Part shown: piece by piece, positions 1-64,000 of the stretch
Layout of the letters: each line of letters opens with the position of its first letter
Numbering within the stretch: the stretch's first letter is position 1
Assembly: GCF_001625215.2 (NCBI RefSeq)
Contig: NC_030386.2
Span: 36,397,296-36,461,295 of the forward strand
DNA length: 64,000 bases
Source of the DNA: Daucus carota subsp. sativus
Lineage: Eukaryota; Streptophyta; Magnoliopsida; Apiales; Apiaceae
Reading direction: 5' to 3'
The notes under the pieces: model-generated
What the model was told of the DNA's origin: nothing
Database searches by the model: none
Seen by the model: only the letters and a program-made list of their open reading frames with translations
Translations under genes and position numbers: made by a program

Positions 1-196
1 TATTTGTTTATGTATTTCTTGCTGTTGTTACTGATCTTGGTTGCTGTGTTTTCTGTTTCTTGTTGCTATTTTTGATGTTTTTTAATTCTAGTGCTGTTAT
101 TTTAGGTTTTACATTGAAGTGGAAATAGCACATTGCCTAGGTGTTATAAAAGGTGGTTTCTTGAGTTTGGATTTCATGGGTTAAACTCAAGGAATC

Positions 197-3100
197 ATGG
201 GTAGCATCTGTACAGACGATGAAGAATATCGATTCTTTGATGCTCGTGCCTCTTCTTTTTCTGATTCGAGTTCAGATAACCCCGAATCTAGCTGTAATGA
301 TGAATGTGGAGCATGTAGCAGCTATCAGTATGAGGTCTGGGCTAAGGGACCCTTGAGTGTGCGAAAGCGTCGTAGTCAATTCTTGAGGTTCATGGGTTTA
401 GGCTTAGATGGTAAAGCTTCTGGACAGAATATGGTAGATGCATATGATGGTGGCAGCTTCCGAGGAGAGATTGATAGGATTAAAGAGAGTAGTGGCGCAG
501 TATTGAGAAATTCATCTTTCAAATATGAATTTTGTTCTAGCCGGTCCTCTTGGAGTAGCATGTCCAATGATGATTCGGATTTGTCAAGAGGATTGGACTT
601 GACAGAAAATTTCATATGCCGAGCTGCAGATGTAAAGCATGGTTCGGAATGTGATGTTGATAGAATAGGGAAAAGCACCAACCTTGGCAATAGTGAAGTT
701 ATAGATGGGGGCCAATTATTAACATGTGGTAAAGGGCAGCCTTCTCCATCATTTCCCATGGTTGAGAAACTTGTGCAACAGGAAACTGAGGTCACTGGAA
801 ACGCACCAAAGATGGTGAACAGGGTTAAAAGTAGGTGGTTGAGGAGTCTCCGTTCCTTCTCCTGCATTACGAAAAAGGAAGGGACAGTTGACAGTTTGAG
901 ACCGATTGGATCCAACTCAATTGTGAGAGAAAGGGTTCAAAGAGTGAAGGTTCGGCATTCCAAAAAACGGTTGAAGGAGCTATCAGCTCTTTTTGTTGGG
1001 CAGGATATTCAGGCACATGATGGTTCAATATTGACCATGAAATTCAGTCCTGATGGGAAATACCTTGCTAGCGCTGGTGAAGATGGGATTGTTCGCGTGT
1101 GGCAAGTTGTGGAAGATAAGAGATCGAATGAAATTGACATTCCAGTGATAGACCCATCTTGCATGTACTTCACTGTAAATCTTCTTTCTGAATTGGCGCC
1201 ACTGATGGGCGAGCAGGAAAAAATCAGTAGCAAAAGCCTGAAAAAAACAGCAGATTCAGCATGTGTCATTTTTCCTCCAGTGGTATTCCGGATTTTGGAG
1301 AAACCGCTGCATGAGTTTCGAGGGCACAAAGGAGAAATTTTGGACCTCTCATGGTCAAATGATAATGTAAGTTAATTGCACAATGGTTCATGTCAGTTTC
1401 GAGTTTCAATAGAAATTGACATATTTCTAATTGTTATTGTTTTTGGTCTAGCATCTAATATCATCTTCCGTTGACGAAACTGTGCGCCTGTGGAAAGTAG
1501 GATGTGACCAATGTCTTAAAGCTTTCCCACACAGTAATTTTGGTTAGTCGTTATATTTGCGTGGCTTGTTAATATAAGTTTGCAATTTGTTTCCGCTGAT
1601 TAATTATGCGGTTTGATAAATTTGTATAGTAGCCTTGGTAATACTAATATTGCTGCATTTTATTAATGAAATGCAGTGACTTGTGTTCAGTTTAACCCTG
1701 TTGATGATAATCAATTTATCAGTGGTTCAATTGATGGAAAAATTCGCATCTGGGAAATTGATGGCGGCCAAGTTGTTGATTGGACAGATGTGAGAGATAT
1801 AGTGACTGCTGTTTCTTATCGCCCTGATGGGCAGGTTCGGTAACTCATGTTCTTTTCATGTTTTCAAAAGAAGGGATAGTTCAAAAAAGGAAGGTATACT
1901 AAATGTCTTGCTTGTCATATAGGGTGGGATCATTGGCTATGTGACAGGCAACTGCAGAATTTTCAGTGTAACAGGTAAATACTGCCATTAGTTTCAGATA
2001 ATCAATATGTTTTCTCATGAATTTTTTTTTGATATAGAGGCTTTTGAAGTCTGCTAGACATAAGTCTTGCTGGTGTATAGAGGCTTTTGAAGTCTGCTAG
2101 ACATAAGTATTGCTGGTGTTTCAGTTACCCATGGAGTGGTGGTTAATAATATACCGAATAGTGACTACTGTAGCTGCATAATATATTCTAAGTACCATTT
2201 CTCTTCATTTTCTGTTGCATGTTAAGAGACATGAGCTTTTGTTGAGGTTTAGTTGTTCCGCTTTAGCTTTGAAAATCAGATGTTTTTGGTAACATGGTCC
2301 TTTAACTTATTACATCTATGGTACAAGTGTGCAGCCATCTTAAGTCCATAGGTAGTGTGAGTGCCTGAACATGATAAGATGGTCTTCAGTTTTTGTGTCA
2401 CGTCTTCTCAAATGTTGACTTCAGTAACAGTTTACTTTATTTGCTTGATGCATTTGTTAGTCTTGTCTTAGTGTTGAAATTATATGAGGCAGTACAAATT
2501 ATAGCCATTGCTCTGTTCATATAGCATCTTTCAAATTTTAAGGAGAAGAGAACAATTTCTGGCAAATTAATTTTGTTTTGTATGATTCAGACAGTCATTT
2601 CCAACTGGAAGCCCTGATCTGCTTAAATAATAAGAAGAAAGCAAAAAGCAAAAGGGTAACAGGCTTTCAGGTGGTCTTCATCTCCTAGACGTGCTTGGTG
2701 TATTGATAATTCTCTAATATCTGGTGTACTTATTCTGCTTATTTAACTTTTAACTGCAGTTTTTTGAGCAAGATCCAAGCAAAGTATTGGTTCATAGTGC
2801 AGATTCACAAGTAAAAATTCTTCAGGGAATTAACATAATTGGCAAGTTCAGGGGTATGTACATAGCTATTGATGGTGCTCTATATTTTTCTGGTTGTAAT
2901 TCCTAATAATTTGATACATTGGAAGTATTTAAGAACATTCTATGAAATGCGTTATATGCGCTACACTTGTAGTTAAATTTGGCTGTCGAATCCTCAAAAT
3001 GTAACCTACATGGTCTTTCCACATTCTCGAATTTTCTGCAATTTAGTGCACATTAGTTTGTCAATCATTTGTTTACACTTTCTGAATCTAGCTTATAAGA

Positions 3101-3681
3101 TTTTATACTTTTTGGTTTGTTTGGTAAATTTGCTGCTGCTTTTTTTAGGCCCAAAAAGTGCATCAAACCAGATATCTGCCTCCTTCACTCCGGACGGGAG
3201 GCATATCATCTCAGCTTGTGATGATTCAAATGTATATTTTTGGAACTGTAGCATTCAGGAAACATCATCTGCGTCCAAACCCAAAACCAGCAGGTCCTTT
3301 GAGTGTTTCTCCAGTGATGCTTCAGTGGCAATTCCTTGGCCTGGTTTGAGATCAGGGATCTCAAAAGGTGGATGCAATTTACAGGTTGTAGATGAGTGTG
3401 TATCGGACAGGTTGCCTTTCTCACCATCTGATTGCTTCTCTATGGGCCAAGGTTTCCGAGTTGAGTCTATCCCCAAGGGATCTGCAACTTGGCCAGAGGA
3501 GAAGCTTCCTTTAAGTCCTTGTGCTCTACCATCTGCATTGTGTAAATCTCAATACAAGTTTCTGAAAACATCTTGCCAGAGCTCATCAAAAACTCATGCC
3601 TGGGGTCTGGTAATTGTTACAGCGGGTTGGGATGGTAGAATAAGATCGTTCCACAATTATGGGCTACCAGTTGCTCTTTGA
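197..3681 (+). CDS. WD40-repeat protein (WDR44-like plant family)
   Basis: Seven exons join in frame: 197-1366, 1452-1542, 1677-1834, 1923-1974, 2591-2670, 2760-2853 and 3149-3681, giving about 725 aa. The first 250 residues are acidic and serine-rich with no recognised domain. WD40 blades then begin with [15 protein letters not shown] (about residue 285) and continue with [46 protein letters not shown] and a last blade [11 protein letters not shown] close to the C-terminus. The GH...WD signatures identify a beta-propeller scaffold. It resembles the plant transducin/WD40 group that includes At5g53500, which is related in layout to animal WDR44; the partner is unknown. The blade before the last is interrupted by a serine-rich loop of about 100 residues. 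Bases 1-130 look like a 5'UTR intron ending in TTTTAG, so transcription probably starts left of the window. The ATG at 197 is the first in the long open frame. Family call is firm, function is not. Confidence 0.9.
2033..2118. repeat. 43-bp tandem duplication in intron
   Basis: Two adjacent copies of a 43-bp unit (2033-2075 and 2076-2118), starting TATAGAGGCTTTTGAAG, differ at about one base. They lie inside the intron of the WD40 gene between exons at 1974 and 2591. The near identity points to a recent slippage or repair event; no coding effect is seen. Confidence 0.85.
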
Positions 3682-6222
3682 CACATAACCCCTTGTGGTA
3701 GGGTTCCTTATTCTTCCAAGATTTAATCACATTGGCTATATTGTTCAAATGCCAGCATAGCAAGTGGTTATTAAAGTATAATATGGCCATGTAGATTTGG
3801 AGGAAATTTGCCTGTGACTTACAGCTGAGGTTCCTTATCTGCATTGGGAACAGCACTCATCGTAAACCTGCTATTCTTTTGGTTTTCTTATTGGGAAGTA
3901 TAGCTCTTCGCAGCCATTACAAACAAATACAGATTTTAGTTTGTTGTTGGGCGACTTTTTAAGATGCATATCTTTTGATGGAGATGCGTATGGGGCCTTG
4001 TAGAAATTCTGTCTGCTCTCCAGAGTCACACACAGCCAGTGGTTGATATTTATTTGAGAATAGTAGGGTAAGTTTCTTCTTGCATGGTTTATTAGCCTCT
4101 CTGAATGATTAAGATCCTTGTCTGCCATTGGATCTATGGTGGGGTCATTCTGCAGCTGAGCTATCAGAGGAGTGCTCTTACCCCCATTTTCCGCTGAACA
4201 AGCTTTTGTCACCAGGGCTCCAGTGGTGATCAGGATTGCATCGGACTATAGTTGCTATTAGCTGATACTGACAATGGCTCTCCCTCCCTTTCTCTATATA
4301 CATATATTTATTCATTGGGGAACCACAGCAAAATTCCTTGGTATGGAGTAGGAGCTAAATTAGGTCACTGATGTTGCGTAACTTTATTTTTTCCTCCACA
4401 AATTACTAAAATGTCAAACTAAACAGAATCAGGTTTGAAGGGTGTGGCCCCTGAAAGCTTAGTAGTAGGAATCATGACAATTAGAGAATGTGTAGACAGT
4501 AGAATGAGAATTACTGAATTTTTGTATAGTCAGTACAAATCTGTTCATCTTATAACCCCTGTATAAGCAAGAAGTATTCGAAGTGAAGAGTGTAGAGGAA
4601 AACACACAAAATTGAACCACCAGTCTTGCTCTTTTTGCTGGGTGTTTATTTGCATTTTCATGTCTTGATGTGTGTTGATCCAATTTACTTTTTACCAGTC
4701 TTATTCACAAATTGACTGATTGGGTCCTCGTTTCTACTGTACAAATCAGTAATGTGTTCAACATTGTTCTTGTCACTCTCTCAGTGTGAGCTTGTGCTTG
4801 TGATTTCATCGATCTCTCATGGTTCCACCCTCCTTTTGGCATTACTCCTGACTTTTGTTATGTAAATTTTTTCTAGGTAGAATTTTCACGGCTACTGAAG
4901 AAACTGCCCCGCCTAAGCCTGGACGCAATGAAGCGTTATTTTACCCAGTCAACAAGCGTAAGCTTGGAGGCAGGGACTTTCATATTCTGTTCGTCTCCAC
5001 CTCTGCAATCTCTTTGACATCAGCATAGTTTCCTGGAGTCGACCTGCTTAAGCATTTTTTACGCGTATGTGCCGCCTCTCAAAGTCTCTTCAGTGTGCTT
5101 CTCTAGAATTAGACGTAACATCTATTTTGGACTTGGGACCTCTCCGGCTCTCCCTCTGCATGCTGTCAAATTTTCTCTGCTCTTTGATACCTGTTTGGAG
5201 CGGCCTTTTTTTTGATAATTCAAGGGCTTATTTTTTTTTGGAAAAATACATATTTTATAATTTTTTTAGATATAAATGTTAAGGAGATGTTTTATATTTA
5301 TTATTTAGCAAAAAGAAAAAACAACTCATTTCATAAAAAAGCAGGATTGTACTTTTCTTTTAAAATAAGTTTTTATTTCTGAAAAATAAACTTAGCCAAA
5401 CTGTCTCTTATATCTGGGGACTAATGGACATGTTCCAAAGCCTCACAAGACTTTGAAAATCATCTGTTTTTCACAATTGAGAAATGAGCACATTCGGGGA
5501 TTTTGTTTTTTCGATTTGAGGCATTGGCCCGTGTTGGACCTGTCTATGAGATGGACATTTTGTATTGCTCTCTCGAAGAGTTGAAAATTTTGTGCAAAAG
5601 TATTTAGCAAGAGAATTCCTGATGCTTTGTTGAACATGGGAATTGTACAAGCAGACATTGATACTGAAGTATTCTGTTCAACTTATGAAATAGCTACAGA
5701 TTATCGAGACAGCGTTACTCGACAGCGCAAATGATCAGGACAAACTACCCTTTTCAAGACTCATAAAAGGGGAGATTCTCCAAAGAGAATATATAGGAAT
5801 CAGAAGCCAAGTTCTCGGTCCCAACACAAAATGACGACATTATGTCAACATATTACGCCATTTCCCGTATCTTGATGTGCACTTTAATTACAAACCATTG
5901 GATACAGAACCAGAGATATGCACATAAGTCGGTACTGAATTAGAAAAAAATAATTTAGCGAAGCTGAAATCAATGTTCTTAACCAATTATCGGATTTTTT
6001 TTAGTCCTGATGCATAAAATTCTATTTATTTTTCAGTGATCAGCCCCGGTTGGAGCGGGGGTTAAGCTCCAACTTGATTCCGCCACTGGCTATGCATGAT
6101 GACCTCATTTACTATTCATACCCGCCATTTTCAAATGTGAACCACATCAACTTCCCTTATATTTATACGCACAACTAAGCCACATACTCTCCAAGCAATT
6201 TTACTCCTACAGGCTACATCTC
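3682..6222. other. Intergenic: 3'UTR of WD40 gene, then promoter of prolyl oligopeptidase
   Basis: No recognisable coding gene. The first several hundred bases are probably WD40 3'UTR. A stretch near 4875-5040 is less AT-rich and follows a good acceptor-like TTTTCTAG, so an untranslated 3' exon is possible but unproven. Around 5200-5410 there is T- and A-rich DNA with repeated TTTTATTT runs and no clear element. A TATA-like TATATTTATA lies near 6157-6166, about 60 bp upstream of the ATG at 6223, and suits the start of the next gene. Confidence 0.5.
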
Positions 6223-9200
6223 ATGGGGTCTCTTTCTGTCTTAGAACACGAGCCATTGCAATATCCACACGCCCGCCGTGATGAATCTGTACTTGATAAC
6301 TATCACGGTGTTATGGTTCCTGATCCTTATCGGTGGTACGATTTTTAGCTACAAGTAATTTTCATTTTTTGAAGATGGTGCATTAACATTGTTGAGATTA
6401 ATTGTACATTTTTCTTGTTCTTTCTGATGTACTGAGATGATTTATAGTTGAGTTTTTTGAATGTATTGTAGGCTTGAGGATCCTGAGTCCGAGGAGGTGA
6501 AGGAGTTTGTGCAGAAACAGGTGAACTTGACAGAAACAGTGCTTAAGAAGTGCGAAACACGAGAAAAGCTTCGGGATAGCTTAACCAAGCTATTCGATTA
6601 TCCAAGGTACGATGTTCCTTTCAGGAGAGGAGACAAGTATTTCTACTTCCACAACTCCGGCCTTCAACCGCAGAGGGTTCTCTACATGCAGGTTTGCTTT
6701 CTCATTGCCTCTCTGTTAGTAGTGTTTGTATTTGGTAATCTAACATGAATCCTTTTGACTTAAACAGTCTACAATCTAATTTGCAGTCTAATACATAGTT
6801 AGGATGAAACAAGATACCTTTAAATTGTTCTATTTGTTAATTAATCATGTGTAGAAAAGATGAATGCTATTTTACATACATGTTAAGCATTACACTGGAG
6901 ATAAGTGTTTGATTTTCGATGTCAAATTGTATATATAAAATCACTTGGAGCATGTCTGGATTCCGATGCTGATGCTAGAGTACATATATGCTATAACTAT
7001 TGCCATATTACAAAATAGAAATTGTTTATAGCATACTTTGTTTTTGAAGTTCCAGTTTGAATCATTGCCTATTCTTTCCTAGCTCTAATGCCTTTTGCAC
7101 TATGTTGCAATTAACTGATTGGTTAACAATTAAAATCGACTAACAAAGTTTTAATTGGATCATATATTCTTTAAACGGGATTTCAAACAGCTTATAGTGA
7201 ATGGAAACTTTTTAGTTTGAATTATCATGGTCATTTACTCATTTCAGATTTCTTACTAATTTCCAGGATAGTCTGGATGGAGAACCAGAAGTTCTGCTCG
7301 ATCCAAATGGGCTGAGCAAGGATGGCACAGTTTCACTTAACAGGTGTGCTGTTAGCCAGGATGCTAAGTACTTGGCTTATGGTCTTAGTTCTAGTGGAAG
7401 CGATTGGATGAACATCAAAGTTATGAGCATTAAAGACAGGATACCTGAGCCAGATACTTTGTCATGGGTCAGTATTCTCTGAATTACCAACTTTCCTCTT
7501 TGGTACACATTTGGTGATGTTGTAATTAACTACAAATGTATCCCTGCATAAGTAATATATCGTAGTATGAGTTAGTTGTCACTACAATTTTGTTATTAAT
7601 TAGTTTTTGTAATGCTTGAGACGCATACTTGTTTTTATAGGTCAAGGTTTCAGGCATCAGCTGGACTCATGATAGCAAAGGATTTTTTTATAGTCGGTAT
7701 CCACCTCCCAAGTAAGTAGAGAAGACAGATTTATCATATGCTTTACTTGCGTATTGATTAGTTCCCAGCAACATTGTTGCAAGTGAAAATCATATTTTTA
7801 TACAGCTCTGTGAAGAGATGATTTGTTATCCAATTGATTTAAATGTATATGTGGTCTTCTTAGTGAGGGAAAAGAATTTGCCGCTGCATCAGAAACCAGT
7901 GCTGGGACAGAGACCAATGCTAACCTCGACCATCAGCTGTACTATCATTTCTTGGGTACTGATCAATCTGAAGATATTTTGTGCTGGAGAGATCCTGATA
8001 ACCCAAAACACACATGTATGGCCTCAGTAACAGAAGATGGAAAGGTAACAATTTCCTTACCAACAATATTAGTAACCATTTGACTAACGAAGAAGTAGCT
8101 CTCGTGTGTAATTTTTCAATAGTTTAATTTTTGTATAAAATTTATTGCCCTAATCATATTTAAAATGATAATTGGTAACACCAGTACATTTGTTTGTTTT
8201 TTTTTAAAATGATAATTGGTAACACCAGTACATTTGTTTGTATACAGTTGCACTATTTTATTTCTCTAATACACATAACAAAAGCCACAAGTGTTCTGGG
8301 ATATTTGTTTTTCCTATAGTTTATTACTTGAACAGCTTCTTATACGTTCTCTTAATGTGTGGTGCAGTATGTTCTTCTGTATATCTACGAGAATTGTGAC
8401 CCAGTAAATAAGTTTTACTACTGCAACCTTTTCAATTTACCTAATGGACTTCAAGGTCAAAAGGGAAGGGATTTGCTTCCCTTTGTGAAGCTTGTTGACA
8501 AATTTGAGGCAAGCTATCAGTATATTGCAAATGACGACACTGAATTCACATTTCTTACTAATAAGGATGCTCAAAAGTACCGCCTTATCCGATTAGATTT
8601 GGAGGAACCAAGCATCGTAATTGAAGTACTTCAAGAAACTGAAAATGATGTTCTTGAGTCAGTTGATGCAGTCAATGATAATCAGATGATTGTAACTTAT
8701 TTAAGTGATGTTAAGCATGTACTGCAGTTGAGGGACTTGAGAACAGGATCCTTGCTGCATCATCTCCCCATTGACATCGGCACTGTTTATAATGTCAGTG
8801 CTCGTCGTAAAGACAACAGTCTTTTTATTGGCTTTACAAGCTTCCTTACACCTGGTGTTGTATATCACTGCAACTTAGAAAGTGGAACACCTGATTTGAG
8901 AATATTCCGGGAAATTTTGGTTTCCAAATTTGACCGGACAGAGTTTCAGGTTAATCAGGTAACAAGTTCTGAAAGATAATCTTTATTTCTTGTTTCTCTA
9001 AATTCTTCTTTTTTTCCCACATGGCCTGCTTATATTTCTAGTACTGATCTTTGGCTTTTGATGTTGAAATCGAAGTTTAGCTTTTAACTCTATTCTTATG
9101 ACTTCATTTTATCAAATATTCATGTCATTCGATAAAATAGTCCTTAAGCATTCCTCTGTTTCATCTACTGTAGTAATCTTGCATCTTTAGCTTCCTTGCT

Positions 9201-10697
9201 TAGTTTGGTTTTGTTTACTTTCAGGTGTTTATTCCCAGTAAGGATGGCATCTTGATACCAATGTTTATAGTCGGTGGAAAGAATATCCTATTGGATGGCT
9301 CAAACCCTTGTTTACTATATGGATATGGAGGATTTAGTGTTAGTCTTACACCATCATTCAACATAAGTCGAATTGCTCTCATGAAGCATTTAGGTATCGT
9401 CTACTGCTTAGCTAATATACGTGGTGGTGGAGAGTATGGGGAAGAATGGCATAAAGCTGGACAACTGGGGAACAAGCAGACTTGCTTTAATGACTTCATT
9501 TCTGCTGCTGAGTATCTTGTATCTGCTGGTTATACTCAGCCCAAAAAGTTGTGTATCGAGGGTGGAAGCAATGGTGGCATTCTTATTGGGGCTTGCATTA
9601 ATCAGGTATATTCAGATACATTATGTAGTTAATGGAATCTTGTTATTTCATTACTGACAAAATTGTACATGACTTGAAACACTTTGGGCATCAGAGACCA
9701 GATCTTTTTGGCTGTGCACTTGCCCATGTTGGTGTCATGGACATGCTTAGATTTCACAAGTTCACTGTAGGTGAGAATCACATTGTCATCTCATAGTTTA
9801 TGTAATTTTTATATTTTTCTTAGTTTCTGCTCTTTTCCATTGTTCTTGATCTTTGCATGTTTTCAGGCCATACCTGGACTTCAGAATTTGGCTGTTCTGA
9901 AAAGGAAGAAGAGTTCCACTGGCTAATCAAGTAAGTTTTAACGTCGTTTCAGTATTTGAAGGTTTTGTCTTCCTACCTTTTTTGGTATTTATGTTGTAGA
10001 CTATCTTCTGCAAACAAAATAAAATAAAATGATCACACACATTTTCATGGTTTAGTTGCAGAGCTTAGAAATTCTTCATTTCCTTGTGCAGTCAATAAAT
10101 TTCCTTGTTATATATTTCTGCATCAATTACCTTCACTTGGTAAAAACCGAAAAATGTCTTGTTCAGGTACTCACCATTGCACAATGTGAGTCGACCATGG
10201 GAACGTTCCTGTCATAAAGCTTCCCAGTACCCACCTACAATGTTATTGACAGCTGATCATGATGATCGAGTTGTGCCTTTACATACCTTGAAACTTTTGG
10301 CGGTCAGTATCCTCAACATATCGCGTTATATGTCACAGTACATAGTTTATCAGTTTTCCTATGTCTGCAATTTGGTTCCAATTGCATTGTTCCTTTTCTA
10401 CTTCAAAGTCTAACAAAGGTTTTTCGTAATCATATTTCAGACCATGCAATACGTCCTATGCACAAGTACATCTGCAAACCTTCAAAACAACCCGATAATC
10501 GGAAGAATTGATTGCAAAGCTGGCCACGGTTGTGGACGTCCAACACAGAAAGTGGTATGTTTCTGCTTCAATCTTGTCGTATACATATGCATATGATTGA
10601 TGATATGATTAGTGTGTCCCTTCTGTTTCAGATTGATGAAACTGCAGACAGGTATAGCTTCATGGCTAAGATGTTAGGCGCGGCCTGGGTTGATTAG
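6223..10697 (+). CDS. Prolyl oligopeptidase (prolyl endopeptidase, S9A)
   Basis: Twelve exons join in frame: 6223-6335, 6472-6691, 7267-7467, 7641-7711, 7864-8044, 8368-8958, 9225-9605, 9695-9770, 9867-9930, 10167-10302, 10441-10554 and 10632-10697, about 737 aa, against roughly 730 for the family. The enzyme cleaves after proline in short peptides and is normally cytosolic; no signal peptide is visible. The N-terminus ([13 protein letters not shown]...DPYRWLEDP) is the usual S9A start. The middle is the seven-bladed propeller that gates the active site. The C-terminal hydrolase domain holds all three catalytic residues: Ser574 in EGGSNGG, Asp665 in [10 protein letters not shown] and His707 in KAGHGCGR, in family spacing. 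The GYGGF and [13 protein letters not shown] motifs are also intact. Nothing suggests damage. An ATG 16 codons later is not favoured because the conserved PHARRD begins upstream of it. Confidence 0.96.
8162..8241. repeat. 44-bp-period direct duplication in intron
   Basis: The sequence AAAATGATAATTGGTAACAC and the following 16 bases occur at 8162 and again at 8206, separated by a T-run. It lies in the intron between exons ending at 8044 and starting at 8368 of the prolyl oligopeptidase gene. The identity of the two copies suggests a recent event. Confidence 0.85.
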
Positions 10698-11167
10698 ACA
10701 CTGTTGTTTGCTTGGCATCAGAATTGTATTTTTATTAAGAGAATTAAATCTTCTGGTAAATATAGAATAATGATAAGAAATAGCTACAATGCAGCATCAA
10801 ATGTCAACTATGGTCACTGGCTCACTGCCCCGTTCTCATGTCATGTCGAGGCACTGTCCAAAATTAATCAGTGATCTATCAAATTCTCTATTGAGCTGTG
10901 TAAGAATTCAAAAAAATAATTTAATCATCTGTTTTATGGAAGAACGATGGTTTTTTTTTTACATTTAATGTTTATTAATCAAAGATCATATAAGTATAGT
11001 TTTCGAAAAATAAAATCAATCAAAATTGAATGAACACAAAATAAGACGGTCTACACTCCATTGTACTCATCAATGAACTCGTATCATATGAGAAAATTAG
11101 AGATCTACGGTCCCAAGTCCGAACGCTAACATAAAGACTAGCTGAGGAGGGTGGAAACTAGAAAGTA
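10698..11167. other. Intergenic 3' flank of prolyl oligopeptidase
   Basis: Probable 3'UTR followed by AT-rich DNA. I see no gene, repeat or element boundary here until the TC start of the Helitron-like element at 11168. Confidence 0.5.
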
Positions 11168-11279
11168 TCTATATAATTCTTAAAGCATGAGTCATTTTTT
11201 AAGGCTGCTTTGGTAATTTCACTTTCTCTTGGATCAACCCATTAAGCTTCGGATCGACCCGGCAGCTTTCTCATTCAAC

Positions 11280-12590
11280 TTAACACTATGAAAGAATATT
11301 CCGGGTTTTTATGCGACCCACCCGATTTCCACTGGGCATGCAGCAAGTTCCTGCCATATCAGGAGCGTGGCATTTATTGTTGTTCCATTGATCAAGCCAC
11401 TCATTGAGCTTTTTGGATCTCATAACATCTTCCAACCGTATGAGAGTTTGAAAAAGGTATTGAATTCGGTTCCTCCAATCATGGCACTCATTACTACGTC
11501 TAATTGATTTCAAATTCAAACATGATAATTAATCATAACAAATCCGTGCTTATTTATCTAAATCAATCTCTTCCTCCTCCATTATGCTCTCTCTGCTATT
11601 TTTTATTTAAAATTCGAAATTCTTATTATCTACTTGCATCTATAATCATTTGATCATTTTTTTCTCTCTCGATTTGTAGAGTGTATGGTAGTAACATTTA
11701 TTTTATATTGCAGTGATAACGGTGGTCGTGTTTTTTTAGCATGAAGACGGATTCAACGTCGTCAACAGGTTTTGCAATCCTTTCGATGATAATGTTGCAG
11801 TATCGAAATCCTCGATTATAATCGTAAAATTTTGTTTCTGCAGGTGTGAAAAGAAATGGACGTGGATCGTGGTAAAAGTGTTGAGACAATTTCCAAGAAT
11901 CAAAAGAAAGCACATGCATCAGGTAATTGATTTCCGCACTAGAGTAAAGTTTTCATACGCATTCATTTTCAAGATACAGTACTCTTGGTCTTGGTTCCTC
12001 AAAAGTCTTGGACGCGATCGTATTGTCGTTAACGTCTTCATGTAGAATCATTAGTGTGATATACAACAATTTGTAATAAGTTTGTGTCTGTTATTAATTA
12101 ATAGGTATTCTCATGTGGGGAGCTCATATGATTCACCTAATATTGGATTAAGGTAGTTATTGGGTGAAAGTTTGGAAAGCTGGAGAGGCCTTTTTTGAAA
12201 GTATACGACCTCCACATATGGGATTGTAGCTTAGCATTGGTGTATGTTCTATTTTTTTGTATTTTTGTTCCAGTTTTTAAGTTTTTTATATTGTATAGAT
12301 GACATGATATTTTGTAATTAATTTTTTTGACATTATTTTTGCATAATTTCCTTTCGTATTGATAGTGATTATGATGCATATATGTCCACTAATGCATTTA
12401 TTGATCCTTTTTTTATGTTTGAGTTTTCTTTGCAGCTGCTGAAAAGAGATGATTCGTCCAGGCCACTATCGGATGCTCACCGTGTGAAGATTTATATTCA
12501 CTTTTTCTCAACATCTGATCAAGGCTTTTTGTTTACTTCTTATTGCGTGTCATTGTATTTTGACAAGAGACACCGAGAATGAGTACGACC
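11280..12590 (+). other. Gene-like fragments inside the Helitron-like element, unrecognised
   Basis: The base composition is less AT-rich than the arrays that follow, and two patches look like exons flanked by splice-like sites. One follows TTTCTGCAG near 11842 and ends in CAG|GTAATT near 11921; its open frame starts MDVDRGKSVETISKNQKKAH. The other follows TTTGCAG near 12434 and reads LLKRDDSSRPLSDAHRVKIY. I do not recognise either family. Capture of host exons is typical of Helitrons, so a captured, non-functional gene piece is the simplest reading. It could also be the remnant of an ordinary gene. Confidence 0.3.
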
Positions 12591-12603
12591 CAATTTCCGT
12601 CCA

Positions 12604-14020
12604 GATACATGAATCTAGCCTACTATAACTCATATGTGTATAAGGAAATGTTGTCAAAATATATTTGATTTTCGATGATTTTGGCATTAATTCTTTTTTG
12701 TATAATATGTAGTGGTTTCCATATTCACTATATTCAATTTTCAAATCTAGACCTTTTGTTATAATTTCAAATTAATGGAGTACTTTTTCACTTCACAATT
12801 TTAGCTCTCGATAAGAAAGTTTTTATATATTAGATTTTTAAATATTCGGATACATAGATCTAGACTGTTATAGCTCGCTCATATGCAAATAGGGAAGTCA
12901 AACTTTATTTGATTTTCATTGATGTTGACATTAATTACTAAAATACCATTTACATTTAATGTTTGTGGTTTCCACGTTCATTATATTTAAATTTTCAAAT
13001 CAAGACTTTTTGTTATAATTTTAAATTAATAGAGTTTTTTTTCCCTCCATAATTTTAGATCTTGATAAGAAAGTTTTTATATATTTGACATTTTAAATTT
13101 TTGGATATATGAGTCTATCATGGTATAACCCATATGTAAATAAGGAAAAATAGTCGAATTTTATTTTATTTAACTGATTTTGGCCGTTATTATTACAATC
13201 CTTTTTTGTATAATATATATTGGTTTCCATATTCAATACATTTAATTTTCAAATCAAGACTTTTGATATTTTTATATATTAATTATTATTTTTGAATATT
13301 TTCTGATACATGGATATAGACTGCTATAATTCATAGCAAAAAAGGAAACGTAGTCAAACATAATTTGATTTCCACTTTTTTTAGCATTTAATATTACAAA
13401 ACTTTTTCGTATAATTTGTGCAGTTTTCATATTTACTATATTCAATTTTCAGATGGACTTTTTGTTTTAATTTCCGATTAATGGAGTATTTTTTTTCACT
13501 TCACAATTTTAACTCTTGATAAAGAAGTTTCTATATATTAGACTTTTAAAATTTTCAGATACATGAATCTAGCCTGCTATAACTTATATGTAAATAAGGA
13601 AAAATAGTCAAATTTTATTTGATTTTCAATAATTTTGGCATTTATTATTACAATCCATTTTTGCATAAAATGTGGTGGTTTACATATACACTATATTTAA
13701 TTTTCAAATCAAAACTTTTTGTTATAAATTCAAATTAATGGAGTCTTTTCTCATTCCATAATTTCAGCTCTTGATATATAAGGAAGTATTCATACACTCG
13801 GTTTTACAAATTTTCGATACATGAATCTGGACTGTAATAGTTTATATGCGAATAGGAAGTCAAACTTCATTTGATTTCCACAGATTTTGACATTTATTAC
13901 TACAACAATACTTTTTCGTTTAATTTATACAGTTTTCATGTTCATTACATTCAATTTCCAGATCAAGAATTTTTGTTATAATTTCATTATTAATAGAGCA
14001 TTTTCTTTTCATACATGTGT
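12604..14020. repeat. Tandem array of about 245-bp units (five to six copies)
   Basis: The landmark GATACATGAATCTAG...TATAA...CATATG recurs near 12604, 12849, 13103, 13314, 13558 and 13816, a period of about 210-260 bp. Each unit also carries TGGTTTCCATATTCA-like and TTTTTGTTATAATTTCAAAT-like blocks in the same order. Copies are clearly diverged with small indels, so the array is not recent. It does not resemble the longer repeats that follow it. Confidence 0.85.
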
Positions 14021-17000
14021 GTGTAGCACGGGCCAAAATGCTTAAATAATTTTCATGTGGTAATAAATGAGCATATATTTATTTAAATAAATTAACAATA
14101 AAATTTTTTACATGCGGTTTATTATAATTTTTTGTTATTCTATTCAAGATACGAGGTGTTGCCATTAGGCGACAACGAGAAATTTTAATTATATAGTCAT
14201 TACTATTTTCATGTCTTTTATAAATATTTTTGAAAAAAATTTATTTTTCAATTATTTTAACTATACAATTAATGATTTAATAATAGATCCATAAACTTAT
14301 AAATTTTTATTCCAAACATAAATTATTATTATTATATTAAAATTTGGTTATATTAATGATACTAATAAAAAATCTGTTCCGTTATAAAATCGATACAGAA
14401 TCTATTCCATTATTGATATTTATGACGTATATATTCTTATTGTCAATTTCTAATATAGACAATAATTGTAGCATATAATTTTGGTAATGTAACTCAATTA
14501 TGACTACATATGTATTTCTTTTTTCTTTTTAAATCACACATGTATTTCTTTATTGATTATTCCTTCAAGGTTAATTATTTTTTAACATGTTTATCAATTT
14601 TTACTAAGGACGGGAGGAAACTCTATCATCAGCATATTCACTTTAATTAATGATACTAATGAAAAATCTATTACGTTGTCATTCATAACTTATATCTCAT
14701 ATCATACTGTTTGTTAATAAAAAAAATGTATAGCTTAACTGGAAAAAAAAACAAAAAAATCCTATCTGTGTACGTAGCACAGGCTAAAATGCTATGAGCA
14801 TTTTTTTATTTGAATTAAAATTTGATAGATGAGCATCGTTTTATTCAAATAACTTAACAATAAAATTCTTTGCATACAGTTTATTATTATTTTGTGCTAT
14901 TTTATTTAAGGTATGAGGCATCGCCGCTAGGCGACACCGAGTAACTTTAATTATATAATCATTACTATTTTCATGTTTTCTTATAAATATTTTAGATAAA
15001 AATTACTTAATATTTTTTTATTATTTTAACTAGACAAATAATGATTTAATAATATATCCATAAACTTATAGATTTTTATTCCAAACATGAAATACTATTA
15101 TTATATCAAATATTTGATTATATTAATGATATTAATGAAAAATATATCCCGTTATAAATATTTATCAATTTTTATTAAGGACGGGAGGAAACTCTATTAG
15201 CAGCATATTCACCATAATTTTATAATTAAGGAATGGAAGGAAGCTTTATAACTTGCATAACTGGGTTAAGTTTATTGTTATTTATGTTTCAAAATACAAA
15301 AATTTATATAGTACGCGTCGTTATAATTTCTGTTGTGTGACTTTATTTTTTTCATTCGACATTCGTATATATTACCTTTAACATCTACAGCGTATTGATC
15401 GCCAATAACATAACTCGGGTATTTTGACTGTTACCTACGCTGCCTTTCTGAACTTATATCTCATATCATACCGTTTGTCAATAAAAAAATGTATAGTTTA
15501 ACTACATAAAAAAATCAAAAAATCATACCCGTGTGCATAGCACGGGCCAAAATGCTATGAGCATATTTTTATTGAAATAAAAATTTGATAAAGGAGCATA
15601 TTTTTATTTAAATAACTTGACAATAAAAAATTTTACATACGGTGTACTATAATTTTTTGTTATTTTATTTAAGATTCGAGGAGTCGCCGTTAGGCGACGT
15701 CGAGAAATTTTAATTCTATAGTCGTTATTATTTTGGTGTCTTTTATAAATATTTTAGAAAATAATACCTGATATTTTTGATTATTTAACAATACAGATAA
15801 TGATTTGATAATAGATCCATAAAGTTATAAATTTTTATTCCAAACATGAAATATTATTATTATATTAAATATTTGATTATATTAATGATACTAATTAAAA
15901 ATCTATTCCGTTATAAAATCAATACAGAATCTATTCCATTATATATATTTATCACGTATATCTTTTTATTATCAATTTTCAATATAAGCAATAATCGTAG
16001 CATATAATTGTAGTAATCTAACTGAATGATGACTACATATGTATTTCTTTATTGATGTATTACCTTAAAGTTATTTATTTCTTAACCTATTTATCAATTT
16101 TTATTAAGGAAGGGAGGAAACTCTATCATTTGCATATTCACCTTAATTTTATAATTAAGGTATGGATTGAAGCTTTATGATACGCATAATCAGGTTAAGT
16201 TTATAATCATTTATGTTTCTAAACACAAAGATTTATATCGTCCGCGTCATTATAATTTTTGTTGCGTGATTTTATTTTTTTTCAATCGACATTCGTATAT
16301 ATTATGCTTAACATCTACAACCCACTGATCGTCAATAACATAACTCGAGTATTTTGACTCTTACATACGTTGTCTTTCATAACTTATATCTTATATCATA
16401 CTGTTTATTAATAAAAAAATGTATAGTTTAACTAGATTAAAAAACAAAAAATTATATCCGTGTGCGTAGCACGGGCCAAAATGCTACGAGTATATTTTTA
16501 TTTAAATAAAAATTTCATAAATGAGCATATTTTCATTTAAATAACTTCACAATAAAAATTTCACATATAGTTTATTATATTTTTTGTTATTTTATTTAAC
16601 ATTCGAGGCGTCGCCTTTAGACGACGCCAAGAAATTTTAATTATACAAACATTACTATTTTCATATCTTTTATAAATATTTTGGAACATATTACCTAATA
16701 TTTTTGATTATTTAACTATACAAATAATGATTCGATAATAGATCCATAAAATTATAAATTTTTATTCCAAACATGAATTATTATTATTATATTAAATATT
16801 TATTTATATTAATGACACTAATTAAAAATCTATTCCGGTATAAAATCAATACAGAATCTATTCCATTATAGATGTTTATCGCGTATATCTCTTCTTATTA
16901 TCAATTTTCATTACAGGCAATAATCGTAGCATATAATTTTAGTAATGTAACTGAATTATGACTACATATGTATTCTTTTATTGATGTATTACCTTAAGGT

Positions 17001-19379
17001 TAATTATTTCTTAACTTATTTATCAATTTTTATTAAGGAAGGGAGAATACTCTATCATTTGCATATTCACCTTAATTTTATAATGAAGTATGGATGGAAG
17101 AATTATAATACGCATAATCAGGTTAAGTGTTTATAATTATTTATGTTCTAAATACAAAGATTTATATAGTCCGCGTCCTCATAATTTCTGTTGCATGAGT
17201 TTATTTTTTTTCAATCGATATTTGTATATATTATCTTTAACATCTACAACGTACTGATCGTCAATAACATAACTCGAGTATTTTGACTCTTACATATGTT
17301 GCCTTTCATAACTTATATCTCATATTATACTGTTTGTTAATAAAAAATGTATAGTTCAACTAGATAAAAAAACAAAAAATCATACTCGTGCGCGTAGCAA
17401 GGGCCAAAATGCTACGAGTATATTTTTATTTAAATAAATTTTTCATAAATGAGCAAATTTTCATTTAAATAACTTAACGATAAAAGTTTTACATATAATT
17501 TATTATATTTTTTGTTATTTTATTTAAGATTCGAGGCATCGCCAAGAAATTTTAATTTTATAGTCATTACTATTTTTATGTCTTTTATAAATATTTTAGA
17601 AACAATTACCGAATATTTTTTTATTATTTTAACTATACAAATAATGATTTGATCATAGATCCATGAAGATATAAATTTTTATTCCAAACACGAAATATTA
17701 TTATATTAAATATTTGGTTATATTAATGATACTAATGAAAAATCTATTCCGTTATAAAATCAATGCAGAATCTATTCCATTGTAGATATTTATGATGTAT
17801 ATCCTTTTATTATCAATTTTCAATAGGCAATAATTATAGCATATGTATAGTTTTAGTAATGTAACTGAATTATGATTACATATGTATTTCTTTATTGATG
17901 TATTACTTTAAGGCTAATTATTTCTCAACATATTCACCTTAATTCCATAATTAAGGAATTGATGGAAGTTTTATAATACGTATAATCAGGTTAAGTTTAT
18001 AATTATTTATGTTTCTAAATTCAAAGATTTATATAGTCTGTGTCGTCATAATTTCCGTTGTGTGATTTTTTTTTTAAAATTGACATTCGTATATATTATT
18101 TTTAACATTTGCAACGTATTGATCGTCAATAACATAACTCGAGTATTTTGAATGTTACATACGTTAGTTTTCATAACTTATATCTCATATCATACTGTTT
18201 GTTAATAAAAAATTTATAGTTTAACTAGATAAAAAAAAAATCATATCCGTGTGCATAGCACGGGCGAAAATGCTACATGTATATTTTTATTTAAATAAAT
18301 TTTTAATAAATGAGAAAATTTTCATTTAAATAACTAAACAATAAAATTTTTACATATAGTTTATTATAGTTTTTGTTGTTTTATTTCAGATTCGAGGCGT
18401 CGCGCCGAGAAATTTTAATTATATAGTCATTACTATTTTTCATATCTTTTATAAATGTTTTAGAAACAATTATCGAATATTTTTTTATTATTTTAACTAT
18501 ACAAATAATGATTTGATCATAGATTCATGAACATATAAATTTTTATTCCAAACATGAAATATTATTATTATATTAAATATTTGGTTATTGTGATGATATT
18601 AATGAAAAATCTATTCCGTTATAAAATCAATACAGAATCTATTCCATTATAGATATTTATCACGTATATTCTCTTAGTATCAATTTTCAATATAGGCAAT
18701 AATTATAGCATTATATAATTTTAGTAATGTAACTATATTATGAATACATATGTATTCCCTAATTGATGTATTACTTTGAGGTTAATTATTTCTTAACATA
18801 TTTTTAAATTTAAATTAAGGACGGGAGGAAACTCTATCATCAGCATATTCACCTTAATTTTATAATTGAGGAAATGGAAGCTCTGTAATCTGCATAATTA
18901 GGTTAAATTAATAATTATATATATTTCTAAATACAAAGATTTATATAGTCCGTGTCGTTATAATTTCTGTTGCGTGATTTTATTTATTCAATCGACATTT
19001 GTATATATTATTTTTAACATCTACAACGTACTGTTCGCTAATAACAAAACTCGAGTATTTTGACTCTTACGTACGTTGCTTTCATAACTTATATCTCATA
19101 TCATACTGTTTGTTAATAAAAATGTATAGGTTAACTCGATAAAAAAAACAAAAAACATACACATGTGCGTAGCACGAGACAAAATGCTAATAAACATTTA
19201 AAATTCTATAATTTAAAACTCATAATAAATAATTTGACTGCGCTGATTACCCGCCAGATTTGGGGTTAAGCACGACATAAAGTATAGATTAAGTTTTTTT
19301 TTTAAAGCAAAGTATAAATTAAGTCGATAAAAATCAAAGAATCAATACCCGTGTGCGTAGCACGGGCCAAAAAAGCTAG
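14021..19379. repeat. Tandem array of 0.75-0.93-kb units, each bearing a Helitron 3' hairpin
   Basis: The hairpin core TAGCACGGGCCAAAATGCTA or close variants occurs near 14023, 14775, 15538, 16467, 17395, 18255, 19170 and finally 19358. The spacings are about 752, 763, 929, 928, 860, 915 and 188 bp. Between hairpins the order of blocks is constant: TTTATTTAAATAACTTAACA, a GAGGCGTCGCC...GGCGAC patch, TTCCAAACATGAAATATTAT, GACTACATATGTATTTCTTT, GACGGGAGGAAACTCTATCA, TTTATATAGTCCGCGTCGTT and CATAACTTATATCTCATATC. The two shorter first units lack part of the second half. The array ends exactly at the 3' terminus of the enclosing element. Confidence 0.88.
19348..19379 (+). other. Helitron 3' terminal hairpin and CTAG end
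   Basis: The palindrome CCCGTGTGCGTAGCACGGG can form a stem with CCCGTG pairing to CACGGG. It is followed about 10 bp later by CTAG and a host T. This is the replication-termination signature of plant Helitrons. Internal copies of the same hairpin in the array are followed by TGCTA plus a different sequence rather than CTAGT, so only this one looks like a usable terminus. Confidence 0.75.
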
Positions 19380-19720
19380 TTATGGATAATGGATAACAGT
19401 TTTTTCAATAAGAAGGGACTAATTAAATAAAATTAAATTAAAAGAATTAATAAAAGGGGTTTATCATCTGCCAAAATTAAAAAGGTCGATACCAGCAAAT
19501 AAGACATTAAAATTTCTGAGGGGGAATACTCATCGGTTTCCACATTTCCCTATTTCTATGTTTCATATTAGTATGATAAATTATAAAATTCGTTAATTTT
19601 CATTAAAAAAATTATAAATTTTTAGCAATATATAACTTATTATTTATGATTAATTAGTATTGAAAAATAATGGGAATGATTTTTGAAAATATTTTTTATT
19701 TTACATTTCCGAACTATTTT

Positions 19721-20666
19721 GGGATAATATATTCATACGTCCCTAAACTAATCCACTTTTATTCGATAGGTCCCTAAACAAAAGATTCCTCAAACCGGGT
19801 CATTTAACTTTTCCAAACGCTTGAATCTAGTCCTTCCGTTAGATAGATTCTAACAGACGTTAGAATCTTGCTGAATTAATGACACATCACCCGCTGAATC
19901 ATGCTGACATGGCGACACATCACCAGCTGATTTGTACCTACATTAAAAAAAGAAAAATGAAATTAAAATGAAACTAAAGTTAAAAGGATGATATAAAAAA
20001 ACTCCTTCCTCCATCTCTCCTCTCTCCCTCATCTCCCTCACCAGCCACTGCCACCGCCTGGCCGGAGAAATTTCCGGCGACCTCCCTCGTTGCTCTCTCT
20101 CTCTCTCTCTCCCCCTCCCTCTCTCTCTCTCCTGTACACACACCTCACCTCCTCAATCTCCTCCCCGCACCAAGCTCACCACCGCCGCCTATCTCTCTCC
20201 CCTTCTGCCGCCGTGAGTCTCCGTCGCCGACGCGAGACTCCGGCCTCCTCCCCACATTTTTATGCCCTTCTCCTTTCACACACAACCAATCAACCACAAT
20301 TAATTTACAAATTAAAAACCCCAATTTCTACTTATAAACCCTAACCCCGTATGATGGGAGTGAAGATTACCATAACATTTTCTGTTTTAAGTGAGAATGA
20401 ACTTGAGTTGCTGTGCTTTACTAATAGTACAATTTTATTGTTTTAATGTCTGTAAGAATCAGCAGGTGAATTTCGTCATGTCAGCATGATTCAGCGGGTG
20501 ATGTGTCACCACATCAGTCAGAGAGTAACTCTGTTAGTATCTACTTAACGGAAGGACTAGATTCCAGCGTTTGGAAAAGTTTAATGACCCGGTTTGAGGA
20601 ATCTTTTGTTTAGGGACCTATCGAATAAAAGTGAATTAGTTTAGGGACGTATGAATATATTATCCC
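19721..20666. mobile_element. Non-autonomous Mutator-like element (MULE), 946 bp, Pack-MULE-like core
   Basis: Long terminal inverted repeats begin GGGATAATATATTCATACGT at both ends and extend, with few mismatches, for roughly 190-200 bp through blocks such as GGTCCCTAAACAAAAGATTC and CTAGTCCTTCCGTTA. A perfect 9-bp target duplication AACTATTTT flanks it (19712-19720 and 20667-20675). The 9-bp duplication and GGG start are diagnostic of MULEs. The core (about 19980-20340) is rich in CT tracts and CCGCC-type codons, quite unlike the AT-rich surroundings, and looks like a 5'UTR/first-exon fragment of a plant gene, as in Pack-MULEs; the source gene is not identified. No transposase is present. 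The intact duplication and similar repeats suggest a fairly young insertion. Confidence 0.9.
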
Positions 20667-20889
20667 AACTATTTTAATTCGAATTAATTGTTTTGAATTA
20701 AGAATGGGTAACGATTTACAGAATGAGTAACGATTTCATAAATGTACATGAGAGACATAATTATTTCCTAAGAAGGTGGATGATAAAATTATGAAATGAC
20801 CATTAAAATTAATCATACACGACGAAGTTCATCGAGTAGAAGTTGGAATAAAATCTATGTATAGTTGTAACAATGATTTAATTCCAAAA

Positions 20890-20960
20890 TTGGAAGGTAT
20901 ATAAGCAAAGGGCAAGCGAGAGCCGACGTGGCACGTACCTGGCAGGCAAGTAAGAGAGAG
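20890..20960 (+). promoter_or_regulatory. Promoter region of TL17 gene with ACGTGGC G-box/ABRE core
   Basis: GGTATATAAGC near 20896 is a good TATA box about 165 bp upstream of the ATG at 21064. About 30 bp downstream of it lies GACGTGGCACGTACC, containing the ACGTGGC core bound by bZIP factors in light- and ABA-regulated genes. Position downstream of the TATA box is unusual for a bZIP site, so the real start could be further 3'. The right end of the MULE is only about 230 bp upstream. Confidence 0.45.
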
Positions 20961-21063
20961 AAGATGCATTCCCTTGGAATGGATAAGTGAACAGGTTGAG
21001 TTGAGAAGAGAGGCCTAGAAACAAGACAACCCCTGTTGTATTCTTATTTGCAGAGTTGCAAAT

Positions 21064-23051
21064 ATGGCAATGCTTTCTGCTCCACTTTCTCTCAAGTTTT
21101 CATCATCTAGACATTCCTTTCCTCAACCACACCGCACTCTCCTTCCTACTCGTCTAGCTTCCACTCATCCCATATTCACCTGCTCTGGTTAGACTCTCTC
21201 TCCCTCCCTCTCTCTCTCTCTCTCTCTCTCCCTCTCCTTCTCCCTCTCTCTCTCTCTCCCCCCCCCCCCCTCTCTCTATTCTCTCTCTCCCGCCCTCTCT
21301 CTGTTCTCTCTCTACGCAAACATTTATGTGTCTGAATGGTGAAAAGTTAAGACTGAGGTTGCTTTCATTGCCTTATTCATCAAATGTTTTAATAATTATC
21401 AGCTAGTGTTTTTACTACATAACAAAATTAGATACATGAGCTTGTTTTTGCAATTTCATTACTTCTTTTTCTATGTACATTGGAAGCAACAGATTTGAAT
21501 TTCTTGTAGTCTTTTAATTCCTTATGTAATGTTATTGGCATAGATAGAAAATGTGATCACTTGGGTCCTGCTTATGCACCTGTTGACTTCTATAATGTTA
21601 TAACATATATGTAAAAGATTTAGTAAAAAAAATACATATATGTAATAGAATCAGGTTGCTGTTTCAGTTACACATATAAGTAGACTTGGGTATTGTAAGG
21701 TATAAAATGGAAAGGAAGGTGATTATAGTGTGCATTCGAGAATAATGCAATGCTTGATTTGAATAACTTGATAAAGCTCGGAAGGAAGATAAAATGGAAT
21801 TATATACCTTCATTCGAGTTTTAAGAACATTAATTTTGCTATAGTGTTCTTGAAATCTTGGAATAAACGCTGACTAAAGTAATTGTGATTGTTTTGATTG
21901 GGAACAGCTAGTAGTGATTGTTCTTCTTCAAAAGACATCTCGTCACAATTTAAGGAACTCAGAAATGTTGCTTGTGGGGTTCTAGCTGTTTGGGCTATCA
22001 CAACTGCCTCGCCTGTAGATGCTGCTGCTAATCCGGTAGGACGCTTGTATTCTGTAACACGGTTATTTGTATTGTAGAAAGACAAAGAGAATATATCATC
22101 AAACTCTTTTTCTTTGCATAAGTCAATTAGCCTTTCCTACGAGGTCTTGCCATTTGTGCTTATGTTACGCAGTTTTCTCAATATGTCCCTGTCTTGTTCT
22201 AGTCAATCCACACACCCAACATATTGTATCTTGCACTCTGATACTTACTCTAAAAGGAGTCCTTCCCATCAATTTCTGATTTTCTTAAACTTTCAGAGGC
22301 TTCCCCCTTTGTCCACAGATCCAGAGCGTTGTGAGCGTGCATTTGTTGGGAATACAATAGGTCAGGCAAATGGGGTTTATGACAAGGCAATTGATCTCCG
22401 ATTTTGTGATTATACAAATGAAAAAAACAACCTCAAGGGGAAAACACTTTCAGCAGCACTTATGTCAGGTGCCAAGTTTGATGGTGCAGACATGACTGAA
22501 GTTGTAATGTCCAAGGCTTATGCCGTTGGAGCAAGCTTTAAAGGTAAATCATGGGTTAAACTGAAGTGATTGCTTAAAAGGTTTCTAAAAAGCATGAGTA
22601 ATATGTATGTCACTGCATTACACACAACTGAATAACTTATATAGCTACATATATCTGTAAAATGCAATCTTGCAAGTTGTACTTAATGCATTGGATCGTC
22701 ATGCTGACTTGCAATTTGAGTAAGGCTGGGTAATTTGTGCTTACCAAGGATTCCAAGTCTAGAAAATTTAGGAAGTAGTTGTTAAGAAAAGTATAGATCT
22801 TTACATTGTATTCTGAAATGTGTGTAGGAGTAGACTTCTCAAATGCAGTACTGGATCGAGTTAACTTTGGAAAAGCCAACCTCCAAGGAGTATCATTCAG
22901 AAACACTGTACTGTCAGGCTCAACCTTTGATGATGCCCAACTAGAAGATGCAATATTTGAAGACACCATTATAGGTTACATTGATATCCAGAAACTGTGC
23001 TTAAATAAGACTATTAGCAATGACGGAAGAGATGCACTGGGTTGTAGGTAA
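21064..23051 (+). CDS. TL17: Thylakoid lumenal 17.4-kDa protein, pentapeptide-repeat family
   Basis: Four exons, 21064-21187, 21908-22035, 22297-22543 and 22828-23051, give 240 aa, against about 236 in Arabidopsis. The N-terminus (MAMLSAPLSLKFSSSRHSFP) is a serine- and arginine-rich chloroplast transit peptide. Exon 2 encodes a hydrophobic lumen-transfer segment (VACGVLAVWAITT) ending in DAAA, a processing site. I see no twin arginine just before it, so Sec-type import seems likely. The mature part starts LPPLSTDPERCERAFVGNTI and contains pentapeptide repeats of the A(D/N)LXX type: LSAALMSGAKFDGADMTEVV, FSNAVLDRVNFGKANLQGV and VLSGSTFDDAQLEDAIFED, which build a right-handed quadrilateral helix. 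The exact biochemical role of the family is unknown; the protein sits in the thylakoid lumen. The match to Arabidopsis TL17 (At5g53490, from memory) is almost residue for residue in exons 3-4. Confidence 0.95.
21188..21315. repeat. CT-rich microsatellite at intron 1 start
   Basis: Immediately after the first exon of TL17 there are about 125 bp of (CT)n with interspersed CC and an uninterrupted run of about 13 C residues. Such tracts are length-variable and error-prone in assemblies. It lies downstream of the 5' splice site, so it could affect splicing efficiency or nucleosome placement. Confidence 0.9.
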
Positions 23052-23398
23052 TCGTGAGGCTACCTTGTGCTTGTTATGAATATACATAGGCCGCGGTTGT
23101 GAAATTGTTGATGAATTGTATAAGAGTGAGTTTGTATAATGTTTAAGGTACATACATTGCTTGTGGAAGCTTTATATATAAACATCAGATTTATATACCA
23201 CTTCCACTACTCTATTGTAATTTGCAAGGGAGTCGAGTGATTTGAAAGTATTTCCTTTGTTTCCTGGTTGAATATCATAAAATAACAAATCTCAACTAAA
23301 TGGACTTATAATGCAAAGAAAGGGTAAAAACTAAAAAGCTTAATATGGGTCCAGAAACTTGCAGTGAAAACCTAAAAAATCACTACAGAAGCATCCAA

Positions 23399-23469
23399 GC
23401 GCATCTGGTGTAGTGGTATCATAGTACCCTCCCACGGTACTGACCAGGGTTCGATTCCCTGGATGCGCA
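23399..23469 (+). tRNA. tRNA-Gly (anticodon CCC)
   Basis: A 71-nt cloverleaf: acceptor stem GCGCATC pairs with GATGCGC; the D-arm contains GTGTAGTGGTATCAT; the anticodon stem GTACC/GGTAC closes the loop CTCCCAC with anticodon CCC; the T-arm is CAGGG TTCGATT CCCTG. The discriminator base is A, and CCA is not encoded, as usual for nuclear genes. Internal A and B boxes (TGGTGTAGTGG, GGTTCGATTCC) are intact, and a T-run follows within about 20 bases (TTTTTTTTT near 23488) as a Pol III terminator. No intron. It looks functional. Confidence 0.95.
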
Positions 23470-23484
23470 TTTATTTTGTGCATC

Positions 23485-23500
23485 AATTTTTTTTTCCCAT
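23485..23500 (+). terminator. Pol III terminator of tRNA-Gly
   Basis: An uninterrupted run of nine T residues begins about 17 bases after the tRNA 3' end. Runs of four or more T on the non-template strand stop RNA polymerase III. Confidence 0.7.
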
Positions 23501-23722
23501 TTCAGTTAAGTACTCTAGCTTTTTGCTCGACAGCAGACAAGTTAGTATGGAGTCAGAAACAAGATACATTTTATATTATCCAAAAAAACCCCAGGTGCAA
23601 CTTTGGACCTATGAATCCCCAACCAAAAGAAAAGCATCTCAGCATTCTTAGCTTCTTCTCTATGAAAACCATTCACCGTCTTCGCCGTACATCCGAAATG
23701 CAACGTTTACAAAAATTCCAAA

Positions 23723-24985
23723 ATGCTTCATGTCAATTCAAGGATCTTCACCAGCATATTACTTCTACTTGTATCAATCAGCATTAAAGGTATGGATCCA
23801 GACAAAAAAAAAACATTTAAGCATTGTCAAATTTATTGTTTTTTCATACATTCTGCAGTTATTTCCGTCTTTGAAACTACTAATAACTATCATAATGCTT
23901 TGTACATCACAGGTGCAAAAGGAATAGTTGGAGTCAACTATGGCATGATGGCAGACAATCTTCCTACACCCGAACTCGTCTCAAAATTTCTCCAAGAATC
24001 CACCATCATTAGCCATATCAGGATCTTCAACACTGATCCAGATAGCTTAAAGGCCTTTGCCAACACCGGCATCGCTGTTAGTGTCACTATTCCTAATGAT
24101 CAAATTTCATCTTTCACTGATCTCGAATTTGTTCAGAAATGGCTAGTGACAAGCATCATGCCTTATTCTCTAGATACCAATATAGTCCGAATCCTGGTTG
24201 GTAACGAAGTAATTTCCTCAGCAAATAGACTAATGATCACAAATCTTGTCCCAGCAATGCAAACCATATACACCGCTCTTGTCAATGAGTCCTTAGACAA
24301 AAGTATCAAAGTCTCCACACCTCATTCTTTAGGCATACTTGAAACATCTAGCCCACCATCTGCAGCAAAATTTAGGCCAGGCTACGACAACCATGTCATC
24401 AAGCCATTACTTAGTTTTCTAAGAGCCACAGACTCTCCTTTTCTAATCAATCCATACCCCTTTCTTGGCTGTTCAAATCAGACTCTAGATTACGCGCTCT
24501 TTAGGCCTAATTCCCAGGTGCTTGATGAAATTACAAACCTTACTTACACAAACATGCTAGATGCACAGTTAGATGCAGTCTACTCTGCACTCAAAGTAAT
24601 TGGTTTTGCTGATATAGACATTGTTATAGCGGAAACTGGATGGCCTTCCAAGGGGGAACCAGGCCAGGTTGGTGTCGATGTAGAAAGTGCAGCTGAGTAC
24701 AACAAAAAACTTGTGCTGCATGTGAAATCTATGGTTGGGACGCCGCTGATGCCTAACAGGACTTTCGAGACTTATATTTTCGGACTTTTTAATGAAAATC
24801 TCAAGCCAGGACCGATCAATGAAAGAAACTTTGGACTGTTCCATCCCAATTTTACTCCAGTGTACGATATTGGGATTCTGAGAACAGAAGTATTTGCTTC
24901 TAGTGTCTGTAAGCACTGTCATGATACTAAGTATCTGTTCATGATATCAATGCTTTTATATGTAGCATTTGTTCTGGCTGGCTAA
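23723..24985 (+). CDS. GH17 glucan endo-1,3-beta-glucosidase-like protein, probably GPI-anchored
   Basis: Two exons, 23723-23789 and 23913-24985, give about 379 aa. The intron 23790-23912 has GT-AG ends. It is 123 nt long and free of stops, so the unspliced frame is also open (420 aa). Signal peptide: MLHVNSRIFTSILLLLVSIS. The mature GH17 barrel starts GIVGVNYGMMADNLP. The acid/base glutamate is in LVGNEVIS (codon at 24206-24208) and the nucleophile in VIAETGWPSKG (codon at 24632-24634); the ETYIFGLFNENLKPGP motif is present. There is no X8/CBM43 domain. The C-terminus ends in a hydrophobic tail (LFMISMLLYVAFVLAG) typical of a GPI signal, placing it at the plasma membrane or plasmodesma. It should act on beta-1,3-glucan such as callose. 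The tRNA gene lies 254 bp upstream. Which start is used depends on splicing, but the signal peptide supports 23723. Confidence 0.9.
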   Translation: MLHVNSRIFTSILLLLVSISIKGMDPDKKKTFKHCQIYCFFIHSAVISVFETTNNYHNALYITGAKGIVGVNYGMMADNLPTPELVSKFLQESTIISHIRIFNTDPDSLKAFANTGIAVSVTIPNDQISSFTDLEFVQKWLVTSIMPYSLDTNIVRILVGNEVISSANRLMITNLVPAMQTIYTALVNESLDKSIKVSTPHSLGILETSSPPSAAKFRPGYDNHVIKPLLSFLRATDSPFLINPYPFLGCSNQTLDYALFRPNSQVLDEITNLTYTNMLDAQLDAVYSALKVIGFADIDIVIAETGWPSKGEPGQVGVDVESAAEYNKKLVLHVKSMVGTPLMPNRTFETYIFGLFNENLKPGPINERNFGLFHPNFTPVYDIGILRTEVFASSVCKHCHDTKYLFMISMLLYVAFVLAG

Positions 24986-25124
24986 TGCAAAATATAACTT
25001 TTCTCAAATTAGGTGTGTAGCTTAATCTTAGCTGGCGTAAAGACTTGTGGATCCTGATCGAGGGACATTTTTAGTTCTCCCGACAAAAGAACTTACATTT
25101 GAATTTGTTTATCGAATTTTCTAT

Positions 25125-25275
25125 GGTGTGCCCATGGGCACACAATAGTCACTAACTTTTATGAAAATACTAGCTCCTCATTGGTGGATATGTAATAAAT
25201 GTTTGTGGCCCCCTGCATTCGCACCAATCAAAATAGCCCATTTTCATAAAAGTTTGTGATTATTGTATGTGCCCT
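25125..25275. mobile_element. MITE-like fold-back, about 140 bp
   Basis: GGGCACACAATAGTCACTAA followed by CTTTTATGAAAAT at about 25136 is mirrored as the complement of ATTTTCATAAAAG...TTATTGTATGTGCCC ending near 25274. The interior contains CTCATTGGTGG and CACCAATCA, extending the pairing. I could not find a convincing target duplication, so superfamily is undetermined. It lies about 150 bp past the GH17 stop codon. Confidence 0.6.
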
Positions 25276-26436
25276 CAAAAAGATCGTTTGTTTATTATAG
25301 AGGGCCTATTTAGTCCGGACTTAATAATGTATGAATTTTAATAATTATACATGATTTTACACGGAGTATACTTGATTTAAGATAGGAATATCAATTGTAT
25401 GTTTCTCCACTTTCTCGGTTATGAATTCAAAGTTAATTTTGATGTTTACTATGTTGCCAATTCTTAGTTGCTTAATCATGTAGTAATGCTTCTCCATGTG
25501 TAGCAATCGACGTTATATGTTTTTCGTTCTCAAATGTGTACCCTGTTATATTTTTAAGGAAAAAACAACTGGTTTTATTAACAGAAAATCATTGGTTTCG
25601 TAGAGATTATATTAACAAATTCCTTAAAATCTGTTATTTATAAATATAAATGAATTATATGATTTTGATCATTAAATTTTAGTAGATTCTAAATTAATTC
25701 AATATGATATCATTTATATATTTAAAGATGATTTAAGTTATATTATAACGGTATGTTTAAGTCCGCCCAAATTTAAAACTAGCTCAAAAATATGTTGTGT
25801 ACTTCATCAATTCAAAAATGAACTATTCTAATTTGAAATTTATTAACTTAAATATTTTGATCAGATAATTCTGTATTTACGTACAAAATTTGGATAGTTG
25901 ATGACCTGAGACGTTAGTTATGTTTTACACGCTTTGTTTTATTTAGTTTTACTTTTTTTTCTCTAAACACGTATTTCAATTTTTTATAAAATATAATTTT
26001 ATAATTTAATTTTTTAAAAAAAATAAAAACTTAACATTATATTAAAATAGGTGTTACGCCAGTCTCCTAATATATACTGTCCAGACATTGAAGTAATTGG
26101 TAAGGTTAAAACATATGGAGAATGATTCACAATTGCTGTTGTGAGAGACAATACTTGCAAGTACTCAAAAGATATGTAAAATATTATCGATAATTTATAT
26201 ATATTAGAACTTTTAATATTCGTAACGTAAAAATTCAACTTCTAGCTTGTATTTTTTCATGTCAATTTTGGATCATTAAATTTGAATTCCACCAAAAATA
26301 AAATAATTCAATTTCTTATCTACGCCTTTTAATATTTGAATGTATTTTTAGAATCTACGTCAAATTTACCATAGTCCTTAAATTCGAAAAATTACCAAAA
26401 ATCTGATTAAAATATCCTCTATTAAATTTACACTTA
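25276..26436. other. AT-rich intergenic DNA
   Basis: No gene, RNA or clear repeat is visible between the small MITE and the Harbinger-like element. There are poly-A/T runs and short frames only. Confidence 0.5.
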
Positions 26437-27110
26437 GGCCAACTCCAACCATGGATCCAAATTTGGATCACCAAATGATCCAAATTTAGGGCGAGATCTA
26501 AATCCTATTCCAATCATGTGATCCAAATATAGATCCAAATTCACTCATCCTTCTAATATTCATATATTTTGATTTTAAATATTCTAAAAAATGATTAACT
26601 AATTTCATCATTAATTATAATAATACAATTAACGACTAGACAAAGATAAAATATTACAAAATAATTCAAAAAATTTAAAATGGTACATAAAAATAAATTA
26701 AAAGCATTAAAATATTATATTAAAATACTAATTCTCAGTATTAGTATATTTTTCCCATAAATGCTCAATAAGTGTTCGAAGTTCAAGATGGGAAATATCT
26801 ATTTTTGATTTTTCTGTAGCGATTGATAAATTGTTGAAATTTTATGTATTTTAAAATTTTAATTTTAATTTATAATTAATCGTTTTTTAATTATATTCTA
26901 ATCTTAATTTATCTATCTTTAATAACATTAATAAAATTATCAAATAATGAAAATAGTTTTATTTTAATATTAAAAAGATTTGAATCTTAGTGATCCAAAT
27001 TTAGACCAATACTATTCCCTGATCCAAATTTGAATCAATTTTTAATTCACGATTAAAATAGTTTGAGGGGCAGAACTGCCCCAAATTTGAATTTTTGGAT
27101 AGACATGCCC
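26437..27110. mobile_element. PIF/Harbinger-like non-autonomous element (674 bp)
   Basis: It starts GGCCAACTCCAACCATGGAT and ends with the complement of GGGCATGTCTATCCAAAAAT. Both ends share a GATCCAAATTTGG-type subterminal motif, repeated several times inside (for example ACCAAATGATCCAAATTT). The 3-bp flanks are TTA at 26434-26436 and 27111-27113, the target duplication of this superfamily. Terminal repeats are imperfect, implying moderate age. No transposase frame. It ends about 180 bp upstream of the TATA box of the next gene. Confidence 0.75.
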
Positions 27111-27288
27111 TTAAAGCGAAGCCCACACGGGTGATAGAAAATTGAAAAGATGTTTACCAGGTGCGCACTTCACCGCACCAACTCCTACGGTCTCGTTAAT
27201 GTACGCATTTTATAGGCTACTCACACAACACACTCCAGGTTCTATAGAGTATCGTAAGTATCGTTATTAGCAACAATACTACAGCACT

Positions 27289-27296
27289 ATATAAAC
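27289..27296 (+). promoter_or_regulatory. TATA box of ACBP gene
   Basis: CTATATAAAC lies about 120 bp upstream of the ATG at 27412, with a plausible start site and a short 5'UTR containing CGTCGTCGTCATCATCATC. Confidence 0.6.
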
Positions 27297-27411
27297 ATAT
27301 CTATTCAACACTCAGATTTCTGCAAGTATAGTCTACACAAGTCGTCGTCGTCATCATCATCAAATCAATCTAATTAAGCTAGGGTTTCAGAAAGCAAGCT
27401 CGAAAGCATCC

Positions 27412-30400
27412 ATGGCGGAGTGGCAGCCCTATCTTCAATCAATAATCATCGGCTTCATATTCTCCTTCCTTCTCGCCAAGCTCTTCTCCATCATCTTCGC
27501 CTTCCGCGACGACAATCTCCGAATCGCCCGCGCCGACTCGGCCGAGTTAGGCGACGCGGTCGCCGAGTCCGAGGACTCGTCGGCGGCGGAGATTCCTAGG
27601 GTTTCGGAAGAGGAAAAGCTGATTGGCGAAGAGGAGAGAGCGAAGTACGATACGAGTAGTGTTGATGATAGTGATGATGATTGGGAAGGCGTTGAGAGTA
27701 CTGAATTGGATGAGGCGTTTAGTGCTGCTACTGCATTTGTGGCGACTACTGCTGCTGATCGATCGGCGTCGAAAGTGTCGAATGATTTGCAGTTGCAGCT
27801 GTACGCGTTTTATAAGATCGCGACGGAAGGTCCGTGCAGTACTCCACAGCCGTCTGCAATTAAAATGACTGCTAGAGCCAAGTGGTAATGTTTAACCGGA
27901 TTTTAGTATCTTCTGAAATATTAGTTTCCTTATGTGTGTGTGTTCGATATGTGTCGAGTTCAATCTGTTACTGGTATTGTGATTTCGTAGTTTCTATATA
28001 CGTGTGTTCAGTATATGTTGAGTTGATTAATTTTAGTTGTGGATATATGATTTTGATCCGAACTTACTAAAAACTGTACGAAATCGTTATATTTTGGATG
28101 CTATTATTGATGATTGTGCCGTTTTTACTTTTATTTAACTTTTGAAGATTATTATCAAATTTGAATGTGGAGGCATGACACTGGAATCTGGATTCAGTTG
28201 TGTTAGGATCAAGCATGATATGCATTAAGCAGTAAGCAAGCCAATTAGTGAACTAGTAAAGAAGGGAGAGGAATTTTGATGTGGATATGGTTAAGATAGA
28301 TAAGGATGCGATGGCATTGCAACATTTAGGTTATAGAACAAACTAAAGCTTTTATACACTATATATGGATGTGCGGTGTATAAGATGAGTTAATTGATAA
28401 AAATGAATGCGTGTAAGTATAATAGTGGAATCTAAAACTCTGTTATGTTAGGATCGAGCGCGATGTACATTAAACAGTAAGCAAGCAATATAGTAAAGAA
28501 AACGACAAAGCAGATAATGGGTAAAGAATATATAGAGAAAGAGGAAGGATTGTTTCTACGGATAGACCTACCTAGTACCATTGTGCATTATATACTGAGG
28601 TTACTCTCACACATTTTTAAATGTTGCTGCCAAGTTAGAATATTTTATTGGATCTGGCTAGACCGATAATAAATGAGTTTTAATTCATTTTGTATTCTAG
28701 TAGTAAATGCTGCACAGACTTTTTCAAATCCTATTCCCTGGCTTCTGGACATTTCATTCTCATTGTTACGATCTGCATCAATGAGAACATAAGCCCTTGA
28801 TAACAAAATCTTATTTGATCTTCCAATGGGAACAATATGAATACATGACTGTCTGAGCATCTTAACTCTTTATCAACTAATAGTTGACTTCTATAGGAAT
28901 TTTTGATATTTTCAGGCAAGCATGGAAGAAATTGGGTGCAATGCCACCAGAAGAAGCAATGCAGAAATATATTGCAATTGTGACAGAGTTGTTTCCTACT
29001 TGGCTTGATGGTGCCCCAGTTGTGAGTTTTTTATTTTTATGTATTATTAGCATCTTACACCTTTGACTCCCTTTCAGATACTCAAATTTTCTATTCCTTT
29101 TGTTTGCATGTTTTGATGCTCAGAAGAGAAAAAGTGAAGGTAGCGATACACAGCATGTGGATTCGAAAGGGCCAATGGGACCTGTTTTTAGCTCACATGT
29201 TTACGAGGAAGAATCTGCAGATAATATGTAAGCTTCAAATTATAATCCGTGAAGGCTTACCTATTGCTTATGCTTGCTGTATATCTTAAGAATGATTTTA
29301 GGAAATTCCAAGTCCTAGAATGATATTAAGAATTTTTAAGTCCTCCACTGACCACTGTAAATGTCAAGGCATCATATCAACCGCGGGTCGTAACTACTTC
29401 AAAACTGTGGTCATGATAGAGCTGATGTTGGTATTAACATCTGAAAGTTCATCTTTATTGAAATTGTGTACATGTTAGCAAGTTACAGAGAATAGTCCTG
29501 GACCTGTCGAAAATAGTTCGTGTCATCGTTGTATAGGTTTTGTGTATTACACAAGGCCTATATTACGTCTAACTATTTGGTGACATTGCACCTTTTGTGA
29601 TTTGAATTTTAGTCAAGTTTGAATTAAGATATCATTTCTACTTCAGAAAATTGGACGCCATTCACGCTTTCGCAAGAGAAGGAGAACTGGATAGCTTGAT
29701 TAAACGTATCGAGAGCGGTGTTTCAGTGGATCTTAAGGGTGTGTTTTTCAATATTCTCCTTCATTGTTATTATGTGCAGATTAAGGTGGATCGGAAGCAT
29801 CTACCAATTTGTATATGTAGAACTATGTATACTATTATGGTGCGTGTACTGTTCCCCTGTTTAGTTAATGTTCTGATCCCTTCAAGTGATTGTTCTACTA
29901 ATTGCAGATAGTGAAGGACGCACTGCACTACACTGGGCTGTTGATCGTGGTCATCTGAACATTACTGAAGCCCTTGTTAAGGAAAAGGCGGATATAAATG
30001 CGAAGGTGAATTGTTCAGTAGTTTAATATCAAATACACCATAAATATAATACTTTCCGGTTTATATTATCAGCATAGTTTTTACTATAATCTTTGACCCA
30101 TTAAGTTAGGTTTTCCTATGAAGCGCATAACAGATTATGAGTTTTGCACGTTAGGTTACCAGAAAATATCTTACAGTCTAAAAGATTATTTCGACTAAAA
30201 ATGTTTGTGACAAGAATTGAGTAATTAACTAGATATCACAATGATTGTCCAGTTAATTTCTGCCTCATATAAACCCCTTTTTTCCTATAAGTGTTGGTTC
30301 CAGACTTTAAGATGATTGTAAGAAGTCTCCACAGCCCGAAAAATATACTCCCTCCGTCCCAGTGAGTTATATACATTGGGATTGGACACGGAGACCAAGA

Positions 30401-31329
30401 AAAAGTGTAAGAAATGAGTAAAGTTAAATGGAAAGTGGGTAAAGTGGTGGGACCCATATATTTTTTAATAATAGATTTGAGATAGTGGAGGAAGTTAGTG
30501 GGCGTAATAGTGTTTTTATTATTATAAAATGGAGATAGTGGGTTAATGTAGTGGGTGTAGTAGTGTTTTATATTATAAAAAGTTGCTATTTTGGGAATGT
30601 ATAGAAATGATGGGACATCCCAAAGAGGAAACTGTATAGAATTGATTGGGACGGAGAAAGTAGTTCTCCTACTGACCCATTTTGACCCATTTTAACTGTT
30701 TTTTGACTTTTTGACACGTATATTAAGGTGTACAAAAACAATACTTCCACTCAACAAAAAATTTCAATCCTTGTATTAATCTAAACTTTGATTTGATATA
30801 AGTTTTATAAAAAAATAATTATGTTTAGAAGTGATTCTTTTTACACCTTAAAATACGTGTAAAAAAGTCAAAAGCAGTTAAAATGGGACAGAAGAAGTAC
30901 TATGAAATAATATAACTAAAAAACAGTTTCGAAGCTTTGGATTCTCTCAGTGATTAGTATTTTGGTGGACATGTAATGCTATTTTTCATTCTTCTCCTTC
31001 CTTTTTCATGGATTTTTAATAAGTTCATAAATGTGCTTGAAGACTTATCTCTGAGACGTGCAGTATCTGGTAGGTAATTATTGATGAAGGAAACTAGAAC
31101 ATGTACACTAATCTGATGAAAATTAAAGCCCTTATACTGTTGTTTATTCTTGAAGGACAATGAAGGCCAAACCCCATTGCATTATGCTGCTGTTTGTGAG
31201 AGAGAATCCATAGCAAAGTTTCTTGTGAAGGAAAACGCTGACATGAACATTAAGGATGATGAGAACAATCGTCCCTCTGATCTGTGTGACCTGAACTGGC
31301 CTTGGATGCAACACACGGAGACTGAATGA
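27412..31329 (+). CDS. Membrane-anchored ankyrin acyl-CoA-binding protein (ACBP1/2 class)
   Basis: Six exons, 27412-27884, 28916-29021, 29124-29227, 29647-29738, 29908-30005 and 31156-31329, give 348 aa; Arabidopsis ACBP1 and ACBP2 are 338 and 354. Residues about 9-30 (IIIGFIFSFLLAKLFSIIFA) form an N-terminal membrane anchor. An acidic linker follows (DDSDDDWEGVESTELDEAF). The acyl-CoA-binding domain starts in exon 1 (LQLQLYAFYKIATEGPC) and continues across the junction KW|QAWKKLGAMPPEEAMQKYI, with the ligand-contacting YKIATEG and KW residues intact. Two ankyrin repeats close the protein: EGRTALHWAVDRGHLNITEA and EGQTPLHYAAVCERESIAKF. It binds long-chain acyl-CoA esters and lipids at ER or plasma membrane; the ankyrins recruit partners such as AP2/ERF factors in Arabidopsis. 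Intron 5 (about 1.15 kb) hosts two MITEs. Confidence 0.95.
28203..28500. repeat. Diverged direct repeat in ACBP intron 1
   Basis: GTTAGGATCAAGCATGATAT followed by GCATTAAGCAGTAAGCAAGC near 28203 recurs as GTTAGGATCGAGCGCGATGT plus ACATTAAACAGTAAGCAAGC near 28447, about 245 bp apart. It may be an old repeat copy or a local duplication. I could not assign it to a family. Confidence 0.6.
30348..30660. mobile_element. Stowaway MITE (Tc1/mariner), 313 bp
   Basis: The left end CTCCCTCCGTCCCAGTGAGT matches the Stowaway consensus; the right end is the complement of CTTTCTCCGTCCCAATCAAT. The element is flanked by TA dinucleotides at 30346-30347 and 30661-30662. The interior is AT-rich with inverted similarity (GTGGGACCCATATAT region). 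It lies in ACBP intron 5 and does not touch splice sites. Confidence 0.9.
30663..30897. mobile_element. Second Stowaway-like MITE, 235 bp, abutting the first
   Basis: The left end GTTCTCCTACTGACCCATTT and the complement of the right end, CTTCTTCTGTCCCATTTTAA, align. Pairing continues through AACTG..TTTTGACTTTTT.ACACGTAT.TTAAGGTGTA. TA lies at 30661-30662 and again at 30898-30899. It shares the left TA with the right TA of the neighbouring Stowaway element, so the two elements are back to back. Confidence 0.8.
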
Positions 31330-32277
31330 TTATAGCAAAGACATGCTGATCAACAGTTTCTTATCTTTTATTGATTTCTAGCAGATGAATCTATTGGTAC
31401 TTGTTTTGTTAAATGTAGCAGGTGCAAATTAGAATATCCAGATTGTGTCTTAACATGGATCAAAAGAATATTTCTTTTACCTATATATTCCTTTAAATGT
31501 CTGGGTTCTTCATTCTTTGGAGATGATGAGAAGCGTGAGAGTATGTTCTCAATTTATTATCCCAATTCCTGATTTTTTTTGGGAGTATCTCAAATTCTGA
31601 AGCTTGCTCAGGAGTTCTTTTTCTTAACTGGATCCCGCTTTTACATAAATACTCTTTTATAGTAGTTATGCGATTATTAATCAGATAACTGTGCAGGATC
31701 CATGACATTGTGACAGCAGATCTGATGGGCTTTTACATATATACCCTTCTATAGTAGTTATGCAATTATTTTATCAGATGATTTTATCCATGGCATTACT
31801 GCTCAGTGCTCAATTAGTTCATGCCCCTGGATTCTTTTTTCCTACTGAGCACAGGCGATACTGACATGTTAATGCTCCGAATCTAAGCAACAACTCTAGA
31901 GTAATCCGCAAGTCAAATGAGTGGGTAGTAACTTGCCTGCATACAGAATGTTCATAGCATAATTCCACCCATGTGAAATTGGTACGCTGACATGCAGTAA
32001 ATCATCAACTCGGTGAAGATATATAGAAGTTACAATACTATTCCTAATATATTAATAGATGATATATATACATGCATACTCCAAAAATGAAAGAGGATTC
32101 AAACAAACCCACAGGGAGTCAATAAATGATCGCCACTTGTGATTGTGTTCTCCACTAACTTGTTCTACTACACTTCCTTCAGAACATCAAAACATTAATT
32201 AAAACGAAAAAAGAGTTTAGTCCCCCATTATCCTACTGCATAAGACCAGACATTAGACATTAGACATTTTGAATCTT
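31330..32277. other. Convergent 3' region between ACBP and BiP
   Basis: Contains the 3'UTR of ACBP from the left and of BiP from the right. A block near 31645-31680 (TTTTACATAAATACTCTTTT) recurs as TTTTACATATATACCCTTCT at about 31730, a diverged short duplication of about 90 bp. No other gene is seen. Confidence 0.5.
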
Positions 32278-35880
<3,603 letters not shown>

Positions 35881-35984
35881 TGTTAATCTCCTCTCTTCCC
35901 GTCCAAATAGCTGTATCTATAGATGTATGTATAGTTTTTCAATTTATATTTGTTGCGGTTGTTCTCTGAGTGAAATGAGTTATT

Positions 35985-36240
35985 GAAGAAGATGAGAGAT
36001 GATACGAGTTTTAATAGGCGAAAGAAAGAAGCTTCGAGTAAAAGGACGTGTCATTGTTGCTGAGCTGGACCAATCAGAGGCGCTCATGTTTTTTATCAGC
36101 CAATGAGAATGCTGCCCAGGTGGATGCATCTCAGCCGTTGGGTGTTTTTAGTAAAGATGAGTTGTTTCAGCCAATCATAGGCTCACAACACAAGGAGGTC
36201 CTCAAAATGCCTCTGTGGAGCGACACATGTCTTTCCCTCG
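35985..36240 (-). promoter_or_regulatory. BiP promoter with CCAAT boxes and ACGTGTC (ER-stress-like) element
   Basis: Upstream of the BiP ATG there are three CCAAT boxes on the plus strand (near 36069 GGACCAATCAG, 36099 AGCCAATGAG and 36169 AGCCAATCAT). There is also an ACGTGTC core (GGACGTGTCATT near 36044; GACACGTCC in gene orientation). In gene orientation ATTGGTCCA is followed about 17 bp later by GACACGTCC. Plant ER-stress elements pair a CCAAT box with a CCACG or ACGTG bZIP site, so bZIP28/bZIP60 plus NF-Y control is likely. No exact canonical ERSE (CCAAT-N9-CCACG) is present, so this is a variant arrangement. Confidence 0.6.
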
Positions 36241-36917
36241 CTATTTCACAATCACGATGGTCCCTTCTGATTTTCCCGTTGCTTAAATATTTACTATTAG
36301 TATTTTGTGGTTTAATTAGAATTAGACAGGATTGTCAAATTTTCTGATTTATTAAAAAGTTTTTGAATAATTTTTTATTAACTTTTAAAAAATACTTTGA
36401 TGATTTATCAGTTACATTACAATTTAACTAAAAATTTCTGATTTCTAATCAATCTTAAATTGATAGCTATATAAATTAGTTCTGATTTTCAATTTTTACA
36501 GTCATGTTCGGTTGAGAACTCGGCAGCGATTTAAATCTTTCAAATTTGTATAAAGTTGTAATTTAGTTTTAAATTTGAAACTAGTTAATACAAGATTTTT
36601 TTTATAACACGCATGGATCGAGTTGGGTCGATTTTCCCCAAAATTCCTAACCCAGCGCATGTTATTCGGTTTTAATAATTTTTAATTCGATTCAATTTCG
36701 GTTTAAATTTTATCAGTTTGGGTCGGTTAGAATTGGGCTCGGTTTTGAGTTGGGTCGGCTAGAACTTTTTCAGAAGGTACTTCCATCGGTGAAAACAATA
36801 AAATCACGCCGAAGCTGTTGACAGTCAATCCCGATTTGTTTATGAGAAGCGGTGGCTGCTTCTAGATTCTACTTTTCTTGATCTGTTTGTGTATATAAGT
36901 AAAAAGGAATAAATATC

Positions 36918-37468
36918 AATGAGGTGACTCGTTGTAGTCCAATGACTCAAGTTGATCACTGATTGAAAAAAGTGACTCAAATGAGTTACTCATTTTTGAA
37001 AATTTGTATCTGAAATATCACTATATCCTTAGTCGAAATTCTAAAAGTATTATATATTGAGTTTTGCCCATTTTTTATGAATGGTATTGCATCCAAATAA
37101 AAGGTTTCGAGTTCCACAATTTTAGCTAATTTTCTTGGATTTTAAAAATATTATCAACTATTTACTTTAATTTTTGATTGTTTTATTTGATTTAAATAAA
37201 AATAAATAATTGACAAAAATTTAAAAATCTAACAATATTAGTTAAAATAGTAGATTTCGGAACTTTTCATTTGGATATAATATCATTCGTAAAAATGTGT
37301 GAAACTCAATATATAATACTTTCAGAATTTCGATTTACGATAAAGTGATAGTTGTGATACAAATTTTTTTTTTTGAAATCAGTTGTGATACAAATTTTAA
37401 AACAAGTAACTTATTTGAGCCACTTTTTTGACCACTTGAGTCATTGGGCTGCAATGAGTCACCTGATT
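36918..37468. mobile_element. Fold-back MITE with long terminal inverted repeats, 551 bp
   Basis: The left arm AATGAGGTGACTCGTTGTAG with following CCAATGACTCAAG is mirrored by the complement of the right arm, AATCAGGTGACTCATTGCAG with following CCCAATGACTCAAG. Pairing extends for nearly the whole length (for example AAACTCAATATATAATACTT in the right half against its complement in the left). AATATC lies immediately outside both ends (36912-36917 and 37469-37474) as a probable target duplication. The superfamily is uncertain; a nearly full-length palindrome could give hairpin RNA. Confidence 0.75.
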
Positions 37469-37496
37469 AATATCTAGGGGAATTATCTTGTATATT

Positions 37497-37692
37497 GTTT
37501 TTTCAATCTTATTTTCAAAAATACTACCTTATCCAATCTTATTTTCAAATCTCTAAAATATTTTCAAAAATACTACCTTTTTGAAAATATTTTCCAAAAA
37601 TACGGTGGTTGCATATGCAACCATATATGCAACTACAAATCCTGATTTCAAGTTCAGTTTTCAAATGTCATTTTCGACCTCATATTTGGAAT

Positions 37693-37736
<44 letters not shown>

Positions 37737-38507
37737 AGTCCAAAGATGAGGTCGAAAATGACATTTGAAAATTGGAACTCGAAATCAGGAATTCAGTTGC
37801 ATATATAGTTGCATATGGTTGTATTCAGTTGCATATGGTTGCATTCAGTTGATTCTATTGCAATCTAATGGCCCCGCCAGGGGCACACCATACATCCGTT
37901 GCAACTTACAGTTTTCAGTTGCATTTAGTTGCATATGAGGTTGCATTTAGTTGCATATGAGGTTGCATTCAGTTGATTCTATTGCAATCTAATGGCCCCG
38001 CCAGGGGCACCCATACCTCAGTTGGAACTTACAGTTTTCAGTTGCATTTAGTTGCATTTAGTTGCATATGAGGTTGCATTCAGTTGATTCTATTGCAATC
38101 TAATGGCCCCGCCAGGGGCGCCCATACTTCAGTTGGAACTTACAGTTTTCAGTTGCATTTAGTTGCATATGAGGTTGCGTGCAACCTCATATGCAACGGA
38201 AAACTGTAAGTTGCAACTGATGTATGGGTGCCCCTGGCGGGGCCATTAGATTACAATAGAATCAACTGAATACAACCCATATGCAACCATATATGCAACT
38301 ACAAATCCTGATTTCAAGTTTCAGGTTTCAAATGTACGATGAGGTCGAAAATGACATTTGAAAACTGGAACTTGAAATCAGGAATTCAGTTGCATATATG
38401 GTTGCATATGCAACCACGGTATTTTTGAAAATATTTTAGAGAATGTAGTATTTTTGAAAATAAGATTGGATAAGGTAGTATTTTTGGAAATAAGATTGAA
38501 AACGTGA
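37497..38507. mobile_element. Complex fold-back element (about 1 kb) with inverted tandem arms
   Basis: The outer arms TTTTCAATCTTATTTTCAAA (left, near 37500) and the complement of the right end near 38500 match. The next blocks, ACTACCTTATCCAATCTTAT, GGTTGCATATGCAACC and ATGACATTTGAAAA, are mirrored too. Inside the left half, a unit of about 111-124 bp with GGCCCCGCCAGGGGC occurs three times (about 37846, 37970, 38081), and one inverted copy (GCCCCTGGCGGGGCC) lies near 38230. A (TA)n tract sits within the left arm. No transposase and no sure target duplication, so it could be a MULE-type foldback. The AT-rich surroundings make the GC-rich core stand out. Confidence 0.7.
37695..37733. repeat. 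(TA)n microsatellite
   Basis: About 19 uninterrupted TA units inside the left arm of the fold-back element. It is probably hypervariable. Confidence 0.95.
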
Positions 38508-39477
38508 TTATTAATAAAAAAAGCCCTAATATCTAACCCTAAGTAAAAGTATTTTTTAAGAAGGGGGGAATACTAATTTTTCTTTCCAAAATTCTACCTT
38601 TTTTTTCAAACATTTTTTTAATTTATTTTTTTCTCACTTCTAATCAATTTTCTTTACTTTTAACCAGAAGTCTCTTTTAATCTTATTTTGACCCCGGAAT
38701 CTTATAAAAATAAAATAAAATTGACCACCGAATGATTGATTCAACAATATGAAAGCGGAGTGTTTAATTAGACCACGACCGGACATAACAGTTGTGCAGT
38801 ACAAGAACAACAGAAGCCAATAGGGTTTAAGCCCATTCTTCGCGGGTATACAGTTCTTGTCAGCCTGTCTATTGTATAAATTCTGCATGTGTATTTTTTT
38901 TAGTTCTGTTCAAATCTGCATTAACATGCTTCCGCCGTTAATGATGATTACTACTCCTGTTAATTTGATTTCGTATTGTGCATTTGTGCGTATAATCGTA
39001 TAGACGATCTCAGGCTGTAATTTAATCGGTTAAATTCTTCGGGTAGTAATAGGGATCCGAGTGGAAGAAGAGAGGGGCTACCCTAGACTGAAATTCCGAA
39101 TGATCTTATAAGATTACTAAAAAAGCCTTTTGGGCCCACAAGTTTGGAAAAATTCAGTAGATATTTCATTTTGTGCTATGATTGATTTTGGAAATCAGTG
39201 TGGAAATATTTACAGAATATATATCAGCCCTAGCCCTTATGTGTTTTGGAGTTCTTGTTCTGCCACGGAGGGTGAGTTCGTGTGCCTCTTAGTTGATGGA
39301 TCATGTTCTGCGATGGAAGATATTGGGTGCATTTTGTTTACTTTATATATCGTCCTTGATGATTAGAGCTTGTATAATGTTATAAGTAAAATGGTATTGA
39401 GATTAATTTGTACTATCATTTAGCCAAGAAAACCAAAAGAAGCACGCATGTACTGTTTCACCTCTCAATTGAACACC

Positions 39478-39825
39478 CATGAAGTTTGATAGTTAAAATT
39501 AGGAGAAAGGAAGTATAAGCTTATGTGTTAATAAGCAGTATCCCACTATTTGTTCTTAAATAAATTTTGGGGTGAGCGAGACTTGAATCCAGATTCTGAG
39601 ATAACTGAGGATAAGACCTTACCCATGAAGTTAAATTGTTGAAAATAGAAAAAATGAAGTATATGCTTATTTTTTGAAATGTAGCTTATATGCTTATAAG
39701 TAGTATCCTTTTTCCGGATAAATCTCAGGATAAGAGAGAATCGAACCCAAATCCTGAGACGACAGAGGATAAGACCTTATCATGAAGTTTGTTAGTTAAA
39801 ATTAGAAAAAAGAAAGTATATGTTA
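39478..39825. repeat. Tandem repeat of about 150 bp with reversed tRNA-like B box
   Basis: The block TGAAGTTTGATAGTTAAAAT recurs with changes near 39480, 39628 and 39784. Between them lie parallel copies of GAGGATAAGACCTTA and GAGAATCGAACCCAAATCCT (first copy GAGACTTGAATCCAGATTCT). On the minus strand the latter reads GGGTTCGATTCTC, a Pol III B box, so these may be diverged SINE copies in tandem. The family is not identified. Confidence 0.5.
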
Positions 39826-42430
39826 AACAATTACTTTATGTTCCTTAAAAGATCCATAATATGCTGGATACATATATATATTTTTTTTAACGATTCAAAA
39901 ATAAGTACCTGGAGTGCATTTCTTATTCTCTGATGTAGAATTAATTGTATTGATGTGTTTCCACTTTTTTATCCAAGCGCTTGCAAGGATATGAATTTAG
40001 GGGTAACTTAACTTTCTTTATAGTTCTTACAATATGAGATAAATTATATAAATGTTTGGCAAATCGAGTATGGATGCGGAAATAACACAGATTCTCTTGA
40101 ATGCATAATCAGCTGATGGCACAGTGAGCAAGCAGGCAGAAGAAAGTCAATGCTCCAGAGTGCAGGTGAATTGTCTTGCCATCCATCAAGTACTGAAGAA
40201 TAAATGATAGAGCACATAAATTTTTTGAGCAATGGCATCTCTGAGGTGTATTCTGAGACCTCCGGGGTTTTAATAACTCTCCTAAAGGCAAGTATTGGTT
40301 CAACTTGCTTCTTATTCTTCAATTTTTAGAAAGCATATATGCATGGGAAGACATGTGATTTTCATCGATCTTAGTTCTTAGGTTGTATTAATTCTATGGT
40401 TTGTTTGGTATTTTTTTTATTTCAAATGTGATCACGAATCGAAACACTGATTAGAAACAGAATGAATTTATTTTACTTATCATCAAACATAGCTACACAT
40501 ATTAGTTAATGTATCAGGAGAAACTAACAGGAATGTTTGAAAGTGGAAAAATGAATACATGGCGGACATAGAGGTTTTGGTAGCAATGACTGACCATAAG
40601 ATCTGGCAACTAGGCTGAAGTAGATAATTTAAAAATTAAGACAGGGATAGCCATAGATTGAGTTCTGGAAGAGAAGGGAAATATTATTGCTTTTCCCTTA
40701 TCAGTGATGTTGCTTAATGTTGGAAAATTAGAATGCAATCTATAGAAGATATGGTCAAATGAAACTCTAAATTTTCTCTTTGTTGATTTTTAGAAATAAA
40801 GTAGTGGTTAAAAGTACCATTGTGGTATAGGAGATCTTGATGATACCCTGGGAAGTTATGCAGGTGCTTTAATTCATCAATGATGTTCATAAAAGACATT
40901 TGAAGTGTATGGCAGTCCGCTGATGGCTATTAAGTCAAAAAATCTGCTGAGTGCACCCTGTTGGCTATTACATGTGCTGCTTGACTATCGGGCCTCTGGT
41001 GTAAGTATTCTCATATTAATTAAATTGGTAAATACATGGAATAGGGACACATACGACATGATCGTTTTAATTTGTTTACTAAGTAAGAGTATTTAAGGTT
41101 CTTTTGGAATTGGATTGCCAGTTCACTCTTAGCTATAGTTATGTTTTGTAGATCTGCCTTTGAAATTCAATGCATATTCTTTTTACGTGATAGAGGGATA
41201 TATACCTCAACTGACCTTCCTTTTGATTGGAAGTTTGAACTATTGGCATTGGAGCTGCTGCATCCAAATGGATGGATTTAAAACACTCTGTAGCCTAAAA
41301 AGTATATGAAAGATGCTCCTGCTTACAATATTGTTAATTTTCTTAGTTAAAATTGATAGTTAGATCTGGTGTGGCCGCAGTAGATTGCTAAAAGTTAAAA
41401 AACTATACTTTGGAAAAAGAAAAGGATGAAGACTTTATATATGTTTGTAAATTTACTGCTATATTATTATATTAGGAACCTTTTCCAGATACAGAAAAAT
41501 GAAATCATGAAACAAGCATTGTAAAATATGCAAGAAGTAAATCAAGTCCATCAAGACGAAAAGTTACTGGAAAAACACAGATATATGGACTATAAACACT
41601 CATGACGGGGCTTTAAATATCTTTGAATTGACTTCCAATTCACCAGATGATGTAGTGGAGTTGCATTTACTGTTGTAGATGTCTCTCTTTCATCTCATTT
41701 AGCCCTTGTCTGCCTTTCCTTTTCTTCACCCTCTTTTTCTATTAGCACTTTCTAGTTTCTATAGCCCTGCACATGACATGCACATGTACTGCTCCTTCAC
41801 CAAACAAAACACACACAGAGACCACAAACACAACTCGAATTCCGTTCTATTATCATCATGATTACGGAGATAGAACCTGAAATGATTCGACTCAATTGAG
41901 TCGAATATGATTTGATATTATCTTTATAAAGAGTTGGTTCATTTAAACTTGTATATTTATTTTAAAAATTGAACTAGAGCAAACTTCGCTACAACACATG
42001 ATTGGCACGTTTAACGACCAGAAACCTCAAAATTGCCGCACTTATGCGCGTACACACAAACACATGCACACAATTCATATATATAATATACTTTTCATTG
42101 TGCATTAAAAGATATCAAAATATAATAATTAGGTATCTGGGTTGCATAGCATGTGTCATATTTAGCAGTTGCCTAGTAACATCAACTGCGATATACAGCA
42201 CTTAGTTATCTTTTATTTAGGAATCTTGTCATCTAAACTTTTTCCCATTAATTTTAGTTGTATTTTGAAGGACGAGGGTTACAGGAAAATGCACATGTCT
42301 GCATAAGGTAAATTATTTTGCTTCTTGTTGAAATGTGATTGGAGGCTTGTGTCAGTCTGCCATAGTTTCCTTGTGTTCTTTAATTACGATTTTTCTATCT
42401 AGTTTATTTAGTTTACTATTTTGTTTGATA

Positions 42431-42432
<2 letters not shown>

Positions 42433-42472
<40 letters not shown>
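42433..42472. repeat. (TA)n microsatellite
   Basis: About 20 TA units without interruption. No gene is adjacent. Confidence 0.95.
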
Positions 42473-42475
<3 letters not shown>

Positions 42476-42589
42476 CATCAATATCAAAGCAAACATTACA
42501 CTGATAAAACAAAATCAATTTAATTTAATAAAGTATCACTTATAGTCACTTTACATAAGGCTGTAAATTTCATAAGTGCATAGTTAGAC

Positions 42590-42670
42590 AGTAAAGGATT
42601 CAAACCCTCGATCTTCCCAAAGGGAGATGAACGTGATGCCACTGTGCACTAGGCACTGTCCACACAATAT
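42590..42670 (-). mobile_element. SINE-like tRNA-derived fragment (minus strand)
   Basis: On the minus strand the order is CCTAGTGCACAGTGGCATCA (A-box-like), then about 30 bp later GAGGGTTTGAATCC (B-box-like), the spacing expected for a tRNA-derived SINE head. No tail or target duplication was found, so it is a fragment at best. Confidence 0.35.
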
Positions 42671-43371
42671 CACCAGCAATTTTGGTGTAACAAATTATTG
42701 ATCCTCTTATAAACCTAAATCACCATCACCTTTAGTAATAGTAGCCAGCTGTTTTAAGTTTATCTGTTGGCCCCCCCTGGAGTGCATTGAGCTGTTCTGA
42801 GGATTTGAAAGAGGTTTAGTTGGTTAATGAATTATGTATGTTAGTTGAACCCGGCGTAATTGCATCATTATTAGCCTATCAGGTAAGCTGTTGTCTACCG
42901 ACAGCAGTTGATTATGTTAATCTTTTGTGTTAATAAATGTTTAGAACAGATTGCTGCAAGGGGTCATGCGTATAATAGTGTGCACTGTATTGTCGACCTT
43001 TTTGGTAGTGCTCCTAAATTCAACTCTATAAACTCTAAATTCCTTAACACTAATTTTAGTTGTAGGTCACTGTCCATTTTTGTCTCCTATCACTTTGGTT
43101 ATGCCATTGCATATCTTGATAGCCACCATTTCATTCTTTTGTAGAAATGGGAAAAAGGCATTTAATTGATTACCTCCATCAGTTGCCACTATAGCAGATC
43201 CAAAAAGCAGTCATATATACAACTGTTGAAGCAAAAGCAGAACAGTAATTAATACCAGAAGATGGGCATAGATTGATACTTACCATGATCTATATTACAT
43301 AGTGCTCCGCAATATTGTTTAACACTGTGGAGATAAAAATAGTAATGTAATATATACACTGAGTTAGTCCA

Positions 43372-43738
43372 AGAGTGTCTTAGTGGGCGCCTTATAAAAA
43401 TAATAAAATATGATGTCCTAGTGGTTTAGGACATTACTTTTATATATTCACTCCAACAAGAAGCCTTATCCACAAGCCCTATTATTAAAGTAGTAATATA
43501 TTTAAATCATTATTGGAGGGAAATGAAAAGGAGGGAGGAGAGAGAGGAAAGAAAACTAATTTTTTATTGATTGATATGGTTTAGGACATGCATAGTGGTG
43601 CCTCATTAATAAGGCACTTGTTAGATGTCCTAGTGTTTTAAGGCATCACTAGGACATTGTTGGATCAATATTTTCAATCAAGTGCCTTAAATTATGACTT
43701 AGGACATTGAATAGGGCAGCTGTTGGACCTGCTCTAGG
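43372..43738. mobile_element. MITE-like segment, ends uncertain
   Basis: The left GTCCAAGAGTGTCTTAGTGG and the complement of the right end, GGTCCAACAGCTGCCC, share a GTCCAA start. Both arms continue with ATGTCCTAGTG-like blocks, and GCCTTAT/AAGGC motifs are mirrored internally. The terminal similarity is weak and no target duplication is sure. Possibly an old hAT- or Harbinger-type element. Confidence 0.4.
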
Positions 43739-43975
43739 CACTTAGGTTCAGTTAAAAATTTAAATAAAAGCCTTAACCAGAAATATGCAGAGTGAACAGA
43801 GTTTAGCATTGGATTCAACACAATTAGTCTGTTGAATCAATGTATAAAGTATAAACTAGATGATCTATACTTTGGGATAAGTTCGGAAAAAGAACTATGA
43901 CAGAGAGGAATTTAAAGATTTAACATGCTGAATAATGTTTAACTTTGGTGTTTTCAGGTATCTACTTGGTATTAT

Positions 43976-44110
43976 AATACTAGCTTAAAACCCGTGCATC
44001 GGCCATCAGCTATCATTAATATTTTATAGTTTTTTAGTATTATAATACTAGCTTAAAACCCGTGCGTCGGCCATCGGCTATCATTAATATTTTATAGTTA
44101 TTTACTATAT
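43976..44110 (-). mobile_element. Tandem pair of Helitron-like 3' ends (minus strand)
   Basis: Two nearly identical 62-bp copies start ATACTAGCTTAAAACCCGTG (near 43976 and 44038) and continue CATCGGCCATC or CGTCGGCCATC, then GCTATCATTAATATTTTATA. On the minus strand each ends GCACGGGTTTTAAGCTAG|T, the hairpin-arm plus CTAGT order of a Helitron terminus. The hairpin is imperfect, and I did not find the matching 5' end to the right. Confidence 0.45.
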
Positions 44111-44810
44111 TATAATCATATATAATTTTTTTGAAACTCTAATTCGAATAATAAATTATAAATTAAGCCAAATTTTAATCTAGATAATAGAATAACATAA
44201 TATTAAAAATTAGTTATATCTTGAGTATGTTTAATTTATAATTAAAATTAAAATTAAATTAAATACAGTAATTTGTGATTGATGATAATTGAACCCTATA
44301 TAATTGATAATATCTTTGCAAATATTTGATTTTAATATGTCTTTCACGGGATTCAATTACTTGAGACCATTTATAGTATCTTAGTTATAAAATATGGAAT
44401 TTTCATTAGTATAAGAAGATCTAAAGACTCTAATCTGTTATGAGCGTGATGAGATAACTCAAGTGGTATGGGATTATCTCTTGTCGTCCCACATTTTTTA
44501 GATCACGAGGCTATTATTAGGGAGAACCAAACTACAAATATATCTATGTTAAGTTATTACATAGGCAATTGGAATTGAATGGGGATTTGTCTAAACCATG
44601 AAAGGTTTTTGATGAGGCAAGCAATCTAAACTATGTATCCTGTTTTTGATGGAACATAAGATATTGGTGCAGTTGACTTGTAGCTTGTGGCTTAAAGGTA
44701 ATGCATCTAATCATCATTGTTGTAATTAGGTGGAATGCACCATCAGGCCATCACTACATGCAGGCTGCACCTTATTATATTTAGCCACTTTCTTTCTGCA
44801 TCCTGCCTAA

Positions 44811-44817
44811 TATAAAA
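44811..44817 (+). promoter_or_regulatory. TATA box of PSY-like peptide gene
   Basis: AATATAAAAGC lies 85 bp upstream of the ATG at 44896, a normal distance for a plant TATA box, its start site and a short 5'UTR. Confidence 0.6.
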
Positions 44818-44895
44818 GCAGGTTCATCCTCTTGATTTTCTTGCCATCGCCACAACATAAGTTCAATCCGTGTATATTGCTAAAAGAAACCAGTC

Positions 44896-45433
44896 ATGGT
44901 TCCTAGAATCAAGAGTACTATTATTGTGTTCCTTGTGCTATTTATTAACTTGTCTCCAGGTAAATCAGAGCAAGTTTTCTTAATCTCCTCACTGTTTTGT
45001 CTTTTCTAAGTACAGTGAGGAAATTAATTTTTAATTCATGTTATTTTTCGTGGTTTTTTTTGTGTGCTTAGGCACTGCTGAAAGCTTCAATAATGGTGCA
45101 AGATCCACGTGCTCACTCCATGAGGTTATTATACATGCAGTACTGTATGCTTAATTTGTATCATTATGGAAGTCTTTATTAGAATGCAGACTGAAGATAA
45201 AACCATGTACAGATCTTCTGCGTACATGTTTGTCATGACAGTTTACATTAGGTTTAAAAGTTTGAAGAAACTGTGTTTGCTAAGTGCTATGTTTCTTTGT
45301 AAAGGATGGCACCATAAGAGTGAACTCAAGGAGGTTGCTAAGTCATGATGTGTTAGACTATGATGATGCTGGAGCAAACACGAAACATATTGATCCAAGG
45401 GCTAAGAGAGGAAGTGGTGGCAAGAATGGTTGA
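44896..45433 (+). CDS. PSY-family precursor of a tyrosine-sulfated secreted peptide
   Basis: Three small exons, 44896-44959, 45072-45124 and 45305-45433, join in frame to 81 aa. The first intron has GT-AG ends; the second has a weaker GTTATT donor. Residues 1-22 are a signal peptide (IKSTIIVFLVLFINLSPG). The variable region has one cysteine. The C-terminus reads LLSHDVLDYDDAGANTKHID, then PRAKRGSGGKNG. The core DYDDAGANTKH..DP matches the PSY pattern DYxDxxANxKHDP, in which TPST sulfates the DY tyrosine and the peptide is sensed by LRR receptor kinases (PSYR) to balance growth and stress. That biology is family knowledge. An isoleucine splits the usual KHDP into KHIDP. Length (75-85 aa) and gene layout fit PSY precursors. 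Intact frame, TATA box and splice sites argue for a live gene. Confidence 0.82.
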
Positions 45434-46128
45434 TGCTATTCAGTTGTCTTGATTTGAGTCCCGTGTGAAATCAAGACCTATTCAGGAGAGCTTTTAATGG
45501 TGAATCAGGATATAATTGAGAGTTGATACTAGATTCTCTAATATAGGTACTGCTTATTTCTAAATGCCTTTTTGAGGGGCATAATAACTTGGTATGTATT
45601 GATCATGGTATTGAGGCGATGATATGAAGTTGAAATATCAAAGTGTGTAATGAAATAACAGACATCTATAAATATGAGTCTGTATCATGAACATACAAGT
45701 CGCTCTGAAAATTAACAATATCTATTTTAATTTAATTTTAAATGAATAATTTCCGATATTTTGCTTATTCTCAAAAGTAAACCTGAACCTTTTTCCATAT
45801 AATAGGTATTTATTAATCACTTTTTTATCTGAAATTAATTATTCACTAGTTATTGAAATCTTTTATTATACGTAACTGTAATAAAAAAGTGACCTATATT
45901 ATGAAACGGTGGTTGTTAATAAATTAGTAATTGTTTAATAATGGATGACTTGTAATTTTAATTTTTGAAGTTGTTGATTTAAATCTATGAAAATTAAAAA
46001 TATCTATGGAGCTTATTGATTCACACGGATTCCACGTGTCTCAAGCTATTGTATTCAAGTGTAAGTTAATGATACTTTCGGCTACCGGACTTGTCATCTA
46101 AGCTACTGTATTCGGGGTGTAAGTTAAT

Positions 46129-46268
46129 GATATTTTCGGCTACTGGACTCGTCATCTAAGGTGCAGTACTGAATACCTTGTCCATGAAAACCAATATCGA
46201 TATTTTCGGCTACTGGACTCGTCATCTAAGGTGCAGTACTGAATACCTTGTCCATGAAAACCAATATC
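46129..46268. repeat. Perfect 70-bp tandem duplication
   Basis: Units 46129-46198 and 46199-46268 are identical, starting GATATTTTCGGCTACTGGAC. A diverged third partial copy (GATACTTTCGGCTACCGGAC) lies at about 46071. Identity over 70 bp means a very recent duplication or an assembly artefact. It lies 500 bp upstream of the KH gene start. Confidence 0.9.
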
Positions 46269-46763
46269 TTGACTAGTGGATCTTGTATAAAAACTATTTG
46301 ATAATATTATTATAAATAAATTCTATACACGGATGCCATACTTTCTTTAAATGGCAAACAATTTTACTATTTTCACTTCAACACCAATATTTAATGAATA
46401 ATATTTTTACTATTTTTAATGAAAAATATATTTATTACTGTTATCTTTCTTCAGAATTCTAATTATAAATCTAATTTTTGATAAAACTTTTTATTTTTTG
46501 GACAGAAACCGACTCCTAGATTCTGACGGTTTTAAAAGCGAAACCGGTATATATAACTAGCCTACGTGTCTATTGCAGGCTTTGACAGCTGACACCCATA
46601 TATTACATGCAACTATCTAAGCCAACTCAACGACACTTCTACTCGACTTCATAATCAACTTAAGTTTCAAAAGCCCCCGTACTCAATTCCCCCAAATTAA
46701 ACCCTAATTCGCGTAATTTTCGCTACTATTATTCGATTATTTACAGTCTCGAGATTCTACTTA

Positions 46764-49700
46764 ATGGACCGATTCAGATCTTACCGATATCACAATCCCG
46801 AACCCTATACTAGACCCCAACAACGATTCGACGCCGCCGCCGCCAATCACCGCCGTGACTCTAATCCCGTGGTTATTAGTTATCGAATTCTGTGTCATGA
46901 TACTCAAGCTGGCTGTGTGATCGGACAGGCCGGTAGCATAATTAAATCGATCAGGCAAACCACCGGTGCTTGGATCAACGTGCATGATTTAATGATCGGT
47001 GATGAGGAGAGGGTTATCGAGATTTATGATGCGCGGAGGAGAGAGATGGAGGGAGGGAGTTCATTCTCGCCTGCGCAGGAGGCCTTGTTTATGATTCATG
47101 ACAGGTTGCTCAAGAGTGATCTTGAGGGACCTAGTGGGTGCAATTTGGGCTTTGGAGGGGAGGAGTGGGGGATTGGAGTGAGAGGAGGCGGAATGCGGGT
47201 TGTTACGAGGCTCGTTGTGGAGAAAACGCATATCGGGAGTTTGTTAGGGAAAGGAGGGGGAATTATTGAGCAGATGAAGGCGGAGACTAGGACTCAGATT
47301 AAGATTCTGCCTATGGATCGTAGTACTCCTAAGTGTGTATCCATGTCGGAGGAGATTGTGCAGGTTATTAGTTGTTACCGAATGACCTGATACCAAGTTA
47401 TTACCTTAATTGTGCTGCTGTGGTTTAAGTTTTAGCAGTCGAGAATGTAATTGGTGATCATACATGTAGCTACGTACTAGTGGACATAACGAGGAAAACC
47501 TAACACTAACCAATGAAAACGATCCGGACATTATTAGTAATTAGATAACTGTTACATTTTATCAACAAACAAGTTCAATGTGTGTTATATGCAGATTGTG
47601 TGTTATGTATCTTTATAAAGCTTGATAGCTATAGCCCATAAAATGTGTGCTTGGGAAAGTACCAAGACGAAATTATATGACCTCAAGTTCATTGTGAGGA
47701 TGATGATTTCATCTAATTCTAGATTTTATTCTGTTTGACTTATATATAGCAAGAGAATTTACTCCACCTTAATCTTTACTAAATGTCCTCTGCGTGAGCT
47801 TGCTGAATGAGTTTGTTGTACTACACGCTAGTTTCAATGAGAAGTTTACGTGACATGATACCCTATTTGATTTTGAAGTGGACAAACTATAGTTTAGGTT
47901 GCAAACCATATAAATATATTTGTGTGTAAGAATGCTATTTTCCATATTAAAGTATAATGATGAATATAGGCCTGGACCAGGTTACTCTTGTTTTTTGCGT
48001 CACAGTTTGAGCTCAGTCTTCCCCCTCCTTCTGTGTGATGATCAAATTTTAATCTTTACTAAACCTTACATACTTTTTTCCAAACAAATGGTTTGTTGCA
48101 CACTTACATATAAAATTTTTAGCACTTCTTGAGATGATTATATTATATACATTCTTCATCATCAGAGTAAATGACCTGAAATCTCTTACAGATAGTCGGT
48201 AATACAATGGCTGTTAAGCATGCTGTAACAATCATCTCCTCGCGGTTAAGGGAAAGTCAGCATCGTGTTCACATCAATTTCCAAGGTCAGTTACCATCAC
48301 CAGAATCTAGGTTATCTGCAAACTTGCTGGGAGCCCGAGAAAATAGTTATCCATCCCTTCAATCAGCCGAGACGCTGGAATCGTCAGCTGTTCCTATGAT
48401 TGGTAATACACAAACATTTTCTGGCAAGAATCTTGTATTTGGAATACTCTGCCCGGTTGACAAGATTAATCGTGTTGTTGGGGAGCCGGATGGTATTTTG
48501 AATTTACTGCAAACTGAAGTTGGAGTTGCTATTAAGGTTATTGATCCTGTGGTTGGCGCAGATGAACAAATAATCATCATTTCTTCAGAGGAGGTACCTG
48601 CTATCTATGATAAAACACGTGCTTGAGTTTCTTGCAATTCTACTTGTGCAATTTATGTCTTTAAAATATATCAAAATCATTACTTTCGTAAGTAGTCTAC
48701 ACCTTCAAGATGTAGATGTCAGTAAGCTCTATTCTTGTATAAGATTCTGAGACTTTTGTGGTGTTTAACCAATTTTAGGATCCGGATGACGAGCTTTTTC
48801 CTGCTCAGGAAGCGTTGTTGCACATTCAAACTCGCATCGTTGATCTCTTTCCTGATGTGGAAAATATAGTTACTACGCGGTTACTTATCCCATCTGGTAA
48901 AATTATATACTTGGAGGGGAAAAATGGGCTGTTATCTAAGATAAAGAAGTCAACTGGCACAAATGTTCAGATTTTGCCTAATGAACAACTTCCAGTATGT
49001 GCATCAGGAAATGATGTGCTTTTACAGGTTTGTTTATGCTGTATGCTTAAAAATGCTAAAAGGGGTCACATTTATTGATGTCTTGAACATTTTGCGCAAT
49101 GTATTTATGATGCACATATCTCTTGAAACATGCATGTATATCTTAGATACACATGTTTATGCCTGCTTTTCAATTGCTGATCAATCATGACCAATAGAGA
49201 AATGTCTAGATTTTAGTTACTGAATTGAAATGTCTTGCTGTAGGGTATTCCCTTTTTAAATATATCTCCTTTTTTATTGTATTCTATTGCTGTAGGGTAT
49301 CCTTTTTATATTTAATTTTTTCCCGTAGGTCTCATGTGCATCTCTTCTTCTATGTTCTTTTTCAACTCACACACACGATCGCACGCATTTTGGTCTTCAC
49401 CAGGGCTTGAACCCTGGATCTGCCTAGATGTCTTTGGACTTTGGTCTTCTTCTACTATGTTGCTTAGTCATTTATATAATGACATACAATAAAATTAAAA
49501 TAAAGTTACTAAATAAATTCAGTACAGATTTGAAATTCATTAATTGCTGTTGCAAGTGCCAGCAGCATTAATCATGGATTCTGAAAGGAGCCTTTTTTGT
49601 CTACAGATTGAAGGAGAGATCATAGGAGCAAGAGAAGCTCTTGTACAAGTGACATCGAATCATCGGAATCACCTGTATCAAGAGTACTTTCGAAAGAAGA

Positions 49701-50838
49701 TGCATACTCCAACATATGCAACCAGTCCTGTACCATGTGAATTTATGTTGAAGGCAGCTTCTAGTTATAAAGCAACTCCGTTTCAGGGAGCTTATGCGGG
49801 AAACAATCCTGCCAATGCACTTTCTCAAAGTGTGCAGAATGCTGCAACCATAAAGCACAGAAAGGTAAGTAAAATAGAATAGGCTGTTTTCTTGAATATA
49901 TAGTCCTGCTTATCAAATTAAAATGCCGGCAATATCCGCCGGTTATTTGTAGCTATGCATTTTCGGAATCTATGACAATACAATTTCTTTAGTTGTACAT
50001 CTAGAAAGCCAAACAGTGAGAGTTTATACTGTGATTCTTTCACCAGTGCTGTTCACTTTCAAGGATTAATATTTATTATACCATCTACGAGATGTAAGGG
50101 ATGTTAGTACAAAAGATGTAATAAAGGATCAGTGACTTGTGATGTTTGAGAGAGATCTCTATGTCCTCTGGTAGTCTGGTGTATACTCAGCTCAAGTAAT
50201 TTTGAATTGAAAAATACTTTTATACTTCTGCAGGACTCTGTGGAATCTGCAGTACTTGAAAATTTTCCAAGCTCATTAAAAAGGTATCATAAGTAAATTT
50301 AATTTGGGATGTAGAGTTATTATGCCATATTTTTTTTTACAGTTTAGAAATCTTACAAAGATTCTCCCTGCTAGATCTTGTGGACCACTAGTTACTACAA
50401 GTACCCTGGAGGTTGTCATACCACAACATGCAGTTGCCAAACTCGTAAGAAAATCTAAAGACATGGTTTCTCAAATCAGCGAGGTAATGACTGTCTTCCT
50501 ATCACAACTATAAGTTGCTGAGTTCTTCTGGATGAGAATTAAGAATTGAATTATAATGTGAATTGGATGGGACATATTTGTTGTTTAACTCGTGTCATAA
50601 TTTAAACAGTTATCAGGAGCAACTGTCAAATCGATTGAAAATGGATCTGAAGCTACAGTCAATGTCATTCGAATATCAGGGACCCCAGAACAAGCCGAGA
50701 GAGCCCAGACCTTGCTGCAGGGATTCATCTTGAGCAGTAAGCATCTTTTATTACTACTAATTTTTAATTTCTAATGCTTTGTCGCTAATTTCCTTTTTGC
50801 AATGTGATCAAAATGCAGCCCAAGAAGATGGTCCTTGA
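46764..50838 (+). CDS. Five-KH-domain RNA-binding protein (RCF3/HOS5-like)
   Basis: Eight exons, 46764-47363, 48192-48593, 48779-49027, 49607-49864, 50234-50283, 50348-50483, 50610-50736 and 50819-50838, join to 613 aa. KH1 starts near residue 38 (ISYRILCHDTQAGCVIGQAG). KH2 starts near 147 (VTRLVVEKTHIGSLLGKGGG), followed by the conserved CVSMSEEIVQIVG and ISSRLRESQH. KH3 is near 281 (FGILCPVDKINRVVGEPD), KH4 near 367 (TRLLIPSGKIIYLEGKNG) and KH5 near the C-terminus (TLEVVIPQHAVAKLVRKSKD). GXXG loops are intact in KH1 (GQAG), KH2 (GKGG) and KH4 (GKNG), altered in KH3 (GEPD) and absent in KH5. The family acts in nuclear mRNA processing with CPL1 and splicing factors during stress responses. 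Context (bL9m and hydrolase neighbours) supports orthology to At5g53060. The acceptor for exon 6 is the second of two nearby AGs, because only that one keeps frame. Confidence 0.9.
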
Positions 50839-51470
50839 AGTTGATTCTTGAATGTAGTTATCTATAGTTTGGAAGATGTGGGTGGTTTCGACTCATGTTA
50901 ATCTGTATGGAGGGCTTCTTATATCTTGTAGCAGTCAAAGTAGGATAATACAAACACAGACACACATACAATTTTCCTTCTTTTCTTTTTTGTTTGGTGC
51001 ACACATACAAATTTTTAATGTACCTATGAGATCTTTGTGGGCAAACAAAGATCAAGCAGTTTTATGCTGGATGTATTGGTTTAACATGTCAGTATTACCG
51101 TGAATTTGGAAGTGTTAGCCAGTGTTTATTTGGATAGAGTAGAACATAGATTTCAGATTTAAAAGAAAAGTGCATTACCGAGTAGAAATTTTTGTTTCTG
51201 AGAAATTATTAATAATTTATAAAATTCCTGATGAATATGATTTAAGATTGTAGAATTATGAACATGTGAGTGCTTTCTCGCAGGATGAATTTTTTTACTT
51301 ATGATAATTGTGTAAAGAAAAATGTTTCAAGTTTCTAACGTCTCATTATTTTAATAAAAGTTCCCGATTAAATGAATGGATGAGATAATAATGTCTTACT
51401 TTTCCGGAGAAAATTTGTAGAGAAAATTACAAGACAATGTGTATATATAAAAATATTATTTATATATTAA
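50839..51470. other. 3' flank of KH gene
   Basis: Probable 3'UTR and AT-rich spacer; no gene or element seen up to the MITE at 51471. Confidence 0.5.
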
Positions 51471-51915
51471 GGAGTCGTTTGGTTGAGTGGTATCTGGATA
51501 TTCCAAACCCATACTTGGTATCAAGACCCATACTTGGTGTTTGGTTGGCAGTAAATAAATTTTCGAATCCATTCCTCAAACTCACGAGATATGGTTTTTG
51601 ATACCCAAAGAATAAGGTGAGTATGAAATGGGATATGGGTATTAGTTTTATATCTTATTTTTTTGTCTCTATTTAAGCAATTAAATATTAATATTTAATA
51701 TAAAAATAATCAATAATGCAAAATATACAACAATAATAATTTTATTAATGTTTTAATTAATATAAAGAATTAATATAATTAATTTTAAAAAGTTAAATAT
51801 ATCAATTGCAGCAATCAACCAAACACATGATATCAGATATAATAATTTAAACCCATACCACCTTAACTCGATTCCTCATTCCAAACTCATATCACTCCGC
51901 GAACCAAACGACCCC
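51471..51915. mobile_element. Tourist-like MITE (PIF/Harbinger), 445 bp
   Basis: The left end GGAGTCGTTTGGTTGAGTGG and the complement of the right end, GGGGTCGTTTGGTTCGCGGA, form terminal inverted repeats, followed on both sides by TGATATGRGTTTGG-like subterminal motifs. TAA flanks both ends (51468-51470 and 51916-51918). No coding capacity. It lies about 210 bp upstream of the TATA-like box of the bL9m gene. Confidence 0.85.
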
Positions 51916-51996
51916 TAAAAGGGTTTCGGCTTAGTTCGGATTTGGATCGAAATAAATTAGGTGCCAAATTTTGGGATCTGGTTCAAAACGTCATAA

Positions 51997-52072
51997 AACC
52001 CGAAACTGACCCGAAAATAATTGGGATTTAAAAAAACCCGAAACTGACCCGAAAATAATTGGTGTTTAAAAA
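51997..52072. repeat. 38-bp direct repeat, two copies
   Basis: AACCCGAAACTGACCCGAAA with following ATAATTGG occurs at 51997 and 52035, within a longer stretch of degenerate ACCCGAA motifs (to about 52100). It lies in the proximal promoter of the bL9m gene. Confidence 0.8.
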
Positions 52073-52125
52073 TCAAACCCAAACCCGAAATATTCGGGTT
52101 CCGTAAAATCCAATGGGTATCCATC

Positions 52126-52136
52126 GGGGTATAAAT
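52126..52136 (+). promoter_or_regulatory. TATA-like box of bL9m gene
   Basis: GGGTATAAATTG lies about 240 bp upstream of the ATG at 52371. A possible 5'UTR intron (GCTG|GTATCA near 52255 to TGGTAG|TTGAAT near 52357) would bring the two close together in the mRNA. Confidence 0.5.
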
Positions 52137-52370
52137 TGCCATCCAGAGTCTCTGCTCTCTGGTCCCCGAGCTTGTATACAGCGACACGTAGCTTCGTATC
52201 GCCACCGTTGCGGCCGCCGGCGACTTGTTAACCTCCGCGCCACAACTACTGCTGGTATCATCTCTCTACTGAAACTAGGTATTACAGTAAAAACCATTTC
52301 AACAATTTCAGTATAATACAATTAATTGTTTTTATGTATAATATATAATTTGGTAGTTGAATATAGAAGG

Positions 52371-55300
52371 ATGGCCCATACGCGGCACTGTAGAACTGCA
52401 CTTGAAAAAATCTCGAATAGGTTAATGCACCAGCCTATTCTGTTCGCTGCTCAAGGGCTTCGATATCGAAAATTGGATGTTATTCTTACTAGTGTGAGCT
52501 TCTCGGTTTTAATTTGTTAATGTTTTTCTTTTATGGGTCCGGTCCCTGGCAGTAGACGTCTTAACTAGCCTATCATTTTTTCGCTGTTGATGAATATCCA
52601 GCGGCGCGACCCGTCCTACATTTAAAAAGCGTTGACGTATGTTATAATCCTTATAATCCTAGCAACTGGATATTCATCCAACGGCCAAAAACTGATAGGC
52701 CAGTTAAAAGGTCTCTGACATATGACTGCCAGGGATGAGGACCCTTCTTTTATATGTAGCAATTATGTGGAGAATTTTAAATCTGTATGTTTATATGTGC
52801 TTTTCAGAGTATAGACAAGCTAGGGAAATCTGGAGAGGTTGTAAAAGTAGCTCCGGGGCATTTTCGAAATCATCTCATGCCTAAATTGCTTGCTGTTCCC
52901 AATATCGACAAGTTTGCTTATCTCATCAGCGAGCAACAGAAGGTTTGGTTTCTCTTGGTGCCTACATTTGTGTGTACATTAGCAGCTTTTTGTAGATTAT
53001 GAATTTTGTTTTTCACAGTTTTCGGACATGATGCTTTCAATTGGCATATTTCATCTCGCGTGGTTATATGCGTCTGTGGATTAATTGATTTGAATGTGTA
53101 AGTTTGTGCCTTGAAGCGGTGATTGCAAATATCGTGTGCTTCCTTGAAGTGCCATATACCTATCTAGTTCAAGGTTTATTAATGTTAATTGACAAAGTAA
53201 ACTAAAGTCCATCTTGTCAAATGTTTGTGTTATAGCTCTTTGTGCTGGTGCATAGGCTTAGTGGTCGAGGCGTCGAGCTCTTACGTTTGCTGAGCATGTA
53301 TAAGAAAACACAAAGCATCTCATTTTTCATTTTGGCAGGTTTCAGTTAAACTTTGTATTTTATCTTTGTGAGAAACATACCTTGTCAGTGTGTGAAGCTT
53401 GTTGCTTGCATTTTCATACGTAATGACGCAGAACGGAAGTTAGGATCATCACACGTTAGTTCTTAAGATAACACCCGAATCTGTCGATACAAATTCAAAC
53501 AAGATAGATCCGGAATTCACCAGAAAGTTGAAAAAACTCTCAAACATTTTTTTTAATTTACCAAAAGTTCTTCATAGAATACATATATTATTGTTCATAT
53601 AGGGATATAATAAAATCCCAAAATAAAATAATAATAACAATTCCTAATTAAAATCAAATAATGATAAAAGTGAAGTGAGCATGCAGCTGCAAGCATGATC
53701 ATGCATTATAACCTCAATCCAAGTGCTAATCCATGATCATACATAATTTTCGCCATGCTCTGCTGTCTTGCAAATTGCCTTCTTGTTATTTACCACCTCT
53801 TGCCTCGGTCTTTTTATGTCAAGTTTTTCTTCAAAATCAGGGGCTCTTGTCCTACATCAATTAATCATTACTCAATAAAATACTTTAATACTGCTTTGCC
53901 GATTTCTCTGTATAATGGGATTGTCGGTGTCTAATGGAATCTATTATGTACTATTTCCTTTCCAAATTTCGGTGCTTCCATTTTATTTCTCCAAATGTAT
54001 GTGCAGGGTCTAATGGTTTTGGCACCATAGTAATAAATTAACTTATCCTGTATCCGTACTTGGGATGGGCTTTTCAATCCTTCTACAAACATTGACAATA
54101 TATATACATTTTGTTTTATAGATTCACCAAACTGATGGGATTGAAGAGGTTAAAGTCGTTATGAAGAATGAGGAAGATATAAACAAAGAATACCATACAG
54201 CAGCGAAACGTCTGGATGATGCTAAGCTGGTCAGTGTTGTTTTAAATACCGATCTGAAGTGATGTATTCTGTAAAACATTTGGTTTTTAGTTAGTTAAAA
54301 GTATTACTTTTATATTGAATTAAACATTTTCATCATTTGACGTGGTGTTTACGGGAGGGTTAGGAATTTGTTTATAATTTTGACAGTTACCGTGAGAACT
54401 GAAAATATGTGAATTTTCCATCTATACTGCTACTTGTCTGGCAGCAAATTCTATAAATGTAGGAATAGCAAGGTATGATTCTTAGTCTTGGCAGAAGCTG
54501 AAAGTAATTATGTTTTAGGAATTATAGGGAAGTTATATCTGACTGGCTTAATTACATTAGATTTCTGTCTAACAGTGCTACCTTTGCTTCAGACAATTTA
54601 ATATGATCTTTTTAACATCTTCTAAATTTATAACACCTGTTGTCACTTTTGTTAAGGTCTTGAAGAGGTATATCAAAATTGATAATGAACTGCGTGAACC
54701 CGTGACTAAAGAAGAAATTGTGGCTGAGGTATTTTTTATATTTTTTCTGTTGTTTTCTTTCTTTTTTTACCTGTAGTAAATTTACTGCTCGGGTATGTTT
54801 GTGCTTGGTACCGTTGATTTATTTATCTGTTTTATGAACTTAGAGTGGGTTATATTTATTATATATTTCTACTCTCCGCTCGACTCCTTATCTTCAAGTC
54901 AAGTGGGTGAAGTTCATGATTTTATTGTTTGCTAGTCCCATGTTTTTATATATCTCAATTCTCAGATGATGTCTCTGTGATGTAATTGTATTTTGTGGGG
55001 ATGTGGGCTGTCTAATATTTTGTGTAAGAATCTATTCCTTAATTTTATTTATTTTTACGTAAAGAAATTAAAAGTTATGATATTGATATTGAAGTTCTTT
55101 TGGGGTTACAGTTATATCCACCAGTTCAGTAATTAGTCCTTAGGCCAGTAAAGGCATATACGTATTAGCACATTAATCTTCAGACTGTACTTTCCATTGA
55201 CGATTGTGGCTGATAGTATACCTGTCCCTGCTTCATTTGCACAATTCCCCAGTTAGATATTCTTGGTAGCATGATGGCTCCATACTTCGTACCTACTGAA

Positions 55301-55814
55301 ACAAATTAACAAAACTTTAACATGAATGCCTACATATATCAATTAGAAACAGAAAATATACAAAGTATTGTTTCAGTTTCTCTGTATTGTTCATGTATTT
55401 ATAATTTTATATCATGGTTGACTGTGTTATACGAGTTCTGCAAATAACTGAGATTTTGTATATGGGCTTTGTCTAGAAAATTAAATGAGCAAGGTGTTGA
55501 AAATCTCAAGCAAGAATTTTGTTCCTATAATTTTATGGTGAAAATTGCTTTTAGATTACCAAATCTAAGCAGACTTGCAGCTAATCATTGTATCAGGATG
55601 ATATCTGTGCAATAGCCTTAATGTAACATACCATTTTGTATTATTTCAGGTAGCGAGGCAGCTATGTGTCCGCATTGAGCCTGGAAACCTACATCTACCA
55701 ACTTCTTTGTCATCTTTGGGGGAGTTCGAGGTACCACTCCTCTTGCCCAAGATCATTCCTTTGCCAGCAGGAAAGGTCCAGTGGACACTTGATGTTAAAA
55801 TTCGTTGGAAATAA
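52371..55814 (+). CDS. Mitochondrial large-subunit ribosomal protein bL9m
   Basis: Five exons, 52371-52493, 52808-52942, 54122-54229, 54657-54728 and 55650-55814, give 200 aa. The first 30 residues (MAHTRHCRTALEKISNRLMH) are basic and lack acidic clusters, fitting a mitochondrial presequence. The L9 N-domain follows: KLDVILTSSIDKLGKSGEVV and KVAPGHFRNHLMPKLLAVPN, the conserved GxxVxVxxGxxRNxLxPxxxA signature that contacts 23S rRNA. A connecting helix region (EYHTAAKRLDDAKLVLKRYI) leads to a C-terminal domain ending LPKIIPLPAGKVQWTLDVKI. It resembles At5g53070 (mitochondrial) more than plastid L9. An upstream in-frame ATG at 52326 would lie inside the proposed 5'UTR intron, so 52371 is preferred. 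Intron 1 hosts a small MULE-type MITE. Confidence 0.9.
52535..52744. mobile_element. MULE-type MITE, 210 bp, in bL9m intron 1
   Basis: The ends GGGTCCGGTCCCTGGCAGTA and the complement of the right end, GGGTCCTCATCCCTGGCAGT, are inverted repeats of about 80 bp (sharing GCCTATCA and GATGAATATCCAG). A perfect 9-bp duplication TTCTTTTAT flanks the element (52526-52534 and 52745-52753). The 9-bp duplication assigns it to the Mutator group. Confidence 0.9.
52943..54121. other. Long intron 2 of bL9m with a repeat-like block
   Basis: The segment from about 53430 to 53860 (for example GATAACACCCGAATCTGTCG and ATAATAAAATCCCAAAATAA) differs in texture from the rest of the intron and reads like an inserted, degraded repeat. 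I could not define ends or a family. Confidence 0.3.
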
Positions 55815-56774
55815 ACCGTTCAATCTAGAATGACTTTTGCCTTGCATCTCCGAATCGGAGTTGGTTAATCATATCTAGTTTGCTGCCAGTAACAGCCACA
55901 AACCGCAGATCAATTCTAATTGGGTGAGGAGTCCTATACCTTCCTTGCTAATATAGTGCCAACCCTGCAAGGTAACAAAACTGATTTGAGCATATTGATG
56001 TGACGATCTTCCTTAGTGACAATCATATGTATGTTTTAGAACTGAAAGAAAATTAATCAAAAATTTAACGGTAAGAGTCTCTCTCTCTGGATGCTTAACA
56101 ATTCGAAGCGTAATTGCGTAAATGCCCAACTCATTGGACTGAATTTGTATATTGTAGCCGCATAACCTTTTGATTCAGTTCAGCAGACAGGAATAACAAA
56201 TTGTTAGGACTGCATAGAGCACAGCCGGCATAATTTGATTATTGTTGTTGCATAACCCGAACGAATAAAATCCTCGAAGCAGTTCAGTGTAACTCTGTAA
56301 TACTCCCTAGTCCCTAGTCAATTATTCATTTTGCTGACTAACAAGGCGAGTTAAAACTTTAGAGTCAATAGTATGATAAATCTCGGTTACAAATACAAGC
56401 AAACGATCATAAATGAAACTAATGTTTCTTTCATCGTTGGAAAGTTTGCGATGTGCTCGAGTATCTAATTGTCTTGTAACCGACGTAAAGAAAAATACCA
56501 GAGATTAAGAGCTGGAGCATAATTCGGAAATTATGATCTTATACAACCTCAGAGCATAGCTTACGGTTAAAATTTGGATTTTGATAATAACAAGCAATAA
56601 ACTTAACGAGGTACCATTATCCATTATTCTTTCTGTTTTTACGTATTTGACGTTTGACTTTTTGACACATAATTTAAGTACATTGACCGTATAATAAATA
56701 TTAATATTTTTGAATTTTGACTGTATGAGTAAAATTAATTTTTTTTGTTATAAAAAATATTAATTGAGTATTAA
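55815..56774. other. 3' flank of bL9m
   Basis: Probable 3'UTR up to about 56.1 kb. From about 56625 to 56770 there is a patch with TTTGACTTTTTGACACATAA and TAAGTACATTGACCG that resembles one arm of the Stowaway-like MITE at 30663-30897 (TTTTGACTTTTTGACACGTA), so a MITE fragment is likely. No gene is seen. Confidence 0.45.
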
Positions 56775-58396
56775 ATCAATATACTTATATAAAGGAGAAG
56801 CGAGAGGCGTGTAGGTGGTGTCTCTCACGTCGCTCCGCTTGATTTTTCTAATTTTCTGGAATTTTTGGATGAAAAATATCAAAAATTAGAACTGCCATTT
56901 TTAGTTTCGGATATATTAGAAACAAGTTTCACAATCTGATTTTTGTTTCAGATTATTTATGGACTATAGTAGCTTGAAAGTTTTAATCTGATTTTATTTC
57001 TATATAAAGGAGAGCGAGGGGCGTGTAGGTGGCGGCTCTCACATCGTTCCGTTCTATTTTTATAATTTGTTAATTATCTGGAATTTTTTGATAAAGAATA
57101 TCAAAAATTAAAACTACCTTTTTTAGTTTCGGATATATTAGAAGCAAGTTTTAGAATCTGATTTTGTGTCAGATCATTTATGGAATATAGCAGCTTGAAA
57201 CTTTTAATCTGATTTTGTTTCAGATTATTTAATCATGGGAAAGAGTAGCATAAAAGTCTCTCTGCACCTATAAATATCCTTATATGTTGTAGGGTTTTGG
57301 ATCATCTAAACACAACCTACTCTCTCTCAATACCACAACCCTATCTCTTTCTGATGATAGTTCTCTTGCTCGATTTCTAACTCGGTGGTGCCGTTTTTCT
57401 GCAACGATAAGTGAAGGCTGTTTATACGATATTAAAAAAAATAAAGGTTGTTGCAAGAAAAGGTGGTTATAGACCGCTTTGTGGGAGTCGACAAATCCAA
57501 ACACGGGAGAAGAATATAGTCTTGACATGATATTGATATTGATGAATGATATTAATAAATTAACTATTAGTGATGTATGTTTGTTTTTTTTTTGGTCAAG
57601 ATCTACATACTCGTAGATGAGTTGTATCATAGATACAATAGCTGCAACAAGGATTTTTTTCATCCAAAAAAATTTATCATCTAACCGAAAGATATGTAAG
57701 TATCTCCAGACGTTTAGATAATAAGACTTTAAAGTCTGAATAAAAAACCCCATAAAGTCTCCTTCCATGATCCTGAAAATCAAAACAAGCAAAAGGAAAC
57801 ATAAGGATGATAAATTAATTAATAAAGTGATGTATTTTTGTTGTTTATTTTTTTCTAATATTTGTTTTGTTCATCGGACATATAATTTTTATATGATTTA
57901 CTTTTATAATATCTGAATTGCTCTGTTCAAACAACTTTTAAGTGAAGACTGTTCATGTAGTATTAAAAAATAAAGGTTGTTATAAGTAAGGGTAGTTATT
58001 GACCGCATCTCACGGATTTAAGTTAGATGTTTTTGTGCACAATCAATCCAAAAAAAATGGAGGAAGGTGACAATGTAAGAACATGATTACTTTTAAAAAA
58101 ATACACAAATAAAATTAAGATTCGTCGTACTTTAAATTGTTGATTACGTGCAGAAATTTATTTTTATTTTTTCAACATGAATTATAGTCCATTTTACAAT
58201 TTTATATATTAGTATTGGTATTACATCAAGATTTTTATAATATAAAATTTATTTTATTCTACAAATATTAATTTTTAATAATTAATAGACTTTTTATAAA
58301 CAGCCACAAAATTATTGCATTCTAAAAATATTAATATTGAATCATTAATATAATTTTCATAGGCCGCCGCAACGCGCGGCTTATCAACTTTACTAA
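56775..58396 (+). mobile_element. Helitron-like element with duplicated 5' region (ends approximate)
   Basis: The 5'-type sequence TTATATAAAGGAGAAGCGAG (56790) and TCTATATAAAGGAGAGCGAG (56999) begins two tandem copies of about 210-240 bp, each with GGCGTGTAGGTGG, TTTTTAGTTTCGGATATATT and CTGATTTTGTTTCAGATTAT blocks. The 3'-type hairpin GCCGCCGCAACGCGCGGC lies at about 58363-58380, followed by TTATCAACTTTACTAA. The GC-rich hairpin plus CTRR-like end suits a Helitron, but the base after CTAA is A, not T, so the terminus is decayed or misplaced. No Rep/helicase. A minus-strand frame of 170 codons inside is not recognisable. Confidence 0.5.
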
Positions 58397-59171
58397 AAAA
58401 AGTAAGGTTTCGTAATCTATTACTCCCGTCCTAAAAAGTAATCAATCACTTGAATATCATCTCCTGATGCTATTATTCAACTACTTTCCGCCATACCAAA
58501 TTTTAGGAAGCTTCCAATAACACGAATTGACTCTGTCACGTTGACTATTATATTTCGTCACCAAGCTGCCACAGACCAAGTTGCCACAGCCGACCCATCG
58601 CCGTGGATACGACTTATTTATCACATCCGCCACGTATTCATATTATCATCTCAAACTAAATTCCAGTCCATAAAAAACAAAAACATATTAATATAAGCCT
58701 TAGAATTATATAAAAACATGCCAAAATGAAAAAGTAAGTGCACATTTCGTTATCTTTCTGTGAAATTCGACATTAAAAGATAAAATAGAATATTCAAGAT
58801 GTACAAGACTCCACAATTTGTAATATCTTTCATTAGTATAATATTTTTTGTAGGCAGAAGAATATATACTAAATTTTATAAACTTATATAAAATACACAT
58901 CTTAATTTTTTTAATAAAATATGAGAAATGGAAATATTTATTGCTAATTTTGTGATTCGTGACCTACAATTGGGAATCAATACAAAATTTATATGGATGA
59001 AAATTTTATTTTTTAATTCATCCAAATTAAGCAGGGGTGAATTGAAAACAGCAGTAGTTGGAATTCCAAATTCTACTAATTATAAAGCTCAAACGGGTTT
59101 ATCTTCTGTTGTCCGGAGACCGGATTCGACTCCCGAAAAATATTAAAACATATACTTATACTAATTTATAA
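58397..59171. other. AT-rich intergenic DNA
   Basis: No gene or element recognised. GTTGTCCGGAGACCGGATTC near 59107 resembles the 3' part of a tRNA-like or SINE sequence but is too short to assign. Confidence 0.4.
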
Positions 59172-59530
59172 GAACATCTCCAATAACCTCTTAAATTGGC
59201 TCTTAAAATCAAAAATGAGGAGGATAAGAAAAAATGGAGCTCCAATAGGCTCTTATTGCCTCTTAAAAATACTAGGAGCCCCTTCTCTCTCCTCTCTTTT
59301 AAAGCCACTACATGGCTCTTAACTTATTTTTTATAATTTAATATTCACTCTCACCCATGTGACTTTAAACTTTTGTCATAGTGGAGTTTAAATAATAATA
59401 AAATATAGTGTTAGGAGTGTGTATAGAGAGTATTATTGGAGTTCAAACTCTTAGTAATGTATTAACTTCCTAAGAGCTTAATATTTTATATTATATATAG
59501 AAGCTAACTAAAAGACTATTGGAGATGCTC
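59172..59530. mobile_element. Tourist-like MITE (PIF/Harbinger), 359 bp
   Basis: The left end GAACATCTCCAATAACCTCT and the complement of the right end, GAGCATCTCCAATAGTCTTT, are the typical Tourist terminal repeat. TAA lies directly outside both ends (59169-59171 and 59531-59533). The interior has GGCTCTTAA/TTAAGAGC-type subterminal repeats. It lies about 190 bp upstream of the TATA box of the hydrolase gene. Confidence 0.88.
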
Positions 59531-59721
59531 TAACGTATATAAGCCAGTATTATAAAAAAACAAAGTTTCAGATAAATATACAGAACGCTAGAAAACATCG
59601 ATACATACAATTTGAGTTTGATGATACATGTAGTCGTTGTATAAATGTACTTTACTTGAAATTAACTCCAGAGACAATCACCGTCCACCGGTGAACAAAC
59701 AGTTAAACACGTCCACACGTG

Positions 59722-59730
59722 TATATATAA
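59722..59730 (+). promoter_or_regulatory. TATA box of hydrolase gene, next to ACGTG motifs
   Basis: GTATATATAACAC lies 120 bp upstream of the ATG at 59847. CACGTCCACACGTG directly upstream (about 59708) holds two ACGTG-type bZIP cores. A short CT repeat lies in the 5'UTR. Confidence 0.55.
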
Positions 59731-59846
59731 CACATATATCTGCATTCTCTTCAACTCTTCTTGTATATTCTTCACTCTTCCATTCTCTCTCTCTCTCTCG
59801 AATAATATTAATAGCAAGAATCTTATCAAGCAGGGGTAAATAAAAT

Positions 59847-62800
59847 ATGCCTTATTGTGAGGTGGGAAAATACCAGAACACTGCAGAAGCCGCCGGCAAC
59901 AATGGAATCAAGATTTTCTACGAAACGTACGGTCACGGCCCCGTCAAAGTGTTATTGATCATTGGTAATTTTCGATTATTACTCTACTTTTTATACATTT
60001 TTCAGATGGGTTTTTGCTTAATTTTAATGGGTCGGTGTTAATTTTTATTATAATTGAGTCGAGCAGGATTAGCTGGCACACATGAATCGTGGGGTCCACA
60101 GATTATGGGGCTCGCCGGAACTTTGACGCCGAATGACCAGGATTGGCCGGACGGTGATCGGAGCTCAGATGAAGTTGGGGGGGCTCACGAGAGGCTTGTT
60201 GAGGTTTGTGCTTTGGATAATCGTGGAATGGGTCGTAGCTCTGTGCCTGCCAAGAAATCGGAGTACACGTAATAGTTTAATTATTGAAATTGGTGTTTAA
60301 TTATTGAAATTTGATTTTTGTTATCTGAGTAATAGTTTTTTAATTGTGGAATGTAGAACAAGAATCATGGCCAAAGATGCTATAGCTGTGATGGACCACT
60401 TGGGTTGGGAAAAAGCACATGTTTTTGGCCACTCCATGGGTGAGTTGTGTACTTGTGTTTCTAGAGCTTCCGATCTACTTCACTAAATTATTAATTTCTA
60501 GAAACTGGTTTCCGTGGACTTTATATTGATGTTAATAACAATATTTAGTACTGATGATCCTAACGGGGGTGCAGATGTTAATTAATTTACCTTGTTATCA
60601 TAGATTTCAGTAGAAATGCAGCCCCCAGTAGTTGGTGGAAATGTGGAAGCTTCGTGGTGTAGGTACTGATAGATGTTTCTGACTTATGGTTTCTTATCTT
60701 GAATGCTATATAGGGGCTATGATAAGTTGCAAACTGGCAGCAACGGTGCCTGATAGAATTCTGTCCTTGGCTTTACTAAATGTCACTGGTGGTGGTTTTG
60801 AATGTTTCCCGAAGGTATTGTTTCTTTCTAACCATGAAGCTATATTTGTAGAGCATGACTGAAGGGGATGTTATAAAATGTAAGGTAGATTTTGCAAGAT
60901 ACACACAATCATTATAGTAACAGATTTACTTACAGATAATATATTTGTGTGGAAAACCTACAGAGGGGTGCCAATAACTAAATAGGAAAAACTTAACATT
61001 CTCTATGCAATTTTTCTTACGTGAACTTGCATCATATCTATTTCACATCATTGTGCGTGCAAGCTAAAAAGTGAAATTTAGGGGCAGAGAATTTGTATCA
61101 CTCTATAAGTATTCCATTCCACTGGAGATGCATCAAGCTTCTTTGTCTTGGCTTTTCTTTTTTTGAATGCACCTGCTTGGTCAGCAACTAACTCGTTCAA
61201 ACCAAGACTCGCGGCCTTGAATTTACCACCTGCAGTTTCTGAAATATCTTAGTCTGAGAATTTAGGAATCAGGCACATGTTTACAAGATGTAGCAGATAA
61301 ACACACTATATCTCTCTAGTGCCAAGAATGATCAACAATGCTCTACTATCTGTATTTTGTGTAATATAGTATACACTATCTAATTTTTATTCTAATTTGT
61401 AGATAGTTCATGTTATCTGTATGTAATTGATTTTTTTTTTTTAAACTAGTTGAGTATATAGCACAATAATTTTATAAATATTAACAATGAAACATATAAA
61501 TTTCGAACATGATGTAGAAGAAGACTGAATATGCAGTTACAAGTAAATAACAACGTTTGGGGATAATAGGTACTATAAATTCTATGGACAATAGGTGCTA
61601 TAAATCTTATTGTTATATACGTGTGTGTGATGTTAGTATCTGACATTCTGACCCAACGAATTGGCCAATGCTTTCCAGTTTACTTAAGATGATTCTGTAG
61701 TGCAAAATTATTAAAAGTTCTTTTAAGCCATCTTCTTGTCATTAAAGGAATTCACTCTTTCTGATGTAATTCTTAGGCCGATGTTTCCAGTTTTTTCATT
61801 TTATTGAATTTTTCAGCAGCTCTCTTCTGTTGTCAGTTGATTTAATTTATTCTGTAAATCAGATGGAAAAGTTTGATTGCAACTTGCATTAGACTTGTTT
61901 TTGAAAAATTCAACATATCAAATATCATATCTGAACTATCATTGCAGCTAGTTTCAGGTATAACGTTGTGCGCTCTGTTTTGCAGCTTGATCGACAAACT
62001 TTATCCATTGCTATTCGGTTCTTAAAAGCTAAAACTCCTGAACAAAGAGCAGCTGTTGACTTGGACACTCACTACACAAAGGTTGATTATTTTCTTAATC
62101 TTTTTTATTTCTTCGCACTTGCCCATTTTAAGGCAGCAAGCCTGTCACAAAATTTTTGGCATAGACGCCGAAAATCTATTCTTCACGTCATATATAAATC
62201 AAAGGCAAAAGATATTTTCATCTGCACATCAAAGTATGTGCTGCGGTATTTAAAATGGACATAAGTTGTTACAACTAGTTCTGTTAAATAACAATCAAGT
62301 TTGACACATATGGCCTTGTTATAGAAACACAGTTTTTCATTTGAAACACATAATCTAGCATGAAAATGCTTGTGCTAACAACTGATATCATACAATCTTT
62401 CTGTTGTACAGGAATATCTCGAGGAACTTGTTGGATCTAAATCTAGAAGAGCAATTTTGTATCAAGTAAGGACCACTGTACAAACATTATGGCTTAAAGG
62501 ACATGGTAGCATTGTTATGGAACGTTTGGGTGGTTCGCTATTATGGTTTTCTTGAGTTGTCTATCTATTTATACTATATTATTAAAGCGAAAATGATTAA
62601 AGTTTGGTTGGCAATTTGTATTTTGGTCACTTACAGTATGACCGTTAGATCTTGTAAAGCAAATACCAAGAACAATTAGATCTAATAGTAAAGAATATTT
62701 TATCTATAAATACAGTCTAAGGTTTAAAATTCGAATCCCATCAACAAAATATTAAAATTAAATATTTACATTATTAATCCTAAAGCATGACCAAACAATA

Positions 62801-63798
62801 TAATATTTGTTTTAATTAGGAATTGTAATATATTATTTTCAATAATAGTATTAAATTATATATTGAAGAAAATTAGAAAATATTAAAGAAGACCTGTGCA
62901 TTGCACGGGTAATATGCTTGTTTTATATAATGGCATTGATATGAACTTTTTATGGTGGTTTTGTTAAAAAGTTTTCTCTCTTCCTCCTCCCTCTGACTTG
63001 CTCTGTGGGGGGATTATATTTTCATTGCTGTAGCCTTTATATCATTTGGATATACACATGTTAGAGTGATTTCTGTAGCTGTAATTAATGACATATGTGT
63101 AGCAGTGTACCATTATCTACTCACTAGAAAGCTATACAGTTACAGATGGAATCTCCTTCCATTTGAAGATGAAAGTAATTATCTGTTCTGTCAATCTCAG
63201 ACTAATAACTGGCTGACTAGAGGAATCATAGAATAATGTACTATCTCCTCTAATCTTAAAAGTCTTGCACTCGTAATAGAGGAATTACTTTTCACACTTT
63301 TGAAGTATGAAGTTCTAACTGGCTAAAAGTTTCAGATAATAGCAGTTATATAAATGACCCTTATATATCTATTTTAAAGCAAGATTGTCATTATTACAGG
63401 AATATGTCAAAGGCATATCATCAACTGGTATGCAGACAAATTATGGTTTTGATGGACAGATCCATGCATGCTGGACACACAAAATGTCGCAAACGGAGTT
63501 TGAGTTGATGCGGTCTTCTGGATTTTTGGTATCAGTTATTCATGGAAGGTACAACTTAACTGGCATTAAGTTTTCGTTTCTTCACCCAATTATACCTGGT
63601 CAGACTACTAAGACACTTTTCATGACTTTTAGGAAGGATGTTATTGCCCAGTTACGTCATGCAAGGAAACTTGCCGAGAGATTACACCCTTTTTCCAGAA
63701 TGGTAGAACTTCCTGGTGGGCATCTTGTGAGTCATGAGAGGACTGAAGAGGTAAACAATTATAAGATACATTTAGCTAGTAAATTCGTGAAGTTGTAA
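59847..63798 (+). CDS. Alpha/beta hydrolase (3' end uncertain, probably continues past window)
   Basis: Exons 59847-59964, 60067-60268, 60357-60439, 60714-60814, 61986-62081, 62412-62465, 63400-63548 and 63633-63750 join in frame to 307 codons. Start: MPYCEVGKYQNTAEAAGNNG. The oxyanion-side motif is IGLAGTHESWGPQI; CALDNRGMGRSS is the usual strand-helix motif. The nucleophile elbow is FGHSMGAM, with the catalytic serine split by the intron just after it. A late VIHGRKDVIAQL carries the acid loop and PGGHLVSHER the catalytic histidine, so the triad is complete. Reading on past GAG|GTAAAC gives a stop at 63798 (322 aa). However, relatives (At5g53050-like, about 400 aa) continue after EEVN, so a further intron and exon beyond 64000 are more likely. 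The intron 63549-63632 is 84 nt and stopless. Substrate unknown; no organelle signal is obvious. Confidence 0.88.
60815..61985. other. Long intron 4 of the hydrolase gene
   Basis: AT-rich, with nothing recognisable except a T-run and a diverged repeat of GGTACTATAAATTCTA / GGTGCTATAAATCTTA near 61568-61603. Confidence 0.4.
62564..62920 (+). mobile_element. Small non-autonomous Helitron, 357 bp, in hydrolase intron 6
   Basis: 5' end A|TCTATTTATACTATATTATT followed by AAAGCG; 3' hairpin CCTGTGCATTGCACGGG, then about 10 bp and GCTTG followed by T. The 5' TC preceded by A and the hairpin plus terminal CTxG|T define a Helitron between A and T. CTTG departs from CTRR by one base. There are no inverted repeats or target duplication. 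It shares its 5' style with the large element at 11168. Confidence 0.75.
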
Positions 63799-64000
63799 TT
63801 CAAGATGTGTAGACCAATGAGATTCTTGAGTATTTATTTCGAAAAAGCTAGTTGTTGTGTAAGTCTCAGGCCGTGGGATCATTAAGGAAACACTTATAAA
63901 TATGTATGTGTATGCATCATTTATAGTGTTACATAAATTTGTAGATACATTATCATTTGTATGGAACAAAGCAAGATTTTCCATCTGAAGGAAAAGACAT

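Follow-up and report, generated by a model that had tools for sequence, protein, structure and literature searches.

The canonical 3' end of plant Helitrons, as outlined in PMC6591975, is CTRR, mostly CTAG, with a GC-rich hairpin located 10-15 nt upstream. The locus of the carrot genome (Daucus carota subsp. sativus) described here raises the question of how a single element of this kind came to hold eight copies of its own 3' hairpin, and where such an element ends. We have analyzed a stretch of 64,000 nucleotides (contig NC_030386.2, positions 36,397,296 to 36,461,295, from now on the window), to which all positions given without a contig name refer.

The element extends from 11168 to 19379 on the plus strand (8212 bp) and is a non-autonomous Helitron with an A|TC start, a 3' hairpin and a CTAG|T end. 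The 5' terminal TC (11168-11169) follows a target A at 11167. Next comes a 5' region (11170-12688, 34.6% GC) in which neither the list of open reading frames nor a Pfam search revealed a recognisable protein domain. At the other side, the terminal segment (19179-19379) contains the terminal hairpin (19348-19366) and CTAG (19376-19379), followed by the target T at 19380, so that the element ends 13 nt after the hairpin. We searched the genome (441 Mb in 11 contigs) and picked 20 further copies for having a 5' and a 3' match within 10 kb, a choice that by itself partly selects for shared ends; among the members left out there were longer ones, with approximately 18-27 kb between ends. All 21 copies, window included, had A|TC and YTAG|T, each with different 20-base flanks. 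The 3' end was CTAG in 20 of them and TTAG in L021, and the identity of the other copies to the one in the window was 97-99% (over aligned pieces above 94% identity). How often copies end elsewhere is not measurable from this sample, as it was chosen by its ends.

Searches with the ends alone pointed to a larger family. The first 300 bp of the element gave 40 matches (40 of 146 candidates scored), the 5' pattern 118 versus 6 for its reverse, and the terminal 3' pattern 100 versus 0. For 82 of 100 listed 5' ends, a terminal-type 3' end followed on the same strand at no more than 40 kb, and for 55 at no more than 12 kb. The other 18 lacked a 3' partner, at least two of them due to the incompleteness of the 3' list (L052). 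The longest open reading frame listed in the element codes for 80 amino acids, and none of the five that were compared with Pfam reached the cut-off of any family, hence its description as non-autonomous. No parent gene for the 5' region appeared among the 40 of 277 candidates scored. Rep genes are numerous in this genome (168 matches, all but 18 of them listed, with all but 194 of 344 candidates scored), and none of the 150 listed fell inside the 82 paired intervals, which were built from 100 listed 5' ends and 100 listed 3' ends. The transposase would be provided by an autonomous relative.

The eight hairpins of the window copy are all on the plus strand. Seven were recovered at up to three mismatches, starting at 14014, 15528, 16457, 17385, 18246, 19160 and 19348 (shuffled sequences gave a mean of 0.00, n=100), and the more diverged eighth (14765-14783) was picked up by a looser scan, which bears out the count of eight made by the sequence-only reading. 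Successive spacings are 751, 763, 929, 928, 861, 914 and 188 bp; the intervals of 750-930 bp proposed in that reading therefore hold for six of them, while the last one is much shorter. Before the first hairpin there is a different tandem block (12689-14013, 23% GC) made of diverged repeats of about 250 bp, distinct from the hairpin units. Tandem Repeats Finder delimited it only in part (period 254, 2.3 copies, 12689-13264), and overlapping matches of one L050x stretch over 12606-14011 extend it to approximately 14011.

After the first internal hairpin (14014-14032, mismatch search and folding) come six units, each with a hairpin at its end. U1 (14033-14783, 751 bp) carries copy 2, located at 14765-14783, and is supported by the looser scan and the unit tree described below. 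U2 (14784-15546, 763 bp) ends in copy 3 (15528-15546; motif search, tree and folding), U3 (15547-16475, 929 bp) in copy 4 (16457-16475; motif search and tree), U4 (16476-17403, 928 bp) in copy 5 (17385-17403) and U5 (17404-18264, 861 bp) in copy 6 (18246-18264; motif search and tree). U6 (18265-19178, 914 bp) ends in the penultimate hairpin (19160-19178), followed by GCTAAT. When folded as single-stranded DNA, the hairpins at 14014, 17385 and 19160 did no better than shuffles, of which 157, 125 and 61 out of 200 folded as well, and for the other five at most 8 of 200 did. The terminal hairpin reached -7.3 kcal/mol (z -3.34), a value equalled by the one at 15528. Judged by inspection, the pairing of hairpin 2 is better in the window copy than in L023 and L024 only because of a change absent from both.

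The array is repeated in the other copies. All eight hairpins were found in 12 of the 21, with similar spacing except for the first gap in L021 and L032, and the remaining nine had between four and seven (deletions, insertions or hairpins below the threshold). We built a tree of 50 units, 30 from five of the 21 copies (six each) and 20 from other loci. In it, the units of a given position always grouped as one clade, giving six clades with a bootstrap of 100 each, and the divergence between units of one copy was roughly 10% or higher. Since the units cluster by position and not by copy, the array is older than the five copies tested and was transposed as one block, and we reject that it was built anew in each copy. 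This agrees with the earlier proposal that the array moves with the element, which ends at the last hairpin. Three loci (L031, L034 and L036) all lack the stretch corresponding to 17285-17456, hairpin 5 included, and the simplest reading is that this loss was passed on by transposition.

We joined the flanks of eight copies in search of empty sites. For L017, 32 sequences matched across the junction with 89-99% identity, a number explained by the dispersed repeat in which this copy sits. Two weaker junction-spanning matches each (79-84%) were obtained for L022 and L020. In a base-by-base comparison, three empty sites of L017 and one of L022 were free of gap columns up to 20 bases from the junction. 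The sister copies were therefore inserted between A and T with neither duplication nor loss of target. The window copy, L024, L026, L032 and L034 yielded no junction-spanning match among the 40 of 167 candidates scored. These sites and the ends shared with 20 other copies confirm the 8.2-kb Helitron of the sequence-only reading, which had placed its 5' TC at 11168 (the same in all 20) and its CTAG|T end at 19379/19380 (likewise, L021 reading TTAG). In this way the element shows the 5' TC, the 3' CTAG with hairpin and the A/T insertion without target site duplication of canonical Helitrons. Separate insertions at the window locus were also considered and rejected, as arrays built from these units also occur in the 20 copies located elsewhere in the genome. 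A second copy of the 3' end, at C1:10786669 (minus strand), lies some 23 kb from that of L017 and seems to share its 3' flank, which suggests that the region was duplicated locally or that the repeat holding L017 received a second insertion.

In some copies the number of units has changed. L024 has two units fewer, and its unit L024_x4 begins as U4 and finishes as U6, the single switch lying between bases 478 and 573. L033_x1 is a chimera that passes from U1 to U3 within bases 125-199. In a related subfamily, L045_m1 and L049_m1 have in common a noisier switch from U2 to U6. We read these three events in four elements as in-register recombination with breakpoints inside the units and not at the hairpins, as in unequal crossing-over. 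All the resolved events are contractions and no expansion was seen among them. Four of the five units of L050x cluster together with a support of 90/95, under the mark of 95 used by the tool, which hints at a lineage-specific gain of units. For the multiplication to six units, unequal recombination is the better explanation, and it has also been proposed for the unit number of Mothra (in the portions consulted of PMC4683698).

Another matter is why the internal ends are passed. Besides the 21 main copies we read 20 more 3' ends, 19 matches to the terminal 3' pattern plus L052, a miniature of the main family; as those 19 were selected by a pattern containing CTAGT, they are not independent evidence for a CTAGT ending. 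The miniature (L052 262-1263, 1.0 kb) retains both ends, the 5' one over about 143 bp and the 3' one over 829 bp. Each of the 20 matches parts of the window element. A penultimate hairpin was found 118-194 bp before the terminal one in 39 of the 41 ends (18 of the 20 further ones and all 21 main copies), the exceptions being L041 and L042. With 19180-19379 as query, the second matches, located just upstream of the terminal ones, covered only query positions 116-193 or less, at 78-88% identity. This last step, penultimate hairpin plus terminal segment, could plausibly derive from a read-through event. In L042 a single hairpin was found in 4.8 kb and it could be a relative without array; nearly all of its upstream part is unmatched to the window element, and for this reason it does not date the array.

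Three of these further ends are informative about termination. CTAGT comes after the penultimate hairpin in L037 (with one stem base changed) and L038, and GTAGT in L039, and all three continue 118-119 bp past this hairpin to the terminal end, with different flanks. The internal end of L038 looks complete by eye. They belong to one close group and do not amount to three independent trials. From this comparison, a hairpin plus CTAG|T need not stop transposition. The sequence-only reading had proposed that internal hairpins fail for want of CTAG|T. It is true that none listed in the main family has it, but the internal CTAGT hairpin bypassed in L037 and L038 implies that its absence is not the whole reason why internal ends are passed. 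A more speculative reading, which we consider doubtful, is that termination needs more than the hairpin and CTAG|T, perhaps the context of the terminal 120-200 bp, and that the internal ends, passed in every transposition, act as decoys or offer recombination a substrate by which element length is tuned.

Taken together, the explanation that we favour, with a probability of about 80%, is that the founder of the family already had an array of hairpin-bearing units of about 0.75-0.93 kb, that the array is transposed as a block and that in-register recombination alters the number of units. The founder of this non-autonomous family would have carried a tandem unit that includes the 3'-terminal hairpin region of the Helitron itself. 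New copies would arise by transposition from the single 5' end, presumably by rolling-circle copying, with the machinery passing the internal and partly decayed 3' ends before terminating at the last hairpin, the one that has CTAG|T. Afterwards, homologous recombination in register would change the unit number, in three cases by contraction and presumably also by expansion. As for the first extra 3' end, most likely the old terminus was bypassed into a downstream Helitron 3' end or there was a nested insertion, as has been described for Helraiser/Helibat (PMC4778049) and suggested for the 5' ends of FoHeli (PMC5148889).

Bypass could be given a larger role, if each round had read through the terminus into a flanking Helitron and added one 3' end. 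There is precedent, since about 11.7% of events with the intact Helraiser are reported to include the capture of flanking DNA (PMC4778049) and tandem Helitron arrays of bat and silkworm have been attributed to a skipped termination signal (PMC4067079, as far as its consulted sections go). The last step of 188 bp, unlike the units, could also be one such event, and it recurs, at this length or shorter, in 39 of the 41 ends. However, the units are in-register tandem homologues, orthologous by position in the tested copies, the resolved changes in number recombine inside them and none of the 21 main-family copies exceeds the hairpin count of the window copy. Repeated bypass as the origin of the array therefore seems unlikely to us. 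The repeated failure of termination or multi-round replication that the sequence-only reading had put forward as the builder of the array finds no support either, given the orthology of the units and the recombinants that break inside them.

Tandem units could also be generated by replication on a circular intermediate, a model put forward for the centromeric Helitrons of plants (Xiong et al., 2016, as cited in the part seen of PMC12628747). At least one array of this type exists in the same family, with four 5' ends at C1:4506854-4517307, spaced by 3.4-3.5 kb. This locus (L059, C1:4506600-4517307) has its four 5' ends ahead of one terminal-type 3' end at C1:4501254, which is that of L045 and itself has internal hairpins. 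The monomer that we read is 3502 bp long and identical to the next over an overlap of 273 bp, and it contained no hairpin at up to four mismatches. Such multimerisation predicts many 5' ends and one 3' end, whereas in the window element the 5' end is single and only a segment on the 3' side is repeated, which makes this origin quite improbable here.

Some members of the family lie next to each other. In L018 (around 8718), L023 (around 5327) and L052 (around 1263), the 5' region of a second copy comes directly after the 3' CTAG, in each case lacking its first six bases (TCTATA). These six bases are found upstream in L023, an arrangement that fits what a nested insertion would leave, and are absent in L018 and L052, where a rolling-circle junction or a later loss is possible. 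An extra TCTATA appears right before the 5' end in 3 of the 21 copies (L023, L034 and L036), and in L034 and L036 the 20 bases after the 3' end are unlike a Helitron start. Elsewhere in the window, at 43979-44065 on the minus strand, there are two identical Helitron-like 3' ends (GCACGGGTTTTAAGCTAGT), tandemly duplicated 68 bp apart and both with CTAGT; three other places match them, the best at 77%.

That the unit was an independent satellite captured by a Helitron is highly improbable. In its favour, Helitrons are reported to carry satellite-like arrays (in the text consulted of PMC12628747), and for 16 of the 100 internal motifs listed (out of 332) no listed terminal-type 3' end lay in the next 40 kb downstream, four of these motifs forming a close group at C4:14322210-14344883. 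Against it, the unit finishes with 3' terminal sequence of the Helitron itself, internal-type motifs number only 332 genome-wide at up to three mismatches, and the other 84 of those 100 lie within 40 kb upstream of a same-strand Helitron 3' end (3 of 100 in the opposite-strand control). The satellite-like behaviour suggested before is thus limited, with 332 motifs in all and most of those listed lying upstream of Helitron 3' ends. At C4:14322210-14327665 (minus strand) there are three internal-type motifs with a spacing of 2.7 kb and no listed terminal-type 3' end within 80 kb downstream.

This family is a natural experiment on the recognition of Helitron 3' ends, in which seven old termini are passed and the stop is at the eighth. 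It also allows telling apart two processes that are often mixed, the copying of a whole array by transposition and its change in length by in-register recombination. In practical terms, end-finders that count hairpins could over-count such elements.

Helitrons with tandem blocks are already known. DHH_Mothra of rice (PMC4683698, compared by description only and from part of the text) is likewise non-autonomous, with TC/CTAG ends and a hairpin, and has two separate blocks of tandem repeats, the variable unit number being put down to unequal crossing-over or slippage. Its subtypes measure 1252-2741 bp versus the 8.2 kb of the carrot element, and copies of the 3' hairpin inside the repeats are not described in the sections consulted. 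FoHeli of Fusarium oxysporum (PMC5148889, consulted in part) resembles our case in having extra termini in mobile copies, explained there by self-insertion, but these are typically short (<200 bp) 5' duplications and not 3' ends within kilobase-scale units. Helraiser/Helibat (PMC4778049) shares the 3' hairpin terminator, the bypass of the 3' end and the new 3' ends in natural copies, with no tandem array of 3' ends described in the portion seen. The titles and abstract openings that we searched did not name tandem 3' ends inside a Helitron, which is weak evidence of novelty given their thin coverage of subscription journals. The centromeric tandem Helitrons of plants (Xiong et al., 2016, known to us as cited in parts of PMC12628747 and PMC6591975) are also tandem arrays of Helitron parts, many of which combine several 5' ends with one 3' end. 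In the window element a single 5' end goes with eight 3' hairpins, of which one has CTAG|T. What seems new here is that the repeated unit contains the 3' end of the element itself, the converse of those arrays.
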